Notes under the pieces: generated by a model
Database searches by the model: none
What the model was told of the DNA's origin: nothing
The model's input: only the letters and a program-made list of their open reading frames with translations
Made by a program: the position numbers and the translations under genes
In this document: positions 1-64,000 of the stretch, one piece after another
How the letters are laid out: the number at the start of each line of letters is the position of its first letter
How positions within the stretch are numbered: the stretch's first letter is position 1
Source of the DNA: Nostoc sp. FACHB-973
GTDB taxonomy: Bacteria > Cyanobacteriota > Cyanobacteriia > Cyanobacteriales > Nostocaceae
DNA: 64,000 nucleotides
Assembly (NCBI RefSeq): GCF_014698115.1
Contig: NZ_JACJSJ010000023.1
Coordinates: 1 to 64,000, forward strand
Direction of reading: 5' to 3'

Positions 1-33
1 ACGAGTCAAAAATACTCTTAGACGAGCGCCCAT
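1..33 (-). CDS. Start of a possible IS630-type transposase (partial)
   Basis: An ATG on the minus strand at 33 opens an 11-codon reading frame that runs off the left edge and reads MGARLRVFLTR. From memory this resembles the first residues of helix-turn-helix/IS630-type transposase proteins common in Nostoc-like cyanobacteria. Only 11 residues are visible, so both the gene and its family are tentative. The rest would lie to the left of the window. Confidence 0.35.
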   Translation of the reverse strand, partial: MGARLRVFLTR

Positions 34-469
34 GCTTTAAGTTACCTCGGTAGATGCATTCTCCGTATTTATTTATCTTTACATAGTTAGGTTTTTTTGT
101 GCCTACCTACTTATTCAAATTTATTTGGTAGTCTCATCAGGCTAGATACTATACAAGCTTTTAAACTCATAATTCTATCTAAACTCTAAAGTAATAAAGT
201 AATATGAGCTATTTCGATTTTTTTTCAAAAAGATAAACAAGAATGATTGACAAAATAGTAATTTAAAGGTACGTGTGAGTTTTCAACTTCTAACACTGTT
301 CTAATAAACTCTTGAAGTTATTAAAGAAAGTATTGTACTAAGTATTATTTTTTCCTTACACCCTTGGCTTTCTGCTCCCTCGGCTTTAACAGCTTGTCAT
401 AAGAGAGACAGGAGTATCTATTCTTTGTACAAGAGTAACATAAGTAATACTAAGCCAACTTAGACCTAT
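34..469. other. Intergenic region, no gene seen
   Basis: This AT-rich stretch lies between the possible transposase start at the left edge and the end of the DUF1634 gene. I see no credible reading frame, no strong hairpin plus T-run and no RNA gene. It would hold the promoter of the leftward gene at 33. Confidence 0.5.
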
Positions 470-859
470 CTAAGAATATTCTCCAATGAGACTGTAAATC
501 AGCCCAGCCAGTACAATTAGAGTCACAATTACATAGGTATAATCTTTGAGTCGAACAAAGGCTAACAGAGAAAAAACAACTCTCATAACTGGAGTAGCAA
601 TCAGTAGCAGTAGTCCTAGTTGAATAATGCCTCGGTTACGACCTGATAATATTGATGTTTTTACCCCGGCTGGAGTGCGAAACTCTGCTGGTTCTCCCCG
701 AAAAAACTGGTAATTAGGAACCTCAGTCCCGTGGTGAATTAAGTACAAAATTCCACCCGTTAGAACCAGAACGCTAGCAAGGATGACCCCGACTCTTAAC
801 AGATTGCCAATAAATTGCTCAAAACGCTGCTCAAACTTAGTACGTCTGTTTAGAACCAT
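470..859 (-). CDS. DUF1634 family membrane protein
   Basis: A protein of 129 residues with three hydrophobic segments: about residues 19-42 (VGVILASVLVLTGGILYLIH), 74-95 and 107-124. The size, topology and position directly after a TauE/SafE gene match DUF1634, a small membrane family usually found beside that exporter. Its ATG at 859 is separated by one base from the exporter stop codon, so the two are very likely co-transcribed and translationally coupled. It is probably an accessory subunit of the exporter in the cytoplasmic membrane. No catalytic motif is visible and the molecular role of the family is not established. Confidence 0.75.
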   Translation of the reverse strand: MVLNRRTKFEQRFEQFIGNLLRVGVILASVLVLTGGILYLIHHGTEVPNYQFFRGEPAEFRTPAGVKTSILSGRNRGIIQLGLLLLIATPVMRVVFSLLAFVRLKDYTYVIVTLIVLAGLIYSLIGEYS

Positions 860-860
860 T

Positions 861-1697
861 TTAAAGCCTCCCAGTTAGACCTTTGTAGATCATTTCCAGC
901 GCCAGTACCAAAATCACACCACTGAAAATATTTCGCAAAAGTTGTACCCTGGCTCTGACAAGTACTCGCGCCCCCAATACAGCACCGCACAGTACTCCCA
1001 ACATCACTGGCATTGCTAATCCGGGGTCGATATAACCTCGGTTTAGATATATTCCTGCACTAGCTGCTGCTGTTACTCCAATCATGAAATTGCTGGTAGT
1101 AGTGGAAACTTTGAATGGAATATGCATTATTTGATCCATTGCCAGCACTTTGAGCGCTCCCGAACCAATACCTAGCAAGCCGGAAAGTACACCAGCTATA
1201 AACATTAACCCAAATCCAAAGGGAACACCACGCACGTTGTAAGATTGTTCTCCGGTAGAAGTTGGATAAGTACTATTTAGCTTCAAGCGTGTTGCCAAGG
1301 GATCTGGCGGTAAATTATCGATGTTTTCGAAGTAGGGTTTACGAGATAGGTACGCACTATAAAGTAAAACAATCCCAAACACAATAGCGATCGCCCCAGT
1401 CGAAATCTTTGCTGCTACAATGGCTCCAGCTACAGCGCCAAAGGTCGTTGCTATTTCTAGGAACATTCCTAGCCGCATATTAGTGTAACCTTCCTTTACA
1501 TAAGCAGAAGCTGCTCCACTAGATGTAGCAATCACAGATACTAAGGAAGCACCAATAGCATAGTGAAGATCCACTCTACAAACTACAGCGAGGAAAGGAA
1601 CAATTACTACGCCACCACCTAAGCCTGTCAAAGCTCCTAAAAATCCAGCGCTCAAGGAGCCAAACCATATTAATAGCGAAAAATCCAGAGTATTCAA
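861..1697 (-). CDS. Sulfite exporter TauE/SafE family permease
   Basis: A protein of 278 residues with about eight membrane segments and the glycine-rich repeat motif of TauE/SafE (DUF81) permeases. The motif appears in the N-terminal half (GFLGALTGLGGGVVIVP, about residues 18-34) and again in the C-terminal half (GVLSGLLGIGSGALKV). The family exports sulfur-containing or other small organic anions; the substrate here cannot be read. The start is TTG at 1697, supported by GGAG about 8 bases upstream. There is no in-frame ATG near the N-terminus. It is the first gene of a two-gene unit with the DUF1634 gene. Confidence 0.85.
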   Translation of the reverse strand: MNTLDFSLLIWFGSLSAGFLGALTGLGGGVVIVPFLAVVCRVDLHYAIGASLVSVIATSSGAASAYVKEGYTNMRLGMFLEIATTFGAVAGAIVAAKISTGAIAIVFGIVLLYSAYLSRKPYFENIDNLPPDPLATRLKLNSTYPTSTGEQSYNVRGVPFGFGLMFIAGVLSGLLGIGSGALKVLAMDQIMHIPFKVSTTTSNFMIGVTAAASAGIYLNRGYIDPGLAMPVMLGVLCGAVLGARVLVRARVQLLRNIFSGVILVLALEMIYKGLTGRL

Positions 1698-2086
1698 GGT
1701 TTATTCTCCACTATTTGGTTTTATGGGTAAAAACACCAATTAGTTTCACACTGGTTAGTTGGTTTTACTTTATATTTTTTCATTTATAAAAACAAATATT
1801 TTTTCTTATTGAATTAATAAAAATTTTTAATCATTTTTATATAAAGCATTGAAAAAACTGTCAAAATGAAAAATCATTTATAGTCTATTCCGCTAAATTT
1901 TTCTCAAATTTATAAAACAGATATTTAAGCAGCTAAACTACTGTAAGTCATCGTCATTTTGAGGGGTTATTACTGTAAAAGTTCTTCCCCTATCTAACTC
2001 ACTTTGTTATAAGAAACCTGATGGGAAAGTTATTTTTCTAAAAAAATGTAGTATTATCTATTTTTTAATACAGAAATATTATCACA
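1698..2086. promoter_or_regulatory. Divergent promoter region between exporter and response regulator
   Basis: A very AT-rich gap of about 390 bases between two divergently transcribed genes, so promoters for both must lie here. A run such as TAGTATTATC near 2049-2058 could serve as a -10 region for the rightward regulator gene. No clear operator palindrome stands out. Confidence 0.4.
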
Positions 2087-2788
2087 ATGCGTATTTTGGT
2101 AGTCGAAGATGATGTTCAACTAGCAGAGATGCTGATGGAGGCCCTGACTGACCGTCAATATGTGGTAGATATAGCCCAAGATGGAGAGGAAGCATGGGAT
2201 TGCATCAAAGTATTGGAATATGATTTAGTGGTGCTAGATATTACTTTACCCAAGCTAGATGGTGTAAGTTTTTGTCAACGGTTGCGATCGCCTACATCAA
2301 GGCATAGTTTATCACGCAACATTACAATACCTGTACTCATGTTAACAGCACGCGATACCCTTGGTGACAAAATTACTGGGTTGGATGCTGGAGCAGATGA
2401 TTATATGGTTAAACCTTTTGAAATGCCAGAGTTAATGGCTCGTGTTCGCGCACTATTGCGGCGCAATAGTGCCGCAACATCTTCTTCAGATTTTGGTTGG
2501 GGTAGTTTGCGTTTAAATTCCAGCACTTATGAAGTCACTTATGCTGAACAGCCTTTACACCTAACACCTAAAGAATTTGCTCTTTTAGAACTAATGGTTT
2601 CTAGCGGTCGGCGGGTGCTAAGTCGAGCCGGAATTATTGAGCGCATTTGGTCACTTGATGACCCTCCCAGCGAGGAAACTGTTAAGTCTCACATTAAAAG
2701 TTTACGGTATAAACTTAAAGACGTAGGTGCTGCTGATGATTTTATTGAGACAGTTCATGGATTGGGCTATCGCTTAAAGCAGCTTTAG
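2087..2788 (+). CDS. OmpR/PhoB-type response regulator
   Basis: A protein of 233 residues. The N-terminal receiver domain (about 1-120) has acidic residues D8/D9, the phospho-acceptor D51 in VVLDITLP, and the conserved lysine in DDYMVKPF. The C-terminal part (about 130-231) is a winged-helix DNA-binding domain ending in the usual ETVHGLGYRL. It is a phosphorylation-controlled transcription factor. No histidine kinase is adjacent, so it is an orphan regulator here. It resembles the first half of the large regulator at 49421-51238 (same linker and ERIWSLDDPPSEETVKSHIKSL-type helix), which suggests a shared ancestor. ATG start. A strong terminator follows at 2894. Confidence 0.9.
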   Translation: MRILVVEDDVQLAEMLMEALTDRQYVVDIAQDGEEAWDCIKVLEYDLVVLDITLPKLDGVSFCQRLRSPTSRHSLSRNITIPVLMLTARDTLGDKITGLDAGADDYMVKPFEMPELMARVRALLRRNSAATSSSDFGWGSLRLNSSTYEVTYAEQPLHLTPKEFALLELMVSSGRRVLSRAGIIERIWSLDDPPSEETVKSHIKSLRYKLKDVGAADDFIETVHGLGYRLKQL

Positions 2789-2893
2789 GAAAATACCCGA
2801 TTTCTACCCGATATTTACCTCTTATCTTTACAACTGATTGTTAGATTACAATTACTGAAGTTAACCTCTTCTTTTACACTAGAACACTATTAG

Positions 2894-2938
2894 TTCTCCA
2901 AATCAATTTAATTATTGACTTGGAGAATTTTAATTTTT
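2894..2938 (+). terminator. Rho-independent terminator after response regulator
   Basis: A hairpin about 105 bases past the stop codon. Arm TTCTCCAAATCAAT pairs with ATTGACTTGGAGAA (13 of 14 positions, one A/C mismatch), with a six-base loop TTAATT, followed by the T-rich run TTTTAATTTTT. This is the best intrinsic terminator in the window. Confidence 0.75.
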
Positions 2939-3013
2939 ATCTAAAAGCAATTAGTAAACCAGCTTTTTAAATGTCGAGAATTCATTATTTGATTCTCTTG
3001 CAAATAATCAAAA

Positions 3014-3217
3014 GGTGCATTACATTTCATTAACCCTCTTTTGTCACTTTCAGAAAACAATAATCGAAGCAACATTCTGAAACTTTTATGTAGTCGAGCT
3101 TTGAGCTTTTATTTTCTAACAGTAACTCAAGTTTGTAGCCAAAACCTGGAGATGGAAGCCCTGAAAGGCTTTCAGCGATTGGGTTCTACCAAAGTGACAA
3201 AAGAGGGTTAATGCACC
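3014..3217. mobile_element. MITE-like element with 27-bp terminal inverted repeats
   Basis: The right end 3191-3217 (AAAGTGACAAAAGAGGG...) is the exact reverse complement of the left end 3014-3050, except that the left copy carries an extra 10 bases (CATTTCATTA) after GGTGCATTA. The interior of about 140 bases has no open frame of note. A short non-coding segment bounded by long inverted repeats fits a miniature inverted-repeat element or the collapsed remains of an insertion sequence. I could not identify the parent transposon or a clear target duplication. Confidence 0.55.
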
Positions 3218-3296
3218 CTACAAGATCAGCGATCGCACTCACCATCGTTTTTTTAAAGTTATAATATTAATTGAACTAAACATCGTGTTTTAATGT

Positions 3297-4232
3297 ATGA
3301 CAGATCATCAACATTTCGTAACCCAGGCAGTACTCAGAAATTTTTCTTCATCAGAAAAGAAAAATAAAATATTTGTCATTCTTCACATCAAGAACCAACT
3401 TACAATAAAATCAAATCCCATAAATAGAACATTTGAACAAAATAAATATTTCACAACTAATGAAGAAAATTATGATTCATGGTTTAAAGAGATCGATGAT
3501 CAATCTTCATCTATAATAGCCTCAATTATTAAAAATGGTGTAGAAAACTTGAACCTTCAGGAACGAGAAAAAATCAATGAATTCATGGCATTTCAATGGC
3601 TTAGATGTATCGGAATCAGAAATCAATCAATTTTGTATTCTGAAATCTTTGAAGTGTACAAAAAAGATTATTTAGAACTTAAACAAGAAATCCATGATCT
3701 TGATAAGCAAAAAAAAATCTCTCTAGATGACCTCAAAAATGACCCGCGTTGGTCGTATTTTAAATATTTAGATAAAATGTTAGGAGAGGATTGGATTAAA
3801 AATATTCATGCTAATCTGTTTACAGATATTCAATTTTTAATCCAAAAACTCAATAATTTAACATTAAGTAGTATTAGTCCAAAGTCATTAAATAAAGAAT
3901 ATGAATACGTTATTAGTGGTTCCCCAGTTTTATATAATGTTTGGGAACCTGAATTCTATTTTCCTATAAGTCCAACTAATTGCTTAAGATTTCATTCTAT
4001 TGACAGTAATTTATCTCCACTGGATTCTAGGTTTCTTAATGAACTACAATTCATTAATGGTGGAGGTTATAATGGTTGCCGTGTTGCTGCTAGACATCAC
4101 GAAACTTTAGAATATCTTAAAAATACTCCATTACAATACTTTGAAATACAAAATTTAGAAGATTCTTTTTGGAAACACCTTTTTCTTGAAATGTATAAAA
4201 AAAATCAAGAAGCTAAAAAAGTTAGTGGTTAG
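3297..4232 (+). CDS. DUF4238-like protein of unknown function
   Basis: A protein of 311 residues, soluble, with no signal peptide or membrane segment. The N-terminus (DHQHFVTQAVLRNFS) and the following spacing resemble the H-x-x-(P/T)Q-x-x-L-x-x-F opening of DUF4238 proteins, whose function is unknown. A conserved-looking region lies near 60-120 (FEQNKYFTTNEENYDSWF and EKINEFMAFQWLRC). Base composition is visibly poorer in G+C than in neighbouring genes and it follows a MITE-like element directly, so it may be laterally acquired. ATG start. It stands alone on the plus strand between minus-strand or distant genes. The family call rests on the N-terminal motif only. Confidence 0.6.
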   Translation: MTDHQHFVTQAVLRNFSSSEKKNKIFVILHIKNQLTIKSNPINRTFEQNKYFTTNEENYDSWFKEIDDQSSSIIASIIKNGVENLNLQEREKINEFMAFQWLRCIGIRNQSILYSEIFEVYKKDYLELKQEIHDLDKQKKISLDDLKNDPRWSYFKYLDKMLGEDWIKNIHANLFTDIQFLIQKLNNLTLSSISPKSLNKEYEYVISGSPVLYNVWEPEFYFPISPTNCLRFHSIDSNLSPLDSRFLNELQFINGGGYNGCRVAARHHETLEYLKNTPLQYFEIQNLEDSFWKHLFLEMYKKNQEAKKVSG

Positions 4233-4260
4233 TGCGATCACTGAATCTTGTAGGTTAAGT

Positions 4261-4302
4261 GCGATCGCCTAAAAATCACGACTCACAGTAATAGCGATCG
4301 CC
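4261..4302. repeat. HIP1-containing dispersed repeat, copy 1
   Basis: A unit reading GCGATCGCCTAAAAATCACG followed by ACTCACAGTAATAGCGATCG. It recurs almost unchanged at 5043-5080 and 5101-5141. Its right end reaches the stop codon of the nuclease-like gene at 4302-4304. Confidence 0.7.
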
Positions 4303-4943
4303 TAACTCCTCAAATCGCCAATATAAGCCCCAATTTGTTTAAGTCCCTGCAAAACTTGGATACGTTCTGATGTATTTTCAAGTAACCGATAAGTATTGGA
4401 TCTAGTATATTGAGGGATATTTTGGTGGCGATCGCATTTCAAAAACAATACTTCTCTTCCGTTTGTAACCATTGCATAACAACTTGACTGTAAGTTGGGA
4501 GCGCTCAACAAATAAGTAAGTGCTTGGGGAATTCCCGCCGTAACGTCTAGTCTTGCAGGCTTTGACTCGATTACCAAAATCCAAAAACTATCTTGAATCA
4601 CCAAAATATCAATCCTGCCTTGAACTGCAATAGCATTAGCTTCGTCTGCAACTTCGATATTGGTACTTACTTCTGCTTTTACCAAAAAAGGAAACTGATA
4701 GAAACCTGCTAAATCTAGCAATGGTGATATAACTACAAGCTTAACAATTTCTTCGAGAGGTGGTTCTTCTTGACTGAGATAGGTATAGTTTCGAGTGAGG
4801 CGATCTAGTCCTTGTAGTTCCGCTTCGGTTAGAGTCGGCGCATTATTTAACCATTCATCAAAAAAGCGATCGCTAGAGTCGAGTCTCAAGCCAAAAGTTT
4901 GACGGAGAGCGCCAAGGGTAAGGCTACTAGCATTTGTAATCAC
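4302..4943 (-). CDS. PD-(D/E)XK nuclease-like protein (HsdR_N type)
   Basis: A protein of 213 residues. The central part reads GRIDILVIQ...FWILVIESKP, giving the spaced acidic-acidic-lysine set D112, E126 and K128 of the PD-(D/E)XK nuclease fold. The arrangement is like the N-terminal domain of type I restriction subunit R and its many stand-alone cyanobacterial relatives. No methylase, specificity or helicase gene is adjacent, so a restriction role is not shown. The apparent start is GTG at 4943 with no clear ribosome site, so the true start is uncertain. The stop codon lies at the edge of a dispersed repeat, suggesting that the 3' end was shaped by repeat insertion. Confidence 0.7.
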   Translation of the reverse strand: MITNASSLTLGALRQTFGLRLDSSDRFFDEWLNNAPTLTEAELQGLDRLTRNYTYLSQEEPPLEEIVKLVVISPLLDLAGFYQFPFLVKAEVSTNIEVADEANAIAVQGRIDILVIQDSFWILVIESKPARLDVTAGIPQALTYLLSAPNLQSSCYAMVTNGREVLFLKCDRHQNIPQYTRSNTYRLLENTSERIQVLQGLKQIGAYIGDLRS

Positions 4944-5042
4944 GGTTAAATTCTTGTAGTAATTACATGAAGTTTAAAAGTCTAGATATTTGATCTAGCC
5001 TCCAATACCTAATATACGATATATTAAGAGCAAAAGAGAGAT

Positions 5043-5080
5043 AGCCTAAAAATCACGACTCACAGTAATAGAGATCGCCT
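5043..5080. repeat. HIP1-containing dispersed repeat, copy 2
   Basis: Matches copy 1 through GCCTAAAAATCACGACTCAC and on to AGTAATAG; the second HIP1 site is altered to GAGATCGC. It lies upstream of the nuclease-like gene. Confidence 0.7.
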
Positions 5081-5100
5081 TTAAAAGATAGATTGTTGAG

Positions 5101-5141
5101 GCGATCGCCTAAAAATTACGACTCACAGGAATAGCGATCGC
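5101..5141. repeat. HIP1-containing dispersed repeat, copy 3
   Basis: Matches copy 1 with two or three changes (ATTACG for ATCACG, CAGGAAT for CAGTAAT). It is separated from copy 2 by about 20 bases, so the two form a near-tandem pair. Confidence 0.7.
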
Positions 5142-5201
5142 AACCCATTCCAAATTAACTCTATCGCACTTTGGAAATCCAGGAGTAGCCTTAGCTAATA
5201 T

Positions 5202-7535
5202 CTAAAGTTTAGGATAGGCAATCCTTTGGTGATGAAATTGCTGCCAAACCTGGACAAAAATATGAGCAATTTGAGACATCTCTGCCCGTGTTAACCCTGA
5301 ATCTACCAACTGATTATCCTGCCAACGTGCTTTCAGGATTTTATTTACCATTGCCAGTGCTGCTTCTGGGGTTGCGTCTTTGAGGGAGCGTAATGCCGCC
5401 TCACAAGCATCAGCCAATATAGCAATCCCCGTTTCTTTGGATTGGGGAATGGGGCCGTCATAGCGGAAATCTGATTCGTGTAAAACTTTTTCAGGATTTT
5501 GTTGCTGTTGCTGTGCTTGTTGGTAGAAATATGCAATTAAAATGGTTCCTTGATGTTCGGGAATAAATGCCTGAATAGCGCTCGGTAGCTTGTGTTGACG
5601 AGCCATTACTAACCCTTCGCTCACATGCTTTTTGATAATTTCGGCACTTTTCCAGGGATCATTAATCACATCGTGTTTATTAATACCTCCCATTTGATTT
5701 TCAATAAATCCTAGAGGGTCATGCATTTTACCAATGTCATGATAGAGAACCCCAGCCCTAACCAGTTCCACATTACAACTTAATGCTCGTGCCGCAGCTT
5801 CTGCTAGAGTAGCGACAAACAGTGTGTGCTGGAAAGTTCCCGGAGCTTCATTAGCTAGGCGTTTTAATAAAGGTCGGTTGGGATTGGACAATTCAGCCAG
5901 ACGAATAGGCGTGACTAGATCGAATAAAGCTTCTAGGTAGGGGCTTAAACCTAGTGCTAAGATGCTCCAAACTAACCCTGCTAAACCGTTGAGGACGGCT
6001 GCACCCAGCACAGCATACCAAAGGGGTGCGATCGCAGTGTTGACCAACAAATAAACTACTCCCTGCGTCAACCCAATTAAGATTCCCAAGGTAGCTAATT
6101 CCTCTCGCGTTCGCAGTGCTTCTCTACCAGGGTATCGCCATTGTCCCGCCATCAATCCGCCAAGAATTCCGCCAGCTGCACTAGGTACTAAATAATGCCA
6201 GCTAAGTTCCGTTCCCATTGAGAGCAATATCGTTAGTAACCCCATAACAGTACCTCCGATCGCAGTACCGTAGAAGCTACCAACAAGCAAACCAATAGCA
6301 GGTAAGCCTGTAAATGATTTGGTCAAGATTATTAGCAACGGCGCACTGAGAGTAAGGAGCAGTATCAAGAGATAATCGCTTGGTCGTAATTTGGCGTAAA
6401 TCCTTCGTTCTACCAGTTTGAAAACAGCCACAGCCAATCCCACCATCCCACTAAAACGAATCAGATGCAGCCAATCGATTCCGCGTTGACTCAAGTGAAA
6501 GTGGTCTAATAGAACAAAATCAGCCTGGGTAATTTTTGCTCCAGCCTGAACGATAACTTCACCTTTTTGGATGCTGACGATCGCCGGTTCTACTGCTTCG
6601 GCTGCTTGTTCTGCAATCAGCTTGGTTTGCTCAATATCTTTAATTAGATTAGGTGCAATGGCCGCTGATAGCAATCGCCTTGCTAAAGGTTGTGCTGTTT
6701 CTGGCATAGAAACACTCACCTGCATCCCGATTGCATAGTTCAGGTTCGTTTTGGATAATCCTGGATAAATGCCCTGTGCTAACATTCGGTCTAAAGTTTG
6801 ACGCACTTGGATTTGAGTTTTTTGCCAATCTGTATCAGACAGGTTTAAGAAAGTGGCATCGTAAAGGGTTTCGGGTTGAGCATAGACGCTTTGCGTGTTG
6901 TCTTTAGACATCGCGCTCAGGGCTTTTAGGCTGATATTATAGCGCTGACGAGCTTGGGCGATCGCTTTTAATAGTTGAGCAAAAGCTTGGGAGGAGTTAG
7001 ACTCTCGGTAAGTTCGCAGTTTTTTCACTGCTAGCTGCTGGGCAGAATTTAAACCAGTCAGATTGCTATTTTTATTCAAACCTCGTAATACTTGCTGCCA
7101 TTGAGGTTCTGGTGCTTGTCGCAGGTAAGTTTGTGTAGCAGTGGACAACACTGAAGTCTTAACAAAGGGAAAATTGCCCAAATTTTCGCGGATTTGATTG
7201 CCTTTTGTGAATAATTGCTGGAGATTTTGGTGAATTTGCTCATTAATTACTGGGTCGTCAACCCAGACTGCTGAAGCACCGCTACGAGCCTCCCTGCGTC
7301 TTTCTTCTGTTGTTTTTACATCTTCAACATTGGCTGAACTTGGTGCGGTAAGCGTTTGGGAAGCTATCTTACCTACATCCAGTTTTGGTTGGTTATAAAA
7401 ACGGTAGCCTAGTCCACTGGAGAGAGATAGTACGACAAACACAAATATCCCAATAGAATATAGACGATTTTTTAGATGCGATCGCTTACTCTTCTTAGGT
7501 CTAGTTTGCCTATAATCCCTACGAAATAAACTCAA
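5202..7535 (-). CDS. 7TM-HD cyclic-di-AMP phosphodiesterase, PgpH-like
   Basis: A protein of 777 residues. After one N-terminal membrane segment (about 23-43) comes a large extracytoplasmic 7TMR-HDED-type domain (about 45-340). A cluster of roughly seven membrane helices follows (about 345-540), then a cytoplasmic HD domain. The metal-binding HD pair is H599-D600 in VLYHDIGKM, preceded by HTLFVATLAEAAA and followed by EHQGT. This architecture is that of PgpH, which hydrolyses c-di-AMP in Firmicutes; cyanobacteria make c-di-AMP, so the same activity is a reasonable inference. The start is TTG at 7535, supported by GGGGGTGA just upstream. Transcribed alone. Confidence 0.85.
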   Translation of the reverse strand: MSLFRRDYRQTRPKKSKRSHLKNRLYSIGIFVFVVLSLSSGLGYRFYNQPKLDVGKIASQTLTAPSSANVEDVKTTEERRREARSGASAVWVDDPVINEQIHQNLQQLFTKGNQIRENLGNFPFVKTSVLSTATQTYLRQAPEPQWQQVLRGLNKNSNLTGLNSAQQLAVKKLRTYRESNSSQAFAQLLKAIAQARQRYNISLKALSAMSKDNTQSVYAQPETLYDATFLNLSDTDWQKTQIQVRQTLDRMLAQGIYPGLSKTNLNYAIGMQVSVSMPETAQPLARRLLSAAIAPNLIKDIEQTKLIAEQAAEAVEPAIVSIQKGEVIVQAGAKITQADFVLLDHFHLSQRGIDWLHLIRFSGMVGLAVAVFKLVERRIYAKLRPSDYLLILLLTLSAPLLIILTKSFTGLPAIGLLVGSFYGTAIGGTVMGLLTILLSMGTELSWHYLVPSAAGGILGGLMAGQWRYPGREALRTREELATLGILIGLTQGVVYLLVNTAIAPLWYAVLGAAVLNGLAGLVWSILALGLSPYLEALFDLVTPIRLAELSNPNRPLLKRLANEAPGTFQHTLFVATLAEAAARALSCNVELVRAGVLYHDIGKMHDPLGFIENQMGGINKHDVINDPWKSAEIIKKHVSEGLVMARQHKLPSAIQAFIPEHQGTILIAYFYQQAQQQQQNPEKVLHESDFRYDGPIPQSKETGIAILADACEAALRSLKDATPEAALAMVNKILKARWQDNQLVDSGLTRAEMSQIAHIFVQVWQQFHHQRIAYPKL

Positions 7536-7687
7536 ACATCACCCCCAAAAACTACACCACTATAGTGCTTGTTCATTATACTTGGCGGAATATTGCTTTG
7601 GCTGCACTTTGACGATCAAAATTCACAACATAAGCAATATTGACAAAAGCAAAAGTAGGATTGCTATACTTATTTGAGTAACTTATA

Positions 7688-8584
7688 CTACTGTCGTCGC
7701 CGAAGCATATTAGTTAAAAGACTTAGTAACAATAATGTAAAAATAACTGTAACAAAAGATATCCAGTTAAATTCAATACTAAATCTTTTTGTGTTATTTA
7801 TCCACCGGAAAATCCAGAAAGAATTATTACCGATAATAAATGAAGGAACTTCTAAGGTTTTCAATACTGGTATTAGTAAAAAGCTAGAAATCAGCACCAA
7901 TGCCAAAGACATAAAAGCGAGGTTTAACAAAGCTTTTACACCTGAGAGAGGTTTATTTTTATCAGTTCTAGCAAAAGGAAGCTCTCGGCGAGTCACACTA
8001 GGAGGTGCGTAAATTGCTATACCTTCTTCCCTATCTTCGACTCGAATTGACTGCGGACAGCGTAGCAATTGTACTGCTATCCAGATATCGCCAATTGCAC
8101 CGCCTGTATTGAATGCAATTACCCAAATTAAACAACTTGCTTGGGGGAAAATTGCTAGCAGTAATAAACATACAATATCAAGGACTACCAATGGTGCTAA
8201 CCCAATCATAATAAAAGCATTACGACGAAAAAATTCACCTGGTGAAGTGGCGTAAGCAAGAGGTAAGAAATATTTAACTTTCAATCCATAACGCGGTGAA
8301 CCACCAAAGGCAGCAAACGCAATTCCATGCACCAATTCATGAACAATAGTAGTTATACAAATAATAGTAAGCAAAACTAAAAAAGCAATAATTCCTCGCC
8401 AAGCTCCATCTCCAGAACTTTCTACACTAAAAATTACTGTTTGTTCGTGAATGATGGCATAATACCAACTTGCACCTGCTGCTGCCAATATTAACAATAA
8501 TGAACCTAAAGTAGTCCAAATTAGTGATATTTCTGGAGTTACACGAAATACATAGATTGGCTCATTTCGAGTTGCTATATTCAT
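7688..8584 (-). CDS. DUF3267-like membrane zinc metalloprotease homologue
   Basis: A protein of 298 residues with about six membrane segments. The HExxH zinc motif HELVH occupies residues 82-86 (IVHELVHGIAFAAFGG) inside a hydrophobic stretch, as in DUF3267 and M50-like intramembrane proteins. A further NTGGAIGDIW region (about 159-169) may supply the third ligand. Family members are predicted membrane-embedded proteases or chaperones; no substrate is known. ATG start. It lies 75 bases upstream of the DUF1400 hydrolase gene on the same strand, but a link in function is not evident. Confidence 0.7.
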   Translation of the reverse strand: MNIATRNEPIYVFRVTPEISLIWTTLGSLLLILAAAGASWYYAIIHEQTVIFSVESSGDGAWRGIIAFLVLLTIICITTIVHELVHGIAFAAFGGSPRYGLKVKYFLPLAYATSPGEFFRRNAFIMIGLAPLVVLDIVCLLLLAIFPQASCLIWVIAFNTGGAIGDIWIAVQLLRCPQSIRVEDREEGIAIYAPPSVTRRELPFARTDKNKPLSGVKALLNLAFMSLALVLISSFLLIPVLKTLEVPSFIIGNNSFWIFRWINNTKRFSIEFNWISFVTVIFTLLLLSLLTNMLRRRQ

Positions 8585-8659
8585 AATTACTGCTAATTAT
8601 CAACACTTATTTTTTAGATTAATAATATTTAGTGTTTTTCCATCACTCTATAGGTTGAT

Positions 8660-10300
8660 CTATTTAAACGCTTCTTGTAGTTGTTCATCTGTCAGAGATT
8701 TAATTAAACTTAACGGTAGTGGTTGCTGACTAATTGTATTAACGTAATCTGTACTCAAATAGAGAAGGTAATTTGATTGTTCAGCAATGTATGTTTCAAA
8801 AAATGGAACACTCAAAGCTTTAACATAACGACGTGCCAAAGCAGGACTTGAACCGATTACTTGTGAAGGAACAGGCACAGTTGCATTTGGTGATTCTGCA
8901 ATTGTAGAAAAATGTGTCCCGCCATTGATAATTACTAAATATTTATTTGGAGTTGTTAACCAAGTGAAAGGATGAATTTGCTCTGCTAAAGCCGGAGCAA
9001 CTGTATCAGCACTGCCAGATACAATCATCACCGGAATTTTGATTTGGCTGAGACTAGCCTGACCAAAAATACTACTATCAACTGGATTAATTGCAATCGC
9101 CGCTTTTATCCTTTGATCTGATAAATTGTATTGAGTCTTTGGTAACTTGAGCGCTAAACATTGAAGCAAAAGCGAAACATTTAAAGTATCTTTTAAGGCT
9201 GGGCAGTCAGCTTTAACTTGCTGAAAATTAATCTTTGCACCTGCCAATGCTAAGGCTGTATATCCACCAAAGGATTGCCCTACTACACCAATTTCTTGTA
9301 AATTTAAACGCCCCTTAAATGTTGAATCAGACTGTGACAATCTAGTGAGTTCATCTAATAAAAATTTAATATCTAAAGGTCTATCAATTAGTTCTCTAGG
9401 ATTGGTAATTGTATCTGCTGTACCCCCTAATAATGCTTGTATTTGTTTTGAATTACTACCAGGATGTTCTGGAACAGCAACCACAAAACCATAAGATGCG
9501 AGATGTTCAGCTAGATATGCAAAACTCGTTCTATCAGAACCAAGTCCGTGGGAAATGACAATTATCGGGCGAGGAGTTTGAGTATTTGGGAGGTAAATAT
9601 CAGCAGGAAATCTTCTCTGACGTGAGAGGTCATTAAGTGTAATTGTTTGCTTTGAGAAACCAAAACTTCCGGTTTTTCCCAAGTCAATTAATGGAACAGT
9701 TTTAAGTGTAGAAGCTGTAGTTACTTTTTGTTGGGATTCTTGGTTAATAAGTGCTACTGCATTTTTAGTTTGATTTACTAAATTCTGTAGTGACTCTGCT
9801 ATTGCCAAACTCTGGTCTAAGTTAATGGAAATTGCGCTTGCTGGAAACTGACGTAATACATTTAAAAGCGTAAAATTTTTTTGATCTGCGGCTGACAAAA
9901 TTAGTGCAGCGCGAATTGCATAGAACCCTGACAAGTGAGATTCTGTCTGAATAACTTTCCCCAATTTTTCTAATAATCGCTCACCAATGGGTGTATAAAG
10001 AAATTGCGAAACTTCTATTTGATTTAAAGGAATAGGAGTTAGTAAAACTTTCCGCAGTTGAGTTAGTTGTTTTTTGTCTACATAATGACTATATCCAGCT
10101 AAATCATTGTCTACTTTGCCTGTTGTAGCATAGGTTTCGAGGGAACTAATGGGGATAGACCTTTCTAAAAGACCATAATTAAATTTTAGTCGTTCTGCAC
10201 CGAAAGCGGGATAAGCAGTTAGTGTAGGTAGCAACCCAATACTAAAAATTCTCAAAGCCAATTTTAGCCGAACAGTTTTTTTATTTATCAAATGAGTCAT
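8660..10300 (-). CDS. Alpha/beta hydrolase with N-terminal DUF1400 domain
   Basis: About 546 residues from ATG at 10300 (an earlier TTG at 10312 is possible). A signal peptide or anchor (LALRIFSIGLLPTLTAYPAFGA) is followed by the DUF1400 domain found in cyanobacterial hydrolases (AERLKFNYGLLERSIPISSL onward). A dienelactone-hydrolase-like alpha/beta domain starts near residue 230 (RPIIVISHGLGSDRTSFA). The nucleophile is the serine of GQSFGG, about residue 343. A conserved Asp region follows (SGSADTVAP), and the histidine is in NGGTHFS. Likely a secreted or periplasmic esterase or lipase. It runs in the same direction as the next hydrolase, about 20 bases downstream of it, so the two probably share a transcript. 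Confidence 0.85.
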   Translation of the reverse strand: MTHLINKKTVRLKLALRIFSIGLLPTLTAYPAFGAERLKFNYGLLERSIPISSLETYATTGKVDNDLAGYSHYVDKKQLTQLRKVLLTPIPLNQIEVSQFLYTPIGERLLEKLGKVIQTESHLSGFYAIRAALILSAADQKNFTLLNVLRQFPASAISINLDQSLAIAESLQNLVNQTKNAVALINQESQQKVTTASTLKTVPLIDLGKTGSFGFSKQTITLNDLSRQRRFPADIYLPNTQTPRPIIVISHGLGSDRTSFAYLAEHLASYGFVVAVPEHPGSNSKQIQALLGGTADTITNPRELIDRPLDIKFLLDELTRLSQSDSTFKGRLNLQEIGVVGQSFGGYTALALAGAKINFQQVKADCPALKDTLNVSLLLQCLALKLPKTQYNLSDQRIKAAIAINPVDSSIFGQASLSQIKIPVMIVSGSADTVAPALAEQIHPFTWLTTPNKYLVIINGGTHFSTIAESPNATVPVPSQVIGSSPALARRYVKALSVPFFETYIAEQSNYLLYLSTDYVNTISQQPLPLSLIKSLTDEQLQEAFK

Positions 10301-10321
10301 AATATCATTCAAAATAGTACA

Positions 10322-11113
10322 CTATGCAACAGTAAAATTAGCGGATAATAAAATTTGATAGAGATTAACATCCCTTTCAACTAAGCAAGCATGACCGCTA
10401 TGAGGTAAAGTTATGATCTGATGATTAGGGAAAATATTACTTAAATATTGTGCTTCTGCTTCTGAAGGTAAAAGTCGGTCATTTCTACTACCAATTAGTA
10501 AGACAGGTTGAGTAATTTGAGATAATTTATTCTCGTCAATATCAAAGTCTCTCATCAGGGATAATCGCTGATTAGCAGTTTCTTGTGGTGCGGAACTAGT
10601 CGATTTTGAAAGAGCAAGGCTTGCAGTAGGTGGAATTAGACTTAAATTAGCTAGAAATGGTAAAGATAAAAACGAGGATATTTTATAAAAAAGTTGAGGT
10701 GTGTAAGGAAATAAAAGTGAACCTAAATTTAACCAAGGTACTCGATGAAATGAAGAAGCAGAATTAATTAAAATAATCTTTGTAAATAGCTGAGGAAACT
10801 TTTCTAGGACTTTGAGTGCCAAGCAACCACCGAATGATTCTCCACAAAGATAAACGTGCCTACGCGGTGTTTTTTCTAGTTCTATCTTAGTTAAACTTAT
10901 CACTTTTTCTGTCATTTCATCCCAACTTGTTAGATCGTCAGGTGGAATAACAAAACAACGCACATCAAAAGCAGCTTCTAAACCTGCTGTTTGAATATAT
11001 ATCAATTCCTTGCCAGTTTCATCCATCCCCGGTAGAAACACAAAGAGTGGATAATTTGGGTTAGATGATTGCGTAGTTATAAAATAAGGATGACTTTGAG
11101 TTTTAGGTGCCAT
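10322..11113 (-). CDS. Alpha/beta hydrolase
   Basis: About 263 residues from ATG at 11113; a longer form from TTG at 11158 is possible. The fold is indicated by LFVFLPGMDETG, the nucleophile elbow GESFGG, an acid region (LIGSRNDRLLPS) and the late histidine in LPHSGHACLVE, all in the usual order. There is no signal peptide in the shorter form, so it is probably cytoplasmic. Substrate unknown. It sits between the antiporter gene and the DUF1400 hydrolase with short spacers, all on the minus strand, suggesting a three-gene operon. Confidence 0.8.
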   Translation of the reverse strand: MAPKTQSHPYFITTQSSNPNYPLFVFLPGMDETGKELIYIQTAGLEAAFDVRCFVIPPDDLTSWDEMTEKVISLTKIELEKTPRRHVYLCGESFGGCLALKVLEKFPQLFTKIILINSASSFHRVPWLNLGSLLFPYTPQLFYKISSFLSLPFLANLSLIPPTASLALSKSTSSAPQETANQRLSLMRDFDIDENKLSQITQPVLLIGSRNDRLLPSEAEAQYLSNIFPNHQIITLPHSGHACLVERDVNLYQILLSANFTVA

Positions 11114-11182
11114 AACTAAACTAATATATATTGATAATGAAAGCTCTAACGTTGGCAAGTCATCAAATAATCTTAATTTCGA

Positions 11183-12460
11183 CTAAACTAATTCAGAAGC
11201 AGTCCTGCTTATTTTTCCACTTTCTTGTGTTTTAATATCATCACTATCTGCTGGTAAAGACTCCTGTATTAAATGTAAATCAAGCAGACTGGCGACCCAA
11301 CCAGCCGTCAATCCTTGGAAAAAAACTGTCATCATTATTGTCAAAAATACTAAGGCTTTAATTGAATCACCGCCATTAATACCCTGTTTTGTAAGTGAAA
11401 CCGCAAATAAAGAAGCTAAAGAAGCAGCTACAATTCCACGAGGAGCAACCCAAGATAAAAATAACTGCTGTTGCCAGTTAAAATCTTGATTCCAAGTAGA
11501 TATTAAAATATTAATAGGACGCACTATCAGCATCAGTACTAAAACTGTCATAATACTACCCCAACCTAAAGCAAAAACACTGGCAATTGATAAGTCTGCT
11601 GCTAACAGAATGAACAAAACTGAATTGGCTAAAATACTCAACTGTTCATTAAATCGACGCAATAAAGGTTCTGAAGGTAGGTTACTAGCTTTTAAAACTA
11701 TCCCCATAACTACAGCAACCACCAAACCAGACTCACCACGTAAAACTTGTGCCAAACTAAATAAACCCCAGACACTAGCTAAAACGACTAGATTTTTTAA
11801 CTCTTGGGATAAGAATTGATCCTGTTTGATAATTTGGGATAGCAACCAGCCTCCAGTTGTACCAATAGCTATGCCTATACCCAAACGCAAAACTAGACCC
11901 TTAATTAAAATGAGTGGCTCCACGTTTCCACTTAAGACAAAGTGAAGCACAATCACAGCCAAAATTGCACCAATTGGATCGATAAAAACACCCTCTCCTT
12001 CTAAAAGTGTTGAGACTTTTTTTTCTACACCAATTTGTTTGAGGAGTGGATTAATTACTGTTGGGCCTGTCACAACTACTAAGGAGGCATAAAGAAAAGC
12101 AATTGACCAGGGAAATTCACTCAGCCAGTGTGCAGCTATTCCAGCACCAGTTAAGGTAATTAGCACTCCCAAAGTGACAAGATTGCGAAGACTACTAGAA
12201 ACCTCTTTTAACTCTCCTAACTTTAGATTTAAACCACCCTCGAATAAAATCAGCGCCACTGAGAGGGAAACTACAACTTCTAAACCAACACCCAGTAAAG
12301 ATGGATTTAAAAAATCAAAACCATCTCGCCCTAGAAGAATCCCAAATAGAAGTAGCAAGACTATACTAGGAATGTGAAAATAACCAGCTAAAACTTGAGC
12401 AGCAATACCAGCTACAACTGTTGCACTGATCAGAATAGTAATGGGCAAGGATTCTTCCAT
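11183..12460 (-). CDS. CPA1-type cation:proton antiporter
   Basis: A protein of 425 residues with 12-13 membrane helices. The core includes GPTVINPLLKQIGV (about 129-142) and GEGVFIDPIGAILAVIV (about 154-170), where D159 of the FIDP motif is the cation/proton carboxylate of the CPA/NhaP group. It exchanges Na+ or K+ for H+ across the cytoplasmic or thylakoid membrane; ion choice cannot be read. It lacks the long cytoplasmic tail of some family members, ending after a short polar stretch. ATG start. It is the first gene of a probable operon with two hydrolases. Confidence 0.88.
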   Translation of the reverse strand: MEESLPITILISATVVAGIAAQVLAGYFHIPSIVLLLLFGILLGRDGFDFLNPSLLGVGLEVVVSLSVALILFEGGLNLKLGELKEVSSSLRNLVTLGVLITLTGAGIAAHWLSEFPWSIAFLYASLVVVTGPTVINPLLKQIGVEKKVSTLLEGEGVFIDPIGAILAVIVLHFVLSGNVEPLILIKGLVLRLGIGIAIGTTGGWLLSQIIKQDQFLSQELKNLVVLASVWGLFSLAQVLRGESGLVVAVVMGIVLKASNLPSEPLLRRFNEQLSILANSVLFILLAADLSIASVFALGWGSIMTVLVLMLIVRPINILISTWNQDFNWQQQLFLSWVAPRGIVAASLASLFAVSLTKQGINGGDSIKALVFLTIMMTVFFQGLTAGWVASLLDLHLIQESLPADSDDIKTQESGKISRTASELV

Positions 12461-12777
12461 AGAAAATTTAAGTTGTGTTGTACAACCTCCTATAACTGAA
12501 TACTCCTAAATTATGAGGTTTATATTTCAGGAAAAAAATGATAGCTATTTACGCTGTGCTGTACTAGCTTTTTAAGAGGTTGATACTGGCGCGACAGGCG
12601 GGAGCATAGTTTACTTCACCAAAGGAGTATACTAACGCACTGCTAGCGATCGCTACTAACTTAATACGCTTGGGTTAAGGTCTACTGGCAACAATTTTGG
12701 GTTTTCGAGACGCGATAAATCGCCGTCTCTACAAATATTTTGTTGCTCATTCTGAACTGTATTGGCTACTAACTCAC
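12461..12777. other. Intergenic region with a dispersed palindrome
   Basis: No gene seen. At 12707-12730 lies GAGACGCGATAAATCGCCGTCTCT, a hairpin-forming repeat (GAGACG-CGAT pairing with ATCGCCGTCTC) of the same flavour as the palindrome at 33860. The start-proximal end near 12461 must hold the promoter of the antiporter gene. Confidence 0.5.
12707..12730. repeat. GAGACG...CGTCTC palindromic repeat
   Basis: Imperfect palindrome with one unpaired base: arm GAGACGCGAT, loop AA, arm ATCGCCGTCTC. It is of the interspersed type common in Nostoc-like genomes and shares the GAGACG/CGTCTCTAC ends with the copy at 33860-33888. Confidence 0.6.
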
Positions 12778-13236
12778 TTATCTAAATCGACAAGATTGGT
12801 CTATAGTCGGAGTCTCTTCAAATTGCACCATTATTAGAACAGCTGGCGCATCGCCTACTGTTCCTGACAGATGACCCTTATGGCTTTGTGCATCCTCTTT
12901 TGTACCCTGGTCTTCTCCAAAGGAAATTTCACCAACACCCATCTCAACTCGCTGTCCGTCCATAGTCTCCACAAACCAGCGTCCCGACAGTGGGATGATC
13001 CACTGAGGCTTAGGGTTCTCATGCCAGTTACCAACCCATCCCACGGGTAGCACAGTAAAAGTGATTGTAGCACCGGACTGCTTCAAATTAGAAAGCCACT
13101 GTGGTGAGGTATCCGGGGCTATGCCTTTTTCCATAAAGTCTTCAATTTGACAACGGGATTGGTGACTTATACCGTTGTTGTCAGTCCAGACGTGCCAGTA
13201 TTCAATTGTTGGTTTGAGTGATGAGTTATTCTGCAT
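12778..13236 (-). CDS. Cupin-domain protein
   Basis: A protein of 152 residues, soluble and without a signal peptide. It has a small beta-barrel pattern: PLSGRWFVETMDGQRVEMGVGEISFGEDQG resembles the G-x-W and x-P-x-G-type turns of cupins, and KGHLSG follows where a second metal or substrate motif would be. The classic HxH...E metal set is not complete, so catalysis is doubtful and a binding role is possible. ATG start. It lies just downstream of the glucoamylase gene (55 bases) on the same strand, so it may be the tail of that transcript. Confidence 0.6.
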   Translation of the reverse strand: MQNNSSLKPTIEYWHVWTDNNGISHQSRCQIEDFMEKGIAPDTSPQWLSNLKQSGATITFTVLPVGWVGNWHENPKPQWIIPLSGRWFVETMDGQRVEMGVGEISFGEDQGTKEDAQSHKGHLSGTVGDAPAVLIMVQFEETPTIDQSCRFR

Positions 13237-13291
13237 AATAATGGCTCTTTTTGATCCGAAATGTATTGAAAGGCGAACTAGAAATTAGGAA

Positions 13292-15688
13292 TTACGAAAT
13301 TCTAATCGCATAATTGCGTCCTTCCCATTTGCTGCTTTCAATCCAGAAAAAGGTAAAGTTGATTGGCTGTTGCTGATTATCATCAATAGCAATATCTACA
13401 AAATTAACCCCTAATTTTGTAGAAGTAGCAGGTGTATCTTTTACGGTTTGCCAATTATCATCTGACCAGTGCAAATGAAAAGATGCTAAAGCGTGAATTC
13501 GCAATGTATAGCCTTTTTTAACTTTGTCTATTTGTCGGTTAAATTTCCAAATTTCCAACGATTTACACTGCTTTCTTTCGCCTATATATCGATTTGCCAC
13601 CTGTGGAATCAAATCAAATACCTGACCATCATGATTTGACCGTAGCAGTTTGATATACTCCGAATGTACCCACATCAAAGGCATTGCCGAACCTGTTGGT
13701 TTTCCTAAATACAGATGGTTTTCAGATATATCTGCTTCATCCCAAACCTGTTCAGGTAGTAAACAAGTATCTGATGCAAATCCTTCCATCGCCTTAATAT
13801 ATGTTTTGACATCGCCGCCCATAGCTAATTCATAATGTCCCCGTTCTCCTGTTAAGAGAGGCCAAGCGCGTCCCTTACCAAAACCGATATAAGGACTACC
13901 ATCTTCTTGCTGTCCGTAGCCGTCGTGGTTGTAACGATGCCAACAAGGACCAGCAGGTGTATCTACTTTTAAAACTGCATCAATTACTTTGACAGAATCA
14001 ACAATAATTGGATCGTCAGCTTTGCGAATTCCATAGCGTACTAATTGCAAAAACCCGCCATCAACAATTTCTTTCGCGGGAAATTCTGCCCGTTTACCAG
14101 GTGGTTGACTGCTGATAAAAAGAGTTCCTTGGTTAGGATTTTCGTTGGGTTGAGGATTATTAATATCTGTAGGAGTAATCCGAATGTAATGGCGTTTGAT
14201 CCCAGGAACTAATGTGCCTTCAGTAGTAACTGTCCAAGCTTCGATATGAGATTCTAAAAAATCAGCGTATTCTTCGATAAAGTTTGCTGTTACTTCATCG
14301 TCACGTTCACGAACAAATTGAGCAGCACAAATTAAGGCGGCAATATTAGATGCTAATGTTGATGGTGAATAACCGCTATTTTCTTCCCAGCGTTCTTGTT
14401 GGGTAGCTGGCCCATGACGAATTAAATAACCAGCCGCCCGCAAAATCATCGGATAAATATCAAAGTTTAAACAAGTTTTCTGTTGGTGCAATAGCCATGC
14501 TAACAGAATGGGAAATGCCACTTCATCAAGCTGGACACCTGTCCAATAAGGTTTACCATCAACCCAGAAATTTTGGGGAAAACCGCCATCTTCCTGCTGA
14601 CTAGTGGCGAGATAAATTAGCGATCGCACTGCTGTATCTGTTTCGCCAGCAGCTACTAAACCTGCTACACTGCTAACCATATCCCGCGTCCAGACAAGGT
14701 GATATCCTCCTTGGTCTTGGTCGTCTTTGGCTTCACCCCAAGGGATAGCCAGGGATGCAATTAATGCACCTGGATAAGTCTTGTCTTCATGTGCCAACAA
14801 CAGACTAATGCTGTTGTGATACAACTTCCCATCATCATAAGAACTATTTTCTAATGGTTTGATGTTGTCGCGCGATCGCTTCCACTGTTCGTTATATTGC
14901 TGTTTCTGCTTTTCAAAAGGAATATTGAGTGACTGAAATAGTGTAGAAATTGCATTATGCAGATTTGTCCCAAATGCCAACCCTAAAGTAAACTCTTTAG
15001 TGCTATCTAAATTTAGTTCTCCAGTTAATGCTATGTTGCCATCTACAGCACTATCAAACTCCCAATCCATCTGAAAATTATCAGCTAAATCTGTCCAACC
15101 ATCACTTTCACCAACGTAGCCACAAGAAAGACGGGTAAAGGGAATTGTTGCACCCATCGCTAACCATCTTCCTCCTTTCTCGGCTGTGAGAATTCGATGT
15201 CCAGCAACTTGTACAGCGTAACCATTATTACCTCTACCTCCAACTTCCAGATGCGGCGCACACAAAGTGTATAGCTGGAGTTGGGAAATAAAATCGCTCT
15301 TTCCTGTTAACTTTGTGCGTTGTAAAATACAGGATAAATGAGGGTCAGCAATCACTTCTTTGATTACAGCATAACGCCCTTGTGGATCGGAATTAGTGAT
15401 GCGATATGCTAAACCATGAGTCCACATCGGTTCAACTTTTGATTCGAGATGTCGTTTCTCTTCGTGAAAAAAGCTTTTTCCATCAGAAATTAAATACTGC
15501 AAATCCCGAACTTGAGGACTGTCTACTGTGGGATGGTAGATTTCAGTCACAACACCATTCCAGATAGTAAACCAAATGTTACTAGAGGTAGAGTAAGCTG
15601 TTCCGACTCCATCTTTATTAGCATGAGTCCACCGAGGATCGATACCTGGTGAGCCAAAAGCCTGTCCTTGACTAAGAATTTTTACCAT
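13292..15688 (-). CDS. GH15 glucoamylase (glucan 1,4-alpha-glucosidase)
   Basis: A protein of 798 residues, full length for prokaryotic GH15. The N-terminal beta-sandwich (about 1-270) is followed by the (alpha/alpha)6 barrel. Visible motifs are WTRDM (333-337), QLDEVAFP (386-393, with E389 a candidate acidic residue) and LLPEQVWDE (643-651), where E646 fits the catalytic base. A C-terminal domain (about 700-798) completes the fold. It releases glucose from the non-reducing ends of glycogen or maltodextrin, or possibly acts on related alpha-glucosides. No signal peptide, so cytoplasmic. Together with the debranching-type glucosidase at 17988 it suggests a glycogen breakdown unit. ATG start. 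Confidence 0.88.
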   Translation of the reverse strand: MVKILSQGQAFGSPGIDPRWTHANKDGVGTAYSTSSNIWFTIWNGVVTEIYHPTVDSPQVRDLQYLISDGKSFFHEEKRHLESKVEPMWTHGLAYRITNSDPQGRYAVIKEVIADPHLSCILQRTKLTGKSDFISQLQLYTLCAPHLEVGGRGNNGYAVQVAGHRILTAEKGGRWLAMGATIPFTRLSCGYVGESDGWTDLADNFQMDWEFDSAVDGNIALTGELNLDSTKEFTLGLAFGTNLHNAISTLFQSLNIPFEKQKQQYNEQWKRSRDNIKPLENSSYDDGKLYHNSISLLLAHEDKTYPGALIASLAIPWGEAKDDQDQGGYHLVWTRDMVSSVAGLVAAGETDTAVRSLIYLATSQQEDGGFPQNFWVDGKPYWTGVQLDEVAFPILLAWLLHQQKTCLNFDIYPMILRAAGYLIRHGPATQQERWEENSGYSPSTLASNIAALICAAQFVRERDDEVTANFIEEYADFLESHIEAWTVTTEGTLVPGIKRHYIRITPTDINNPQPNENPNQGTLFISSQPPGKRAEFPAKEIVDGGFLQLVRYGIRKADDPIIVDSVKVIDAVLKVDTPAGPCWHRYNHDGYGQQEDGSPYIGFGKGRAWPLLTGERGHYELAMGGDVKTYIKAMEGFASDTCLLPEQVWDEADISENHLYLGKPTGSAMPLMWVHSEYIKLLRSNHDGQVFDLIPQVANRYIGERKQCKSLEIWKFNRQIDKVKKGYTLRIHALASFHLHWSDDNWQTVKDTPATSTKLGVNFVDIAIDDNQQQPINFTFFWIESSKWEGRNYAIRIS

Positions 15689-15733
15689 AGTTTGTTGGGC
15701 AAATCAGCGCTGTTGTTGATTTTTATTAAAATT

Positions 15734-16672
15734 TTATTGAGAAGTTTGAGAATATTTGCGAGATGCAGTTAAGGATTTAGCTTCAATAAAAATTTGTTTG
15801 ATCTCAGGATGCTTTTGGCGAATGTTTGCTTCTAAACTTTCTACAGTTAAAGCTATTTCTTCACCTGTAAGATTGTGAGAAAATTGAAGTTCTAAGTTGA
15901 GCAATACTTCTTTAGGAGCAAGTTGCATTGTTAGCACCCGGATAACTTCTTTCACTCCTGGTTCTGTTTTTGACAAAGAACGGATATTAGCTATAGTTTG
16001 AGGATCTGCACTCTCACCAACTAATAAACCTTTACTTTCTCTCGCTAGTACCACTGCTACTATAGCTAAGATAATGCCAATAATAATTGAGGCGATCCCG
16101 TCAAAATAAACATTATTAAATAAATGTCCTAAAAATATTCCGATTAAGGCAACGATTAAACCTAAAATTGCGGCAGTATCCTCAAATAATATTGTAATTA
16201 CAGTAGGATCTTTACTATTTTTGATAGCTTGCCAAAAATTTTGTTTCCCCTTAGTCGGCAAAAACTCTTTTAAAGCTACAGTCCAAGAATAACCCTCTAA
16301 TAATATTGCCACACCTAACACAATATAATTCCACATTGGGTCTTCTAAAGGACTAGGATTAATTAAATGAGTAATTCCCTCATAAATTGACATCCCGCCA
16401 CCAATGGCAAATATGAGTATGGCAACAATAAAAGTCCAGAAGTAAAGTTCTTGTCCATAACCAAAAGGATGACTATCATCTGCTGGTTTTTGGCTTCTGC
16501 TAATTCCCAGCAAAAGTAATAGTTGGTCGCTAGTATCTACAATTGAATGAATACCCTCAGATATCATTGCGGAACTGCCAGTAATGGAAGCAGCGATAAA
16601 TTTAGTAATAGCGATCGCTAAATTCGACCCCATCGCCGCAAAGATTGTTTTTTTAGATGAATCAATTGCCAT
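15734..16672 (-). CDS. Cation diffusion facilitator (CDF) metal transporter
   Basis: A protein of 312 residues. It has six membrane segments, with the family motif in helix 2 (SAMISEGIHSIVDTSDQ, about 34-50) containing the H-x3-D pair. The second metal pair in helix 5 is FDGIASIIIG, preceded by N rather than a second H. The C-terminal cytoplasmic domain (about 215-300) has the ferredoxin-like fold expected (VIRVLTMQLAPKEVLLNLELQF). It effluxes divalent metals such as Zn2+, Co2+, Fe2+ or Mn2+ in exchange for protons. It lies 12 bases after the permease stop, so the two are co-transcribed. ATG start. Confidence 0.88.
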   Translation of the reverse strand: MAIDSSKKTIFAAMGSNLAIAITKFIAASITGSSAMISEGIHSIVDTSDQLLLLLGISRSQKPADDSHPFGYGQELYFWTFIVAILIFAIGGGMSIYEGITHLINPSPLEDPMWNYIVLGVAILLEGYSWTVALKEFLPTKGKQNFWQAIKNSKDPTVITILFEDTAAILGLIVALIGIFLGHLFNNVYFDGIASIIIGIILAIVAVVLARESKGLLVGESADPQTIANIRSLSKTEPGVKEVIRVLTMQLAPKEVLLNLELQFSHNLTGEEIALTVESLEANIRQKHPEIKQIFIEAKSLTASRKYSQTSQ

Positions 16673-16683
16673 GATTGTAAATC

Positions 16684-17952
16684 TTAGCTCTTTTCCAGCT
16701 TTTTAAATAGGTAAGTAGGTAAGTTCCTCACAGATTTATTTCTCCTCTTTCTCATAGCATAATGCATCATATTATGGTGTTCGCTATGTTCTTGTTCGCT
16801 GTCGTTATTCATCATTTTCAGCATATTCGGCCCGCCAGTTTTGAAGAACCGCGCAACTAATAAAGCTGCTAGAGCCAAAAACAAAATATTCAATACTGTA
16901 GTGTAGTTAAATTGGATAGATGCCTCAACTACTTTGGCGTTGTGTTCTTGTGGTATTAACCCCAAAATCTGGAACAGAACTTCAATGATTAATGCCGCAC
17001 TTACCATCGCTGCGTAAAAAGCGATCGCTAGAAATATACTAATTTTCAAACCGTAATATTTGCGGTAAATATTTAAAATTGGCAGTATAATCAGGTCGGC
17101 AAAAATAAATGCAACTACGCCTCCAAAACTAATACCTCCATTCCACAGCACAGCCGCTAGAGGAACATTCCCCACAGAACAAACAAAGGAAAATATCGCT
17201 ACAATTGGCCCGACAATTGGCCCCCATAACTTCGACCATATAGGGTGATCTGTGAGAAAAAATGCTTGCCAAAAGTCGTTGGATACCCAAGCAGCCAAAG
17301 CCCCTGCAATTACTAGTCCCAGTGCAATATCTAACCACACCGAAACCCAGTCCATGACAAAGTAGTGGCTAATGGATGTAAACCCTTTATCAGAAAAAAT
17401 CCTTTGCCAAATAGAACCTTCTGTTACTGACATATCCATATTGGCGTGTCCTTCCATTTTACCGGAAAGTCCCCGGTTGGCTTGCTGTTTAGCTGCTTTC
17501 ACCATCTGGGGTTTTAGGAATACTTTAAACAGAAATACTAATATGACAATCATCAATAGCCCACCGACATACTCAGCCAGGGTAAATTGCCACCCCATTA
17601 ATACTGCCAAGATAATGCCTAGTTCAATAACTAAATTAGTTGAGGCAAATTGAAATGCGATCGCTGCTGTAAAGTTACCACCTTTGCGAAAGATGGAACG
17701 GGCAAGGGCGACAGAAGCATAAGAACATGACGATGAAGCTGCACCTAAACCACAGGCTACTGCAATCGATTTTGGTGACGCATCTGGTAGTAGTCGGCTC
17801 ATTTCCCCTTTGGAAATTACCGCTTGAACAATCCCTGATAGTGTAAAACCAAGAATGAGCGCCCAAAGAATTTCCCAGAACATAGAAAATGTCATGTTGA
17901 GTGCTAGGAAAATTCCATTGATGGGGTCGTTAAAAGGGTTTATAGTGTTCAT
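16684..17952 (-). CDS. YraQ/ArsP-type permease (DUF318)
   Basis: About 422 residues from ATG at 17952. There are eight or more membrane segments in two halves. The first half has the cysteine-containing motif ACGLGAASSSCSYASVALARSIFRKGGN, and the second half has FVCSVGNVPLAAVLWNGGISFGG, both typical of the YraQ/DUF318 permease family that includes arsenical exporters. A central loop contains GHANMDMS, and the C-terminal tail is rich in H and M (EQEHSEHHNMMHYAM), which could bind metal. Paired with the CDF transporter, it suggests metal or metalloid export, but the substrate is not established. Confidence 0.82.
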   Translation of the reverse strand: MNTINPFNDPINGIFLALNMTFSMFWEILWALILGFTLSGIVQAVISKGEMSRLLPDASPKSIAVACGLGAASSSCSYASVALARSIFRKGGNFTAAIAFQFASTNLVIELGIILAVLMGWQFTLAEYVGGLLMIVILVFLFKVFLKPQMVKAAKQQANRGLSGKMEGHANMDMSVTEGSIWQRIFSDKGFTSISHYFVMDWVSVWLDIALGLVIAGALAAWVSNDFWQAFFLTDHPIWSKLWGPIVGPIVAIFSFVCSVGNVPLAAVLWNGGISFGGVVAFIFADLIILPILNIYRKYYGLKISIFLAIAFYAAMVSAALIIEVLFQILGLIPQEHNAKVVEASIQFNYTTVLNILFLALAALLVARFFKTGGPNMLKMMNNDSEQEHSEHHNMMHYAMRKRRNKSVRNLPTYLFKKLEKS

Positions 17953-17987
17953 TTTTATCAATTATCAGAATAGTTTTATCCCAATTT

Positions 17988-20111
17988 CTAAGTAGTAGAA
18001 ACTTCTAATTCACCATCGAGATGCGTAACTTCCCATTGGGTTTGTTCGCCATTGCGCCAAAATCGCAATCCCACCGCAGCATCTCCCACGGACAAATTTG
18101 TGATTTCTAAATCGGGTAAGAAATCTGGTAGATTCGGCTGTACTTTTAACTGTTGTTTTGAAGCATCAGCTTCGAGTCCTAAAATAGTACGAATGAGTAA
18201 GGAAATTGAACCAGCAGCCCAAGCTTGGGGTATATTAGCGTCTGGGTAGGGGACTGGAAAGTTATTATCTTGGCGTTCAATTCCCGCAAACAATTCTGGC
18301 ATTCGCCCAGCTTGAAAATAACTAGCAGCAGTAAAGATACCCTCAGCAATGCGGTTAGCTTCTTGGTGATAGCCATACTTTTTTAATCCAGCCGCGATGA
18401 TCGAGTTATCATGAGGCCAAACACTACCCCGTTGATAACTAATCGGGTTATAAGCTGGATTTTGAGATGAAAGAGTCCGTACACCCCAACCACACCACAT
18501 ATCTGGCTGAAAAAGTCGGTTAACCAGCTTTTTTGCTCGTTCCTGTGGGACAATACCAGACCATAGTAGATGACCAGGATTTGAGGTAATTGATTGAATT
18601 TGCTGCTTTTTATCGTCTAATCCTAAACAGTAAAAGCCAACTGAATCCATCCAAAAGCGATCGTTGAATCGTTGATAAAGTTCTTCGGCTTTTTGACGTA
18701 GCTTTTTGGCTTGCTCTTTTTCGCCCCAAACTTCATAAATTACAGCTGCCCTCAGCCACGCATCATAAACGTAGCCTTGAACTTCACACAAAGCGATTGG
18801 CGGCTCAACTAACTGCCCATCGGGGTAAACTATTGCATCACCCGAATCTTTCCAGCCTTGATTGCGTAATCCTTTTGAGGAACGAGTTAAATACTCAACA
18901 AACCCATCTCCGTCAAAGTCGCCGTATTTGTCAATCCAACTTAGTGCCTTTTCCAGTGGCACTCGACACTCATCAAGCATACTGACATCAGCATTCCAGT
19001 TATAGGCTTCAGCTAAAGTAACAATCCACAGAATGGTAGTATCTACTGTTCCGTAGTAGGGATGATATGGAAGTAAGTTTAATGTGGTTAACTCATCGCG
19101 GCGCATTTCGTGCAGCATTTTGCCCGGTTGGGCATCGTGCCAATCATCCAACTCAGTTGCTTGGAGTTGAGCCAGTTTGAGTAACGTGCCACGGGCAAAT
19201 TCATGATAAACTGCGATCGCTTGCAAGCTAGCAATTATTGAGTCACGTCCAAAAACGGCAACAAACCAGGGAATACCAGCAGCAGGCATCCAAAATTGAT
19301 GTCCATTATCATCCACTTCAATGCGTAGCGCTCCCATATCTGCGATCGCTTGCTGATAGTATTCAGCAATTTCAGCATTAGACGAGCGCAACTTTGTCGC
19401 ATTCATCAGAAATTCATCCCTAACCTTTCCTGCTTTCGTACTGTGAGGCACAGCGCAGGTATTTTGAGGTTTGAAAATATTTCCATCGGCTAAAGCTGTA
19501 AAATTGACACAACTGTGCCATGTTTTCCCAGGAGCAATGACCACATCAAACATTAAACGACCATTGGCATAGCGTGGCTCAGAATTACCACAAACTGGCT
19601 CAATCACAATACCTCGCAAGAAAGAGCCGTTGCGATATTCAGTAGTGAGTACAGCATTTTCCCATCTGGTTTGTATTTCACCTCGCGTTAATATTTGCTG
19701 TGATTTGACATCAAAAATATCTGCGAAATCAGAACGCACAGCTAGCATTAATTGAAACTTAACAGTTTCATTATGATAGTTAGTTATATCAATATCTTCA
19801 TGCATTCCTTCCACAATATCGCGCCGAACGGTTACAAGCAAACTACCAGCAGGTAAAGAGCCGTTGATAATAGAAAGTTGTGGGTTAGTGAATTGGTAAA
19901 GTGCATTATGATGCGTGATATTGCTAGAGGCTAACAGCGAAAGTCGGCAGCGATTAAGAGAAATTTCGTAGTAAGAAATTAGCCGTGTGTCCCAAACAAA
20001 AAAACCTTGAGGTAAATTCTCGTCGATAGAACCATCACTAGCCGTTACTAAAAAAGAAGAACCATCGTTAATGGTTATCAAACCCGAATTGACAGTAACT
20101 TTTGTAGGCAT
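17988..20111 (-). CDS. Amylo-alpha-1,6-glucosidase (glycogen debranching type)
   Basis: About 707 residues from ATG at 20111 (a TTG two codons upstream is less likely). An N-terminal beta domain (DGSIDENLPQGFFVWDTRLIS, about 25-45) is the glycogen-debranching N-terminal domain. An alpha-toroid glucosidase domain starts near 270 with GIPWFVAVFGRDSIIASLQ, and includes QGWKDSGDAIVYPDG and PISYQRGSVWPHDNSIIA. These match the bacterial/archaeal GDE_C group. It probably hydrolyses alpha-1,6 branches or related glucosides in the cytoplasm; some relatives act on sucrose- or mannosylglycerate-like compounds instead. On the same strand as the permease, CDF and glucoamylase genes with short gaps, so one long operon is possible. 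Confidence 0.82.
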   Translation of the reverse strand: MPTKVTVNSGLITINDGSSFLVTASDGSIDENLPQGFFVWDTRLISYYEISLNRCRLSLLASSNITHHNALYQFTNPQLSIINGSLPAGSLLVTVRRDIVEGMHEDIDITNYHNETVKFQLMLAVRSDFADIFDVKSQQILTRGEIQTRWENAVLTTEYRNGSFLRGIVIEPVCGNSEPRYANGRLMFDVVIAPGKTWHSCVNFTALADGNIFKPQNTCAVPHSTKAGKVRDEFLMNATKLRSSNAEIAEYYQQAIADMGALRIEVDDNGHQFWMPAAGIPWFVAVFGRDSIIASLQAIAVYHEFARGTLLKLAQLQATELDDWHDAQPGKMLHEMRRDELTTLNLLPYHPYYGTVDTTILWIVTLAEAYNWNADVSMLDECRVPLEKALSWIDKYGDFDGDGFVEYLTRSSKGLRNQGWKDSGDAIVYPDGQLVEPPIALCEVQGYVYDAWLRAAVIYEVWGEKEQAKKLRQKAEELYQRFNDRFWMDSVGFYCLGLDDKKQQIQSITSNPGHLLWSGIVPQERAKKLVNRLFQPDMWCGWGVRTLSSQNPAYNPISYQRGSVWPHDNSIIAAGLKKYGYHQEANRIAEGIFTAASYFQAGRMPELFAGIERQDNNFPVPYPDANIPQAWAAGSISLLIRTILGLEADASKQQLKVQPNLPDFLPDLEITNLSVGDAAVGLRFWRNGEQTQWEVTHLDGELEVSTT

Positions 20112-20203
20112 TTTCAATTAACCAATTCTGTGGCTTTAATTCCCCCGCTGACAACAAGCGGCACGTTTTCTGGCTCTTTTCAGATCCCACTTACAAAACT
20201 TAA

Positions 20204-20257
20204 GTACGAATTACGAATTACGTTAGCGTAGCGGGGCGTAGCCCATTACGAATTATC
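20204..20257. repeat. AATTACG heptamer repeats split by a GC-rich palindrome
   Basis: Tandem units of AATTACG (GTACGAATTACGAATTACG, 20204-20222) are followed by a GC-rich interspersed repeat (TTAGCGTAGCGGGGCGTAGC, from 20223). A further unit TTACGAATTAT runs up to the stop codon of the SDR gene. It looks like one repeat type inserted into another. Confidence 0.65.
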
Positions 20258-21070
20258 TTAACCATTCTCTGTAAAACCCGGATACAAAGTCATCCCACCA
20301 TCTACAAAGAGTGTTGTACCGTTGACATAATCAGAGTCATCAGAAGCCAACCAAACTGCTGCTTTGGCGATATCTTCTACATCACCCACACGTTTTGCTG
20401 GAATCAATTTTAGTAACTTCGCCTCTGCTTGTGGGGTATCCCAAGCTGATTTGTTAATTGGGGTTTTAATTGCACCAGGAGCAATACTATTAACACGAAT
20501 TTTGTGAGGGGCAAGTTCTTGGGCAATACTTTGCATCATCATATTTATACCGCCCTTACTAGTAGCATAATTGACGTGGCCAGCCCAGGGAATTACCTGA
20601 TGTACGGAACTCATACAAATAATCTTACCTGCCGCACAAGAAATATCAGGCTTCACACCTCGACGCAAGAATTCCTTCGCAGCTTCCCTAGCACACAAGA
20701 ATTGTCCCGTTAGATTTATCCCAATCACTGCATTCCATTGATCGAGAGTCATATCGATAAATGCTGAGTCTTTTTGAATGCCCGCATTACTTACTAAAAT
20801 ATCAATAGTGCCAAATTCTTGAAGCGTTTTGCTAAACATTGCCTTTACTTGGTCTTCTTTACTGACATCGGCTTGAATAGCGAATGCTTCTCCATTAGCA
20901 GCTTTGATATCATCGACAATCTTTTGGGCTTCTTCAGCTTCAGAATGGTAATTGATAACGACTGCTGCACCTGATGCAGCCAAATAGCGAGCTATAGCTT
21001 CACCAATTCCAGAACTAGCACCCGTCACAAGTGCTTTTTGACCTTTAAGTAGGTAAGGGGAATAACTCAT
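20258..21070 (-). CDS. SDR-family oxidoreductase, glucose 1-dehydrogenase-like
   Basis: A protein of 270 residues with a classical short-chain dehydrogenase pattern: TGASSGIG cofactor motif (about 17-24), NAG (about 95-97), catalytic serine in MSSVHQ, and Y-x3-K in NYATSKGG. The overall sequence, including PGAIKTPIN and the C-terminal GGMTLYPGF, is closest to Bacillus-type NAD(P) glucose 1-dehydrogenases. It would oxidise glucose to gluconolactone. The extension in the middle (RRGVKPDISCAAGKI) is slightly longer than usual. It lies upstream of the debranching enzyme on the same strand, fitting glucose use. ATG start. Confidence 0.83.
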   Translation of the reverse strand: MSYSPYLLKGQKALVTGASSGIGEAIARYLAASGAAVVINYHSEAEEAQKIVDDIKAANGEAFAIQADVSKEDQVKAMFSKTLQEFGTIDILVSNAGIQKDSAFIDMTLDQWNAVIGINLTGQFLCAREAAKEFLRRGVKPDISCAAGKIICMSSVHQVIPWAGHVNYATSKGGINMMMQSIAQELAPHKIRVNSIAPGAIKTPINKSAWDTPQAEAKLLKLIPAKRVGDVEDIAKAAVWLASDDSDYVNGTTLFVDGGMTLYPGFTENG

Positions 21071-21652
21071 AATACTTTTTCAGAATTTTTGCTATGTATT
21101 TTCATTTGCAAAGTTTGAGGATAGCTGATATTGAAAACTTATGATTGAATCCAAATTGAAGCAAGCTGTCCTACGTTGAAATTTTTATACTAATTACAAA
21201 TTTTGCTTATGTGTTTAATTTTTGACAGCTGTTTTGATGATTCTGGCATTACTTTAGAGGTTTGCAAGAATGAACGCTTCTAGCCATTGGAATAATAAAT
21301 ATCTCTACCGAAAGAACTATAAAAATTTCATCAGGATTTCATTATTGGATGAAATCTTTAAAGGATGAAGTAAATGAAGAGGAAAAGGTCAGGCAGCAGG
21401 GGGAAAACCCCATAAATAAATTTATTACAATTGGAAATTGGAGGAATTTAGCTAACAGGAAATCATAATTTATTTTTAGATAAGTCATCCCTAAGATAGT
21501 AGCTTTTTGCTCTATCTTTTAGATATTGATTGTTATGAATTCTAAATCTTGTCAGCATCTGCAAAATTCAAAATCTCCAAACGGTCAATACTGAATTTTA
21601 TTTTTACAAAATGACTAAGTAATTACAGCACTTGATACCCAAGGAAAAAGCG
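21071..21652. promoter_or_regulatory. Divergent control region for SDR and oxidase operons
   Basis: A gap of about 580 bases between divergent transcription units. It contains a perfect inverted repeat GATTTCAT-TATTGG-ATGAAATC at 21335-21356, not followed by a T-run, so it is more likely an operator or structural site than a terminator. No credible reading frame was found. Confidence 0.45.
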
Positions 21653-22147
21653 ATGTCTGCCTTACCTCTCAATAGCCAGAATCTACCATACCCCGATCCT
21701 TTGCACCCAATTATCGTTCACTTTGTAATCGCAATGGTGCTTTTTTCTTTCGTGTGCGATGTTCTAGGCTATTTCACCCGTAACGTGCGTTTATTTGAGG
21801 TGAGTTTTTGGAATATGTTTGTTGCTGCGATCGCAATTTTCTTAGCAATTATCTTTGGCCAGTTTGAAGCAGGACTAGCCCAAGTCCAGAAAGCAGCCCA
21901 GTCAACGCTGAATTATCATACCGTCTTGGGTTGGTCATTGGCGGCGATGGTTGCGGCGATCGCAGCTTGGCGTTTTGTAATTCGTAGCCGCAGCCCCCGA
22001 AGATTACCGCCTGCTTACTTGGGGGCTGCAACATTTTTAGTCTGTCTAGTGTTTTTGCAAGTGTATTTGGGGAGTAAACTGTTTTGGGTGTATGGGTTGC
22101 ACGTCGAACCTGTAGTTCAAGCCATGAAACAGGGAGTTTCACCATGA
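21653..22147 (+). CDS. DUF2231 membrane protein, first of pair
   Basis: 164 residues from ATG at 21653, chosen over a TTG at 21632 because AAGGA sits 8-10 bases upstream. It has four membrane segments. The N-terminal motif YPDPLHPIIVHFVIAM carries the HP-x2-VH histidine pair of DUF2231 proteins. The family is of unknown function but often precedes haem-copper oxidase genes; the paired histidines suggest haem or metal binding (inference). First gene of the alternative oxidase operon; its stop overlaps the next start by ATGA. Confidence 0.8.
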   Translation: MSALPLNSQNLPYPDPLHPIIVHFVIAMVLFSFVCDVLGYFTRNVRLFEVSFWNMFVAAIAIFLAIIFGQFEAGLAQVQKAAQSTLNYHTVLGWSLAAMVAAIAAWRFVIRSRSPRRLPPAYLGAATFLVCLVFLQVYLGSKLFWVYGLHVEPVVQAMKQGVSP

Positions 22148-22737
22148 ACTCGCAACTGATTGAGCAGTTGAGATTGCGGTTGGGTGCTAACGGATTACCC
22201 TACGAGATTCCTATACATCCGCAGTTAGTACATCTAACGCTGGGTTTGTTCATCATTGCCATCATTTTTGATATAGCAGGAGTGTTGTTTTCTTTAGAAA
22301 AACCAATTTTCAAATTTTTGGGATTGGCTGCCATTCGTTCTAGCTTTTTTGATGTCGGTTGGTACAACCTCATAGCAGCAGGTGGTATCACATTTTTCAC
22401 GGTTGCGGCTGGTTTTTTTGAGCTACTTTTGGCAAATCCACCAGTCGATCAAAAGAGCGCTTGGGGGTTGAGTGCTGGTTGGACAATGCTTTTACATGGT
22501 TTGGGTGGCATTTTGCTGTTGGGGATTATTGTCGCCATGACTGTATGGAGAGGTTTGCAACGCTATCGCTGGCGGAAGGATGCTTCTAGACAAGTACAGT
22601 GGAGTTACTTGTTAGCGGGGATTGCAATACTAGGCATATTATTCGTTCACGGAACATTGGGGGCGCAATTGGGAGAAGAATTTGGGATTCATGTTACTGC
22701 TGCTAATAGCATTGCCAAAAATGGTTACAGCAAATAA
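22144..22737 (+). CDS. DUF2231 membrane protein, second of pair
   Basis: 197 residues from ATG at 22144, which overlaps the preceding stop codon (ATGA), so translation is coupled. It is a paralogue of the preceding protein, with the same opening motif (YEIPIHPQLVHLTLGLF) and four to five membrane segments, but slightly longer. The tandem pair next to coxB, coxA and coxC is the arrangement seen at third-type (ARTO) oxidase loci in Nostoc relatives. A role in assembly or electron delivery to the oxidase is inferred only from position. Confidence 0.8.
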   Translation: MNSQLIEQLRLRLGANGLPYEIPIHPQLVHLTLGLFIIAIIFDIAGVLFSLEKPIFKFLGLAAIRSSFFDVGWYNLIAAGGITFFTVAAGFFELLLANPPVDQKSAWGLSAGWTMLLHGLGGILLLGIIVAMTVWRGLQRYRWRKDASRQVQWSYLLAGIAILGILFVHGTLGAQLGEEFGIHVTAANSIAKNGYSK

Positions 22738-22761
22738 TTAAACGAGAATTTACTGAATTTT

Positions 22762-23676
22762 ATGTTTAGTGTTTTTGAATATGTATTAATAGCGGTTTAT
22801 GTAGCAGTGTTGCTCGTCGTCAGTCGATGGATTGGCCAGCAGGCGTTTTCTTGGATGCCTCCCCAAGCTACAGCAGAAGCACAACGGGTAGATGATTTAT
22901 TTAGTTTCTTAGTCTCAATTGGAGCATTTATCTTGCTTGGGCTAATTGGCGTTATGGTTTATGCGATCGCATTCCATCGCGCCCCCCCAGAAGACTACAC
23001 CGAGGGACACCCCTCTAGAGGTGATGCGAAGCTAGAAATATTGTGGACAGCAACCCCAACTTTGTTAGTAGTTTGGATTGCTTTTCAAAGCTTCAATATT
23101 TATCAGCAGTTAAATATTTTAGGTTTAAACCAAATCGTGCATTTGCATACACCCATAGAATCTGCCTCCGCCGCAACCATCAGCGATGCCCCCAAACCTG
23201 CATCTGAAACTATTGATGTTTTCGTTAAGCAGTGGGATTGGTCTTTTCGTTATCCAAATAATGTTACTAGCAATCAACTGCATCTGCCTATTAATCAAAG
23301 CACTCGCTTAAATTTGCAAGCCCAAGATGTAATTCACGGTTTCTACGTCCCTGAGTTTCGTTTAAAGCAGGATATTATTCCAGGGCGAGACATTGATATT
23401 GTGCTAACGCCCACTCGCCCAGGCAAATATCGGCTGAAAGATTCTCAATTTAGCGGCACTTACTTTGCCTTAATAGAAACGGATGTATACGTTGAATCCC
23501 TCGATCAATATAATCAGTGGCTCACGCAAACTGCGAATGGCGAACAAACCCCTGTAAATCAGGCAGTTGCCGAAAATATCCAACCACCAAAAACATTGTT
23601 TAATAGCGGCTGGTATACCGTCACACCTGCTCAACCTGGCATTGCCAATAAAAGGAAGCAAAATAATGACACATGA
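22762..23676 (+). CDS. coxB: Haem-copper oxidase subunit II lacking CuA (ARTO type)
   Basis: A protein of 304 residues. Two N-terminal membrane helices (about 6-25 and 48-70) are followed by a periplasmic or lumenal cupredoxin domain (about 150-245). The conserved VIHGFYVPEFR with H192 is present. The CuA loop C-S-E-x-C-G-x-x-H-x-x-M is replaced by DSQFSGTYFALI (227-238), so both cysteines, the second histidine and the methionine are gone. Without CuA the enzyme cannot take electrons from cytochrome c in the usual way. It should use quinol, as proposed for the alternative respiratory terminal oxidase. The gene overlaps coxA by 11 bases. Confidence 0.9.
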   Translation: MFSVFEYVLIAVYVAVLLVVSRWIGQQAFSWMPPQATAEAQRVDDLFSFLVSIGAFILLGLIGVMVYAIAFHRAPPEDYTEGHPSRGDAKLEILWTATPTLLVVWIAFQSFNIYQQLNILGLNQIVHLHTPIESASAATISDAPKPASETIDVFVKQWDWSFRYPNNVTSNQLHLPINQSTRLNLQAQDVIHGFYVPEFRLKQDIIPGRDIDIVLTPTRPGKYRLKDSQFSGTYFALIETDVYVESLDQYNQWLTQTANGEQTPVNQAVAENIQPPKTLFNSGWYTVTPAQPGIANKRKQNNDT

Positions 23677-25342
23677 TTTTAGTCAAGAAATTACCGGGGA
23701 TCAAGAATCGAAAAATTACCAGAACCAGCAGGGTAATACTTGGCGGCAATATTTCAGCTTCAACACCGATCATAAGGTGATTGGAATTCAGTACATGGTG
23801 ATGACCTTCATTTTCTTCCTGATTGGCGGGCTGTTGGCGATGCTGATTCGGGCTGAGTTGCTCACCCCAGAATCAAATTTGGTCGATCGCCCGCTTTATA
23901 ACGGTTTGTTCACCATGCACGGGACAATCATGATTTTCCTGTGGATTATTCCCTTCAATGCAGGTCTTTCTAACTATTTAGTACCGCTAATGATTGGAGC
24001 GCGGGATATGGCTTTTCCCTTGCTCAACGCCATCTCGTTTTGGATTTTACCACCAGCAGGTCTTTTACTACTGTCTAGTTTCTTCCTACCAAACGGAACT
24101 GCACAATCTGGCTGGTGGTCTTATCCGCCAATTAGTCTGCAAATTCCAGGCGGTGAACTGATTAACGGTGAATTTATTTGGATAGTCAGTTTAGTTTTAA
24201 TAGGCATCTCTTCAATTATGGGGGCTGTCAACTTTGTGACAACCATCTTTTGGATGCGCGCCCCAGGAATGACATTTTTTCGGATGCCCGTGTTTGTTTG
24301 GTCGGTTCTCAGTGCCCAGTTATTGCAACTGATTAATTTACCTGCCTTGACGGGTGCATTGATCCTACTGTTGCTTGACCTATCCGTTGGTACACAATTC
24401 TTTAAACCGGATGGGAATGGCGATCCGATCATTTACCAACACCTATTTTGGTTCTACTCTCACCCAGCAGTTTATATCATGGCACTACCAGCCTTCGGTA
24501 TTTTTGCTGAGGTTTTACCTGCATTTTCTCGCAATCCCCTATTTGGTTATCGGTCAGTTGCGATCGCCACATTAGGTATTGCTGCGATCAGCATTTTCGT
24601 TTGGGCACATCACATGTTCACCAGTGCGACCCCTGGTTGGATGCGGATGACCTTCATGGCTACTTCAATGTTAGTTGCCATACCCACAGGTATTAAAGCC
24701 TTCGCTTGGACAGCCACCATCTGGAGGAGCAAGCTACATCTAGAGACACCAATGCTGTTTGCAATGGGAGGTGCAGCCATGTTTATTTTTGGCGGTGTTA
24801 CTGGTGTAATGCTTGCTGCCACGCCATTTGATATCCACGTTAATAATACTTACTTTGTTGTGGGACACTTCCACTACATCGTTTTTAACACGATTACAAT
24901 GGCAATCTTCGCGGCAATTTACTACTGGTTTCCCAAGATAACTGGAAGAATGTATGCTGAGGGTTGGGGCAAGTTGCATTTTTGGCTGACCTTTATTCCT
25001 GCCAATATTACCTTTTTCTCCATGCACCCATTAGGTTTACAAGGGATGCTACGCCGAGTTTCTTCCTACGACCCACAGTATCAAGGATGGAACGTCATCG
25101 CTAGCTTGGCTTCATTTTTACTAGGAGCATCCACACTGCCTTTTATTGCTAACATCGTAGGCTCTTGGCTTTACGGGCCGCGTGCAGTTGACAATCCTTG
25201 GCACGCTAGTGGATTGGAATGGACAACCTCTTCACCACCTCCGCGAGATAACTTTGAAGAGATTCCAATTGTCACAAGACCTCCTTATGACTACGGCAAT
25301 CCAAAGTACTCAGTAATCGAAAATTCTAACAACATTGAGTAA
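23666..25342 (+). CDS. coxA: Haem-copper oxidase subunit I
   Basis: 558 residues from ATG at 23666, preceded by AAAAGGAAG and overlapping the end of coxB. It has twelve membrane helices. All metal ligands are present: H85 (low-spin haem, FTMHGT), H266 and Y270 (SHPAVY, CuB and its cross-linked Tyr), H315-H316 (AHHMF, CuB), and H401 and H403 (VGHFHY, high-spin and low-spin haem). The helix VI sequence YSHPAVY lacks the Glu of XGHPEV, as in A2-type oxidases, where Tyr-Ser is thought to replace it in the D channel. It reduces oxygen to water and pumps protons. Confidence 0.93.
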   Translation: MTHDFSQEITGDQESKNYQNQQGNTWRQYFSFNTDHKVIGIQYMVMTFIFFLIGGLLAMLIRAELLTPESNLVDRPLYNGLFTMHGTIMIFLWIIPFNAGLSNYLVPLMIGARDMAFPLLNAISFWILPPAGLLLLSSFFLPNGTAQSGWWSYPPISLQIPGGELINGEFIWIVSLVLIGISSIMGAVNFVTTIFWMRAPGMTFFRMPVFVWSVLSAQLLQLINLPALTGALILLLLDLSVGTQFFKPDGNGDPIIYQHLFWFYSHPAVYIMALPAFGIFAEVLPAFSRNPLFGYRSVAIATLGIAAISIFVWAHHMFTSATPGWMRMTFMATSMLVAIPTGIKAFAWTATIWRSKLHLETPMLFAMGGAAMFIFGGVTGVMLAATPFDIHVNNTYFVVGHFHYIVFNTITMAIFAAIYYWFPKITGRMYAEGWGKLHFWLTFIPANITFFSMHPLGLQGMLRRVSSYDPQYQGWNVIASLASFLLGASTLPFIANIVGSWLYGPRAVDNPWHASGLEWTTSSPPPRDNFEEIPIVTRPPYDYGNPKYSVIENSNNIE

Positions 25343-25359
25343 GGAATTAGACCAATTTT

Positions 25360-25394
25360 AATTACGAATTACGAATTACGAATTACGAATTATG
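25360..25394. repeat. Tandem AATTACG heptamers reaching the coxC start
   Basis: Five consecutive 7-base units: four AATTACG, then AATTATG, whose last three bases are the coxC start codon. No Shine-Dalgarno sequence remains between the repeat and the start. Such short tandem heptamers are typical of Nostoc-like genomes. Confidence 0.8.
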
Positions 25395-26051
25395 CGTCGT
25401 ACTCATATAGATGAAAGTCCAATCCGTTTTGATCTCTGGCGGCGACGCTTACCAAATTGGTTACAGCGCTTCCTACCAAGTGGTGGCGGCAGTCATGAAG
25501 ATCATCATGGTAAAGGAATGTTCGGATTTACCGTCTTCCTGCTGTCAGAAAGCATCATTTTTTTGAGTTTTATCTTTACTTATGTTGCTCTACGACTGAA
25601 TACCACTAACTGGCTACCACCTGGTATTTCGGGGCCGGAATTATCTACATCTGTGATTAGTAATACGGTTGTATTACTTTCTAGCAGCTTTGTCATTCAG
25701 CCAGCAGAAAATGCCCTTAAGCATAATCAACTAACTAAGTTTCGTTGGCTATGGCTAATAACGATCGCAATGGGGAGTTACTTCTTAGTTGGTTTGCTAA
25801 TTGAGTGGAAAAATCTCGATTTCAAGATTACTACAGGATTAGTTGGTTCGACATTTTACTTACTAACAGGCTTCCACGGTCTACACGTCCTGGCTGGTGT
25901 TGTGCTTCAGATAATTATGCTGATTCGTTCATTCATCCCAGGCAACTATAATAAAACTCACTTCGGGACAAGTGCGACTACTCTTTTTTGGCACTTTGTT
26001 GATGTAGTTTGGGTCTTTCTTTTCTCGCTTCTCTACCTTTGGCGGGCATAA
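25392..26051 (+). CDS. coxC: Haem-copper oxidase subunit III
   Basis: A protein of 219 residues with five membrane helices after a charged N-terminus. Conserved features are the helix with FLLSESIIFLSFIFTYVALR (Glu of the family), LTGFHGLHVLAGV (about 160-172) and the closing HFVDVVWVFLFSLLYLW. It is the third core subunit of the oxidase. The start codon lies at the end of a heptamer array, so ribosome recruitment must differ from the upstream genes. The N-terminus is rich in His (GGGSHEDHHGKGMFG), which could bind metal. It follows coxA by 50 bases. Confidence 0.9.
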   Translation: MRRTHIDESPIRFDLWRRRLPNWLQRFLPSGGGSHEDHHGKGMFGFTVFLLSESIIFLSFIFTYVALRLNTTNWLPPGISGPELSTSVISNTVVLLSSSFVIQPAENALKHNQLTKFRWLWLITIAMGSYFLVGLLIEWKNLDFKITTGLVGSTFYLLTGFHGLHVLAGVVLQIIMLIRSFIPGNYNKTHFGTSATTLFWHFVDVVWVFLFSLLYLWRA

Positions 26052-26088
26052 AAAATTCAGAAATTCCAGTATTTTAAGGAGTAATGTG

Positions 26089-26334
26089 ATGAATCTATTC
26101 TTGCAAGAAATACCAGCCTCAGAACGTGCCCCAAAAACAATTCAAGAAACTCCAGCACCAAGTCAAGATCCATTAATTGCACGCGGATTACAAAAAGAGC
26201 AATATGCTGGCATTATTGGCCTAGCGATCGCTGTAATTGCTGCTGTGGGATTTTTTAGTCGCAGAGTGGAATATGCTATTGGATTTGCTGTGTTCCTCAG
26301 TGCTATTTTGATAGCTTTGTTTTTATTCATCTAG
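26089..26334 (+). CDS. Small two-helix membrane protein in oxidase operon
   Basis: 81 residues from ATG at 26089 (a GTG one codon upstream is possible). An upstream AAGGAG at about 26077 fits as ribosome site. A polar, proline-rich N-terminus (about 1-38) is followed by two hydrophobic segments, LIGLAIAVIAAVGFF-like and AIGFAVFLSAILIALFLFI. Its size and position after coxC suggest a small accessory or subunit-IV-like component of the oxidase, but it has no recognisable domain. Confidence 0.65.
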   Translation: MNLFLQEIPASERAPKTIQETPAPSQDPLIARGLQKEQYAGIIGLAIAVIAAVGFFSRRVEYAIGFAVFLSAILIALFLFI

Positions 26335-26378
26335 TAAAGCTTTCATTATCTGATTTAACAAGATTTACGAGGGATTTT

Positions 26379-27746
26379 ATGAACAGCCCAGTTTATCAAA
26401 CTGTGATTGTCGGCGGTGGTTTTGCAGGACTATTTACAGCCTTACATTTAGCTCACGAACATTATCCTCGTTCTGTTATCTTGATTGATAAAGATGAGCG
26501 CTTTTGCTTTAAGCCGCTACTATATGAATATTTCGATGGTGAGATGGATACCTTTCAGGTAGTCCCGCGTTTTTCGGAACTACTTAAAGGTAGTGGAGTC
26601 ATTTTTGTGCAAGATACAGTGCAATCGATAGACTTGTATCAACGGGAAGTCAAATTAGTATCGGGAAACTCCTATAATTACAGCAATTTAGTATTAGCCT
26701 TGGGCAGCGTTACAGGCTATCATCAAGTTGAGGGTGCTAGAGAAAATGCCTTTCCTTTCTGGACGCAAGCAGATGCGATCGCTCTTGACAAACATTTACG
26801 TGACTGTTTGCAAAAAGCCATCCAAACTGAAGATGTAGAACAACGCAAAAAACTATTAACAGTAGTTATAGTTGGCGGTGGTGCAAGTGGTGTAGAAATG
26901 GCAGCAACTTTAGCTGATTTTCTCCCACATTGGTATAGCGCTTTAGGAGGCAATTCAAGTGAAATTCGTGTAGTATTGCTCAATCATGGTCAAAAAATCC
27001 TTGATGGCGATATTAACGATCCACTACGCCCAATTGCTGAGAAAGAATTACAAAAACGCACCATATCAATTGAAATACTTACGGGAGCAGAAGCCACTGC
27101 TATTCACGCTAACACAATTGAATATAAGAGCAATAATCAAATTAACACGCTGCCAACATATACCACAATTTGGACTGCTGGTACTTCCACTCATCCACTA
27201 ATTCAAGACTTACCAATTCCCAAAGAGCATCGGGATCATCATAACCGTCCCCTAGTCACTCCCACGATGCAACTACTCGACTTTCCAGAAGTTTTTGCCG
27301 GCGGTGATTGTGCAGCAGTTCAGGATAGTTCACTACCACCTACGGCTCAAGTGGCTTATCAACAAGGAGCAAATATTGCCCAGAATTTGAAAGCATTAGC
27401 GTTAGGAGAAGAACTCAAACCTGTTAAGGTTAACATCCGAGGAACTCTCTTAAAATTGGGGTTAAATGATGCTGCTGCTAACCTTTTCAATATTTTTGAA
27501 GTTGCAGGCGAATCTGGGCATTTAATCCGTCAAGGCACTTATTTAACGCTATTGCCAACACCAATTCATGACTTTAAAGCAACAACTGAATGGGTGGATG
27601 AAGAGATTTTTCATCACCACCTTGACCCTCACGATGTAGGTAAAAAAGTCGTGCAAGCGGTGGAAGTAGTTGGTGCAGGAGTTGTAGGTGTTTTAGTTGC
27701 GAGAAAATTATTAAAAATGTTGGGAGACGAGGAGAAAAGTAAATAA
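26379..27746 (+). CDS. NDH-2 type NAD(P)H:quinone oxidoreductase
   Basis: A protein of 455 residues with two dinucleotide-binding motifs: VIVGGGFAGLFTALHLA (about 9-25, FAD) and VVIVGGGASGVEMAATL (about 163-179, NAD(P)H). The motif VFAGGDCAAV (FAD contact) follows. A short hydrophobic C-terminal stretch (VVEVVGAGVVGVLVARKLL) could anchor it to the membrane. Type 2 dehydrogenases pass electrons from NAD(P)H to quinone without pumping protons. Downstream of a quinol oxidase in the same direction, it would supply its quinol and give a short respiratory chain (inference). ATG with GAGGG upstream. Confidence 0.85.
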   Translation: MNSPVYQTVIVGGGFAGLFTALHLAHEHYPRSVILIDKDERFCFKPLLYEYFDGEMDTFQVVPRFSELLKGSGVIFVQDTVQSIDLYQREVKLVSGNSYNYSNLVLALGSVTGYHQVEGARENAFPFWTQADAIALDKHLRDCLQKAIQTEDVEQRKKLLTVVIVGGGASGVEMAATLADFLPHWYSALGGNSSEIRVVLLNHGQKILDGDINDPLRPIAEKELQKRTISIEILTGAEATAIHANTIEYKSNNQINTLPTYTTIWTAGTSTHPLIQDLPIPKEHRDHHNRPLVTPTMQLLDFPEVFAGGDCAAVQDSSLPPTAQVAYQQGANIAQNLKALALGEELKPVKVNIRGTLLKLGLNDAAANLFNIFEVAGESGHLIRQGTYLTLLPTPIHDFKATTEWVDEEIFHHHLDPHDVGKKVVQAVEVVGAGVVGVLVARKLLKMLGDEEKSK

Positions 27747-27830
27747 GGATTAGGGAGTGCTAAAAAGCTTTTTCCCTTGACATAATCTCCTTTAATAGAA
27801 CGTTAATTATAAGTACAGAGGCTGTTGAAT

Positions 27831-28832
27831 ATGTCTAGTCAAACCGATGTACAAGTACAAAGAATCAGAGCTATTGGCTTAACAGTAACAAACTGTAATC
27901 GCTCTGTTGATTTCTACACACAAGCACTTGCTTTTGAACTCCTTTCTGACATTACTGTTGAAGGACAGGATTATAGCGACTTAGAAGGTGTGACTGGGGC
28001 AAAAATTCGCATTATCACTTTACGATTAGGTGATGAACTTATCGAGTTGATGGAGTATCTTAATATTCAGGGTAAACCCATCCCCAGCGATTCACAAAGT
28101 AATGACCGGTGGTTTCAACATCTGGCGATTGTAGTGAGTGATATGGATCGTGCTTATGCTCACTTGCGTTCATTTTCCATTGAACCAATTTCCGTTGCAC
28201 CGCAGACAATACCACCTGGTAATCAAGCGTCTGGTGGTGTCCGCGCTTTTAAGTGTAAAGACCCTGATGGTCATGATTTAGAGTTAATTTGGTTTCCGCC
28301 TGATAAAGGACAAGATAAATGGCATCAAAACAGCGTAGACGCGGAGCAGCTTGTCGTTAGACATCGCTTGTTTTTGGGAATCGATCATAGTGCAATCGCA
28401 ATTTCCAATACCGAGCAGAGTCTACACTTTTACCGCGACCTTCTGGGAATGCAAATTGATAGCCGCAGTCTCAACTGGCGTGCAACCCAATCTCGCTTGG
28501 ATAATTTACCAGGAGCCGAAGTCAAAATTACAGGACTGCGACCTGTTCAAGATGGTGTGGGAATTGAACTGTTAGACTATATTGTGCCTGGAAAAGGCCG
28601 CCCAATGCCGAGTGACTGGAAAAGCTGCGATATTGCACATATCCAAATTGAGCTAGTTGTAAATAATCTTGAGCAGTTAGTGGATAAGCTACGGCGTAAC
28701 GGGGTTGAGTTTGTATCGTCGCGGATTGTGCAGTTTAGCGATCGCTCTTTTCCTTATCGCCAAGGTTGTCTAGTTAAAGATCCTGACGGACACGCAATAT
28801 TGCTAATTGTGAATAATACCAATTCTGTGTAA
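27831..28832 (+). CDS. VOC-family protein with two glyoxalase-like domains
   Basis: 333 residues from ATG at 27831. Two vicinal-oxygen-chelate domains (about 8-155 and 180-330), each ending in CKDPDGHDLEL or VKDPDGHAILL and each opening with an H-x-A-type or VTN-type strand (RAIGLTVTNCNRSVDFYTQ; GIDHSAIAISNTEQSLHFYRDLLG). Such proteins are metal-dependent lyases, dioxygenases or binding proteins; candidate ligands (H, E) are present, but no specific reaction can be assigned. It follows the NDH-2 gene by about 84 bases and may belong to the same operon. Confidence 0.75.
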   Translation: MSSQTDVQVQRIRAIGLTVTNCNRSVDFYTQALAFELLSDITVEGQDYSDLEGVTGAKIRIITLRLGDELIELMEYLNIQGKPIPSDSQSNDRWFQHLAIVVSDMDRAYAHLRSFSIEPISVAPQTIPPGNQASGGVRAFKCKDPDGHDLELIWFPPDKGQDKWHQNSVDAEQLVVRHRLFLGIDHSAIAISNTEQSLHFYRDLLGMQIDSRSLNWRATQSRLDNLPGAEVKITGLRPVQDGVGIELLDYIVPGKGRPMPSDWKSCDIAHIQIELVVNNLEQLVDKLRRNGVEFVSSRIVQFSDRSFPYRQGCLVKDPDGHAILLIVNNTNSV

Positions 28833-28871
28833 TAATGCGCTTATAAACTAGTTATATGGGACAGTGTAGTA

Positions 28872-29657
28872 TTATACATTTTCCTCAGTAACATAATTTG
28901 CAACCAGAATGCGCTTTGGATATACTCCTAAATCTTGGTTATAAAAATCAGATGAAAATTCGTTTAAATTACCAGTTTCTAAAGCAGAAAAAAATTGTCT
29001 TGGTAGTTCTGAATAAACAGTAACGTTCTCAAAGCCTAATGAAGTAGTGTTAGCCGAGCCAGTTTGATAAATCTGAAGCATTAGAGGACAACGTACAAGA
29101 CAGCGCCAAGGTTTAGTATGGTCTAATTTATGTAGATCAGCAAATTTCCTAGATCCTTTTTTGGAGAGTGCTAAACGCACGTTCTTTGAAGGAGTTACTG
29201 TGCAACCAAACTGCTCATTTTCATACAATAAGTTACATTGCCAATTACCTAAGTCTACATTTTCAAGATAGTTGTAAAAGCAATAGAGTGGAATGGCGCG
29301 ATTTACTTTAGCATACTGCTATAAAATATCAATCTGTAGCGTGTTATCTACTTTATGTTTATGCTTAAGCTTATCGTAACGAGTAGTTCCTGGATTAATC
29401 TTTTTAGCTTGAATAGCATAGCGTAACCAACCCAAGCGATTATTTCCAATCCACCACTCCCAGTCTGTACCTTGATCTTTCTCTTGATTTTTAGGTGTTT
29501 TGATCACTCGCACTTCAGGGCAATTAGCTTTAGCGATTTCTAGTAGATTAGAGTCTGTAATTGTCTCCTCACCTTGTGAAACATGATATACCTCTCCCAA
29601 ATATATGCGTTGCCAAGTTGAGGACGCGATATTTTCAAATACATCAACAGCGTTCAT
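28872..29657 (-). pseudogene. DUF6615-like gene interrupted by one in-frame amber stop
   Basis: One continuous frame of 262 codons from ATG at 29657 to the stop at 28872, broken only by a TAG at 29319-29321 (codon 113). Before the stop the protein reads ...QGTDWEWWIGNN..WLRYAIQAKKI...LQIDIL. Directly after it continues QYAKVNRAIPLYCFYNYLENVDLGNW, which is clearly protein-like. DWEWW and the Q-A-K-K strand resemble DUF6615. The TAG is followed by CAG, so CAG-to-TAG is the simplest change. It is either a fresh pseudogene or two fragments still expressed. There is no sign of a frameshift. Confidence 0.75.
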
Positions 29658-29743
29658 GAATGAAATTAGATTTTCTTTAGGACACCCAGTAGTTTAGCCC
29701 AATAACATGGAAATAGACATGTGTCTACCTCGAAACATGATGT

Positions 29744-30310
29744 TCACCGTCCAAAAATCAAAGCATCAAGCGAATAAGCACCAGGGCCTAAAACCGCGAT
29801 CGCAATCAGCATAACGCAATACATAAAAGCCTTTTCCCAACTTGGCGGTTCACCTTGTCCTAAAGCACCTTGATACTGTTCTTGAGGAATTAAGTATGGA
29901 TCTTGAGCTACAAAAGGCTTACTTCCAGAGATGTGCAAATATATCGCAAAAATCATTGAGCAGAGAATGGGCAAGGTTGCTAAGAGTGTGAGGAATCCAA
30001 TAATCAGAAAAATTCCGCCACCTAACATCGATGCAGCTGATAAAAAGCAAAGAAAGACAGGCGTTTTTAGAGACTCAGCCCACCGTCGAAGATGCGTTAT
30101 CTTGGGATAGCCGTGTAGTATAAACAACCAGCCAAAGCTAACTCTGAGAAGTAAAAGTGCCAATCCTGGAAATCCGTCAGGATACACTGGAGAAAGCGAA
30201 CTTAACAAGTGTGGACTTAGCTGTGGGAAATTAAATGCAGCTACGAAAAAAGCGAGTTCCTTCGGAATAGCTCCGCTTAACGCTACACCCAACCCAAATT
30301 GATAAATCAT
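29744..30310 (-). CDS. DoxX-family membrane protein
   Basis: A protein of 188 residues with four membrane helices. The motif PGLALLLLRVSFGWLFILHGYPKI (about 49-71) and GGGIFLIIGFLTLLATLPIL match the DoxX family. Relatives take part in thiosulfate:quinone oxidoreduction or in membrane oxidoreductase complexes, but most are uncharacterised. Its ATG overlaps the stop of the SMP-30 gene (ATGA at 30307-30310), so the two are translationally coupled. An upstream part of about 40 residues lacks the motif and may be an unusual extension. Confidence 0.8.
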   Translation of the reverse strand: MIYQFGLGVALSGAIPKELAFFVAAFNFPQLSPHLLSSLSPVYPDGFPGLALLLLRVSFGWLFILHGYPKITHLRRWAESLKTPVFLCFLSAASMLGGGIFLIIGFLTLLATLPILCSMIFAIYLHISGSKPFVAQDPYLIPQEQYQGALGQGEPPSWEKAFMYCVMLIAIAVLGPGAYSLDALIFGR

Positions 30311-31212
30311 AGTTGTACACCACGGGTATTAAGGTCGATAACATATAAGGAATGACCGGCTGTGATAAATAAGCGATCGCCTTCTTTACCACCGAAAGTC
30401 AGGTTAGTGGATGTCTCCGGTACAATAATTTTTCCTAAGCGAGTTCCATCGGGGGCGTATATCTGCACGCTATCTTGAGAACTAGTAAAAACATTGCTAT
30501 GTTCGTCAACCCGCAGTCCATCCGGTTGTCCTGGTTCAATGACTGCAAATACACGCCCATTCTTTACATAGCGATTGCCCACAACTTCATAGACACGAAT
30601 GTGATGAGGCGCTCCAAGAATATTAAACGCAGCGGTATCTGAAACATACAGCATACTTTCGTCTGGACTGAAAGCCAACCCATTAGGGCGCACCATGTCT
30701 GTTACTACAGGATAAATCTCACCTGTTGCCGGATCAAAGCGATAGACGTAACTTCCAGGTTGTTCTTGTTCGCCGCCATAACCTTGGTTTGGCTCGGTGA
30801 TCCCATAAGGCGGATCGGTGAACCAAATTGTACCGTCACTTTTGACTACCAAATCATTTGGACTGTTCAGGCGTTTGTTATCGTAGCGATCGACTAAAAC
30901 CTTCCATTCACCATCATGTTCTCGTCGGATAACAGCACGCAGACCAGAGGAACAGGCAACCAGACGACCCTCTAAGTCACGGTAATTACCGCTTTGGTAA
31001 TCAGATGGATCTCGTAGGACAGTCACGTTGTCAGTTGGACTCCACCGTAACAGGCGGTTGCCGTGAGCATCGCTCCACACAACACTGTCATCTTCATGGA
31101 AGTAAACAGGCCCCTCGCTATGGACTGCACCGTTGGCAAGCTTTTGAAGTGAGGCTCCTGGGCGTACAATAGCACGCAGGCGCTCGTCATAAATCTCAAT
31201 GGCTTCAGGCAT
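30307..31212 (-). CDS. SMP-30/gluconolactonase family hydrolase
   Basis: A protein of 301 residues with the six-bladed propeller pattern: EGPVYFHEDDSVVWSDAHGNRLLRW (about 32-56), RLNSPNDLVVKSDGTIWFTDPPYG (about 115-138), MVRPNGLAFSPDESMLYVSDTA and GQPDGLRVDEHSNVF. The E, N and D residues in these motifs are the usual metal ligands. It hydrolyses sugar lactones such as gluconolactone. It has a good ribosome site (AGGAG) upstream of the ATG. Its place between the oxidase operon and the GMC dehydrogenase fits a sugar-oxidation role. Confidence 0.85.
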   Translation of the reverse strand: MPEAIEIYDERLRAIVRPGASLQKLANGAVHSEGPVYFHEDDSVVWSDAHGNRLLRWSPTDNVTVLRDPSDYQSGNYRDLEGRLVACSSGLRAVIRREHDGEWKVLVDRYDNKRLNSPNDLVVKSDGTIWFTDPPYGITEPNQGYGGEQEQPGSYVYRFDPATGEIYPVVTDMVRPNGLAFSPDESMLYVSDTAAFNILGAPHHIRVYEVVGNRYVKNGRVFAVIEPGQPDGLRVDEHSNVFTSSQDSVQIYAPDGTRLGKIIVPETSTNLTFGGKEGDRLFITAGHSLYVIDLNTRGVQL

Positions 31213-31815
31213 AGAAATCTCCTGTTATTTAACTTGGCTACTGACGATAAATAGCAGGTCTAAATTAATACTAAAATACTGTAGATGTATATTTAATATT
31301 GTGCAACAAACTGAGTGTAAAGTTTCTAGCTATTTTAATCAGTTACTAAATACAATATTGAAGTTGATTATTATAAAGCTAATTCTTACTCTATTGATTT
31401 CCATTAACATGGAACCATAGATATAGATTGCAACAAAAGACTATTTTTATTCAAAACAAAATTATTTGTGTTCAAAATTAAACATTTTTGAACAGAATCG
31501 AATTAATAGCTCCATCAAAAATGCCAAGCAAAATTTATTTACTATTTTCGTAAAGAAATTACATGGCTAATTTACACAATAGAAATAAAAAATGAAATTA
31601 AAATGAAATACTAACCTGTCTTTAGGCATAAATAAATATTAATCCATTGGACAGAAGCAATATTGTAATTAAAGCTTTAGTCTAAGCATAAGAATCTGTC
31701 TTTAGAGCTATTTAAATTTTGAGAAAACTTATAAAGTAACTTAACTATTGCCAAATTACTTTGCCGCCTCAAAGAAATTAAACCGTAATTAATATGAGAT
31801 TACGAATTATCAATT
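31213..31815. promoter_or_regulatory. Long divergent control region upstream of GMC gene
   Basis: A gap of about 600 bases, very AT-rich and without a credible gene. It contains a perfect inverted repeat, TGTTCAAAA and TTTTGAACA with an 8-base spacer (31469-31494), a good operator candidate. Immediately before the GMC start is ATTACGAATTATCAATTATG, related to the AATTACG heptamers at other starts. Confidence 0.5.
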
Positions 31816-33390
31816 ATGACTAGCATCACAGAACATTACGACATCATTATTATCGGTACAGGAGCGGGTGGAGGTACATTAGCCCACCGCCTTGCACCCA
31901 CAGGTAAAAAAATTCTAGTACTGGAAAGAGGCGACTTTTTACCGAGAGAGAAAGCTAACTGGAACCCAGAGGAAGTCTATCAAAAACATCGTTACCATAC
32001 TGATGAGCAATGGTATAACAAGGAAGGTAAAGCCTTTCAACCTCAGACAGGTTACTGGGTTGGTGGCAATACCAAACTCTACGGTGCAGCCCTAATTCGA
32101 TTCCGGGAGCGAGATTTTGAAAGGGTAATTCATAAAGGAGGAATTTCTCCAGAATGGCCTTTGAAGTATCAAGACTTTGAGCCATACTACACCCAAGCAG
32201 AAAAGCTATATGACGTGCATGGACACGAAGGAGAAGACCCCACCGAACCGCCTCGCAGCGAACCATATCCTTATCCGCCGGTCAGTCATGAGCCAGATAT
32301 GCAGTCCCTCGCTGATGGCATTCGGGAACTGGGTTATTATCCATTTCACCTGCCATTAGGATTAAAGCTGAATGAAAGTGATCGCCTAAATAGTCCCTGT
32401 ATTCGCTGCGATACTTTTGATGGATATCCCTGTCTAGTACAGGCAAAAGCCGATGCTGAAGTCAACGCCATTCGTCCGGCTCGTGAAAAGTATGCCAATG
32501 TTACTCTTTTAACTAATGCCAAAGTCTTGCGGCTGCATACCAGTGAGTCGGGGCGAGAGGTTACGAAAGTAGAAACTGAAATTGCAGGAGAGCAACATTG
32601 GTTCACAAGCGATATTGTGGTTGTTGCCTGTGGTTCTGTCAACTCAGCTGCTTTGCTGTTACGCTCTGCTAATGACAAACATCCCAACGGATTAGCAAAT
32701 AGTTCCGATCAGGTGGGGCGGAATTTCATGAAACAACTGGAAACAGCCATAGTTTCCATACATCTAGAGGTAAATCACGCCAACTTTCAAAAAACGATCG
32801 CTGTCAACGATTTTTACTGGGGAGAGCCAGATTTTCCTTATCCGATGGGCATGGTGCAGAATACAGGTAATGTCCTTGCCGATATGATTCCCGGAGAAGC
32901 ACCTCCACTAATGGCTCCATTTGTCAAGCTGATTCCTCATTTTGAGCGCCATTTGCTGGCCGAGCGTTCGGTTGGCTGGTGGTTACAGACAGAAGATTTA
33001 CCAGATCCAAATAATCGGATTCGGATGGTGGGCGACAAGATTCATGTTGACTATACACTGAACAATACCGAAGCAAGCGATCGCTTAATTCACCGATGGA
33101 CATCTGTACTCAAGTCAATTCCTCACTCTGCTAAACACGTCCTGCCATTTAGTATTTATCCCCGCACTCACCTACCAGAACAAGCAGTTGCTCATCAATG
33201 CGGTAGTTGTCGATTTGGCACAGATCCCAAAACCTCAGTCCTTGACATCAATTGCCGTACTCATGATGTCGATAATCTTTATGTTGTAGATAGTAGTTTC
33301 TTTCCGTCAAATTCCGGTGCTAACCCAACACTCACTATTATGGCAAATGCTTTGCGCGTAGGCGCTCATCTAGCTGAACGTTTGAAGTAG
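31816..33390 (+). CDS. GMC-family FAD oxidoreductase
   Basis: A protein of 524 residues. The FAD-binding motif IIIGTGAGGGTLAHRL is at about 11-26. The C-terminal GMC domain has HQCGSCRFGTDPKTSVLD and NLYVVDSSFFPSNSGANPTLTIMA (about 460-515), with the histidine and asparagine expected at the flavin. No signal peptide. The family oxidises alcohols and sugars; glucose, choline or cholesterol-type substrates are all possible. Position near the SMP-30 lactonase and glucose dehydrogenase-like SDR suggests a sugar. No Shine-Dalgarno is visible; the start follows an AATTACG-type repeat. Confidence 0.88.
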   Translation: MTSITEHYDIIIIGTGAGGGTLAHRLAPTGKKILVLERGDFLPREKANWNPEEVYQKHRYHTDEQWYNKEGKAFQPQTGYWVGGNTKLYGAALIRFRERDFERVIHKGGISPEWPLKYQDFEPYYTQAEKLYDVHGHEGEDPTEPPRSEPYPYPPVSHEPDMQSLADGIRELGYYPFHLPLGLKLNESDRLNSPCIRCDTFDGYPCLVQAKADAEVNAIRPAREKYANVTLLTNAKVLRLHTSESGREVTKVETEIAGEQHWFTSDIVVVACGSVNSAALLLRSANDKHPNGLANSSDQVGRNFMKQLETAIVSIHLEVNHANFQKTIAVNDFYWGEPDFPYPMGMVQNTGNVLADMIPGEAPPLMAPFVKLIPHFERHLLAERSVGWWLQTEDLPDPNNRIRMVGDKIHVDYTLNNTEASDRLIHRWTSVLKSIPHSAKHVLPFSIYPRTHLPEQAVAHQCGSCRFGTDPKTSVLDINCRTHDVDNLYVVDSSFFPSNSGANPTLTIMANALRVGAHLAERLK

Positions 33391-33421
33391 AAAGTTTATT
33401 ATTTCTAGGATGGACAAATTT

Positions 33422-33787
33422 ATGAATGAGCAACAGACTGATTTAGAAACGCAAAATCAAAACTCAAGAGAAACATCATCCTCTAATACTCATCCTATTG
33501 CGACGGGATTGGGAGTTGTAGGAGGCGGGATTGCTGGAGCCGCACTAGGTCGCTCAATTGCTGGTAAAGTTGGTGCTGCGATTGGTGGAGTTGCAGGTGC
33601 GATCGCTGTTGGAGTTGCAGCCAATGAACTGGTTGTTTATGCAGAAGAATTTATTGAGGAACTTCAACCGACTATTAGTTTGGGATTAGGCGCTGATCGC
33701 AAACCAATTGAATTACCCCTTCATTACAGTTGGGAAGAATTACAAGCACTATCAAAACCCCAAGGTGAAAAAATGCAAGCTACATAA
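33422..33787 (+). CDS. Glycine-zipper protein, function unknown
   Basis: About 121 residues from ATG at 33422 (an ATG at 33410 would add four). A polar N-terminus is followed by a glycine- and alanine-rich hydrophobic stretch, ATGLGVVGGGIAGAALGRSIAGKVGAAIGGVAGAIAVGVAAN (seen in pieces across about 30-70), typical of glycine-zipper membrane or pore-like proteins. An acidic C-terminal tail follows. It is 19-31 bases downstream of the GMC gene and probably co-transcribed. No function can be given. Confidence 0.6.
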   Translation: MNEQQTDLETQNQNSRETSSSNTHPIATGLGVVGGGIAGAALGRSIAGKVGAAIGGVAGAIAVGVAANELVVYAEEFIEELQPTISLGLGADRKPIELPLHYSWEELQALSKPQGEKMQAT

Positions 33788-34116
33788 ACTTACCAACAAA
33801 ATATTTCTTGTGACAACTAGACATCTCCAGAAATTAAATATGCGTTATCCACAACCATTGTAGAGACGTAGCAGTGCTACGTCTCTACTATGTTATTGAT
33901 AGTTATCACATTGTTTATAAAATAGCTATAACGTTTACTTACTACTATTGAGATAACAAGTATTTATAACTTAACAAGCAGAAAAACTTTATTTTTGAAT
34001 AAATCAAAAACTATGCAGGCATCAATATTTATTTCTTAAGTAGAATAAAAATTTCATAATTATTTCACTTTTTCGTGAAAGCGTAATTAAAGAAGGCTTT
34101 TAGCATTGGGTTGACT
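33788..34116. promoter_or_regulatory. Upstream region of rppA with a strong palindrome
   Basis: About 330 bases without a gene. It holds the interspersed palindrome at 33860-33888 and the presumed promoter of the RppA/RppB operon. No T-run follows the palindrome, so it is not a classical terminator, although it could still end the GMC transcript. Confidence 0.45.
33860..33888. repeat. 14-bp perfect palindrome, interspersed repeat
   Basis: GTAGAGACGTAGCA, one base (G), then its exact reverse complement TGCTACGTCTCTAC. The ends match the palindrome at 12707-12730, which marks it as an interspersed Nostoc-type element rather than a site private to this operon. Confidence 0.75.
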
Positions 34117-34851
34117 ATGCGGCTGATATTAGTTGAGGATGAAGCAGATTTAGGTGCAGCAATCAAACAAGTCCTGAGCCATGAGGCATATATAGTTGAC
34201 TGGTTTCTAGATGGTACTCAGGCATGGCAATATTTAGAAACTGGCTGGACTGAGTACACACTTGCGATTTTTGATTGGATGCTGCCTGGAGTATCGGGGA
34301 TAGAGTTGTGTAGATGGTTGCGCGATCGCCAATTAACTCTGCCTGTATTAATGCTAACGGCTAAAGACCGAATGGAGGAAAAGATTATTGGTCTAGATAG
34401 CGGTGCAGATGATTATTTGGTTAAACCCTTTGATATGGCAGAACTGCTGGCAAGATTACGGGCATTACAACGGCGATCCTCTTACGTAGGAGCAACGCTG
34501 ACACCTCAAGTCCAACCCCGACGCTTACAAGTAGGTTGCCTGACTCTCAATTACAGCACTCATCAACTTACTCGTCAGTATGGTCACGGAGAAAATCAAG
34601 TATTCTCTTTAACTGTCAAGGAATTTCAATTGTTGGAATATTTCATGAGACATCCTAACCAAATTGTCAGCCGCGATCAAATTATTAATCAGCTTTGGGA
34701 AATTGGTGCAGAGCCAGTTAGTAATGTCGTAGCAGCACAAATTCGCTTATTGAGACGTAAATTAGGAGAAGAAGAGAACGAATCTTTGATTGAAACTGTT
34801 TATGGTGTGGGCTATCGTCTCAATATTCCAGCTGCGGAAATAAGCAGATGA
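34117..34851 (+). CDS. rppA: Response regulator RppA-like
   Basis: 244 residues from ATG at 34117 (TTG at 34111 less likely). Receiver domain with E7/D8/E9, phospho-acceptor D53 in IFDWMLP and the lysine of DDYLVKPF; winged-helix DNA-binding domain from about 140 ending ETVYGVGYRL. The DWMLPGVSGIELCRWLR stretch and the linker are characteristic of RppA, a cyanobacterial regulator paired with RppB (also named NrsR/NrsS in Synechocystis and linked to redox state and nickel). It is followed after 45 bases by its kinase. The genes downstream suggest it may act on the membrane channel cluster here (inference). Confidence 0.82.
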   Translation: MRLILVEDEADLGAAIKQVLSHEAYIVDWFLDGTQAWQYLETGWTEYTLAIFDWMLPGVSGIELCRWLRDRQLTLPVLMLTAKDRMEEKIIGLDSGADDYLVKPFDMAELLARLRALQRRSSYVGATLTPQVQPRRLQVGCLTLNYSTHQLTRQYGHGENQVFSLTVKEFQLLEYFMRHPNQIVSRDQIINQLWEIGAEPVSNVVAAQIRLLRRKLGEEENESLIETVYGVGYRLNIPAAEISR

Positions 34852-34896
34852 TTTCTGCTAACTTGACAGCGACACTTTCAGCAAGGTTATAGAAAT

Positions 34897-36231
34897 ATGG
34901 AACGCAATCTCATTTTCCACCAGACTCGGTTGCGGCTGGCAGCTTGGTATACCCTCGTCATGGGCGGTATTTTAGGGCTATCTAGTTTGGGAGTTTATAG
35001 TGTAGTTGCCCATGCTTATCGTGAAACCATAGACCAGGGATTGCAATCGGTCGCAAATGCACTCCATAAAAGTATTGAACCGGCTTGGCAACAACCCGGA
35101 CAATTACAACGCCTGAATAAAGAATTTTATTTAGAATTATGTGTGGCTCAGACAAATTGTTTGCCTAAAACAACAGTTATTAAAAAATCAATCACAGAAG
35201 CGGCGAATCCAGTTAATTACTACATACGCTTATTGGATCGATCGGGAAAACTTTTTGCTAGTGGAGGTATGGAATTTGACAAGTTACCAATTACCTCAGA
35301 ATTACAGTATTGGCAAATCTTAACAGACTCCTCTGGCGCTCGATACCGCGAAATCACTTTACCTTTGTATACTCAAAAACAGGTTTCGGGTTATCTACAA
35401 GTGGCGCGTAGTATCACTGATTTAGACCAACATATTGCTTATTTAAGATTAGCTTTGGTGTTGGGATTGCCAATTTCCATGATTTTCGTTGGGTTGTCTA
35501 GTTGGTGGTTGGCAGGAAGGGCAATGCAACCTGTATATCTTTCCTACCAACAAATGCAACAATTTACTGCTGATGCTGCCCATGAGTTTCGCACACCTTT
35601 AGCAGCAATGTACTCTACTATTGAAGCTGCTATTAAGTTACAGCAAGAACCAAAATCCAATGGTGGAATTTTAGATGTACTCAAACGCCAAAATCGGCGC
35701 TTATCACAATTAGTTGGAGATTTGTTGCTATTAACTAGGATAGACCAAAAAGAACTAACAGGAGAATATCAGCCTTGCTGTTTAAATGATTTAATTAGCG
35801 ACTTAATTGAGGAATTAGCATTTTTGGCAGTAGAAACTAAAGTCAATCTCTCTAAACAGGTGCAAGTCTCAGAAAAACTGTATGTGATGGGAAATGAAGA
35901 ACAGCTTTATCGCTTAATTTCCAACTTAATTGCCAATGCAATTCAAGCCACACCTAGCAGTGGAAAAGTCACGGTTTTTTTGGAAAAAAGTGAGCTTTAC
36001 GCCATGATTAAAATTCAAGATACAGGAATTGGTATTGCTGTTGAACATCAACAGCGAATTTTTGATCGCTTCTACCGAGTAGATCGCAACCGCTCTCGTA
36101 CCTCTGGCGGTTCGGGTTTGGGATTAGCCATCGCAATCGCGATCGCCAGAGCGCATAAAGGCAATATTCACGTTCAAAGTCAACTTGGGCTAGGTAGTAC
36201 ATTTACAGTTCGACTTCCTCTTTCATTGTGA
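34897..36231 (+). CDS. rppB: Sensor histidine kinase RppB-like
   Basis: A protein of 444 residues. Two membrane helices (about 15-38 and 183-205) enclose a periplasmic sensor region of about 145 residues. The dimerisation box is AAHEFRTPLAA with H229 as phospho-acceptor. The ATPase domain has NLIANAIQAT (N box), DTGIGIAVEHQQRIFDRFYR (G1/F boxes) and GGSGLGLAIAIAIA (G2). It phosphorylates the adjacent RppA. Two cysteines in the sensor region (LELCVAQTNC) could support a redox- or metal-responsive switch, in line with what is reported for RppB/NrsS. ATG start. Confidence 0.85.
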   Translation: MERNLIFHQTRLRLAAWYTLVMGGILGLSSLGVYSVVAHAYRETIDQGLQSVANALHKSIEPAWQQPGQLQRLNKEFYLELCVAQTNCLPKTTVIKKSITEAANPVNYYIRLLDRSGKLFASGGMEFDKLPITSELQYWQILTDSSGARYREITLPLYTQKQVSGYLQVARSITDLDQHIAYLRLALVLGLPISMIFVGLSSWWLAGRAMQPVYLSYQQMQQFTADAAHEFRTPLAAMYSTIEAAIKLQQEPKSNGGILDVLKRQNRRLSQLVGDLLLLTRIDQKELTGEYQPCCLNDLISDLIEELAFLAVETKVNLSKQVQVSEKLYVMGNEEQLYRLISNLIANAIQATPSSGKVTVFLEKSELYAMIKIQDTGIGIAVEHQQRIFDRFYRVDRNRSRTSGGSGLGLAIAIAIARAHKGNIHVQSQLGLGSTFTVRLPLSL

Positions 36232-36343
36232 TTTCTGGAAATAAATGTTGCTATCTAGTGGATTATTTATCTTGATAACGATATTCTATGCTAAAGCTTT
36301 TGTTTAAAATCCAGAATCTAAAACCATTTGATTTGGAGGAGTT

Positions 36344-37354
36344 TTGATAAATAATATTCGTAATCGCTTTAGGGGTTTTAAGCGCAAAAGGGTTGAACCA
36401 TCACAACTAAAACAGTTAGTACATGAATTGTTGGAAGAGTCTAGTCTCGACGCAACATATTTGATTTTGATTATTGGCTCATGTGCGATCGCTACATTTG
36501 GTCTACTTGCCAATAGCACTGCTGTAATTATCGGCGCTATGATTATCGCACCTCTAATGTTGCCAATTCGAGGTTTAGCTTTTGGTGCATTAATTGGAAA
36601 TATCAACCTATTTCGTAAAGGCGTAATAGCAGTATTCTTAGGCACATTACTAGCACTTTTAATTTCTTGCAGTATAGGTTGGATCGTTAATCTACCTAGT
36701 TTCGGCAGTGAAGTGCTATCTCGCTCCAAACCTAACCTGCTTGATTTGGGTATTGCGATCGCAGCAGGTTGTATCAGTGGCTACGCTAAGGTAAATTCAA
36801 AAATCTCTGCTAGTGTAGCAGGAACAGCAATCGCTGTTGCCCTTATGCCCCCAATTTGCGTTATCGGTTTAGGTCTAGCAAAATTTAACTTGTCACTCAG
36901 CTTAGGAGCGACTTTGCTCTACCTAACGAACCTTTTGGGTATTAGCCTTGCTTGTATGCTGACATTTTTATTCACCGGCTATTCTCCTGTCGATCGCGCC
37001 CAAAAAGCGCTGCTATCGGCATTGGCGTTAACAGGTGCTTTACTGATACCTTTAACTGTCAGCTTTACCCGATTAGTTAGACAAGCAGAACTCGAAACCC
37101 ATTTGAGAAAGGCACTGCTGAACCGAACTGTAACTTTTCAACGTTTGGAACTACTGAAAACTGATACTAATTGGCTGAGTAATCCGCCTCAAGTTCGCTT
37201 GAGCGTTAGCGCACAATCACCTGTAACATCAAAGCAAGTAAGTCTTTTAGAAGCGTTTCTTGAAAAAGAAACTGGGCAACGTTTTTCCCTAATTTTTGAA
37301 GTTAGTCAGGTGAAAGAAGTCAGAGGAGAAAAATCAGATTCTCCTCACAAATAA
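36344..37354 (+). CDS. DUF389 membrane protein (first)
   Basis: A protein of 336 residues. The start is TTG at 36344, firmly supported by GGAGGA 4-5 bases upstream. Hydrophobic segments from about 40 to 245 include NSTAVIIGAMIIAPLMLPIRGLAFG, the family core, and AGTAIAVALMPPICVIGLGLA. The C-terminal quarter (about 250-336) is soluble. DUF389 proteins are predicted ion-handling or transport proteins of unknown activity. A different DUF389 protein with an N-terminal soluble domain occurs at 41852. The last codons form an 8-bp inverted repeat (GAGGAGAA/TTCTCCTC) that may weakly end transcription. Confidence 0.8.
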   Translation: MINNIRNRFRGFKRKRVEPSQLKQLVHELLEESSLDATYLILIIGSCAIATFGLLANSTAVIIGAMIIAPLMLPIRGLAFGALIGNINLFRKGVIAVFLGTLLALLISCSIGWIVNLPSFGSEVLSRSKPNLLDLGIAIAAGCISGYAKVNSKISASVAGTAIAVALMPPICVIGLGLAKFNLSLSLGATLLYLTNLLGISLACMLTFLFTGYSPVDRAQKALLSALALTGALLIPLTVSFTRLVRQAELETHLRKALLNRTVTFQRLELLKTDTNWLSNPPQVRLSVSAQSPVTSKQVSLLEAFLEKETGQRFSLIFEVSQVKEVRGEKSDSPHK

Positions 37355-37378
37355 GATAGATATCGACCGAATTTAAAT

Positions 37379-37486
37379 ATGCGTTATTCTAAACTTGAAA
37401 AAGTTTCCAAAAAATTAAAATCATTTGGAATTGAATTTGTTATGCAAGAGCCTAATATTTATGTGGAATCTCCAGTAACTATGTAG
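37379..37486 (+). other. 35-codon open frame, possible gene remnant
   Basis: ATG at 37379 opens a frame reading MRYSKLEKVSKKLKSFGIEF and ending at TAG 37484. It has no clear ribosome site and no partner. It could be a remnant or chance. The rest of the 270-base gap before the next gene shows nothing else. Confidence 0.2.
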
Positions 37487-37623
37487 AATTGAAAAACGAC
37501 ACAGGATGAACGCTATATCCAAATCCTTGGGGAAATACTCTAGCATCGCCCAAATGCCAAACAATACTAACTTTGACAACTTGGTATAGTTAGATATCAA
37601 ATATAAATTGGTTTGAGTATATT

Positions 37624-39219
37624 ATGATGCGTCGTACTCTACGTTTTTCCTTTTTCTACTTAGTGGTAATTCTACTAGTGATTGGTTTGTGGTTGAGTCC
37701 GGGAATGGCACAAACTGGGGCAAAAGCTGCTGTGGTTGTGGATGGATACCAGATTTTTCAAATCAGTGAGTCTGGTGAATTTAGCGCCAAAGAAAGAGCT
37801 AACTTAATCAATTTACAACTAAAGGAGGCGGTAAAATCTGACAAAGCCATTCAGGTAAAAATTGAAGAACGTAACCAATTACCAACGATTTTATTGGGCG
37901 ATCGCTATTTGCTAACTGTCACTAAAAATGATACTTTACCAGGCAGCAAACCTGATGAACAGGCTTCTCTTTGGGCTAAACAAATTCAGGAAGTATTACA
38001 ACAATCTCAAGCAGAGCGAAGCTCACAATATATTCGCAACACTTCCATATTGAGTGCAAGTATCTTGCTAGGAGCGTTTGCTATCTCCTGGTTACTCGGA
38101 TTGCTCATAAAACGTATTTCACGAATTGTACAGAGAAAATTAAATGATGCAAATGCAGAAGTTATAAATGCTGATTTACCCAAGGGATTAGCATTACTAT
38201 TTGATTTTATCCTGTTCTTTGCCCGTGCTGGTATCTGGGCAAGCACTATTATTTATATCACTAATTTATTTCCCTACACTCGTCAATGGAGCTATCAAAT
38301 CACCTATATTTTAACTTCTAGTTTCACATCTCAATTTATTACTCTGGGCAAAAATTCTTACTCTTTAATCAACCTGCTAATTCTGGTGAGTTTATTATTC
38401 GCTTTAATAATCTTTGCTGGAACGATCACTAATATCCTGCGCTCTCGTGTTTTAAGTGTTGCAGGTATTAATCGAGGCGCTCAAGAGGCGATCGCCATTT
38501 TGACGAAATACAGTGTGATTATAGTTGGTAGCATAGTCTTGCTGCAAATTTGGGGACTTGACCTCAGTTCTGTAACAATTTTGGCTAGCGCCTTGGGTAT
38601 TGGGATTGGCTTTGGCTTCCAGGATATTGCTAAAAATTTTGGTAGTGGTTTGATTTTAGTTTTGGAACGTCCGATTCAGGTGGGTGATTTTATTGAAGTG
38701 GGAGATTTGCATGGCACTGTCGAGCGTATCAGCGCCCGCAGTACGGAAATCAGAACTCTCGACCATATTTCCATCATCGTACCGAATTCGCGCCTTTTGG
38801 AAACCGAAGTGATAAATTGGAGCCATCGTAATCCTGTTTCTCGCCTGCATTTACCTGTTGGCGTGGCTTATAGTGCGGAACCTGATTTAGTCAAAGAAGC
38901 GTTGCTGGATGCAGCCAAAGACCAACCCAATGTTTTAGATACACCTCCACCTCAAGTACTGTTTAAAGGTTTCGGCGATAGCGCTCTCAATTTTGAGTTG
39001 CTGGTGTGGACAGCAGAACCCCACAAACAGTTTTTAATTAAGAGTGATTTATACTTTTCCATCTACGAAATTTTATGCAAGCGGCATATAGAAATCCCCT
39101 TTCCTCAGCGTGACTTGCATTTGCGTTCTGGGACTTTGGGGCTTTCTCCGCAAATAGAAAAGGCTTTGCAGCGACTATCTGAAGAATCTGCTAAGGGATA
39201 CAATGATACAGCAATTTGA
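37624..39219 (+). CDS. MscS-family mechanosensitive channel with signal peptide
   Basis: A protein of 531 residues. A signal peptide (about 1-30, ending near GMAQTGAKA) leads a periplasmic domain (about 35-135), then about five membrane helices. The MscS core starts near 310: SVTILASALGIGIGFGFQDIAKNFGSGLILVLERPIQVGDFIEVGDLHGTVERI, including the pore helix and the beta domain. The soluble C-terminal region ends about residue 510. It opens under membrane tension to release solutes. The periplasmic extension distinguishes it from the short channels downstream. No ribosome site is visible close to the tandem ATG ATG start. Confidence 0.87.
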   Translation: MMRRTLRFSFFYLVVILLVIGLWLSPGMAQTGAKAAVVVDGYQIFQISESGEFSAKERANLINLQLKEAVKSDKAIQVKIEERNQLPTILLGDRYLLTVTKNDTLPGSKPDEQASLWAKQIQEVLQQSQAERSSQYIRNTSILSASILLGAFAISWLLGLLIKRISRIVQRKLNDANAEVINADLPKGLALLFDFILFFARAGIWASTIIYITNLFPYTRQWSYQITYILTSSFTSQFITLGKNSYSLINLLILVSLLFALIIFAGTITNILRSRVLSVAGINRGAQEAIAILTKYSVIIVGSIVLLQIWGLDLSSVTILASALGIGIGFGFQDIAKNFGSGLILVLERPIQVGDFIEVGDLHGTVERISARSTEIRTLDHISIIVPNSRLLETEVINWSHRNPVSRLHLPVGVAYSAEPDLVKEALLDAAKDQPNVLDTPPPQVLFKGFGDSALNFELLVWTAEPHKQFLIKSDLYFSIYEILCKRHIEIPFPQRDLHLRSGTLGLSPQIEKALQRLSEESAKGYNDTAI

Positions 39220-39386
39220 GATCAGACCTGCCAAAAAAATGGTAAATATTCAAAATGTAAAAAAAGAAAATTATTGACCGTTTTTTCATCCTATTTATAG
39301 ATAGGAAAAACTAACTAAAGGTGGAGTTTAGATATCAGGATATTTTTATAACCTTACTAAGGTTGACTAATTAAGCAAGTAAGATC

Positions 39387-40400
39387 ATGAATGCAGATAT
39401 ATCCGCACTCTGGGACAGAGTTCAGGGAATGATTAACGGATTCATTGTCCTACTGCCGAATATCGTGCTGGCATTGATTGTATTTGCAATCTTCTTCGCG
39501 GTGGCTAGAGCGATTAAGAGAGTAGTTAAACGATTGACTCGCGATCGCCACCAAGCTCGGAATCTAGGACTAGTACTGGGACGCTTGGCGCAAGGCACAA
39601 TACTCTTAATCGGGCTATTTGTGGCTTTGTCAATTGTAATACCGACATTTCGAGCCGGAGATTTGATACAACTACTGGGGATTAGCGGTGTAGCGATCGG
39701 CTTTGCCTTTCGTGACATTCTACAAAACTTCTTGGCTGGGATTCTGATCCTCTTGACAGAGCCGTTCCAAATCAATGACCAAATAGTTTTCAAAGACTTT
39801 GAGGGAACTGTAGAAAATATTGAGACACGAGCGACAACAATTAGAACTTACGATGGTCGCCGTATTGTGATTCCTAACTCAGAATTGTTCACTAATTCGG
39901 TCACTGTGAACACTGCCTTTGACAGTCGCCGACTACAGTATGATGTCGGTATTGGTTACGGCGATGATATAGACCGAGCCAAGGAGTTAATGCTTGAAGC
40001 ATTGCATAATGTGCCGGAAATACTGAAAGATCCTGCTCCTGATGTGCTGCTCATGGAACTTGCCGAAAGTACCGTTAATATCCGCGTTCGTTGGTGGATC
40101 AACCCGCCACGACGTGCAGATGACCTCGCCTCACGGGACAAGGTGCTTTCTACAATTAAGAAAACGTTAGTCGAAAACGGCATCGATTTACCCTTTCCCA
40201 CACAGCAAATTTTATTCCATGACCAGACAGAAGAGACAGATGGCGATCGCTCCCATCAGCGTGAAGGTTGGCCATCTGGTAAAGGCAAAATACCAAAACC
40301 CCGCAACATTGGTGATTCACTCAGGTTACTTGCTCAAGATCGCTCCTCACGAGATGACAACGGTAAGGTAGATTCTCCAAAAGCTAACGATGAAAACTAA
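39387..40400 (+). CDS. MscS-family channel, paralogue A
   Basis: A protein of 337 residues with three membrane helices and an MscS core: GDLIQLLGISGVAIGFAFRDILQNFLAGILILLTEPFQIND (pore helix and beta domain). The C-terminal tail is polar and variable (REGWPSGKGKIPKPR). It is roughly four-fifths identical in protein to the channel at 44068-45075, with the 3' quarter almost identical in DNA as well. A recent duplication or gene conversion is the likely cause. Expected to gate ions and solutes on osmotic downshock. Confidence 0.87.
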   Translation: MNADISALWDRVQGMINGFIVLLPNIVLALIVFAIFFAVARAIKRVVKRLTRDRHQARNLGLVLGRLAQGTILLIGLFVALSIVIPTFRAGDLIQLLGISGVAIGFAFRDILQNFLAGILILLTEPFQINDQIVFKDFEGTVENIETRATTIRTYDGRRIVIPNSELFTNSVTVNTAFDSRRLQYDVGIGYGDDIDRAKELMLEALHNVPEILKDPAPDVLLMELAESTVNIRVRWWINPPRRADDLASRDKVLSTIKKTLVENGIDLPFPTQQILFHDQTEETDGDRSHQREGWPSGKGKIPKPRNIGDSLRLLAQDRSSRDDNGKVDSPKANDEN

Positions 40401-40446
40401 ATTTCTTGCTGCTTAACCTGGTGAATTTATTAAAGACAAATCACAT

Positions 40447-41361
40447 TTATTTAACCTTTTGCTTTCTGATAGGAGTACGAACAATAAATTGACTAGCAGC
40501 TGAATTAATAGCAATTGGTTCAATTTTTCCTTGGGAAACTAAAGTTTGATAAATTAAAGCTGTAATCTCTCCGCGTGTGGCAGGTTTTGTTGGATTAAGA
40601 ACTTTGGTATTTGGATAATTCACCACTATATTTTTTTCGGTTGCTGCTGCTACATCTCCAACAGCATATTGCGGAATCTTATTGGCATCTGCGTAAGTGT
40701 TAGTAATAATAAACGATGCTGGACGGTTAAGATTCACAGCATTAGCTGTTACAGCCTGGGCTTTTGGTATTAATAACGGTTGCATTAAAGTAGTAAATGC
40801 AAGAGGCATGAAAATACGTCTTTTTACAGCTTTTCGTGTGGTTTGTTCAGGCACTACTCTCTGCGCGACTGTGGGGATAGTAACTGCTGATGCACTAGTA
40901 GTTAAATTCAAACCTTTATTTAAGGCAACTATAGCCTCAACCTTAGAAACTGGTTGATTGGGACGAAAATAACCACCAGCATAACCTGACATAAAACCTT
41001 GTTGATATGCTTCTTCAATGGGACGAGTAGCCCAATAGTTAGCAGGAATATCTTTATATACAGCACCACTTTGGATCTGGCGAATTGCTGGTTTATCAAA
41101 AGCTTTACGAATGATTGCTGCAAACTCATCTCGGTCTACTGGCTGTTCTGGTCTAAATGTACCATCAGGATATCCAGTTACAATATTCCTTGCAGCCAAA
41201 CCCCGAATAAATGGCTCTGCCCAATAACTAGATTTAACATCGCTAAAAGTATTTACAGATGAAGATTGAGCAGATGTATCTAATACTCCAACTGCAAGTA
41301 CTATTAAATTTAAGGATAGTAAAGATACACCTGCTGACACTATCTTTGTTAACTGCGTCAC
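40447..41361 (-). CDS. SLH-domain protein
   Basis: A protein of 304 residues starting at GTG 41361. An N-terminal signal peptide (ends about VLDTSAQS, near 33) is followed by SLH modules: FSDVKSSYWAEPFIRGLAARNIVTGYPDGTFRPEQPV (about 38-74), YKDIPANYWATRPIEEAYQQGFMSGYAGGYFRPNQPVS (about 103-140), and a third, more diverged one near 225-270 (YANTKVLNPTKPATRGEITALI). SLH domains bind peptidoglycan or its attached polymers. No beta-barrel domain follows, so it is not a porin of the usual kind. It interrupts the plus-strand channel cluster on the opposite strand. Confidence 0.82.
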   Translation of the reverse strand: MTQLTKIVSAGVSLLSLNLIVLAVGVLDTSAQSSSVNTFSDVKSSYWAEPFIRGLAARNIVTGYPDGTFRPEQPVDRDEFAAIIRKAFDKPAIRQIQSGAVYKDIPANYWATRPIEEAYQQGFMSGYAGGYFRPNQPVSKVEAIVALNKGLNLTTSASAVTIPTVAQRVVPEQTTRKAVKRRIFMPLAFTTLMQPLLIPKAQAVTANAVNLNRPASFIITNTYADANKIPQYAVGDVAAATEKNIVVNYPNTKVLNPTKPATRGEITALIYQTLVSQGKIEPIAINSAASQFIVRTPIRKQKVK

Positions 41362-41851
41362 AATCTATGCCCCTTTTTTTCAATCATTCATTCTTCTAAT
41401 GCTTCGATACTATTATTAAATAGTGCAGATTTCGGGGATAAATTTCTAACACATCTTAAAATACTACTATAGGCTGATTATACTTATTCATTAAGAGATA
41501 TCTAGCGGGTTAAGCGAACAACAAATTTTTAGGTGTTTGAATTAGTGTTTAAATTGGTGCTTGAATAATAATTCATACCGATATCAAAGTTTTCTATGTA
41601 AACAATAAAAATTAAACCCTGGGGTAATAAAGGAAAAATATAGCTGATTTATTCACGTGTTTTCCACTATTTAGATTTAATGTAAATCTAAAACGATAAT
41701 GTAATGAAACCTTTTGCTATACCAATTTTCCCAAATTAAGCAATAAACAGACCAATGTTGATTGAGTATGAGATACATTTTTCAAAAAATATTTCTTTGG
41801 GTAGTAGAGTTATCGCCCTAAAAAGCAACATGGTTAGCACAGGAGGATAAA
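41362..41851. promoter_or_regulatory. Divergent control region between SLH gene and second DUF389 gene
   Basis: About 490 AT-rich bases. The Shine-Dalgarno AGGAGG at 41841-41846 belongs to the DUF389 gene. No reading frame or clear palindrome is visible in the rest. Confidence 0.45.
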
Positions 41852-43135
41852 ATGCGTCAACTCATTATCCAAGTACCACGGGGAAATGGAAAAGCAGTTA
41901 TTGATATTGCCAAATCTCATAATGGGACAAATCTGGCACGACTTGAAGGAAATGCAGAAGAACCCATTGATGTGGTAATTGTTCACGTTTCTAATCGAGA
42001 AGTTGGGAAAGTTCTAGAGGAATTACAAGACTTTCCCAAAGTACACATCACGCTCATACCAACTGGTGCGATCGCTCTGCAACCACCTGCATCGGAAGCA
42101 GCGCAGCAAGTTGTGGATGTGGAAGAACGCAGTCCGATTGAGATTTTTCTTTCTGGTTTGCAAAGTGTTGGCTCTTGGCAAGGTTTTCTAGGTTATGCAG
42201 CACTTGCAGGTTTTGTAGTCTGGATTGGCTTGTATACTAATACAACTTACTTATTAGTGGCGGCAATGCTGATTGCCCCGTTTGCAGGCCCGGCAATGAA
42301 TACAGCGATCGCAACTGCATGGGGCGATCGCAAACTCTTAGGGCGGAGTATTTTACGATATTTTGCTGCTTTATTAGTCACAATTGCCACCACTTGGCTA
42401 CTTAGCCTAATCTTAAGGCAAGAAATTCCCACTAGTCTAATGCTAGACAGTAGCCAGATTTCAGCAGTGGCAGTGATTTTACCATTGGTAGCCGGAGCCG
42501 CCGGAGCGCTCACCTTGGTTCAGTCAGACCGGAGCAGTTTAGTCTCTGGGGCAGCAACCGGAATGTTAGTCGCCGCTTCCTTAGCTCCACCTGCGGGAAT
42601 TGTCGGTATGGCAAGTGCAATTGGTAGGTGGGATATGGCAATTTCGGGGCTGTTCTTACTGTTTTTGCAACTATGCGGCATCAACTTTTCAGCAGCCCTC
42701 TTGTTCCGAGTTTTCGGGCTGTCTCCTCAAGCAACTCGCTATCAGCGTGGTAAAAAACGGGTATTTACTATTGCTTTGACGATCACTGCTATCGCATTGG
42801 CAGGTTTACTAACTTGGCAGTTTTCCCATTCTCCCAATCTTCAACGCTCTAGCCTTGCCCAACGTGCTAACGCTCAAGTCCAGAAAACTGTAGAGCAAGT
42901 GGGTTTAGCAAAATTAGTCGAGTCGAATGTACGCTTTACACGATCCAACATTGAAGACCAGGATACCCTGCTATCTGTTGTTTATGTGCAGCGTCAACCG
43001 CAAGTTACAGCGTCTAATGAAGAAATAAGCTCTAGGCTCACCCAATCAATTCAGGCTCAATTATTGAAACAGGATTTAAATGTCACACCTTTAGTTGATG
43101 TCAAAGTGCTAGAACCACCTGCTAGTAAACAATAA
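41852..43135 (+). CDS. DUF389 membrane protein (second, with N-terminal soluble domain)
   Basis: A protein of 427 residues with a strong ribosome site (AGGAGG, 5 bases from the ATG). The N-terminal 90 residues are soluble (MRQLIIQVPRGNGKAVIDIAKSHNGTNLARLEG...), a regulatory-looking alpha/beta domain. Several membrane helices follow (about 105-340), with NTTYLLVAAMLIAPFAGPAMNTAIATAWGD as the family core motif. A soluble C-terminal tail ends the protein. It differs from the first DUF389 protein by this N-terminal domain. Its start is the first of the plus-strand run 41.9-47 kb, followed by a channel. Confidence 0.8.
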   Translation: MRQLIIQVPRGNGKAVIDIAKSHNGTNLARLEGNAEEPIDVVIVHVSNREVGKVLEELQDFPKVHITLIPTGAIALQPPASEAAQQVVDVEERSPIEIFLSGLQSVGSWQGFLGYAALAGFVVWIGLYTNTTYLLVAAMLIAPFAGPAMNTAIATAWGDRKLLGRSILRYFAALLVTIATTWLLSLILRQEIPTSLMLDSSQISAVAVILPLVAGAAGALTLVQSDRSSLVSGAATGMLVAASLAPPAGIVGMASAIGRWDMAISGLFLLFLQLCGINFSAALLFRVFGLSPQATRYQRGKKRVFTIALTITAIALAGLLTWQFSHSPNLQRSSLAQRANAQVQKTVEQVGLAKLVESNVRFTRSNIEDQDTLLSVVYVQRQPQVTASNEEISSRLTQSIQAQLLKQDLNVTPLVDVKVLEPPASKQ

Positions 43136-43195
43136 GCCCAATTCTCTAAAATACAGCAACAGATTCAAATCTAAAAACCTAATGATGGAGATTTT

Positions 43196-43216
43196 AATTA
43201 CGAATTACGAATTAAT
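43196..43216. repeat. AATTACG heptamers upstream of ion channel start
   Basis: Two units of AATTACG and a variant AATTAAT lie directly before ATTATG at 43217-43222, with no Shine-Dalgarno between repeat and start codon. Confidence 0.7.
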
Positions 43217-43219
43217 ATT

Positions 43220-44035
43220 ATGAGTAGTCTGAAGCTTTCCCAAAAGCAAGCCCTAGAAAAAGAACGCGGCGAAGTCTTGCAACAGTTAGAAGATTGGCTA
43301 GAAATTCCCATGCTGGTGCTAGGTTTTGTATGGCTAGCACTATTCATCATTGAGATCGTCTGGGGGTTAAACCATTTCCTGGAAGCCGTTAGCATCACTA
43401 TTTGGATTATTTTTATATTAGATTTTCTCCTGAAAGTAGCGATCGCTCCTCATAAAATTTCTTATATCAAAAACAACTGGCTAACAGCTATCTCTCTGAT
43501 GTTGCCAGCATTGCGTAGTTTTCGGATTATACGAGTTATACGGATACTACGAACAACCAGGGCTGTGCGAGGGCTACAACTGTTGCGAGTCATGACTCGT
43601 GCTAACCGAGGAATGCGGGTTTTGGGAGCAAGTATTAGCCGTCGAGGGTTTGGTTATGTTGTGGCATTAACTGCGATCGTTACTATAGTAGGAGCCGCAG
43701 GGATGTATGCATTTGAAAACGAAGTTGCTGATGAATCAGGGCTGCACAACTACAGCACTGCTTTCTGGTGGACAGCAATGCTCATGACAACGATGGGTTC
43801 TGACTATTCGCCCAAAACGCCCGAAGGACGGGTGCTTTGTTTTTTCTTAGCGTTATATGCGTTTGCCGTGTTTGGCTATGTCACTGCAACTTTAGCGACC
43901 TTTTTTATTGGCCGTGATGCCGATGATGATGAAGCAGAGTTAGCTGGAGCGAAATCTATTCAAATGCTTCAGAGTGAAATCGCAGCGTTGCGAGGGGAAA
44001 TTCAAGAATTATTGCATCAAAATTCACAGCGTTGA
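43220..44035 (+). CDS. Voltage-sensor ion channel with non-canonical pore
   Basis: A protein of 271 residues with six membrane segments. S4 carries arginines at 99, 102, 105, 108, 111, 114 and 117, exactly every third residue (RSFRIIRVIRILRTTRAVR), the hallmark of a voltage sensor. The pore loop reads TTMGSDYSP (190-198) where potassium channels have TTVGYGD, so GYG is absent. The ion selectivity is therefore not that of a normal K+ channel. A C-terminal coiled-coil-like tail (about 240-270, with IQMLQSEIAALRGEIQELL) could mediate assembly. The start follows AATTACG repeats and has no ribosome site. The MscS gene follows after 32 bases. Confidence 0.85.
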   Translation: MSSLKLSQKQALEKERGEVLQQLEDWLEIPMLVLGFVWLALFIIEIVWGLNHFLEAVSITIWIIFILDFLLKVAIAPHKISYIKNNWLTAISLMLPALRSFRIIRVIRILRTTRAVRGLQLLRVMTRANRGMRVLGASISRRGFGYVVALTAIVTIVGAAGMYAFENEVADESGLHNYSTAFWWTAMLMTTMGSDYSPKTPEGRVLCFFLALYAFAVFGYVTATLATFFIGRDADDDEAELAGAKSIQMLQSEIAALRGEIQELLHQNSQR

Positions 44036-44067
44036 CGTTAGCAAAGATTAATTAATGAGGAAAGTTT

Positions 44068-45075
44068 ATGAATGCAGAAATCTCCACCGCTTGGGACAAG
44101 GTTCAAAGCATGATCAATAGTTTCATAGCTTTGCTACCAAACATTGTCTTAGGGTTAATTGTCTTCATCCTCTTTTTGTTTATTGCTAGCAGAATTAAGG
44201 CACTAGTTAAGCGGTTAACTCGCAACCGTCGTTCCGCCCGGAATCTGGGATTAGTGCTGGGAAGGTTAGCGCAGGGGGTGACAGTTTTGATTGGGTTGTT
44301 TATTGCCCTTTCCATTGTGATTCCTACATTTAAAGCTGGTGATTTGATACAACTATTGGGAATAAGCGGTGTTGCAATTGGTTTTGCTTTCCGCGATATT
44401 CTGCAAAACTTCTTAGCTGGGATTTTAATTCTGCTGACTGAACCTTTTCAAATTGACGACCAAATTGTGTTTAAAGGCTTTGAGGGAACAGTTGAAAATA
44501 TCGAGACACGCGCCACAACAATCAGAACTTATGACGGTAGGCGAATTGTGATTCCTAACTCGGAATTATTTACCAATTCTGTCACCGTGAATACTGCCTT
44601 TGACAACCGCCGATTAGAGTATGATGTCGGTATTGGCTACGGCGACGATATTGACCTAGCCAAACAGTTAATGCTAGATGCAATGCATAGCGTCGATGAG
44701 GTTTTAAAAGATCCGGCTCCTGATGTACTAGCAATGGAACTAGCCGGAAGCAGTGTTAATATTCGGGTGCGCTGGTGGGTTCATCCACCACGACGGGCAG
44801 ATAATCTGATTTCGCGGGATAAAGTGATTACTGCTATTAAGAAAAAACTCGTCGCAAATGGCATTGATTTGCCTTTTCCCACACAACAAATTTTATTCCA
44901 CGATCAGACAGAAGAGACAGATGGCGATCGCTCTCGTCAGCGTGAAGGTTGGCCATCTGGTAAAGGGGAAGTACCAAAGCCACGCCGTATTAGCGATACT
45001 CTCAGGTTACTTGCTCAAAAGCAAGATCATGGCAATAGTAAGGTAGATTCTGCAAAGGTCAATAATGAAACATGA
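44068..45075 (+). CDS. MscS-family channel, paralogue B
   Basis: A protein of 335 residues with three membrane helices and the same pore helix and beta domain as the channel at 39387 (GDLIQLLGISGVAIGFAFRDILQNFLAGIL). Its stop overlaps the ATG of the DUF2254 gene (ATGA at 45072-45075), so the two are translationally coupled. It also sits 32 bases after the voltage-sensor channel. Co-translation with a DUF2254 protein is a strong hint that these membrane proteins are made together. The tail ends in a polar stretch with REGWPSGKG like its paralogue. Confidence 0.87.
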   Translation: MNAEISTAWDKVQSMINSFIALLPNIVLGLIVFILFLFIASRIKALVKRLTRNRRSARNLGLVLGRLAQGVTVLIGLFIALSIVIPTFKAGDLIQLLGISGVAIGFAFRDILQNFLAGILILLTEPFQIDDQIVFKGFEGTVENIETRATTIRTYDGRRIVIPNSELFTNSVTVNTAFDNRRLEYDVGIGYGDDIDLAKQLMLDAMHSVDEVLKDPAPDVLAMELAGSSVNIRVRWWVHPPRRADNLISRDKVITAIKKKLVANGIDLPFPTQQILFHDQTEETDGDRSRQREGWPSGKGEVPKPRRISDTLRLLAQKQDHGNSKVDSAKVNNET

Positions 45076-46418
45076 AAAATGTCAAATTGGGCAAACTGTG
45101 GGATACGCTCCACTCAAGTTACTGGTTCATTCCCTCAATTATGGCTATACTTACCACTGCGTTGGCATTCACAATGTTAATGCTCGATCGCACAGGTGAG
45201 GCAAGTATTAGTTATTGGTGGAGCTACACTGGTGGAGCAGATGGAGCGCGATCGGTTTTAGGAGCAGTTGCAGGTTCAATGATTAGCGTTGCTGCTACTG
45301 CCTTTTCAATTACAATCGTAGCGCTTCAGTTAGCTGCTTCCAATTTTGGCCCCCGTCTCCTGCGTAATTTCATGCAGGATACTGGTAATCAACTTGTCCT
45401 TGGCACATTTATTAGTACGTTTATCTACTGCTTGCTGATACTTCGGACTATTCATGGTGAGGGAGATGGATATAGTGAGTTTGTACCGCAAATTTCGGTT
45501 ACGTGCGGTATTTTACTGGCAATTATTAGCATCGGAGTTTTGATTTATTTTATCGATCATGCTTCTACAATAATTCAGGCTTCGCACATCATCGAAAACG
45601 TTAGTGATGACTTAGATAAAGCCATTGATCGCTTGTTTCCCAAAAAAATCGGACGTAGTGGCCCATTCGCACAAGAAATTGCAGAAATACCTGACGATTT
45701 TGACTTGGTTGCAAGTCCTGTAATAGTTAATAAGAATGGTTATATACAAGCAATTGACGACGAAGAATTGATGAAAATTGCCCGCAGAAACAATCTTTTA
45801 TTGCGCGTCGAGTCTCGACCAGGAAAGTTTATTGTTAAGGACAGTCATTTAGTTATGGTTTTTCCTGGTAAATTTGTTAATAAAAAATTAACCAAACAAA
45901 TCAATGATTGTTTTATTTTGGGTAAAGAACGTAGCGAACAGCAAGATATCGAGTTTCCCATCGATCAGTTAGTAGAAATTGCCCTACGTGCGCTTTCTCC
46001 AGGGATTAATGACCCATTTACTGCTATTCGCTGTGTTGATAGACTAGGCGCTGGACTATCCCGTTTAGCCCAAAAAGATTTTCCTTCACCTTACCGCTAC
46101 GATAAAGATCATAAATTACGTGCGATCGCTTTTGGGGTAACATTTGAGGGATTGGTTGATAGTGCCTTTAATGGAATTCGCCAATATGCACGCTCTGATA
46201 CATCAGTAACCATTCGTTTATTAGAAGCGATCGAGAATATTGCAACTTATACCAACAATCCCAAATACCAAGTAGTTTTACAGCGCCATGCAGAGATGAT
46301 TTTGCGCGGCAGCCAAGACGGTTTACCAGAAGAACTAGACCGCCAGGATGTGCAAAAGCAATATGACAATGCAATTCAAACTTTAAAAAATCAGACTTTA
46401 GCTGAAAGAAAAAAATGA
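45072..46418 (+). CDS. DUF2254 membrane protein
   Basis: A protein of 448 residues with about four membrane helices in the first 165 residues (including the family motif GSMISVAATAFSITIVALQLAASNFGPRLLRNFMQD). The large cytoplasmic region has an (E/D)-rich segment (DIEFPIDQLVEIALRALSPGINDPFTAIRCVDRL, about 296-329) that is diagnostic of DUF2254. Function unknown; the fold suggests a membrane-anchored binding or enzymatic domain. It overlaps the MscS stop and the next start by four bases each (ATGA), forming a tightly coupled trio. Confidence 0.83.
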   Translation: MKNVKLGKLWDTLHSSYWFIPSIMAILTTALAFTMLMLDRTGEASISYWWSYTGGADGARSVLGAVAGSMISVAATAFSITIVALQLAASNFGPRLLRNFMQDTGNQLVLGTFISTFIYCLLILRTIHGEGDGYSEFVPQISVTCGILLAIISIGVLIYFIDHASTIIQASHIIENVSDDLDKAIDRLFPKKIGRSGPFAQEIAEIPDDFDLVASPVIVNKNGYIQAIDDEELMKIARRNNLLLRVESRPGKFIVKDSHLVMVFPGKFVNKKLTKQINDCFILGKERSEQQDIEFPIDQLVEIALRALSPGINDPFTAIRCVDRLGAGLSRLAQKDFPSPYRYDKDHKLRAIAFGVTFEGLVDSAFNGIRQYARSDTSVTIRLLEAIENIATYTNNPKYQVVLQRHAEMILRGSQDGLPEELDRQDVQKQYDNAIQTLKNQTLAERKK

Positions 46419-47014
46419 AAAGTCTCAATTGGAAAGGTTATCGAATTATGGCGTGGGTAGGACAAGCTCTATTAACAATTCTTGTCATAGCCGCAGCAGT
46501 TCAAGGTAAATGGACAAATGCCTTTGGTCTTGCAGTCTTCCTGATTGCATCCTTTGTGTTTGTCATTCAAGATGATAAATTACCTACCTTGTTTGATTTT
46601 CTATTTGTCTTGGCTGCATTGCTAAATGCGACTGGTTGGGTATGGGATTTCTTTGGTATGCCAGGCCCTTATGATGAGATTGTTCATGGTTATACTACTT
46701 TTGCAATTACCCTCGCGCTCAGTTTTTTAGTCTATGGTTCAATGCTGAATATATTTCGTAATCATACACTCTTATATCTAGTGACAATTACCAGTTTTGG
46801 AATTGCCATTGGTGCTTTGTGGGAAGTTACAGAATGGTCTGCCGGTAAAATCCTTAATACTCAAGTGATTGAAAGCTTGGATGACACCATTATCGATTTA
46901 ATTATGGACTCTCTTGGAGCAGGATTAGCAGCTTTAATTAGCTTTTGGGGATTACGAAATTGGATAAATCGTAATACAAATGTAAGCAATTCCGAAACTA
47001 AGACATACATTTGA
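46415..47014 (+). CDS. DUF2238 (YjdF-like) membrane protein
   Basis: A protein of 199 residues with six membrane helices. The sequence MPGPYDEIVHGYTTFAITLAL and GALWEVTEWSAG, followed by DDTIIDLIMDSLGAGLAAL, match the DUF2238/YjdF family, whose acidic and histidine residues (DEIVH, E, D) sit within the membrane. The family has no firm function. The ATG overlaps the DUF2254 stop, so it is the last gene of the channel-DUF2254-DUF2238 operon. Confidence 0.78.
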   Translation: MKSLNWKGYRIMAWVGQALLTILVIAAAVQGKWTNAFGLAVFLIASFVFVIQDDKLPTLFDFLFVLAALLNATGWVWDFFGMPGPYDEIVHGYTTFAITLALSFLVYGSMLNIFRNHTLLYLVTITSFGIAIGALWEVTEWSAGKILNTQVIESLDDTIIDLIMDSLGAGLAALISFWGLRNWINRNTNVSNSETKTYI

Positions 47015-47086
47015 ATTACATATTTTTTGTTATTTTATAAGAAAATGATGAAGACAAACTACCTAAATAAAGAGGGGAAAATTACT

Positions 47087-47158
47087 ATGTCCAATTTATC
47101 TAGTTCAAGAAGAGATTTTCATCACTTAGTATACAATATTGGCATAGATAGCAAGTAA
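47087..47158 (+). CDS. Possible 23-residue small protein
   Basis: A tiny frame (MSNLSSSRRDFHHLVYNIGI, then DSK) with a strong ribosome site GAGGGG about 8-10 bases before the ATG. Nothing else in this gap explains the ribosome site. The role is unknown and a chance occurrence cannot be ruled out. Confidence 0.3.
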   Translation: MSNLSSSRRDFHHLVYNIGIDSK

Positions 47159-47210
47159 CTATTTATACTATTAGTTTGAAGATTGAATTAGTGTAGTCAA
47201 CAACTGATTT

Positions 47211-48242
47211 CTAGTTGTCATTTCCCTGCCAGCTATTGAGTACATCCTCTACCAAAACCTCTTTTATCCAAACTTGCAATACAATTGTTAATGGAACAGC
47301 AAGAAAAAGACCTAAAAATCCAAAAAAACTACCAAAAAACACCACTGCTACTAATGTAACTGCTGGTAACAAAGATGCTTGGGTTTTCATGATTAAAGGT
47401 ACTATAATTAAACTTTCGATTTGCTGAATTCCAAAGTATAAAGCTACAACTGCGGCGACTTTCCAAGGTTCTTTGCTTAATGCTAGCAGTGCAGGTGGAA
47501 TCACGCTCAAGGTTGGCCCAACATTTGGAATAAATTCTAATAATCCTGCCAAAATAGCATTAACTAATGGCAATGGTACTCCAAAAATCAACAGTCCAAT
47601 ATAGCTCAATGTTGCAATGAGCAGCATAGTAAAGAGCGTGCCTTTTATCCAGCCAGTTAATGAGACTGTACACTTATTTAGAATGTCATCAACTCGCCGA
47701 CGATAAAAGGCAGGAAATAGCATTATAAATCCCTGTCGATAAGGCGAGGGATTGGCTAATAACATGATGGTGAGAGCTACAAAAAGCAACAAACTTAAAA
47801 TAATAGAAAGTGAGTTACTAACCAAGTTAAAAAAGTTGCTTATTAACTGATTTAACCAATCTTGTAAACCTTGAGTGATATACCTAAGTCCCCGAATATT
47901 TTCTAATAGTCGATCGGGAATAAGATTTTGTAACCAATTATTCCACGATCGCAACCGTTCTAATGCCATAGGCATAATATTACCAAATTGCTGCAACTGC
48001 TCAACAAGAGGCGGCACAATCAAAGCAAAAAAACCGACCAAAACGACCAATAAGAGAATAACTGATATGGCAACTGCAATTCCTCGCTGAATGCGAAATC
48101 TTTGAAAAAAACTCACTACTTCATTTAGGACTGTAGCTAAAACTACTGCTGCAAATACCACCAAAAGTATTTGTCTAATTTGCCACAAAATATAAAGAGA
48201 TATAACAAGAGCGAGAAACCCGATAAGTTGTCCAAAGCGCAC
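47211..48242 (-). CDS. AI-2E family transporter (first)
   Basis: A protein of 343 residues with seven to eight membrane helices in the pattern of the AI-2E/PerM family (helices 1-3 in about 5-85, a long cytoplasmic loop, then helices including GIQQIESLIIVPLIMKTQASLLPAVTLVAVVFFGSFFGFLGLFLAVPLTIV). The GTG start at 48242 is supported by GGGGGTG just upstream. The family includes autoinducer-2 exporters but also Na+/H+ or other transporters, so the substrate is open. Transcribed opposite to the DUF2238 operon and 70 bases downstream of the second AI-2E gene. Confidence 0.83.
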   Translation of the reverse strand: MRFGQLIGFLALVISLYILWQIRQILLVVFAAVVLATVLNEVVSFFQRFRIQRGIAVAISVILLLVVLVGFFALIVPPLVEQLQQFGNIMPMALERLRSWNNWLQNLIPDRLLENIRGLRYITQGLQDWLNQLISNFFNLVSNSLSIILSLLLFVALTIMLLANPSPYRQGFIMLFPAFYRRRVDDILNKCTVSLTGWIKGTLFTMLLIATLSYIGLLIFGVPLPLVNAILAGLLEFIPNVGPTLSVIPPALLALSKEPWKVAAVVALYFGIQQIESLIIVPLIMKTQASLLPAVTLVAVVFFGSFFGFLGLFLAVPLTIVLQVWIKEVLVEDVLNSWQGNDN

Positions 48243-48312
48243 AATGCACCCCCAAAGTTTTGCTATTTATAACCGAAAATTTAAATTACACAATTTCTAT
48301 TAAATAAATCAG

Positions 48313-49377
48313 TTAATTTTCATTTTTTGAATTATCTTGCAATTCCTCAATATCTAACAAACTTACAATAACTCCAGCAATGGGTATAGAAAGGAATACT
48401 CCTAATAATCCAGCTATTTTTGTACCAATTAAAAGAGCAAAAAATACTACTATAGGATTTAAGTGAACTGTACTTTGCATTACACGAGGTGCAATCAAAT
48501 TATCTTGAATTTGTTGCAAAACTATGCAAAAAATTAATACTTTTATACTAACAATCCAACCGCTTTGTACTAAGATAATTAGAGAAACTAAGCTAACTCC
48601 TAGTGTAGCTCCGATACCAGGAATCAAGTCAAAAAGTCCCACAGTTATAGCTAGCAAAAACGGGAATGGAACACGCAGAAGTGCGAAAACTAAAAAAGTA
48701 GCAATACTCAGAATACATGAGATTAGCAATTGACCTCGCAAGAAACCAATGAAGTTCTTTTGAATAGATGTTGCAAAGCGATCGCGTTGATTATGGGGAA
48801 TCATCTTAAGAATCAGTTGCCAGATTTGCTCTCCATCAGTCAGTATAAAAAAGGCAATTACAATAATAATGATAAATCCAACATAACTTTCTAAGAAATT
48901 GGGCAAAAAGCCTAAAATCATATTCATCCCATACACAAACCAGTTGCGAATTTGTGTTTCTATTGCCTCTAAATTTATGGGAATATTTCGAGTGGCTAAT
49001 ACGCTTTGTAATTGATTAATAGGATTGTTAGTAGAAGTAATAATTTGTAATAATAAACCTACTAATTGTTGGAGTTGTGTAATTAATATATTACCAACAA
49101 ATACAAAGAGAAAAATGATTGTTAATAGACTGATGACTATAACTGTACCCAAGGCAAGACCTCTCTTCAAGAACCGTTCCAGGTAGCGTACAGGATAGTT
49201 AAGAATGAGTGCTAAAATTGTTGCAAAGGTAAATATAAAAACTACATCTTTGAAATACCAAAAAACTTTTACTAATACCCAACCACAAGCAGCAAACAGT
49301 AAGAAACGAACTAGTGTGTTAGTACTAAATTTACTCCAGAAAGTTTTTTCATTTGGCTGTGGTCGAGGGTTATTCAT
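48313..49377 (-). CDS. AI-2E family transporter (second)
   Basis: A protein of 354 residues and a diverged paralogue of the first, with the same helix pattern and closing motif (QQIQDNLIAPRVMQSTVHLNPIVVFFALLIGTKIAGLLGVFLSIPIAGVI). ATG start. The two genes are tandem and co-directional with a 70-base gap, so they may form one transcript and possibly a heteromeric transporter (inference). Substrate unknown. Confidence 0.83.
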   Translation of the reverse strand: MNNPRPQPNEKTFWSKFSTNTLVRFLLFAACGWVLVKVFWYFKDVVFIFTFATILALILNYPVRYLERFLKRGLALGTVIVISLLTIIFLFVFVGNILITQLQQLVGLLLQIITSTNNPINQLQSVLATRNIPINLEAIETQIRNWFVYGMNMILGFLPNFLESYVGFIIIIVIAFFILTDGEQIWQLILKMIPHNQRDRFATSIQKNFIGFLRGQLLISCILSIATFLVFALLRVPFPFLLAITVGLFDLIPGIGATLGVSLVSLIILVQSGWIVSIKVLIFCIVLQQIQDNLIAPRVMQSTVHLNPIVVFFALLIGTKIAGLLGVFLSIPIAGVIVSLLDIEELQDNSKNEN

Positions 49378-49420
49378 GTGTTTGGTTATTTTTATTTACT
49401 TAAGCTATATTTATAACTAG

Positions 49421-51238
49421 TTATGTTCGTTTGAGACGGTTCAATACACGAGTAATTAGTTGTGATTTTTTAGCAGTTTTGCTTATACAATCATCAGCAC
49501 CGATTGCAAATATTTGCTCAACAATATCTGTGTTTAAATTATCAACCAGAAACAGCACTGGTAAAAATTTGTAGTATGGATCGTTACGTACTACCTGACA
49601 AAGTTCAATGCCATTGATATGAGGCATTTCCACATCTAAAATTAGCAAATCTGGAGAAAATTCTGTCAGAGTATCCCAGAAATATCGTGAGTCTTCAAGA
49701 GTTTTTAGAGTCAGTCCTAATGGTTCTAAAGATTGTTGTATAAAAGTTAATGTCTGTGAATCGTCGTCTACAACCATTACTCTCGCTTCGGTAATACAAG
49801 TTTGTTGTAATATTTGACTGACTGACTCTAAAATTTGGCTAGGAGGTATGGATTTTTGTAAAAAAGCACGTCCGCCAGCTCGTGCAACCTCAACGCGATA
49901 GCTAAAATTATTTCGCTCTGTAAAAACTAACACTGGTATTTCTGGCAGTGGCGATGGCGTTCCGCCCAGCGTAGCTGATCGCTGGGATAATTCTGTTAAT
50001 AACTTCAAGCTATCTTTGTGAATATCAAGATCCAGTAGCACCACATCGGGATTTAAAGATGGAATTATATTTCTGGCTGTAGTGAGATTAGTAGCAATTT
50101 TAACTTGTAGTTCCTGATTTTCAGCTTCCTTTATCAATTCCTCTACTACTTGGCGATCGTTGCTAATTACTAATAGTAAATTTTGTATTTGTTCAACTGG
50201 AGTTTTTTCTAGCTCTCGTTGCAACTTAATCAAAAGCTTATCTAAATCAAAACATTTAGCTTGGCTAGTAGATTTTAGATTTTGAAATACATCTTCTATT
50301 TCATTAGCTAATAACGAGCCTTTGGGGAAGCCAAAACTACCTAAAGAACCAGCTAGCTTGTGAGCTTCTTGCTCTGCTTTTTGCCTTAGTTCAACATCAA
50401 GTGTACCTTTTCTTAAAGCATCAGCAGCTAAGTTCAATACTGTAATGCGCGAACCAATCTTAACTTGAAAATTTTCCCGTTGTTGAGCAATGGCTGCTAG
50501 GAGAGTTTTCTGTTGTTTTAAATCTGTTTCCTGCTGATCTTTCTGACATTTTTGTTCATTCGATAGAGCTTTTAAACGATAACCCATTCCATAAACAGTT
50601 TCTATAAAATCATAGTTAGCACCTGCTGCTTTTAGCTTCTGTCTTAAACTTTTGATATGAGATTTAATCGTATTTTCTTCAGGTGGATCTTTTTCAGCAC
50701 TCCAAAGTTGATCTATAATTGCACTCCGGCTAAAGATGCGCTGGTTGTTGCGTAAAAACAGGTCTAAAAGACTAAATTCTTTTGCCGTTAAATTTAGTAC
50801 AATGTCTGCATAAGTTACCTCACAAGTACTAGGATCGAGACGCAAGCTTCCCCATTCCAAAATAGGAGGTAAAGAAGTATTTCCCCGACGCAGTAAAGCA
50901 CGAATCCGAGCTGATAACTCTTGAAAGTCAAATGGTTTGACTACATAATCGTCTGCTCCGGCATCTAAACCGATAACTTTATCTGTTTTAGTATCTTTTG
51001 CTGTCAAAAGCAGAATCAGCATTTGATGTCCTGACTGGCGTAATTGCCGACAAAGACTGATACCATCCAGCTTTGGCAGAATCACATCTAGCAAAATCAG
51101 GTCATAGTTACAAACACTTATCAATTCCCAACCAGCTTCACCATCAGCAGCAATATCAACCACATAATTTTGTTTGGTAAGAGCTGTAGCTACAGCTTGA
51201 GCAAGCAAATCATCATCTTCAACCAACAGAATTCTCAT
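49421..51238 (-). CDS. Multi-domain response regulator REC-wHTH-Hpt-REC-REC
   Basis: 605 residues from ATG at 51238 (the frame opens earlier at TTG 51262). First receiver with D8-D10 and phospho-acceptor D51, then a winged-helix DNA-binding domain (about 125-228) ending YGMGYRLKAL. An Hpt-like domain follows (about 245-345, EQEAHKLAGSLGSFGF, with a phosphorylatable His). Then two further receivers (about 355-475 and 480-600) with D in VVLLDLD and LLILDVEMP and lysines in LQKSI and CISKT. This gives a phosphorelay plus DNA binding in one chain. The second receiver contains an insertion RSATLGGTPSPLPE encoded by an intergenic-type repeat. Its histidine kinase is probably the next gene. Confidence 0.85.
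   Translation of the reverse strand: MRILLVEDDDLLAQAVATALTKQNYVVDIAADGEAGWELISVCNYDLILLDVILPKLDGISLCRQLRQSGHQMLILLLTAKDTKTDKVIGLDAGADDYVVKPFDFQELSARIRALLRRGNTSLPPILEWGSLRLDPSTCEVTYADIVLNLTAKEFSLLDLFLRNNQRIFSRSAIIDQLWSAEKDPPEENTIKSHIKSLRQKLKAAGANYDFIETVYGMGYRLKALSNEQKCQKDQQETDLKQQKTLLAAIAQQRENFQVKIGSRITVLNLAADALRKGTLDVELRQKAEQEAHKLAGSLGSFGFPKGSLLANEIEDVFQNLKSTSQAKCFDLDKLLIKLQRELEKTPVEQIQNLLLVISNDRQVVEELIKEAENQELQVKIATNLTTARNIIPSLNPDVVLLDLDIHKDSLKLLTELSQRSATLGGTPSPLPEIPVLVFTERNNFSYRVEVARAGGRAFLQKSIPPSQILESVSQILQQTCITEARVMVVDDDSQTLTFIQQSLEPLGLTLKTLEDSRYFWDTLTEFSPDLLILDVEMPHINGIELCQVVRNDPYYKFLPVLFLVDNLNTDIVEQIFAIGADDCISKTAKKSQLITRVLNRLKRT
49946..49985. repeat. Intergenic-type repeat inserted in-frame in response regulator
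   Basis: GCGATGGCGTTCCGCCCAGC followed by GTAGCTGATCGC, a GC-rich repeat of the kind otherwise seen between genes. Here it encodes the extra peptide in the second receiver domain, between LLTELSQ and IPVLVF. Confidence 0.55.
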
Positions 51239-51385
51239 GAAAATGTTTGCTTGGAGAAGCAACCCTAAGCGCTGTCATCAAATTTATCTAACTTAGGTTA
51301 TCTCCTTTTCAGTTTTATATAACATCTATCAAAGGCAAGGTTTTAGAATATCTTTGCAATCATCCCATTGATGATGTTCAACACT

Positions 51386-53050
51386 TCAAACGGGCAATTT
51401 GACTGTAAATGTCGCTCCTTGACCCATTCCTTGGCTCTGGGCTTGGATTGTGCCACTATGCAGTTCTATTATATGACGGGCGATCGCTAGCCCTAAACCT
51501 AGTCCTTTATCTGACCGAGTATGACTACTATCTGCTTGGCAAAAGCGCTCAAAAACGTGAGGTAAAAAGTTAGCACTGATACCCTTACCCGTATCACTCA
51601 CTTCAATTTGAACATAGTTAGGAATTGAACATTGGGAAAACTCTTCTTTAGAGACACGATTAATCGTGTCTATTTCTTTTGACAACCGCACCTTAACCCG
51701 TCCGCCGTTGGGTGTAAATTTGATCGCATTGGTGAGTAGATTTAACACAACTTGTTGCAAGCGATCTGAGTCACCCGAAATTTTTTCTATTGAAGTGTCA
51801 AGTATAGTTTCAATTTGAATATCCTTTGCATCTGCCAATGATTGTACAACCTCGATCGCAGATGTAATTACTTCTACTAAATCTACCAAATCAATCGAGA
51901 GTGAAATTTCTCCTCTAACAATACGCGAAATATCAAGTAGGTCTTCAATAAGTTGCATTTGCAAATTAGCATTGCGTTCAATTGTCTCAAGCGCAAGAGT
52001 TGCTTTAGCTTCATCTAGCGCACCCGTTTGCAACATCCCCGCCCAACCAATAATTGCAGTCATGGGGGTACGTAATTCATGGGAAACTATTGCTAAAAAT
52101 TCATCCTTGGAACGGTTTGCAGCTTCTGCTGCACTTTGCGCCGCTTCGCTAACAGCGCGTGCAGCTTGTTCTCGCAGCAGCAATTGCTCTTTTTCTTCTT
52201 CTGCTTGTTTGCGCTCAGTAATATCTTGCATAATTTTAGAGAATCCGCGCAGATTTCCATTTTCATCTCGTAAAGGTGTGATTACACAATGCGCCCAAAA
52301 AAATGTCCCATCTTTGCGGAGATGCCAACGATTTTCTTTAGAAAAACCTTCAGTTAAGGCTTTACTCAATGCTTGTTGTGGTTGTCCGCGCTCAATTGCT
52401 TCTGGTGAAAAAATGCGCTCAAAAGGTTGACCAATAATTTCTGCTTCTTGATAGCCTAAAATACTTTCGGCTCCAATGTTCCAGCTAGTAAAGTTACCGT
52501 TTGGATCTAACATGAAAATTGCGTAATTAGTTACTCCTTCTATTAGCAACCGATAACGTTCTTCACTCTGACGCAGACTGTCTTGAATTTGAAGTAGAGA
52601 CTCGTAATTTTGTTGGGCTACTCGCGCGTTCATTTGAGCTTGCGATCGCGCCTGACGTAGTGCAGTGTTAAGTAAGGTAATCAACAATGCTACTAGCACA
52701 AACTGAAGCAACCCCAACGCACCAAACCCAGCAACAGACAAAGAATAGAAAGGGAGTAAAAGGAAGTAGGCGCAGACGATAGCAGAGAAAAAAGTTGCTA
52801 ACAGTCCTGGGTTTAAGCCACCATACCAGGAACTAACCATGACAGCAGCTAAAAACAGTGGATAAATGGAATTCAGCCTGTGTAACTGCCATAGAAGCAG
52901 TGTCAGCAGTAAAGCTAGTAAAACCGTTAATAATGCAATGCTATAACCTTGTAGTTGCGATGACCTCCGGTCGGTCGGAGACCATCGCGTAGCGTCTCCG
53001 TAGGAGAATCGCCAAAGGCGGGGCAAAGCCCATCGCGTTAATCTCCACAT
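51386..53050 (-). CDS. DUF4118-PAS sensor histidine kinase
   Basis: A protein of 554 residues. An N-terminal arginine- and tryptophan-rich stretch (about 1-33) is encoded by intergenic-type repeat DNA. Then come four membrane helices of the KdpD-like DUF4118 domain (about 36-125), a PAS-PAC domain (about 165-280, YRLLIEGVTNYAIFMLDP, WNIGAESILGY) and a coiled linker. The kinase core has VSHELRTPMTAIIGW (H324), NLLTNAIKFTPNGG, DTGKGI and GLGLGLAIARHI. It is a membrane-bound sensor likely paired with the multi-domain regulator (gap 148 bases, same strand) and perhaps the divergent single receiver. The repeat-derived N-terminus makes the annotated start doubtful. Confidence 0.85.
   Translation of the reverse strand: MWRLTRWALPRLWRFSYGDATRWSPTDRRSSQLQGYSIALLTVLLALLLTLLLWQLHRLNSIYPLFLAAVMVSSWYGGLNPGLLATFFSAIVCAYFLLLPFYSLSVAGFGALGLLQFVLVALLITLLNTALRQARSQAQMNARVAQQNYESLLQIQDSLRQSEERYRLLIEGVTNYAIFMLDPNGNFTSWNIGAESILGYQEAEIIGQPFERIFSPEAIERGQPQQALSKALTEGFSKENRWHLRKDGTFFWAHCVITPLRDENGNLRGFSKIMQDITERKQAEEEKEQLLLREQAARAVSEAAQSAAEAANRSKDEFLAIVSHELRTPMTAIIGWAGMLQTGALDEAKATLALETIERNANLQMQLIEDLLDISRIVRGEISLSIDLVDLVEVITSAIEVVQSLADAKDIQIETILDTSIEKISGDSDRLQQVVLNLLTNAIKFTPNGGRVKVRLSKEIDTINRVSKEEFSQCSIPNYVQIEVSDTGKGISANFLPHVFERFCQADSSHTRSDKGLGLGLAIARHIIELHSGTIQAQSQGMGQGATFTVKLPV
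52957..53038. repeat. GC-rich intergenic-type repeats at kinase N-terminus
   Basis: A run of short palindromes: CTCCGGTCGGTCGGAG, GTCTCCGTAGGAGA and GGCGGGGCAAAGCCC, separated by GATCGCG- and TCGCG-like spacers. All are coding for residues 4-32 of the kinase. In composition it is unlike the rest of the gene. Confidence 0.65.
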
Positions 53051-53228
53051 TTTATATTACTTCTGCTTATGCTATCTATTTATTAAACTTCTACCCTAGT
53101 TTTCCACTTTCAAGTTTTACCATAAAAATCAATCTTAAGAGAATGGTATATCTAAACAATACCCTCATTACACCGAAAGAATAAAATAACTCAGGAATAA
53201 GAATAATTAAAATAGGAAGATAATAATA

Positions 53229-53600
53229 ATGACCTCTAAACAAATCTTAGTTATTGATGATGAAGATGACATCCGTCAATTGATTCAGACTTGTCTAGAA
53301 ATAATGGGCGGCTGGAAGGTGTTAACTGCTACTTCAGGGAATCAAGGATTACTCTTAGCTCAATCATCTCAACCCGATGCTATCCTTTTGGACGTAATGA
53401 TGCCTGAGATGGATGGTTTGACAACTTTTGAGAAACTACAAGCTAATCAAATAACTAAACATATACCTGTGATTTTACTTACAGCTAGAGGACGCACTAA
53501 TAACGAACGTCTATTCAAAGATATAGATGTCAAAGGCATAATTAGTAAACCATTTAATCCTCAGAAACTAGCTATTCAAGTAGCAGCAGCTTTGAACTAA
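53229..53600 (+). CDS. Single-domain CheY-like response regulator
   Basis: A protein of 123 residues made only of a receiver domain: D10-D11, phospho-acceptor D55 in ILLDVMMP, a Thr near 83 (LLTARG) and lysine in ISKPF. With no output domain it must act by protein-protein contact or as a phosphate carrier. It is divergent from the histidine kinase gene with about 180 bases between, so the two may share control and function in one relay with the large regulator. ATG start, with AGGAAGAT upstream. Confidence 0.85.
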   Translation: MTSKQILVIDDEDDIRQLIQTCLEIMGGWKVLTATSGNQGLLLAQSSQPDAILLDVMMPEMDGLTTFEKLQANQITKHIPVILLTARGRTNNERLFKDIDVKGIISKPFNPQKLAIQVAAALN

Positions 53601-54025
53601 AGTATATTACAAAATCTGGCGTTTCTAGTTCAGCTACTCCTGAATTAAATAATACTACAGATGTCCTAAATCATTTGTAAAAATTTATATGCTTGAGATA
53701 GGACTACCGTGGTATCTCAAATTTAGGGTAGATATGCTTGAAAAAATATTCTATCTATAGATTTCCTAGTCTCTTTCTTAAGTAATAGGTTTTACTAAAA
53801 AGACCTATTCTCCACTAGTTTTCCACTTTTACTCCCTAATTTAGAAGTAAGTCAATACCTAGTTGTGAGTTTTTATTAAATAAATTCTTTCCCATAAAAA
53901 CCTGATATTTCAAAAATTAAATACATTAATTAGTGAATTAATGGTTTTTATATAGATGGATGAAATTAAGCTCCAATTTACTATATTTTCTGAAAATATC
54001 TACTTAAGGGGTATCAATCTTATAT
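53601..54025. other. Intergenic region, nothing recognised
   Basis: About 425 AT-rich bases between two plus-strand genes. No gene, strong hairpin or repeat seen. It must hold the promoter for the DUF3611 gene. Confidence 0.45.
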
Positions 54026-54595
54026 ATGATAAATAATTTAGAATCACTTTCACATCCACCAAGCAAACAAAAATTTGCTGCTACATTGCGTTTAGTAAGT
54101 CAAATTAGTTTTTGGGTACAGTTAGTACTTGGTGGTATTTCTGGCATTGCTGTATTGTTGGCGTATTTTAGCCGTAACATTACTACTCAGACAAGCAATG
54201 CAGGTATAGGCTTTGGGATATTTTTAGCTATTGTTGGTATTTTATTGCTGTGCTTTCGAGTCTATTGGGCTTTGCGTTATCGAAAAATGGCTAAACTTTT
54301 ACAAACGCCAAATTCTCAAAATCATCCCAAAAAGGAAGATGTAATTCAAAATTTACGAATTGGATTGCTGGTGAGTTTGGTAGGGTTATTAATAGCTTTT
54401 ATTGCTTCGGAAACGACAGTTGCAATTATATTGGGTAAAGCAGTAGCACAGCCTCAAGGTGTTGCAATTTATCAAGCAGAAAATGTCATTCGTTCGCTAG
54501 ATATTTTTGTAATGTTTGCAAACATTAATATGATTGGCGCTCACTTTTTTGGAGGAGTTACTTCTCTGGGTCTACTCTATTGGTTAGAAGAGTAA
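54026..54595 (+). CDS. DUF3611 membrane protein
   Basis: A protein of 189 residues with four membrane helices (about 30-50, 60-83, 112-136 and 155-182). The motif LRLVSQISFWVQLVLGGISGIAVLLAYFSRN and the closing ANINMIGAHFFGGVTSLGLLYWLE match DUF3611, a family found in cyanobacteria and plant plastids with no known function. The NMIGAHF and FWVQL segments are the recognisable parts. ATG start. Confidence 0.8.
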   Translation: MINNLESLSHPPSKQKFAATLRLVSQISFWVQLVLGGISGIAVLLAYFSRNITTQTSNAGIGFGIFLAIVGILLLCFRVYWALRYRKMAKLLQTPNSQNHPKKEDVIQNLRIGLLVSLVGLLIAFIASETTVAIILGKAVAQPQGVAIYQAENVIRSLDIFVMFANINMIGAHFFGGVTSLGLLYWLEE

Positions 54596-54728
54596 TAAAC
54601 TCATGATTAATTTGATTTTGCCCGCTATTGCTATGGAAATATTAACCTAAAGTATTTTTTCGTTCTTCACTAGATATCTATCATTATTGTCAAACAACAA
54701 ACAAAGATAAAATTATCAGGAGGTAATT

Positions 54729-55397
54729 ATGTACAATTTAAATCATTCTTCTTTAAAAGGGGTTGGATTAGTTGGAACATTTGTTGGAACTTTGTTAATG
54801 GGTTTCTCTGCAATTACTCAATCAGCAGTAGCACAGCTGCGAATTTCCCAAGTTAATCCTTGTCCTAGTATCTTCTATGAAGAACCACACCGAGATCGAG
54901 TTTTAGCTCCAGCAGGATGTCCGCCTAATGCTGCAACTTTAAGATTTGAAAGACAACAGCGAACTAGTGGTTCTCAAGGTGTTGTTGTTCCTGTCTATCC
55001 TATGAATGGAAGAGGCTCTGTTATACAAACACCTTTTCCAGAAAGTCGGCAAAGTGCAATGTCTGACGACAAGCCACTTCGTGTCTACGCAACTATTACA
55101 CCAACAGCAGGTACAGTTGACGTGAAATTGAAAAATAACACTAATGCCGGTATTTCTTATCAAGCAATTGGTCAGACACAAGCTCGATATCTTGCAGGTG
55201 GACAAGAGTTTGTCCTACGAAACTTACCAACACCTATCAGTATTACTGTGGTGCGTCAAGACGGTGGACTGCTAAAAGTTATCCCCACGTCTACGTCTAA
55301 TGGGACACTTGCAGTTTCGTTAGATGAAACAACCAAATTCGATGACAATCAAGGTGTATTAAGAATTCAAAAAGATGGTCAGGTCTTCTTGAATTAA
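54729..55397 (+). CDS. Secreted protein of unknown function
   Basis: A protein of 222 residues with a typical N-terminal signal peptide (GVGLVGTFVGTLLMGFSAITQSAVA-type, cleavage likely after AVA, about 35). The mature part begins with a cysteine pair (NPCPSIFYEEPHRDRVLAPAGCPP), which could form a disulfide. A beta-rich domain follows (about 105-222), with VYATITPTAGTVDVKLKNNTNAGISYQAIG. Not a lipoprotein. Strong ribosome site (AGGAGG, 54718-54723). The family is not recognised; likely a periplasmic protein. Confidence 0.65.
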   Translation: MYNLNHSSLKGVGLVGTFVGTLLMGFSAITQSAVAQLRISQVNPCPSIFYEEPHRDRVLAPAGCPPNAATLRFERQQRTSGSQGVVVPVYPMNGRGSVIQTPFPESRQSAMSDDKPLRVYATITPTAGTVDVKLKNNTNAGISYQAIGQTQARYLAGGQEFVLRNLPTPISITVVRQDGGLLKVIPTSTSNGTLAVSLDETTKFDDNQGVLRIQKDGQVFLN

Positions 55398-55582
55398 GAT
55401 AGCTCACCGCATGAATTTTGAGAGCTTTAAAATGCTGAATTACCACAAAACTTTTGATTTGTAGTAATCCAAAAATATCAGGTTCAGTTGAAGATTTTTC
55501 AATAAGACTGACGTAAAAGCGTAGAGATGTTTGCATAAGAATTCATCATCTGAACTTGATATCAATCAACCAAAATTTTGAA

Positions 55583-56386
55583 ATGATCGACATTATTAAA
55601 ACTAAGCAAAGTTATAAAGGAGCTATTGCTCTAGCACTATCGATAGTGCTGCTTGGAGCTTGTACAAACAACTCAGAGCGAGAGGCAGCAGTACCAGAAG
55701 GTAATGTGACTACAAAAGAAGTTGCAAACAATACAAACGAACTAATTGGTAAAACTGTAACAATTAGAAGTATACCCGTCAAAAAATTGGGGCCGTCAAC
55801 TTTCACAATTGCCGATAAGCAATTTTTTAGTGCTAAACCAATTTTAGTTGTAAATGCTTCGGGTAAAACTTTCACTTTGCCTACTGACCCAAATACACCA
55901 ATTCAAGCAACAGGGCCAGTTCGTAAGCTTGCGATCGCAGATATTAATCGAGATTACAACTTGGGCTTAGATCCAAACTTGTACAAAGAGTACGAAACCC
56001 AACCTGCAATTATCGCTCAATCAATTGCACTTGCTCCTAAACCAGGTGAACTTACCACAAATCCTCAACTATATTATGGTAAAAATCTGGCAGTGACCGG
56101 TGAAGTGGAAAACATTAGAAATGCTAGCTCCTTCACCTTAGATGAAGATAAATTATTTGGTGGACAGGATTTGTTAGTAATCCGTGCCGGTACTCCAAAA
56201 GCAACTGTCAATAAAGGCGAGAAAGTTGCAGTTACGGGTGTGTTGCGTCCGTTTGTTATTGCTGACCTAAAACGGGATTACGATCTTAAATGGGATTTAA
56301 CCTTAGAAAAGCAGCTAGAGGTGGAGTACAAGAATAAACCTGTGCTAGTTGCAACAGACGTATATCCCTCAGCAATTCCACAATAA
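55583..56386 (+). CDS. Lipoprotein with two repeated beta modules
   Basis: 267 residues from ATG at 55583. A lipobox LLGAC marks a lipoprotein signal. The mature protein consists of two homologous modules of about 90-95 residues: about 50-142 (IGKTVTIRSIPVKK...IADINRDYNL) and 165-255 (YGKNLAVTGEVENIRN...IADLKRDYDL). Each module has an opening strand, DxxFFxxx(P/D)xLVV and a closing (I/L)xxxRDYxL. The pattern suggests OB-like or small beta-barrel domains. A paralogue with the same plan lies 64 bases downstream. Function unknown. Confidence 0.65.
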   Translation: MIDIIKTKQSYKGAIALALSIVLLGACTNNSEREAAVPEGNVTTKEVANNTNELIGKTVTIRSIPVKKLGPSTFTIADKQFFSAKPILVVNASGKTFTLPTDPNTPIQATGPVRKLAIADINRDYNLGLDPNLYKEYETQPAIIAQSIALAPKPGELTTNPQLYYGKNLAVTGEVENIRNASSFTLDEDKLFGGQDLLVIRAGTPKATVNKGEKVAVTGVLRPFVIADLKRDYDLKWDLTLEKQLEVEYKNKPVLVATDVYPSAIPQ

Positions 56387-56450
56387 GGTATTCTACAGCG
56401 TTGTCTATCAGGAAAACTTTTCATAAATAGCCTCAAAACAGATAAAAAGA

Positions 56451-57251
56451 ATGGCAAGAAATGACAATCCTCAAAGGGGAGATTTCCTACAAGCGCTGAG
56501 TAAAGTAGGGGTATTAGTTTTCCTGGTAGCGATCGCTATGGTAGCGAGAAGTTGTAGTCTTTTTAATGCAAAAGCAACTATCACTAATACATCGGAAATT
56601 ACTGAGAACACTAAGGAATTTATTGGTAACTCTGCGACGATTAAAAGCAGAGTAATTGAGAAAGTTGGTTTGAGTTCATTTACGGTTAGTGATGCACGGT
56701 TCTTTCGTGGCGATCCTCTTGTAGTTGTCAATGCTTCAGGTGCGCCTTTCGATCTACCATCTGATCAAAATATCAAAGTCCAAGTTACTGGTCAGGTTCG
56801 TAATTTAGTAATTCCCAAAATTGAGCAAGAATTTAATCTCAATATAGATGACAAATCTTACAAAGATTATATCAATAAACCTGCAATTATTGCTCGATAC
56901 ATTGTATTAGCGCCCCAACCTGGTCAAATAACACAACATCCCGAACAATACTATCGCCGTAGAGTTGCAGTTACGGGGAAAGTAGAAAATATCCGCAGTC
57001 CGGTTTTACTAACTCTACATGAAAATCAATTATTTGGTGGGGAAGATTTGCTAGTCTTATTAAAAGCACCACCTAAAGTCGCAATAAATCAGAACCAGAC
57101 AGTATTTATAACAGGTGAAGTTCGTCCTTTTGTTGTTGCTGAAATTGAGCGAGACTATGGCTTTACTTGGGATCTAAATGTAAAAAGAGAGTTAGAAGGT
57201 AAGTACGGCAACAGACCTATTTTAGTTGCTGAAACTGCATACCCTGAATAA
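56451..57251 (+). CDS. Membrane-anchored paralogue with two repeated beta modules
   Basis: A protein of 266 residues. An N-terminal hydrophobic anchor (VGVLVFLVAIAMVARSC) lacks a proper lipobox, unlike the preceding paralogue. Two modules follow (about 50-145 and 165-262): IGNSATIKSRVIEK...VIPKIEQEFNLN and YRRRVAVTGKVENIRS...VAEIERDYGFTW. The plan is the same as in the upstream gene, and identity between the two is moderate, so the pair arose by duplication after the internal repeat had formed. Probably periplasmic or lumenal face. Function unknown. Confidence 0.65.
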   Translation: MARNDNPQRGDFLQALSKVGVLVFLVAIAMVARSCSLFNAKATITNTSEITENTKEFIGNSATIKSRVIEKVGLSSFTVSDARFFRGDPLVVVNASGAPFDLPSDQNIKVQVTGQVRNLVIPKIEQEFNLNIDDKSYKDYINKPAIIARYIVLAPQPGQITQHPEQYYRRRVAVTGKVENIRSPVLLTLHENQLFGGEDLLVLLKAPPKVAINQNQTVFITGEVRPFVVAEIERDYGFTWDLNVKRELEGKYGNRPILVAETAYPE

Positions 57252-57599
57252 GCTTACAGTACTTCCGGTAGCTATGAGGTACATCCTAAAAGCTGAAAGC
57301 GATGATAGGAGAAGGGCAAGGAGAAAAACTATATTGGATAATAGCCGGAAGCGTTGTATGTCAAATTCTTTATTCATGGAAAAGTTACTCAACCAGTTTT
57401 TAGTACCGACATTTTTGAGTACTCATCCTGCAACCAGCGATAGCTTCGCCAACGTCTTCGACGAACGCATTACTGCCTTAAAAAGTACAATTCATCCTCA
57501 AAATGCTTATAAAGGTGGCGGTTTAAACAATACTGTGTATGAGGAAAAAATTCAACATTTAAGTTAGTTGATAATAAATTTTGGAGAAGATACAAGGTA
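57252..57599. other. Gap before the peptidoglycan-binding gene
   Basis: About 350 bases. A frame of about 113 codons (57226-57567) overlaps the preceding gene and contains repeat-like sequence (CTTCGCCAACGTCTTCGACG); it has no domain or ribosome site and I do not call it. Otherwise nothing is recognised. Confidence 0.4.
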
Positions 57600-57986
57600 A
57601 TGAATATTCGATTGATGCGCTCAATAATTTTACCATTGGGCTTAATCTCTGTATTGCTTTTGGAGATGTTACCCTTTAGTTTTGCACGTGTTACAGCACA
57701 GGCGAATAATAATACCTCAATTCAACGTAGACTTTCAAAATACTCTCCTGTGAAAGCTCCCTATCTTACACCTGCATCTCGTGGACAGCCTGTGAGAGAT
57801 GTGCAAGCTGTCCTGCAATATTTAGGATTTTATAACGGATCTATTGATGGTATCTATGGCCCTAGAACCACTAGAGCAGTAGTAGCATTTCAGCGATCGC
57901 ACAGAATAGTTGGTGATGGTAGAGTAGGAGCGCTGACGTGGCAAGCTTTACGCAGTAGTATACCACCTGTGCGTCGTCGTTTCTGA
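57600..57986 (+). CDS. Secreted peptidoglycan-binding (PG_binding_1) protein
   Basis: A protein of 128 residues with a signal peptide (about 1-35, ending near FARVTAQA) and one peptidoglycan-binding domain (about 58-118): RGQPVRDVQAVLQYLGFYNGSIDGIYGPRTTRAVVAFQRSHRIVGDGRVGALTWQAL, the classical helical fold with the DGxYGPxT motif. Probably periplasmic and attached to the cell wall, with no catalytic domain. ATG follows AAGG closely. Confidence 0.85.
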   Translation: MNIRLMRSIILPLGLISVLLLEMLPFSFARVTAQANNNTSIQRRLSKYSPVKAPYLTPASRGQPVRDVQAVLQYLGFYNGSIDGIYGPRTTRAVVAFQRSHRIVGDGRVGALTWQALRSSIPPVRRRF

Positions 57987-58033
57987 TAGTGGCTACACAA
58001 ACTCTCGTCCGCCGGCGCAGACTAAGAGAAAAT

Positions 58034-58160
58034 TAATGTTTTTAACCCGCACAGGCGGGTTTCGTCTGTGTAGACGAGCCAGTGCTTTGGGCGGCTACGC
58101 CGACTTGTACCGCTAACGCGAAACCCGCAGGGTAGCATCTGGCGTGCGGTTTCTAACCGC
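58034..58160. repeat. Cluster of palindromic repeats
   Basis: Between the peptidoglycan-binding gene and the antiporter: AACCCGC-ACAG-GCGGGTT, CGTCT-GTGT-AGACG and GCGGTTTCTAACCGC, each self-complementary. The stretch is GC-rich and resembles intergenic repeats of Nostoc-like genomes. The first hairpin may also act in transcript ending. Confidence 0.6.
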
Positions 58161-58331
58161 CCTTTTAAGGTTAAGTTGACTGCCGTGCCCCTACATCCCA
58201 CGATATAATGTTGTAGCGCATCTGAATTGGAACCGCTATAAGTACAGTATTTATCAGGGTAAGATGTTGGAGGTTTGATAATCTCTCTATTTTTATTGAT
58301 GCTAAATATTCTATTTAACTGCAATCCCCTT

Positions 58332-59903
58332 ATGGTCTTAGATTCTACCACGGGTGAAGTCGTAATTGCAGAACAACTCAAGCAATTTTTACTAGTACTA
58401 TCTGTCTCATTGGGTGTTGCTACACTACCACAAATTTTTAGTTGGTTGCGCCGCATTCCTTATACACTATTACTGGTCATAGTGGGATTAGGATTAGCAT
58501 TCGTAAATGTGCGATTGGTTAATCTCTCTCCTGAATTGATTCTGATGATTTTCTTACCGCCACTGCTGTTTGAAGCTGCTTGGAACTTGAAATGGTCAGA
58601 CTTAAAGCGGGATTTGTTACCGATTTGTCTGTATGCAATAGTTGGGGTAATAATTTCTATTGCTGGAGTAGCACTCGGTCTTCATCAATTCGCTGGACTT
58701 GAACTAAGCATTGCTCTATTAGTTGGAGCTAGTCTATCAGCAACCGATCCAGTTTCGGTAACGGCTCTATTTCGGGAACTAGGAGCAAGCAAACGTCTAA
58801 GAACGCTGATGGAAGGAGAAAGTTTATTTAATGATGGTATGGCTGTTGTGGCTTTTGGCTTATTAGTTGCTCTGCCGTTAGGTACTGCCAAACTTGATTT
58901 ACAGTCTGCTTTATTAGAATTTTTTCAAGTAGTAGGCATTGGTATCAGCGTTGGAGGACTAATTGGGTTTGGTATTTCCTATCTAACACAACGTTTCGAC
59001 TTACCATTAGTAGAACAATCTCTTACCCTGGTTTCTGCCTACAGCACTTACCTAATAACAGAATATTTGGGTGGTTCTGGAGTGATTGGAGTTGTCACCA
59101 CAGCTTTAATTTTAGGCAACTTTGGCTCACGCATTGGGATGAACCCGCGCACACGGATTATTGTTACTGAATTTTGGGAATTTCTCGCTTTTTTTGTAAA
59201 TTCGATTGTTTTTCTCTTAATTGGCGATCAAATTCGCTTTGCTGTCTTAGGAGATAACCTAAAAACTATTGCAGTGACGATCGCAGCTATGATTGTGGGA
59301 CGGGCAGTATCTATTTATGCTTTAAGTAGTCTTAGCAACTGGTTAGCTAAATCCCAAATTCCTTTATCTGAACAAACTGTATTGACGTGGGGTGGGCTAC
59401 GCGGCTCTGTCTCCATCGCCCTGGCCTTGAGTGTACCAGCCATACTCCCCCAAAGGGAAGAAATTATTGCCACTGTATTTGGAGTAGTTTTATTTACACT
59501 GTTAGTACAAGGCTTAACCATCCAACCATTGTTAGAGAAACTCCAACTTTTAGGTTCGCAACCGCTACGTCAAAAATACACCGAAGCAATTGCCCGTCAA
59601 GTCGCTCTCCAACGGGCGCTGGAATATTTAGAAACAACGCAAAAGCGTCCGGGAATTGAGCCAGAGTTTTATCGCTACCAGAAGACGCTGCTTTCAAGCG
59701 AAATTACCTGTTTGCAACAAGAAATTGACAAGTTACTTGATGAATACCCAAATTTGCAAGAATTTTCAACCGAAGAACTGCGAGGGGAACTGCTGGCAAT
59801 TGAAGCTGATACTTATGCTGAGTTTGTCCGCGCAGGTAAATTAAATAAAGAACTGTCACCTTTTTTGCAAACAAACTATGACAGAGCAGATGGGAAGGAA
59901 TAA
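58332..59903 (+). CDS. Na+/H+ antiporter, CPA1 type
   Basis: About 523 residues if started at ATG 58332. The frame opens at TTG 58275, and ATG 58299 is also possible. A GGAGG at 58269 lies only one base from the TTG, so the start is uncertain. About 12 helices; core motif GASLSATDPVSVTALFRELG with D in the TDP motif and EGESLFNDGMAVVAFG. A long cytoplasmic C-terminal helical tail (about 400-520) follows, unlike the antiporter at 11183. It exchanges Na+ for H+, probably for pH and salt control. Confidence 0.83.
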   Translation: MVLDSTTGEVVIAEQLKQFLLVLSVSLGVATLPQIFSWLRRIPYTLLLVIVGLGLAFVNVRLVNLSPELILMIFLPPLLFEAAWNLKWSDLKRDLLPICLYAIVGVIISIAGVALGLHQFAGLELSIALLVGASLSATDPVSVTALFRELGASKRLRTLMEGESLFNDGMAVVAFGLLVALPLGTAKLDLQSALLEFFQVVGIGISVGGLIGFGISYLTQRFDLPLVEQSLTLVSAYSTYLITEYLGGSGVIGVVTTALILGNFGSRIGMNPRTRIIVTEFWEFLAFFVNSIVFLLIGDQIRFAVLGDNLKTIAVTIAAMIVGRAVSIYALSSLSNWLAKSQIPLSEQTVLTWGGLRGSVSIALALSVPAILPQREEIIATVFGVVLFTLLVQGLTIQPLLEKLQLLGSQPLRQKYTEAIARQVALQRALEYLETTQKRPGIEPEFYRYQKTLLSSEITCLQQEIDKLLDEYPNLQEFSTEELRGELLAIEADTYAEFVRAGKLNKELSPFLQTNYDRADGKE

Positions 59904-60004
59904 GCGTATGTCTCATAGTAAGCGATCGCCAATTAACAATATTTTGACAGTTTTAATCGTCTTCCACAGCCTCAAATCCTCTCCCCATTATTCAGCAATT
60001 CGGG

Positions 60005-60023
60005 ATGGTAATCAAATTACCAT
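60005..60023. promoter_or_regulatory. Perfect 8-bp inverted repeat upstream of LapA gene
   Basis: ATGGTAAT-CAA-ATTACCAT, about 145 bases before the LapA-domain gene in the 260-base gap. No T-run follows. Could be an operator; no regulator is known. Confidence 0.35.
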
Positions 60024-60166
60024 TCCTGAAAATTACTTATGCAAAGGTACAAAGCACCGGGATTTCGCCTTTCCTCCCTCGACAGTCCATTAAATCCATC
60101 AAATGGCAAAGAATCTGCGGAAACTCAGCAATAATACTAAACTAAATTAATTGGTGGAGATATACC

Positions 60167-60544
60167 ATGCGAATACTGACTTTATTAGCATTAGCGATCG
60201 CAATCGCAGCTGTGACTTTCGCACTGCAAAACTCAGCCCCGGTAGCAGTACAATTTTTAGTGTGGCGATCGCTAGACTTGTCAATGGCGCTAATACTTCT
60301 GCTTACCTTTAGTTTTGGCGTGTTATTTGGCTTCATCATCTCATTATTTTCAGCCATCAAAGGTATGAGAAAAAGGTCTGAACTCATGCGGAAAATCGAA
60401 CAACAGACCGACGATATTGAAGACCTCAATCGTCAACTAACAGAAGCAAACAATCAACTTCAGGTGCTGCAATCTACACAACCACAACACTATTTACCTC
60501 AAGACGCATCGTCAAATTATTCTTCAGATGCCTATCTTGAATGA
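60167..60544 (+). CDS. LapA-domain (DUF1049) membrane protein
   Basis: A protein of 125 residues with two membrane helices (about 3-22 and 38-60). The pattern MRILTLLALAIAIAAVTFALQNSAPVAVQFLVWRSLDLSMALILLLTFSFGVLFGFI matches the LapA/DUF1049 domain. A coiled-coil tail follows (ELMRKIEQQTDDIEDLNRQLTEANNQLQVLQ, about 75-105). LapA is tied to lipopolysaccharide assembly in proteobacteria; in cyanobacteria its role is open. Ribosome site TGGTGGAG, 9 bases upstream of the ATG. Confidence 0.82.
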   Translation: MRILTLLALAIAIAAVTFALQNSAPVAVQFLVWRSLDLSMALILLLTFSFGVLFGFIISLFSAIKGMRKRSELMRKIEQQTDDIEDLNRQLTEANNQLQVLQSTQPQHYLPQDASSNYSSDAYLE

Positions 60545-60581
60545 TGTTTATTATCAAAACAAATTATCAGGGTTGGTTGCA

Positions 60582-60701
60582 ATGGACTTTATAAGTATAA
60601 TTCAACACTGGCTAAAAGACCCAACAGTGGAAAAACTTATCCAAGTCTGCATAGCTATTTTAGTTATCACTCTCATCGTCCGCGCCTTAGGAGTTATGTA
60701 A
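60582..60701 (+). pseudogene. N-terminal stub of an MscS-type gene
   Basis: A 39-residue frame, one membrane segment (MDFISIIQHWLKDPTVEKLI followed by QVCIAILVITLIVRALGVM). From memory it resembles the start of some cyanobacterial MscS-family proteins. It ends at a stop just where a transposase fragment begins at 60717, so it looks like a gene truncated by mobile DNA. It could still be a small protein. Confidence 0.45.
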
Positions 60702-60716
60702 AAATAACTTGAACAA

Positions 60717-61019
60717 TTAAGTGGCTACTTTGGGTTTTATAATATAGTTCCACTCACCATGAAAAGAATTTCGTTCGATTGCAATAGTATCAAGCTGTTG
60801 GTCTGTAACTTTGATTCCTGTTTTGTAGAGATTTGGATCTAATCTAGCCTCAACTTCTAACCCTTGTATGGTGGTAGTATTGCGAATTAGATTAATCACA
60901 ACTTGCAAGCTGGTCAATGGTCTACCTCGCCAGTTTTGGGTAATGTGACAAAACAAGCGATGCTCAATCTTATTCCATTTACTTGTGCCTGGAGGAAAAT
61001 GGCACACATGAACCCGCAT
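60717..61019 (-). pseudogene. C-terminal fragment of ISAzo13-type transposase
   Basis: 100 residues: HFPPGTSKWNKIEHRLFCHITQNWRG (part of the DDE catalytic region, with the last E) and the C-terminal FHGEWNYIIKP, as in ISAzo13-type transposases. The N-terminal three quarters are missing. An in-frame TGA lies immediately upstream of the ATG, and the first codons overlap the terminal repeat of the neighbouring IS1380-type element, so that element cut into this gene. Confidence 0.75.
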
Positions 61020-61277
61020 TTCTCACAAACAATAAAAAATCAATTTACATGACCTGATATAAGACATTTTTTTGATACATCATGAATTCAAATTTATGTG
61101 GTGTAAAAATTAAGTATAAGCCAGTACTTATGAAGCTAGAATAATCACTATATTTATCTTTATACTGAAAACAAAATGCTTTGTTCAGAAAAATAAGCAT
61201 TTTTTTTACCAGACTTAGATCAAACCAAGTCCAAAGTATTATTAATTATGAGAAATTCAATACAATTTGAGTTTATA

Positions 61278-61913
61278 TTAAGCAGTATTCGGGAGCATTT
61301 TTAAGCATCTGTAAGCAGCAGCAAAAATATGTTTGGAAGGACTTGAGCTACTAATCGCAATTAAAATTCGCCGTGCGCTGACAGTAATCAGCGCTCCGAG
61401 TTTTAATAATTTGGTACGAATAGTTCCGACTTGAGCGGTTTCTAATTCCGTCTTTGCTAAACATTGTGACCGCAATGCATTCATCAAAACGTAAGCTATA
61501 GAAGAGAACCATAAACGTAATTGATTCCCCGCGAATGTGTGGGTACTGGTTCTATCACTAAAAAGTTCCAGTTGTTGTTCCTTAAAGCGATTTTCCATCT
61601 CACCTCTCGGACAATATTTCTGGGTATAAAGTTCACCTGGAGCTATCTTATTCGTAGGAATTGAAGTGACAATAAAACGAATATTAGTCCCCTTTACTCC
61701 ATACTCAACCTTACAAACAACACGACGACTACGACTCCAAGATTCACGGGTTTGATAGTCTAACGACTTATACCAAATTGAGTTATCAATCAAGTCAGAA
61801 CCAAGAGACGGAAGTTGTTCATCTGCCTTAAATACAGTTTCTAAAAATGAAACTACTGTTGATAATTTCTGCTCATACTCAAGCGAGGCTCTATTTTTAG
61901 TCGTGGTAGTCAT
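61278..61913 (-). pseudogene. IS1380 transposase, C-terminal part
   Basis: 211 residues beginning MTTTTKNRASLEYEQKL. It carries the last part of the DDE domain, including PRGEMENRFKEQQLELFSDRTSTHTFAGNQLRLWFSS with the catalytic Glu. Its ATG overlaps the stop of the upstream part (ATGA). In intact relatives the sequence is continuous with the preceding frame, so a small deletion or insertion has split the gene; coupled translation is possible. Confidence 0.75.
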
Positions 61914-62764
61914 CTACCTCGACGACTATTTTGCGCCAATCCAAAAACGTAGTCAACCCCAGTCTGTGACTCACACCATGTCATGATATCGTCTCTGGAA
62001 TAGGCACTATCTGCTCGTACTAAAATTTCGACATTCTGCCATTGTTGACGTATTTGTTTAATGACCCTCTGCAATTCTTCTAACGCCCCAAATGCTGGGT
62101 CTACATTAGAAGGACGTAGTTTGGCTGCCAATAAATGTTTACCACAAAAAATATTTTGTGGAGCGTAACAGTATCCTGCGTAATAAGTATTGAAGAAAAC
62201 TTGCTCCTGATTACCATGTACTAAATCATCAGTTACATCCAAGTCTAAAATAATTTTTCGTGGTTCTTTGTCGTAAGATTCTAGAAATATTTTCACAAAT
62301 AGACTTTCAATTTCTGATGAACAATGTCCAATTTTATGGTAACGGCTATCTGCTCCTTGTTCTACATCTTCAGGACAATGTTCCAGCCGATTTAATGTAC
62401 TTTTCCCGGCCAATTTTGCTGGCTCATTCTCTAATCCAATTCTTTTTTTTAATGCTAAAGCAAACATCGGATCATGACGTAACTCTTCATGGTCGTTTAA
62501 ATCTTCATATCCCATGATTAACCCGTATATCCGTTGTGCAATTAAGCTTTTTATTGGATGCAACATTCGGTTTGCTTGACGGTAATCTTGGAAACATCCT
62601 GCTAATCGTGATGTTATTTGCAGTTTTCGGTCTAGTTCCGCAATTAAGCTTAACCCCGCATCAGATGTTACCTGTCCCCCGTTGAAATTAACTACGACTG
62701 GGGGTGATTTTGGCTGTTCAAATCTGAACTGTTTTGGGAGCGATCGCGAAGCTTGTTGGGTCAT
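61910..62764 (-). pseudogene. IS1380 transposase, N-terminal part
   Basis: 284 residues. N-terminal GGQVTSDAGLSLIAELDRKL and the first two catalytic acids (ILDLDVTDDLVHGNQ and VRADSAYSRDDIM), ending YVFGLAQNSRRGR then stop. The third catalytic Glu is in the other frame, so neither part alone can transpose. ATG start at 62764. Confidence 0.78.
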
Positions 62765-62850
62765 GCTTTATAACTGCTGAAATACTTACCATATATACAT
62801 TCTAACAATTTATTACACCATTTTTCTCAGAGTTTGTGAGAAATCCGGGT

Positions 62851-63210
62851 ATAGCCTTATGATAACTTGACTTTAGTCTGCTTTATTCACAATGACACAG
62901 TTATAGTAGAAGTCAGAAGGGACACAAGGTCTTGTGCCCATACAGAAGTTTTGCTCTATATCTGGCTGGCTATAGATTTGAAAAAGCATATCTGACAAAC
63001 TGGCGTATATTTTTTTACATTTAATCACTTGTAAGATAAAAATTTAAATTTTGCTGAGAAATCTGTAAGAAGTTTCTAAGGAAAATATCAGTTTTTTAGA
63101 TATCAATCCTTATCTATTCATAATTCTTAGATAAATTATTTAAGCAATAATCAGTTTAAAGTTCAAGCCAAGAGCTATATTGCTGATTGAGGCATTGAGG
63201 AATTGAAATT
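62851..63210. other. Gap between insertion sequence and DM13 gene
   Basis: About 360 bases, AT-rich. One small hairpin (GGGACACAAG/CTTGTGCCC, with a bulge, about 62919-62939). No further transposase remains on this side, and the rest of the ISAzo13 gene is absent. Confidence 0.4.
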
Positions 63211-63741
63211 ATGAAATTAAGATATTTATTAATACTGGGCTTGTCTTCTCTTGTCATGGTTGGCTGCGTCCGCGAAGTCTCAAAGAACCAGACTAATGAA
63301 AGTCCTATAGCTGTGAATGCCTCTGTTCCCGTGTCTTCAACTCAGGCGAAACCGTTAGCCAAGTCAGCACAATCTCCAAATTCAACTGCTATGAAGTCAG
63401 GCACATTTGTTTCTGGAGAACAAAAAACTCAAGGGAAAGTTAGTATTACCACTAAAGACGGCAAATCATTTCTAGAGCTTGATGAGTCATTTAAAACTTC
63501 TGAATCAGGGCCAGATTTAGTAGTAATTTTGCATCGTTCAGATAACGTAATTAATTCAACTAAGCCACCATCGTATCCTTTAAAAAACGGAGATTATTTT
63601 ATCCTAGCTCCGTTACAAAAATATAGTGGCGCTCAAACTTATGCTATTCCTCAAAATATCAATTTAGCAGACTATAAATCTGCCGCTATCTGGTGTCGCA
63701 AGTTTAATGCTACTTTTGGCGCTGCTAGTTTGAGTCAGTAA
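63211..63741 (+). CDS. DM13-domain lipoprotein
   Basis: A protein of 176 residues. A lipoprotein signal (LGLSSLVMVGC, lipobox V-G-C at about 19) anchors it. A low-complexity linker follows, then a DM13 domain (about 62-175): GTFVSGEQKTQGKVSITTKDGKSFLELDESFKTSESGPDLVVILHRS and the closing AIWCRKFNATFGAASL, with the Cys seen in this domain. DM13 domains are thought to have a redox role. Co-directional with the SDR gene 43 bases downstream. Confidence 0.82.
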   Translation: MKLRYLLILGLSSLVMVGCVREVSKNQTNESPIAVNASVPVSSTQAKPLAKSAQSPNSTAMKSGTFVSGEQKTQGKVSITTKDGKSFLELDESFKTSESGPDLVVILHRSDNVINSTKPPSYPLKNGDYFILAPLQKYSGAQTYAIPQNINLADYKSAAIWCRKFNATFGAASLSQ

Positions 63742-63784
63742 ATATTAACCAACAACAGAAAAATCAATCACCAGGAGAAAGTTT

Positions 63785-64000
63785 ATGAAACTAGAAGGAA
63801 AAGTTGCCCTAGTAACTGGGAGCAGTCAAGGAATTGGACAGGGAATTGTTCTTGGTCTAGCTCAAGCAGGGGCAAATGTGGTAATTAACTATCGTTCTCA
63901 CCCAGAAGGAGCAGAAGATACTTTAGCAAAGGTGGAAGCGATTGGTGGTAATTGTCATATAGCTCAGTGTCCCAAATCTCATGGTTATACAGTTCAAGCA
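63785..64000 (+). CDS. SDR-family oxidoreductase (partial)
   Basis: The first 72 codons of a short-chain dehydrogenase: [20 protein letters not shown] with the TGxxxGIG cofactor motif (about 11-18), [13 protein letters not shown] and the start of the next segment. Ribosome site AGGAG 8 bases upstream. Runs past the right edge. Similar to, but distinct from, the SDR at 20258. Confidence 0.85.

Follow-up and report, generated by a model that had tools for sequence, protein, structure and literature searches.

The relation between the length and chemistry of the selectivity filter and the ion preference of channels with the K+-channel fold has been studied mostly with engineered mutants; deletion of Tyr-Gly from Shaker reportedly abolishes K+ selectivity. 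KvAP has six helices and an Arg-rich S4, in which it resembles the channel described here. Animal CNG channels have the filter TTIGETP, two residues shorter than the GYG type, and CNG channels carry a C-terminal cyclic-nucleotide-binding domain. NaK has two helices and no voltage sensor, and the filter of BacNav and Cav channels is of the TxExW type. The NaK filter (TVGDG) is described as forming only sites S3 and S4, as non-selective and as a model for CNG and HCN channels (PMC8689586, PMC13088309), and CavMr is described as a native prokaryotic Ca2+ channel, related to BacNav, in which a filter Gly is a determinant of Ca2+ selectivity (PMC7041947). Here we compare with these systems a channel gene of Nostoc sp. 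FACHB-973, found in a stretch of 64,000 nucleotides that was analysed as a whole and is referred to below as the window.

The sequence confirms that the open reading frame at 43220-44035 on the plus strand specifies a product of 271 residues (Table 1). Profile scores place this protein in the six-helix channel superfamily: Pfam assigned Ion_trans (PF00520) at 43.5 bits, against a cut-off of 25, and Ion_trans_2 (PF07885), the two-helix pore with its pore helix, at 35 bits, against a cut-off of 22.5. Both domains were found in all 40 family members compared (set A1, Pfam, with Ion_trans taken at E 0.001). A match of the window protein to Lig_chan fell under its Pfam cut-off. PMC2950845 concerns glutamate-receptor-like channels and had no bearing on the protein. 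No NCBIfam family was matched at E 0.001, and at the same E value Pfam gave no cyclic-nucleotide-binding domain in the window protein, in which about 39 residues follow S6. The three other Ion_trans_2 matches in the same genome have filters that read GFG, GYG and GYG, so that filters of the canonical type exist elsewhere in this organism.

Table 1. Features of the channel gene and of its neighbours, in window coordinates.
Feature	Positions	Strand	Basis
Six-helix ion channel gene, 271 aa	43220..44035	+	ORF and Pfam
S2 F65-x-x-D68, Phe and acid	43412..43423	+	F in 87/88, D/E in 84/88 distinct full-length sequences
S3 Thr89, an acid in most relatives outside the clade	43484..43486	+	T in 80/88 distinct sequences, none acidic
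S4, seven Arg at i+3, R99-R117	43514..43570	+	Sequence
Pore helix, filter and post-filter segment, residues 179-204	43754..43831	+	Low column entropy
Selectivity filter TTMGSD	43787..43804	+	Sequence, alignments
S6, residues 205-232	43832..43915	+	Low column entropy
DUF389 / TIGR00341 membrane protein, upstream of channel	41852..43135	+	Pfam, NCBIfam
MscS-type mechanosensitive channel, 32 bp downstream of channel	44068..45075	+	Pfam
DUF2254 membrane protein, start overlaps MscS end by 4 bp	45072..46418	+	Pfam
Small predicted membrane protein, 4 bp overlap with DUF2254; weak DUF2238, below cut-off	46415..47014	+	

The pore loop of the window protein reads AFWWTAMLMTTMGSDYSPKTPEGRVLC, and LMTTMGSDYSP occupies residues 188-198. 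The initial annotation was right in stating that this filter is without GYG, Tyr-Gly being absent from the TTMGSD at 43787-43804. Its description of TTMGSD as a replacement of TTVGYGD needs amendment, in that alignment with KcsA, Kv1.3 and Lmo2059 gives TTMG-SD, with Ser in place of Tyr-Gly; the filter has become shorter by one residue, which a substitution of the same length would not do. Whether the acid in this filter is the equivalent of KcsA Asp80 or of Gly79 hinges on the placement of the gap, and Asp80 is favoured because the post-filter Pro is conserved. A profile of the channel family matched chain 3pjs, which we take to be KcsA, at 6.5e-15, and 6uwm, presumably KvAP, at 2.1e-14 over profile positions 21-228, with a single-residue gap at the filter. 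No K+-selective homologue with the same filter, which the initial annotation had named as evidence against its view, was found among the relatives with solved structures (the best 60 of 237 and the best 60 of 137); their names mark them as K+ channels or as Lmo2059, and in the alignments shown their filter is one residue longer. The AF2 model of the window protein is a weak monomer model (pLDDT 69.4, pTM 0.35, residues 113-139 under 50) from which filter geometry was not taken. Weak support for a K+-channel-type pore comes from its pore half, which aligns with KcsA 5vke with a TM-score of 0.80 by target length and an rmsd of 2.2 A over 96 columns (Foldseek); as a whole the model fits poorly on its best Foldseek hits, Kv4.2 chains, with a query TM-score of about 0.3 and an rmsd >20 A.

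Comparison with the described channels reveals partial likenesses only. The pore domains of the K+ channels KcsA, KvAP and Lmo2059 can be aligned end to end with that of the window channel, and a Trp-Trp pore helix and a Thr-x-Gly start of the filter are common to all of them, but the window filter is one residue shorter and without Tyr-Gly, and the S3 acid has become Thr. NaK likewise is without the Tyr of GYG and has an acid in the outer filter, and the window channel would be expected to keep only the inner sites; however, the NaK filter has K+-channel length, and TVGDG is not found in the window protein. CNG channels also have six helices and a shortened filter that contains an acid and is without Tyr-Gly, but theirs is one residue shorter still, with Glu straight after Gly where the window channel has Ser, and both the filter length and the missing cyclic-nucleotide-binding domain speak against CNG membership. 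In length, the filter of the window family falls between the K+ and CNG types, as these alignments read. CavMr and BacNav are prokaryotic voltage-gated channels that are not K+ channels, and in this they are alike to the window channel, but they differ in pore lineage and filter type, and a T-x-E-x-W motif is absent from the pore loop of the window protein. By its sequence, this protein is an Ion_trans superfamily member that fails to show any of the K+, CNG, NaK and BacNav filter features for which it was searched.

Homologues were collected by scanning one genome per species, which yielded 78 loci, and further loci came from 292 cyanobacterial genomes. From 112 open-frame matches, 90 full-length rows were kept (>50% identity, span >215 query residues); the 22 that were left out consist of fragments and broken copies together with a distant canonical channel (L019, 29%). 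The window's own sequence (L001) is among the 90, as are two identical pairs that two tools had each retrieved, so that 88 sequences are distinct; these are distributed over eight phyla: Cyanobacteria, Pseudomonadota, Thermodesulfobacteriota, Bacteroidota, Acidobacteriota, Chloroflexota, Gemmatimonadota and Deinococcota. Many of the rows are near copies; 34 representatives are left under 82% identity, and 37 close relatives were used for dN/dS.

The filter is short in all 88 distinct full-length sequences, always with the same length and with no insertion in residues 190-200, so it is not a local lesion; a T-x-G-(Y/F)-G filter is missing from the window protein, and GYG or GFG occurs in none of the 88. 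Gly193 and Pro198 are invariant, position 194 is Ser in 87 sequences and Thr in one, and position 195 is acidic in 80 (Glu 42, Asp 38). Among the 90 rows the first Thr, at position 190, is variable (Thr 71, Ala 8, Ile 8, Met 2, Val 1), and position 191 holds Thr in 81 and Ser in 9. As to whether TTMGSD is kept in homologues, a point raised by the initial annotation, it is the short Gly-Ser (once Gly-Thr) type of filter that is kept; the exact letters differ, for example in ITTMGSEYWP and LISLGSEYWP. Length is kept as well in distant plasmid-borne members from Sinorhizobium (TTMGSDFWP, TTIGSDFWP) and Deinococcus (TSLGSEYWP, MSLGPEHWP). The Trp-Trp pore helix and the acid aligned at KcsA Asp80 are largely retained in the family, and the pore-helix positions that we assume to be numbered Glu71 and Thr72 in KcsA hold Met and Leu/Ile/Val/Met.

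The prevalence of the acid at position 195 invites a reading in which the protein would be a voltage-gated channel preferring divalent ions (Ca2+ or Mg2+), with four Asp/Glu by Ser/Gly forming a Ca2+ site and Ca2+ serving as a stress signal. That small filter changes can give Ca2+ selectivity in a prokaryote is illustrated by the filter Gly of CavMr (PMC7041947). We nevertheless regard a divalent-preferring channel as unlikely. Its pore aligns with K+ channels, a filter of the TxExW type is absent, and eight of the 88 sequences are without the acid (Gln 6, Gly 1, Ser 1), so that an acidic ring would not be universal in the family.

Constraint on the pore was estimated in two ways. Mean column entropy in the 34 representatives was lowest, among eleven regions, in S6 (0.67 bits) and in the pore-helix/filter segment (0.69 bits); the values for S4 and S2 were 1.13 and 1.41. 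The median dN/dS was 0.13 (630 of 666 pairs of the 37 close relatives, with dS of 0.2-1.2), and in these relatives dN over whole-gene dS was 0.096 for the pore versus 0.140 for the sensor. The gene is under purifying selection. These results bear on the idea of a non-conducting pore, in which the protein would pass no ions and would signal to its neighbours as a voltage-sensing or regulatory subunit. The best argument for such a silent pore is the SynK filter mutant carrying GAGD for GYGD, which was expressed and gave no current (PMC2853561), and a homologue that has the sensor half but not this pore does exist in Pontibacter. But conservation in the protein is highest in the pore loop and S6, change has been slower in the pore than in the sensor, and the broken copy on a 'Nostoc azollae' plasmid has lost the motif, its filter having decayed to TTMDSNYS, whereas the filter length is unchanged in the 88 full-length sequences, which is what one would expect of a filter in use. 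The gene is dispensable, to judge from the broken copies, yet its pore is constrained where a copy stays intact, which argues against the dead pore that the initial annotation had allowed for; given purifying selection on the gene, we hold a non-conducting protein to be quite improbable. The Pontibacter pamirensis homologue (G293; L113:304-2253, minus strand) is a 650-residue frame in which only the sensor half is recognised (profile positions 4-139, 132.6 bits), followed, as judged by eye, by a long polar region and C-terminal hydrophobic segments; Pfam gave no match at E 0.05, and the same genome also has a full-length copy of the channel.

Full-length and broken copies are both met with in cyanobacteria, where 18 of 292 genomes were positive at E 1e-20, seeds included; 14 of these, the window's genome among them, have a full-length uninterrupted copy and four have broken copies only. 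The corresponding counts, also with seeds included, are at least 2 of 398 genomes in Pseudomonadota, at least 3 of 297 in Acidobacteriota, at least 2 of 296 in Bacteroidota and at least 2 of 201 in Chloroflexota, plus three with related short filters in the last; these figures may be low, as some first-look candidates were passed over in some genomes when the five-phylum searches were scored. Broken or fragmentary cyanobacterial copies were seen at L078, L094-L097, L100, L121, L124 and L179, and at L096 the broken channel lies beside MscS and DUF2254 frames that match those of the window at 90% and 92%. Such copies might suggest that the window gene is itself an artefact, or a K+ channel gene that has degenerated in this one genome. 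We rejected this explanation as scarcely credible: the window copy is intact, with 97% identity to one from Tolypothrix and 59-61% to those of Halomonas/Vreelandella, its relatives are conserved, all 88 sequences have the short filter, and selection on the gene is purifying. On plasmid records the gene is annotated, where a name is given, as 'ion transporter' or 'potassium channel family protein'.

A tree computed without the filter columns separated 45 short-filter rows from 48 with GYG/GFG on one branch with support of 100/99, although its bootstrap had not converged and long branches come together in it. This tree excluded an outgroup with no recognisable filter (L156), four fragments (L136, L137, L141, L142), the sensor-only L113, the family member L143 and the duplicate L002. 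A second tree, of 75 rows, combined 43 of 44 new loci (the fragment L222 was omitted) with rows of the first, namely 18 of its 45 family members and 14 of its 48 outgroup members, and in it 25 short-filter channels formed a clade, with support of 99/98, nested among 48 GYG/GFG rows and two others. Because of this nesting, and because GYG is widespread, the family can be described as derived from a GYG ancestor, with the qualification that neither tree has a certain root. The non-canonical label requires three state changes in the 75-row tree, of which the short filter of the clade is one and L190 and L196, elsewhere in the tree, account for the others; the length-conserved short filter is best explained as one old change. 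Loss of GYG is not unique to the short-filter family. The distant homologues L156, L190 and L196 have filters without it, e.g. MISGEPINFTP and ILGMDYCSPP, those of L190 and L196 being separate losses. Deeper relatives from Chloroflexota that were recovered in the five-phylum searches (L206, L207, L208) belong to the same supported clade, have the same S3 Thr and carry other short filters (TTINTGLEP, TTVGASSEP, TTVGAASEP), but they are without the GS(D/E)Y signature. Because phyla are intermixed in the tree, e.g. Desulfobulbaceae with Halomonadaceae, Marinobacteraceae and Trueperaceae, and some copies are on plasmids, horizontal transfer of the channel gene is suggested.

This ancestry raises the possibility that the channel prefers K+ still, if the leftover Thr-Met-Gly sites suffice for a moderate preference. 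Among the 50 rows outside the clade in the 75-row tree, 48 carry GYG or GFG, and the Trp-Trp pore helix and the acid at the place of KcsA Asp80, as aligned, have largely been kept, which speaks for it. On the other hand, the Tyr-Gly of the outer sites is missing in 88 of 88 sequences, and NaK, with two sites, is non-selective (PMC8689586). Retention of K+ preference is, in our estimation, distinctly unlikely.

The initial annotation's seven arginines at exact three-residue spacing in S4 are indeed present, at positions 99, 102, 105, 108, 111, 114 and 117. The regular spacing stops at R117, and the next basic residues are at 123, 127, 130 and 133. This run is the sole instance in the six frames of the window, and shuffling the residues of the protein 200,000 times gave no such run. 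Position 99 is Arg, and position 102 Arg or Lys, in all 88 distinct sequences. An S4 with Arg at every third residue is thus accompanied by the S2 Phe and acid, F65 and D68, which we take to be those of the charge-transfer centre, as in Kv channels, but the Asp sought in S3, a point on which the initial annotation is silent, is absent. That column, presumably the one that holds the charge-transfer centre acid of Kv channels, has Asp or Glu in none of the 25 short-filter clade rows versus 45 of the 50 other rows of the 75-row set; the 25 clade rows have Thr (22), Ser (1), Ile (1) and Leu (1). A working voltage sensor, one of the options in the initial annotation, has the S4 arginines and the S2 Phe and acid in its favour, but it is less certain than it had seemed because the S3 acid is missing across the clade. 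Voltage gating of the window channel is plausible, and the missing S3 acid may weaken it.

Taken together, the evidence leads us to prefer, with a confidence that we would put at about an even chance, a K+-channel-derived and probably voltage-modulated cation channel of weak selectivity, with a filter resembling those of NaK and CNG channels and an outer acidic ring that binds divalent ions. A pore that is non-selective or differently selective, one of the options offered by the initial annotation, is thus the favoured one, as an interpretation of sequence. Weak selectivity among cations is preferred because NaK is non-selective, because CNG channels and Shaker offer precedents and because the filter is intermediate in length between the K+ and CNG types. 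A point against the NaK/CNG-like interpretation is that the family filter is neither of these, having one residue more than CNG and Ser rather than Asp/Glu after Gly.

According to the weakly selective model, four subunits would form the pore, in which the inner filter sites (Thr/Ser-Met-Gly, equivalent to S3/S4) would remain, and the outer sites for K+ selectivity would have given way to a wider vestibule, ringed in most members by four acidic side chains. Because the outer sites would be replaced by this wider acidic vestibule, Na+ and K+ would pass with little discrimination, and Ca2+ would be bound or passed, as in NaK and CNG channels. The channel would open on depolarisation, with charge transfer altered by the missing S3 acid, and, together with the neighbouring MscS, it would help a cell under osmotic or salt stress to adjust its ions and its membrane potential. 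A broader proposal, which we advance more tentatively and rate at somewhat under an even chance, is that nature would have solved cation selectivity in the K+-channel fold a further time in this family, with a filter (Thr-Met-Gly-Ser-Asp/Glu) whose length falls between those of K+ and CNG channels. The resulting voltage-gated channel, either Ca2+-permeable or of weak cation selectivity, would have evolved from K+ channels independently of BacNav/Cav and NaK, would have a charge-transfer centre free of the S3 acid and, under osmotic stress, would be the electrical counterpart of mechanosensitive channels.

The genes around the channel are relevant to this last suggestion. The channel gene begins 84 bp past the end of the DUF389 gene and stops 32 bp short of MscS, and there are 4 bp overlaps at the junctions of MscS, DUF2254 and the small membrane protein, an arrangement that would fit a transcription unit; scans of the window for promoters and terminators returned no more sites than in shuffled sequence, and the window has no tRNA and no Rfam match at gathering score. 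Linkage was examined at 45 of the 48 cyanobacterial loci from the one-genome-per-species scan (L063, L077 and L078, which are partial or broken, were omitted), with the proviso that the neighbour frames counted may include fragments. Downstream of the channel, 38 of 45 loci have an MscS frame no more than 350 bp away, 34 of 42 have DUF2254 in the next 3 kb and 27 of 41 have the small membrane protein in the next 3.7 kb; upstream, DUF389 frames lie within 400 bp in 30 of 44. A Gloeothece plasmid has the channel amid genes for DUF2254, MscS and TIGR00341, arranged in a different order. At 30 non-cyanobacterial loci the gene is mostly solitary; a DUF2254 homologue was present in the flanks of three, and no homologues of the window's MscS or DUF389 were detected in these flanks (blastp E 1e-8). 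Gene linkage, which is the ground for it, suggests a role in osmotic or ionic stress in cyanobacteria only. No function of DUF389 or DUF2254 was described in the open-access literature found.

The wider surroundings in the window, from 34111 to 59900, form a dense cluster of membrane ion-transport genes, with two DUF389 proteins, three MscS-type channels, DUF2254, two AI-2E-type transporters, DUF3611, a Na+/H+ exchanger and two two-component systems, one of which has a kinase with DUF4118. Two MscS-type paralogues of nearly equal length, at 39387-40400 and 44068-45075, flank the DUF389-channel pair, and a repeat finder reported DNA similarity between them of 66% over 300 bases and 79% over 42. 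A transposase (DDE_Tnp_1_4, 61281-62764, minus strand) consists of two frames with a 4 bp overlap and is apparently broken.

In the open literature searched, which is thin on subscription journals, TTMGSD and its variant filter strings appeared in no channel paper. An account of the short-filter family among cyanobacterial non-selective or Ca2+ channels, or among prokaryotic channels without GYG, was likewise not found in the open literature, as judged from titles and the opening lines of abstracts, nor was electrophysiology of any member. As far as that literature shows, this six-helix family related to K+ channels appears to be uncharacterised. SynK was found with the query T-X-G-[Y/F/L]-G-D (PMC2853561), and a query of this kind misses the short-filter family.

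The window channel is probably a working one, for positive ions other than K+ alone. Its family constitutes a natural series of one-residue-short filters in proteins of about 270 residues from several phyla, and this series has natural neighbours, namely the Chloroflexota channels with other short filters and the canonical channels just outside the clade. With this series one could ask if K+ selectivity disappears along with Tyr-Gly, and if a voltage sensor can do without its S3 acid.
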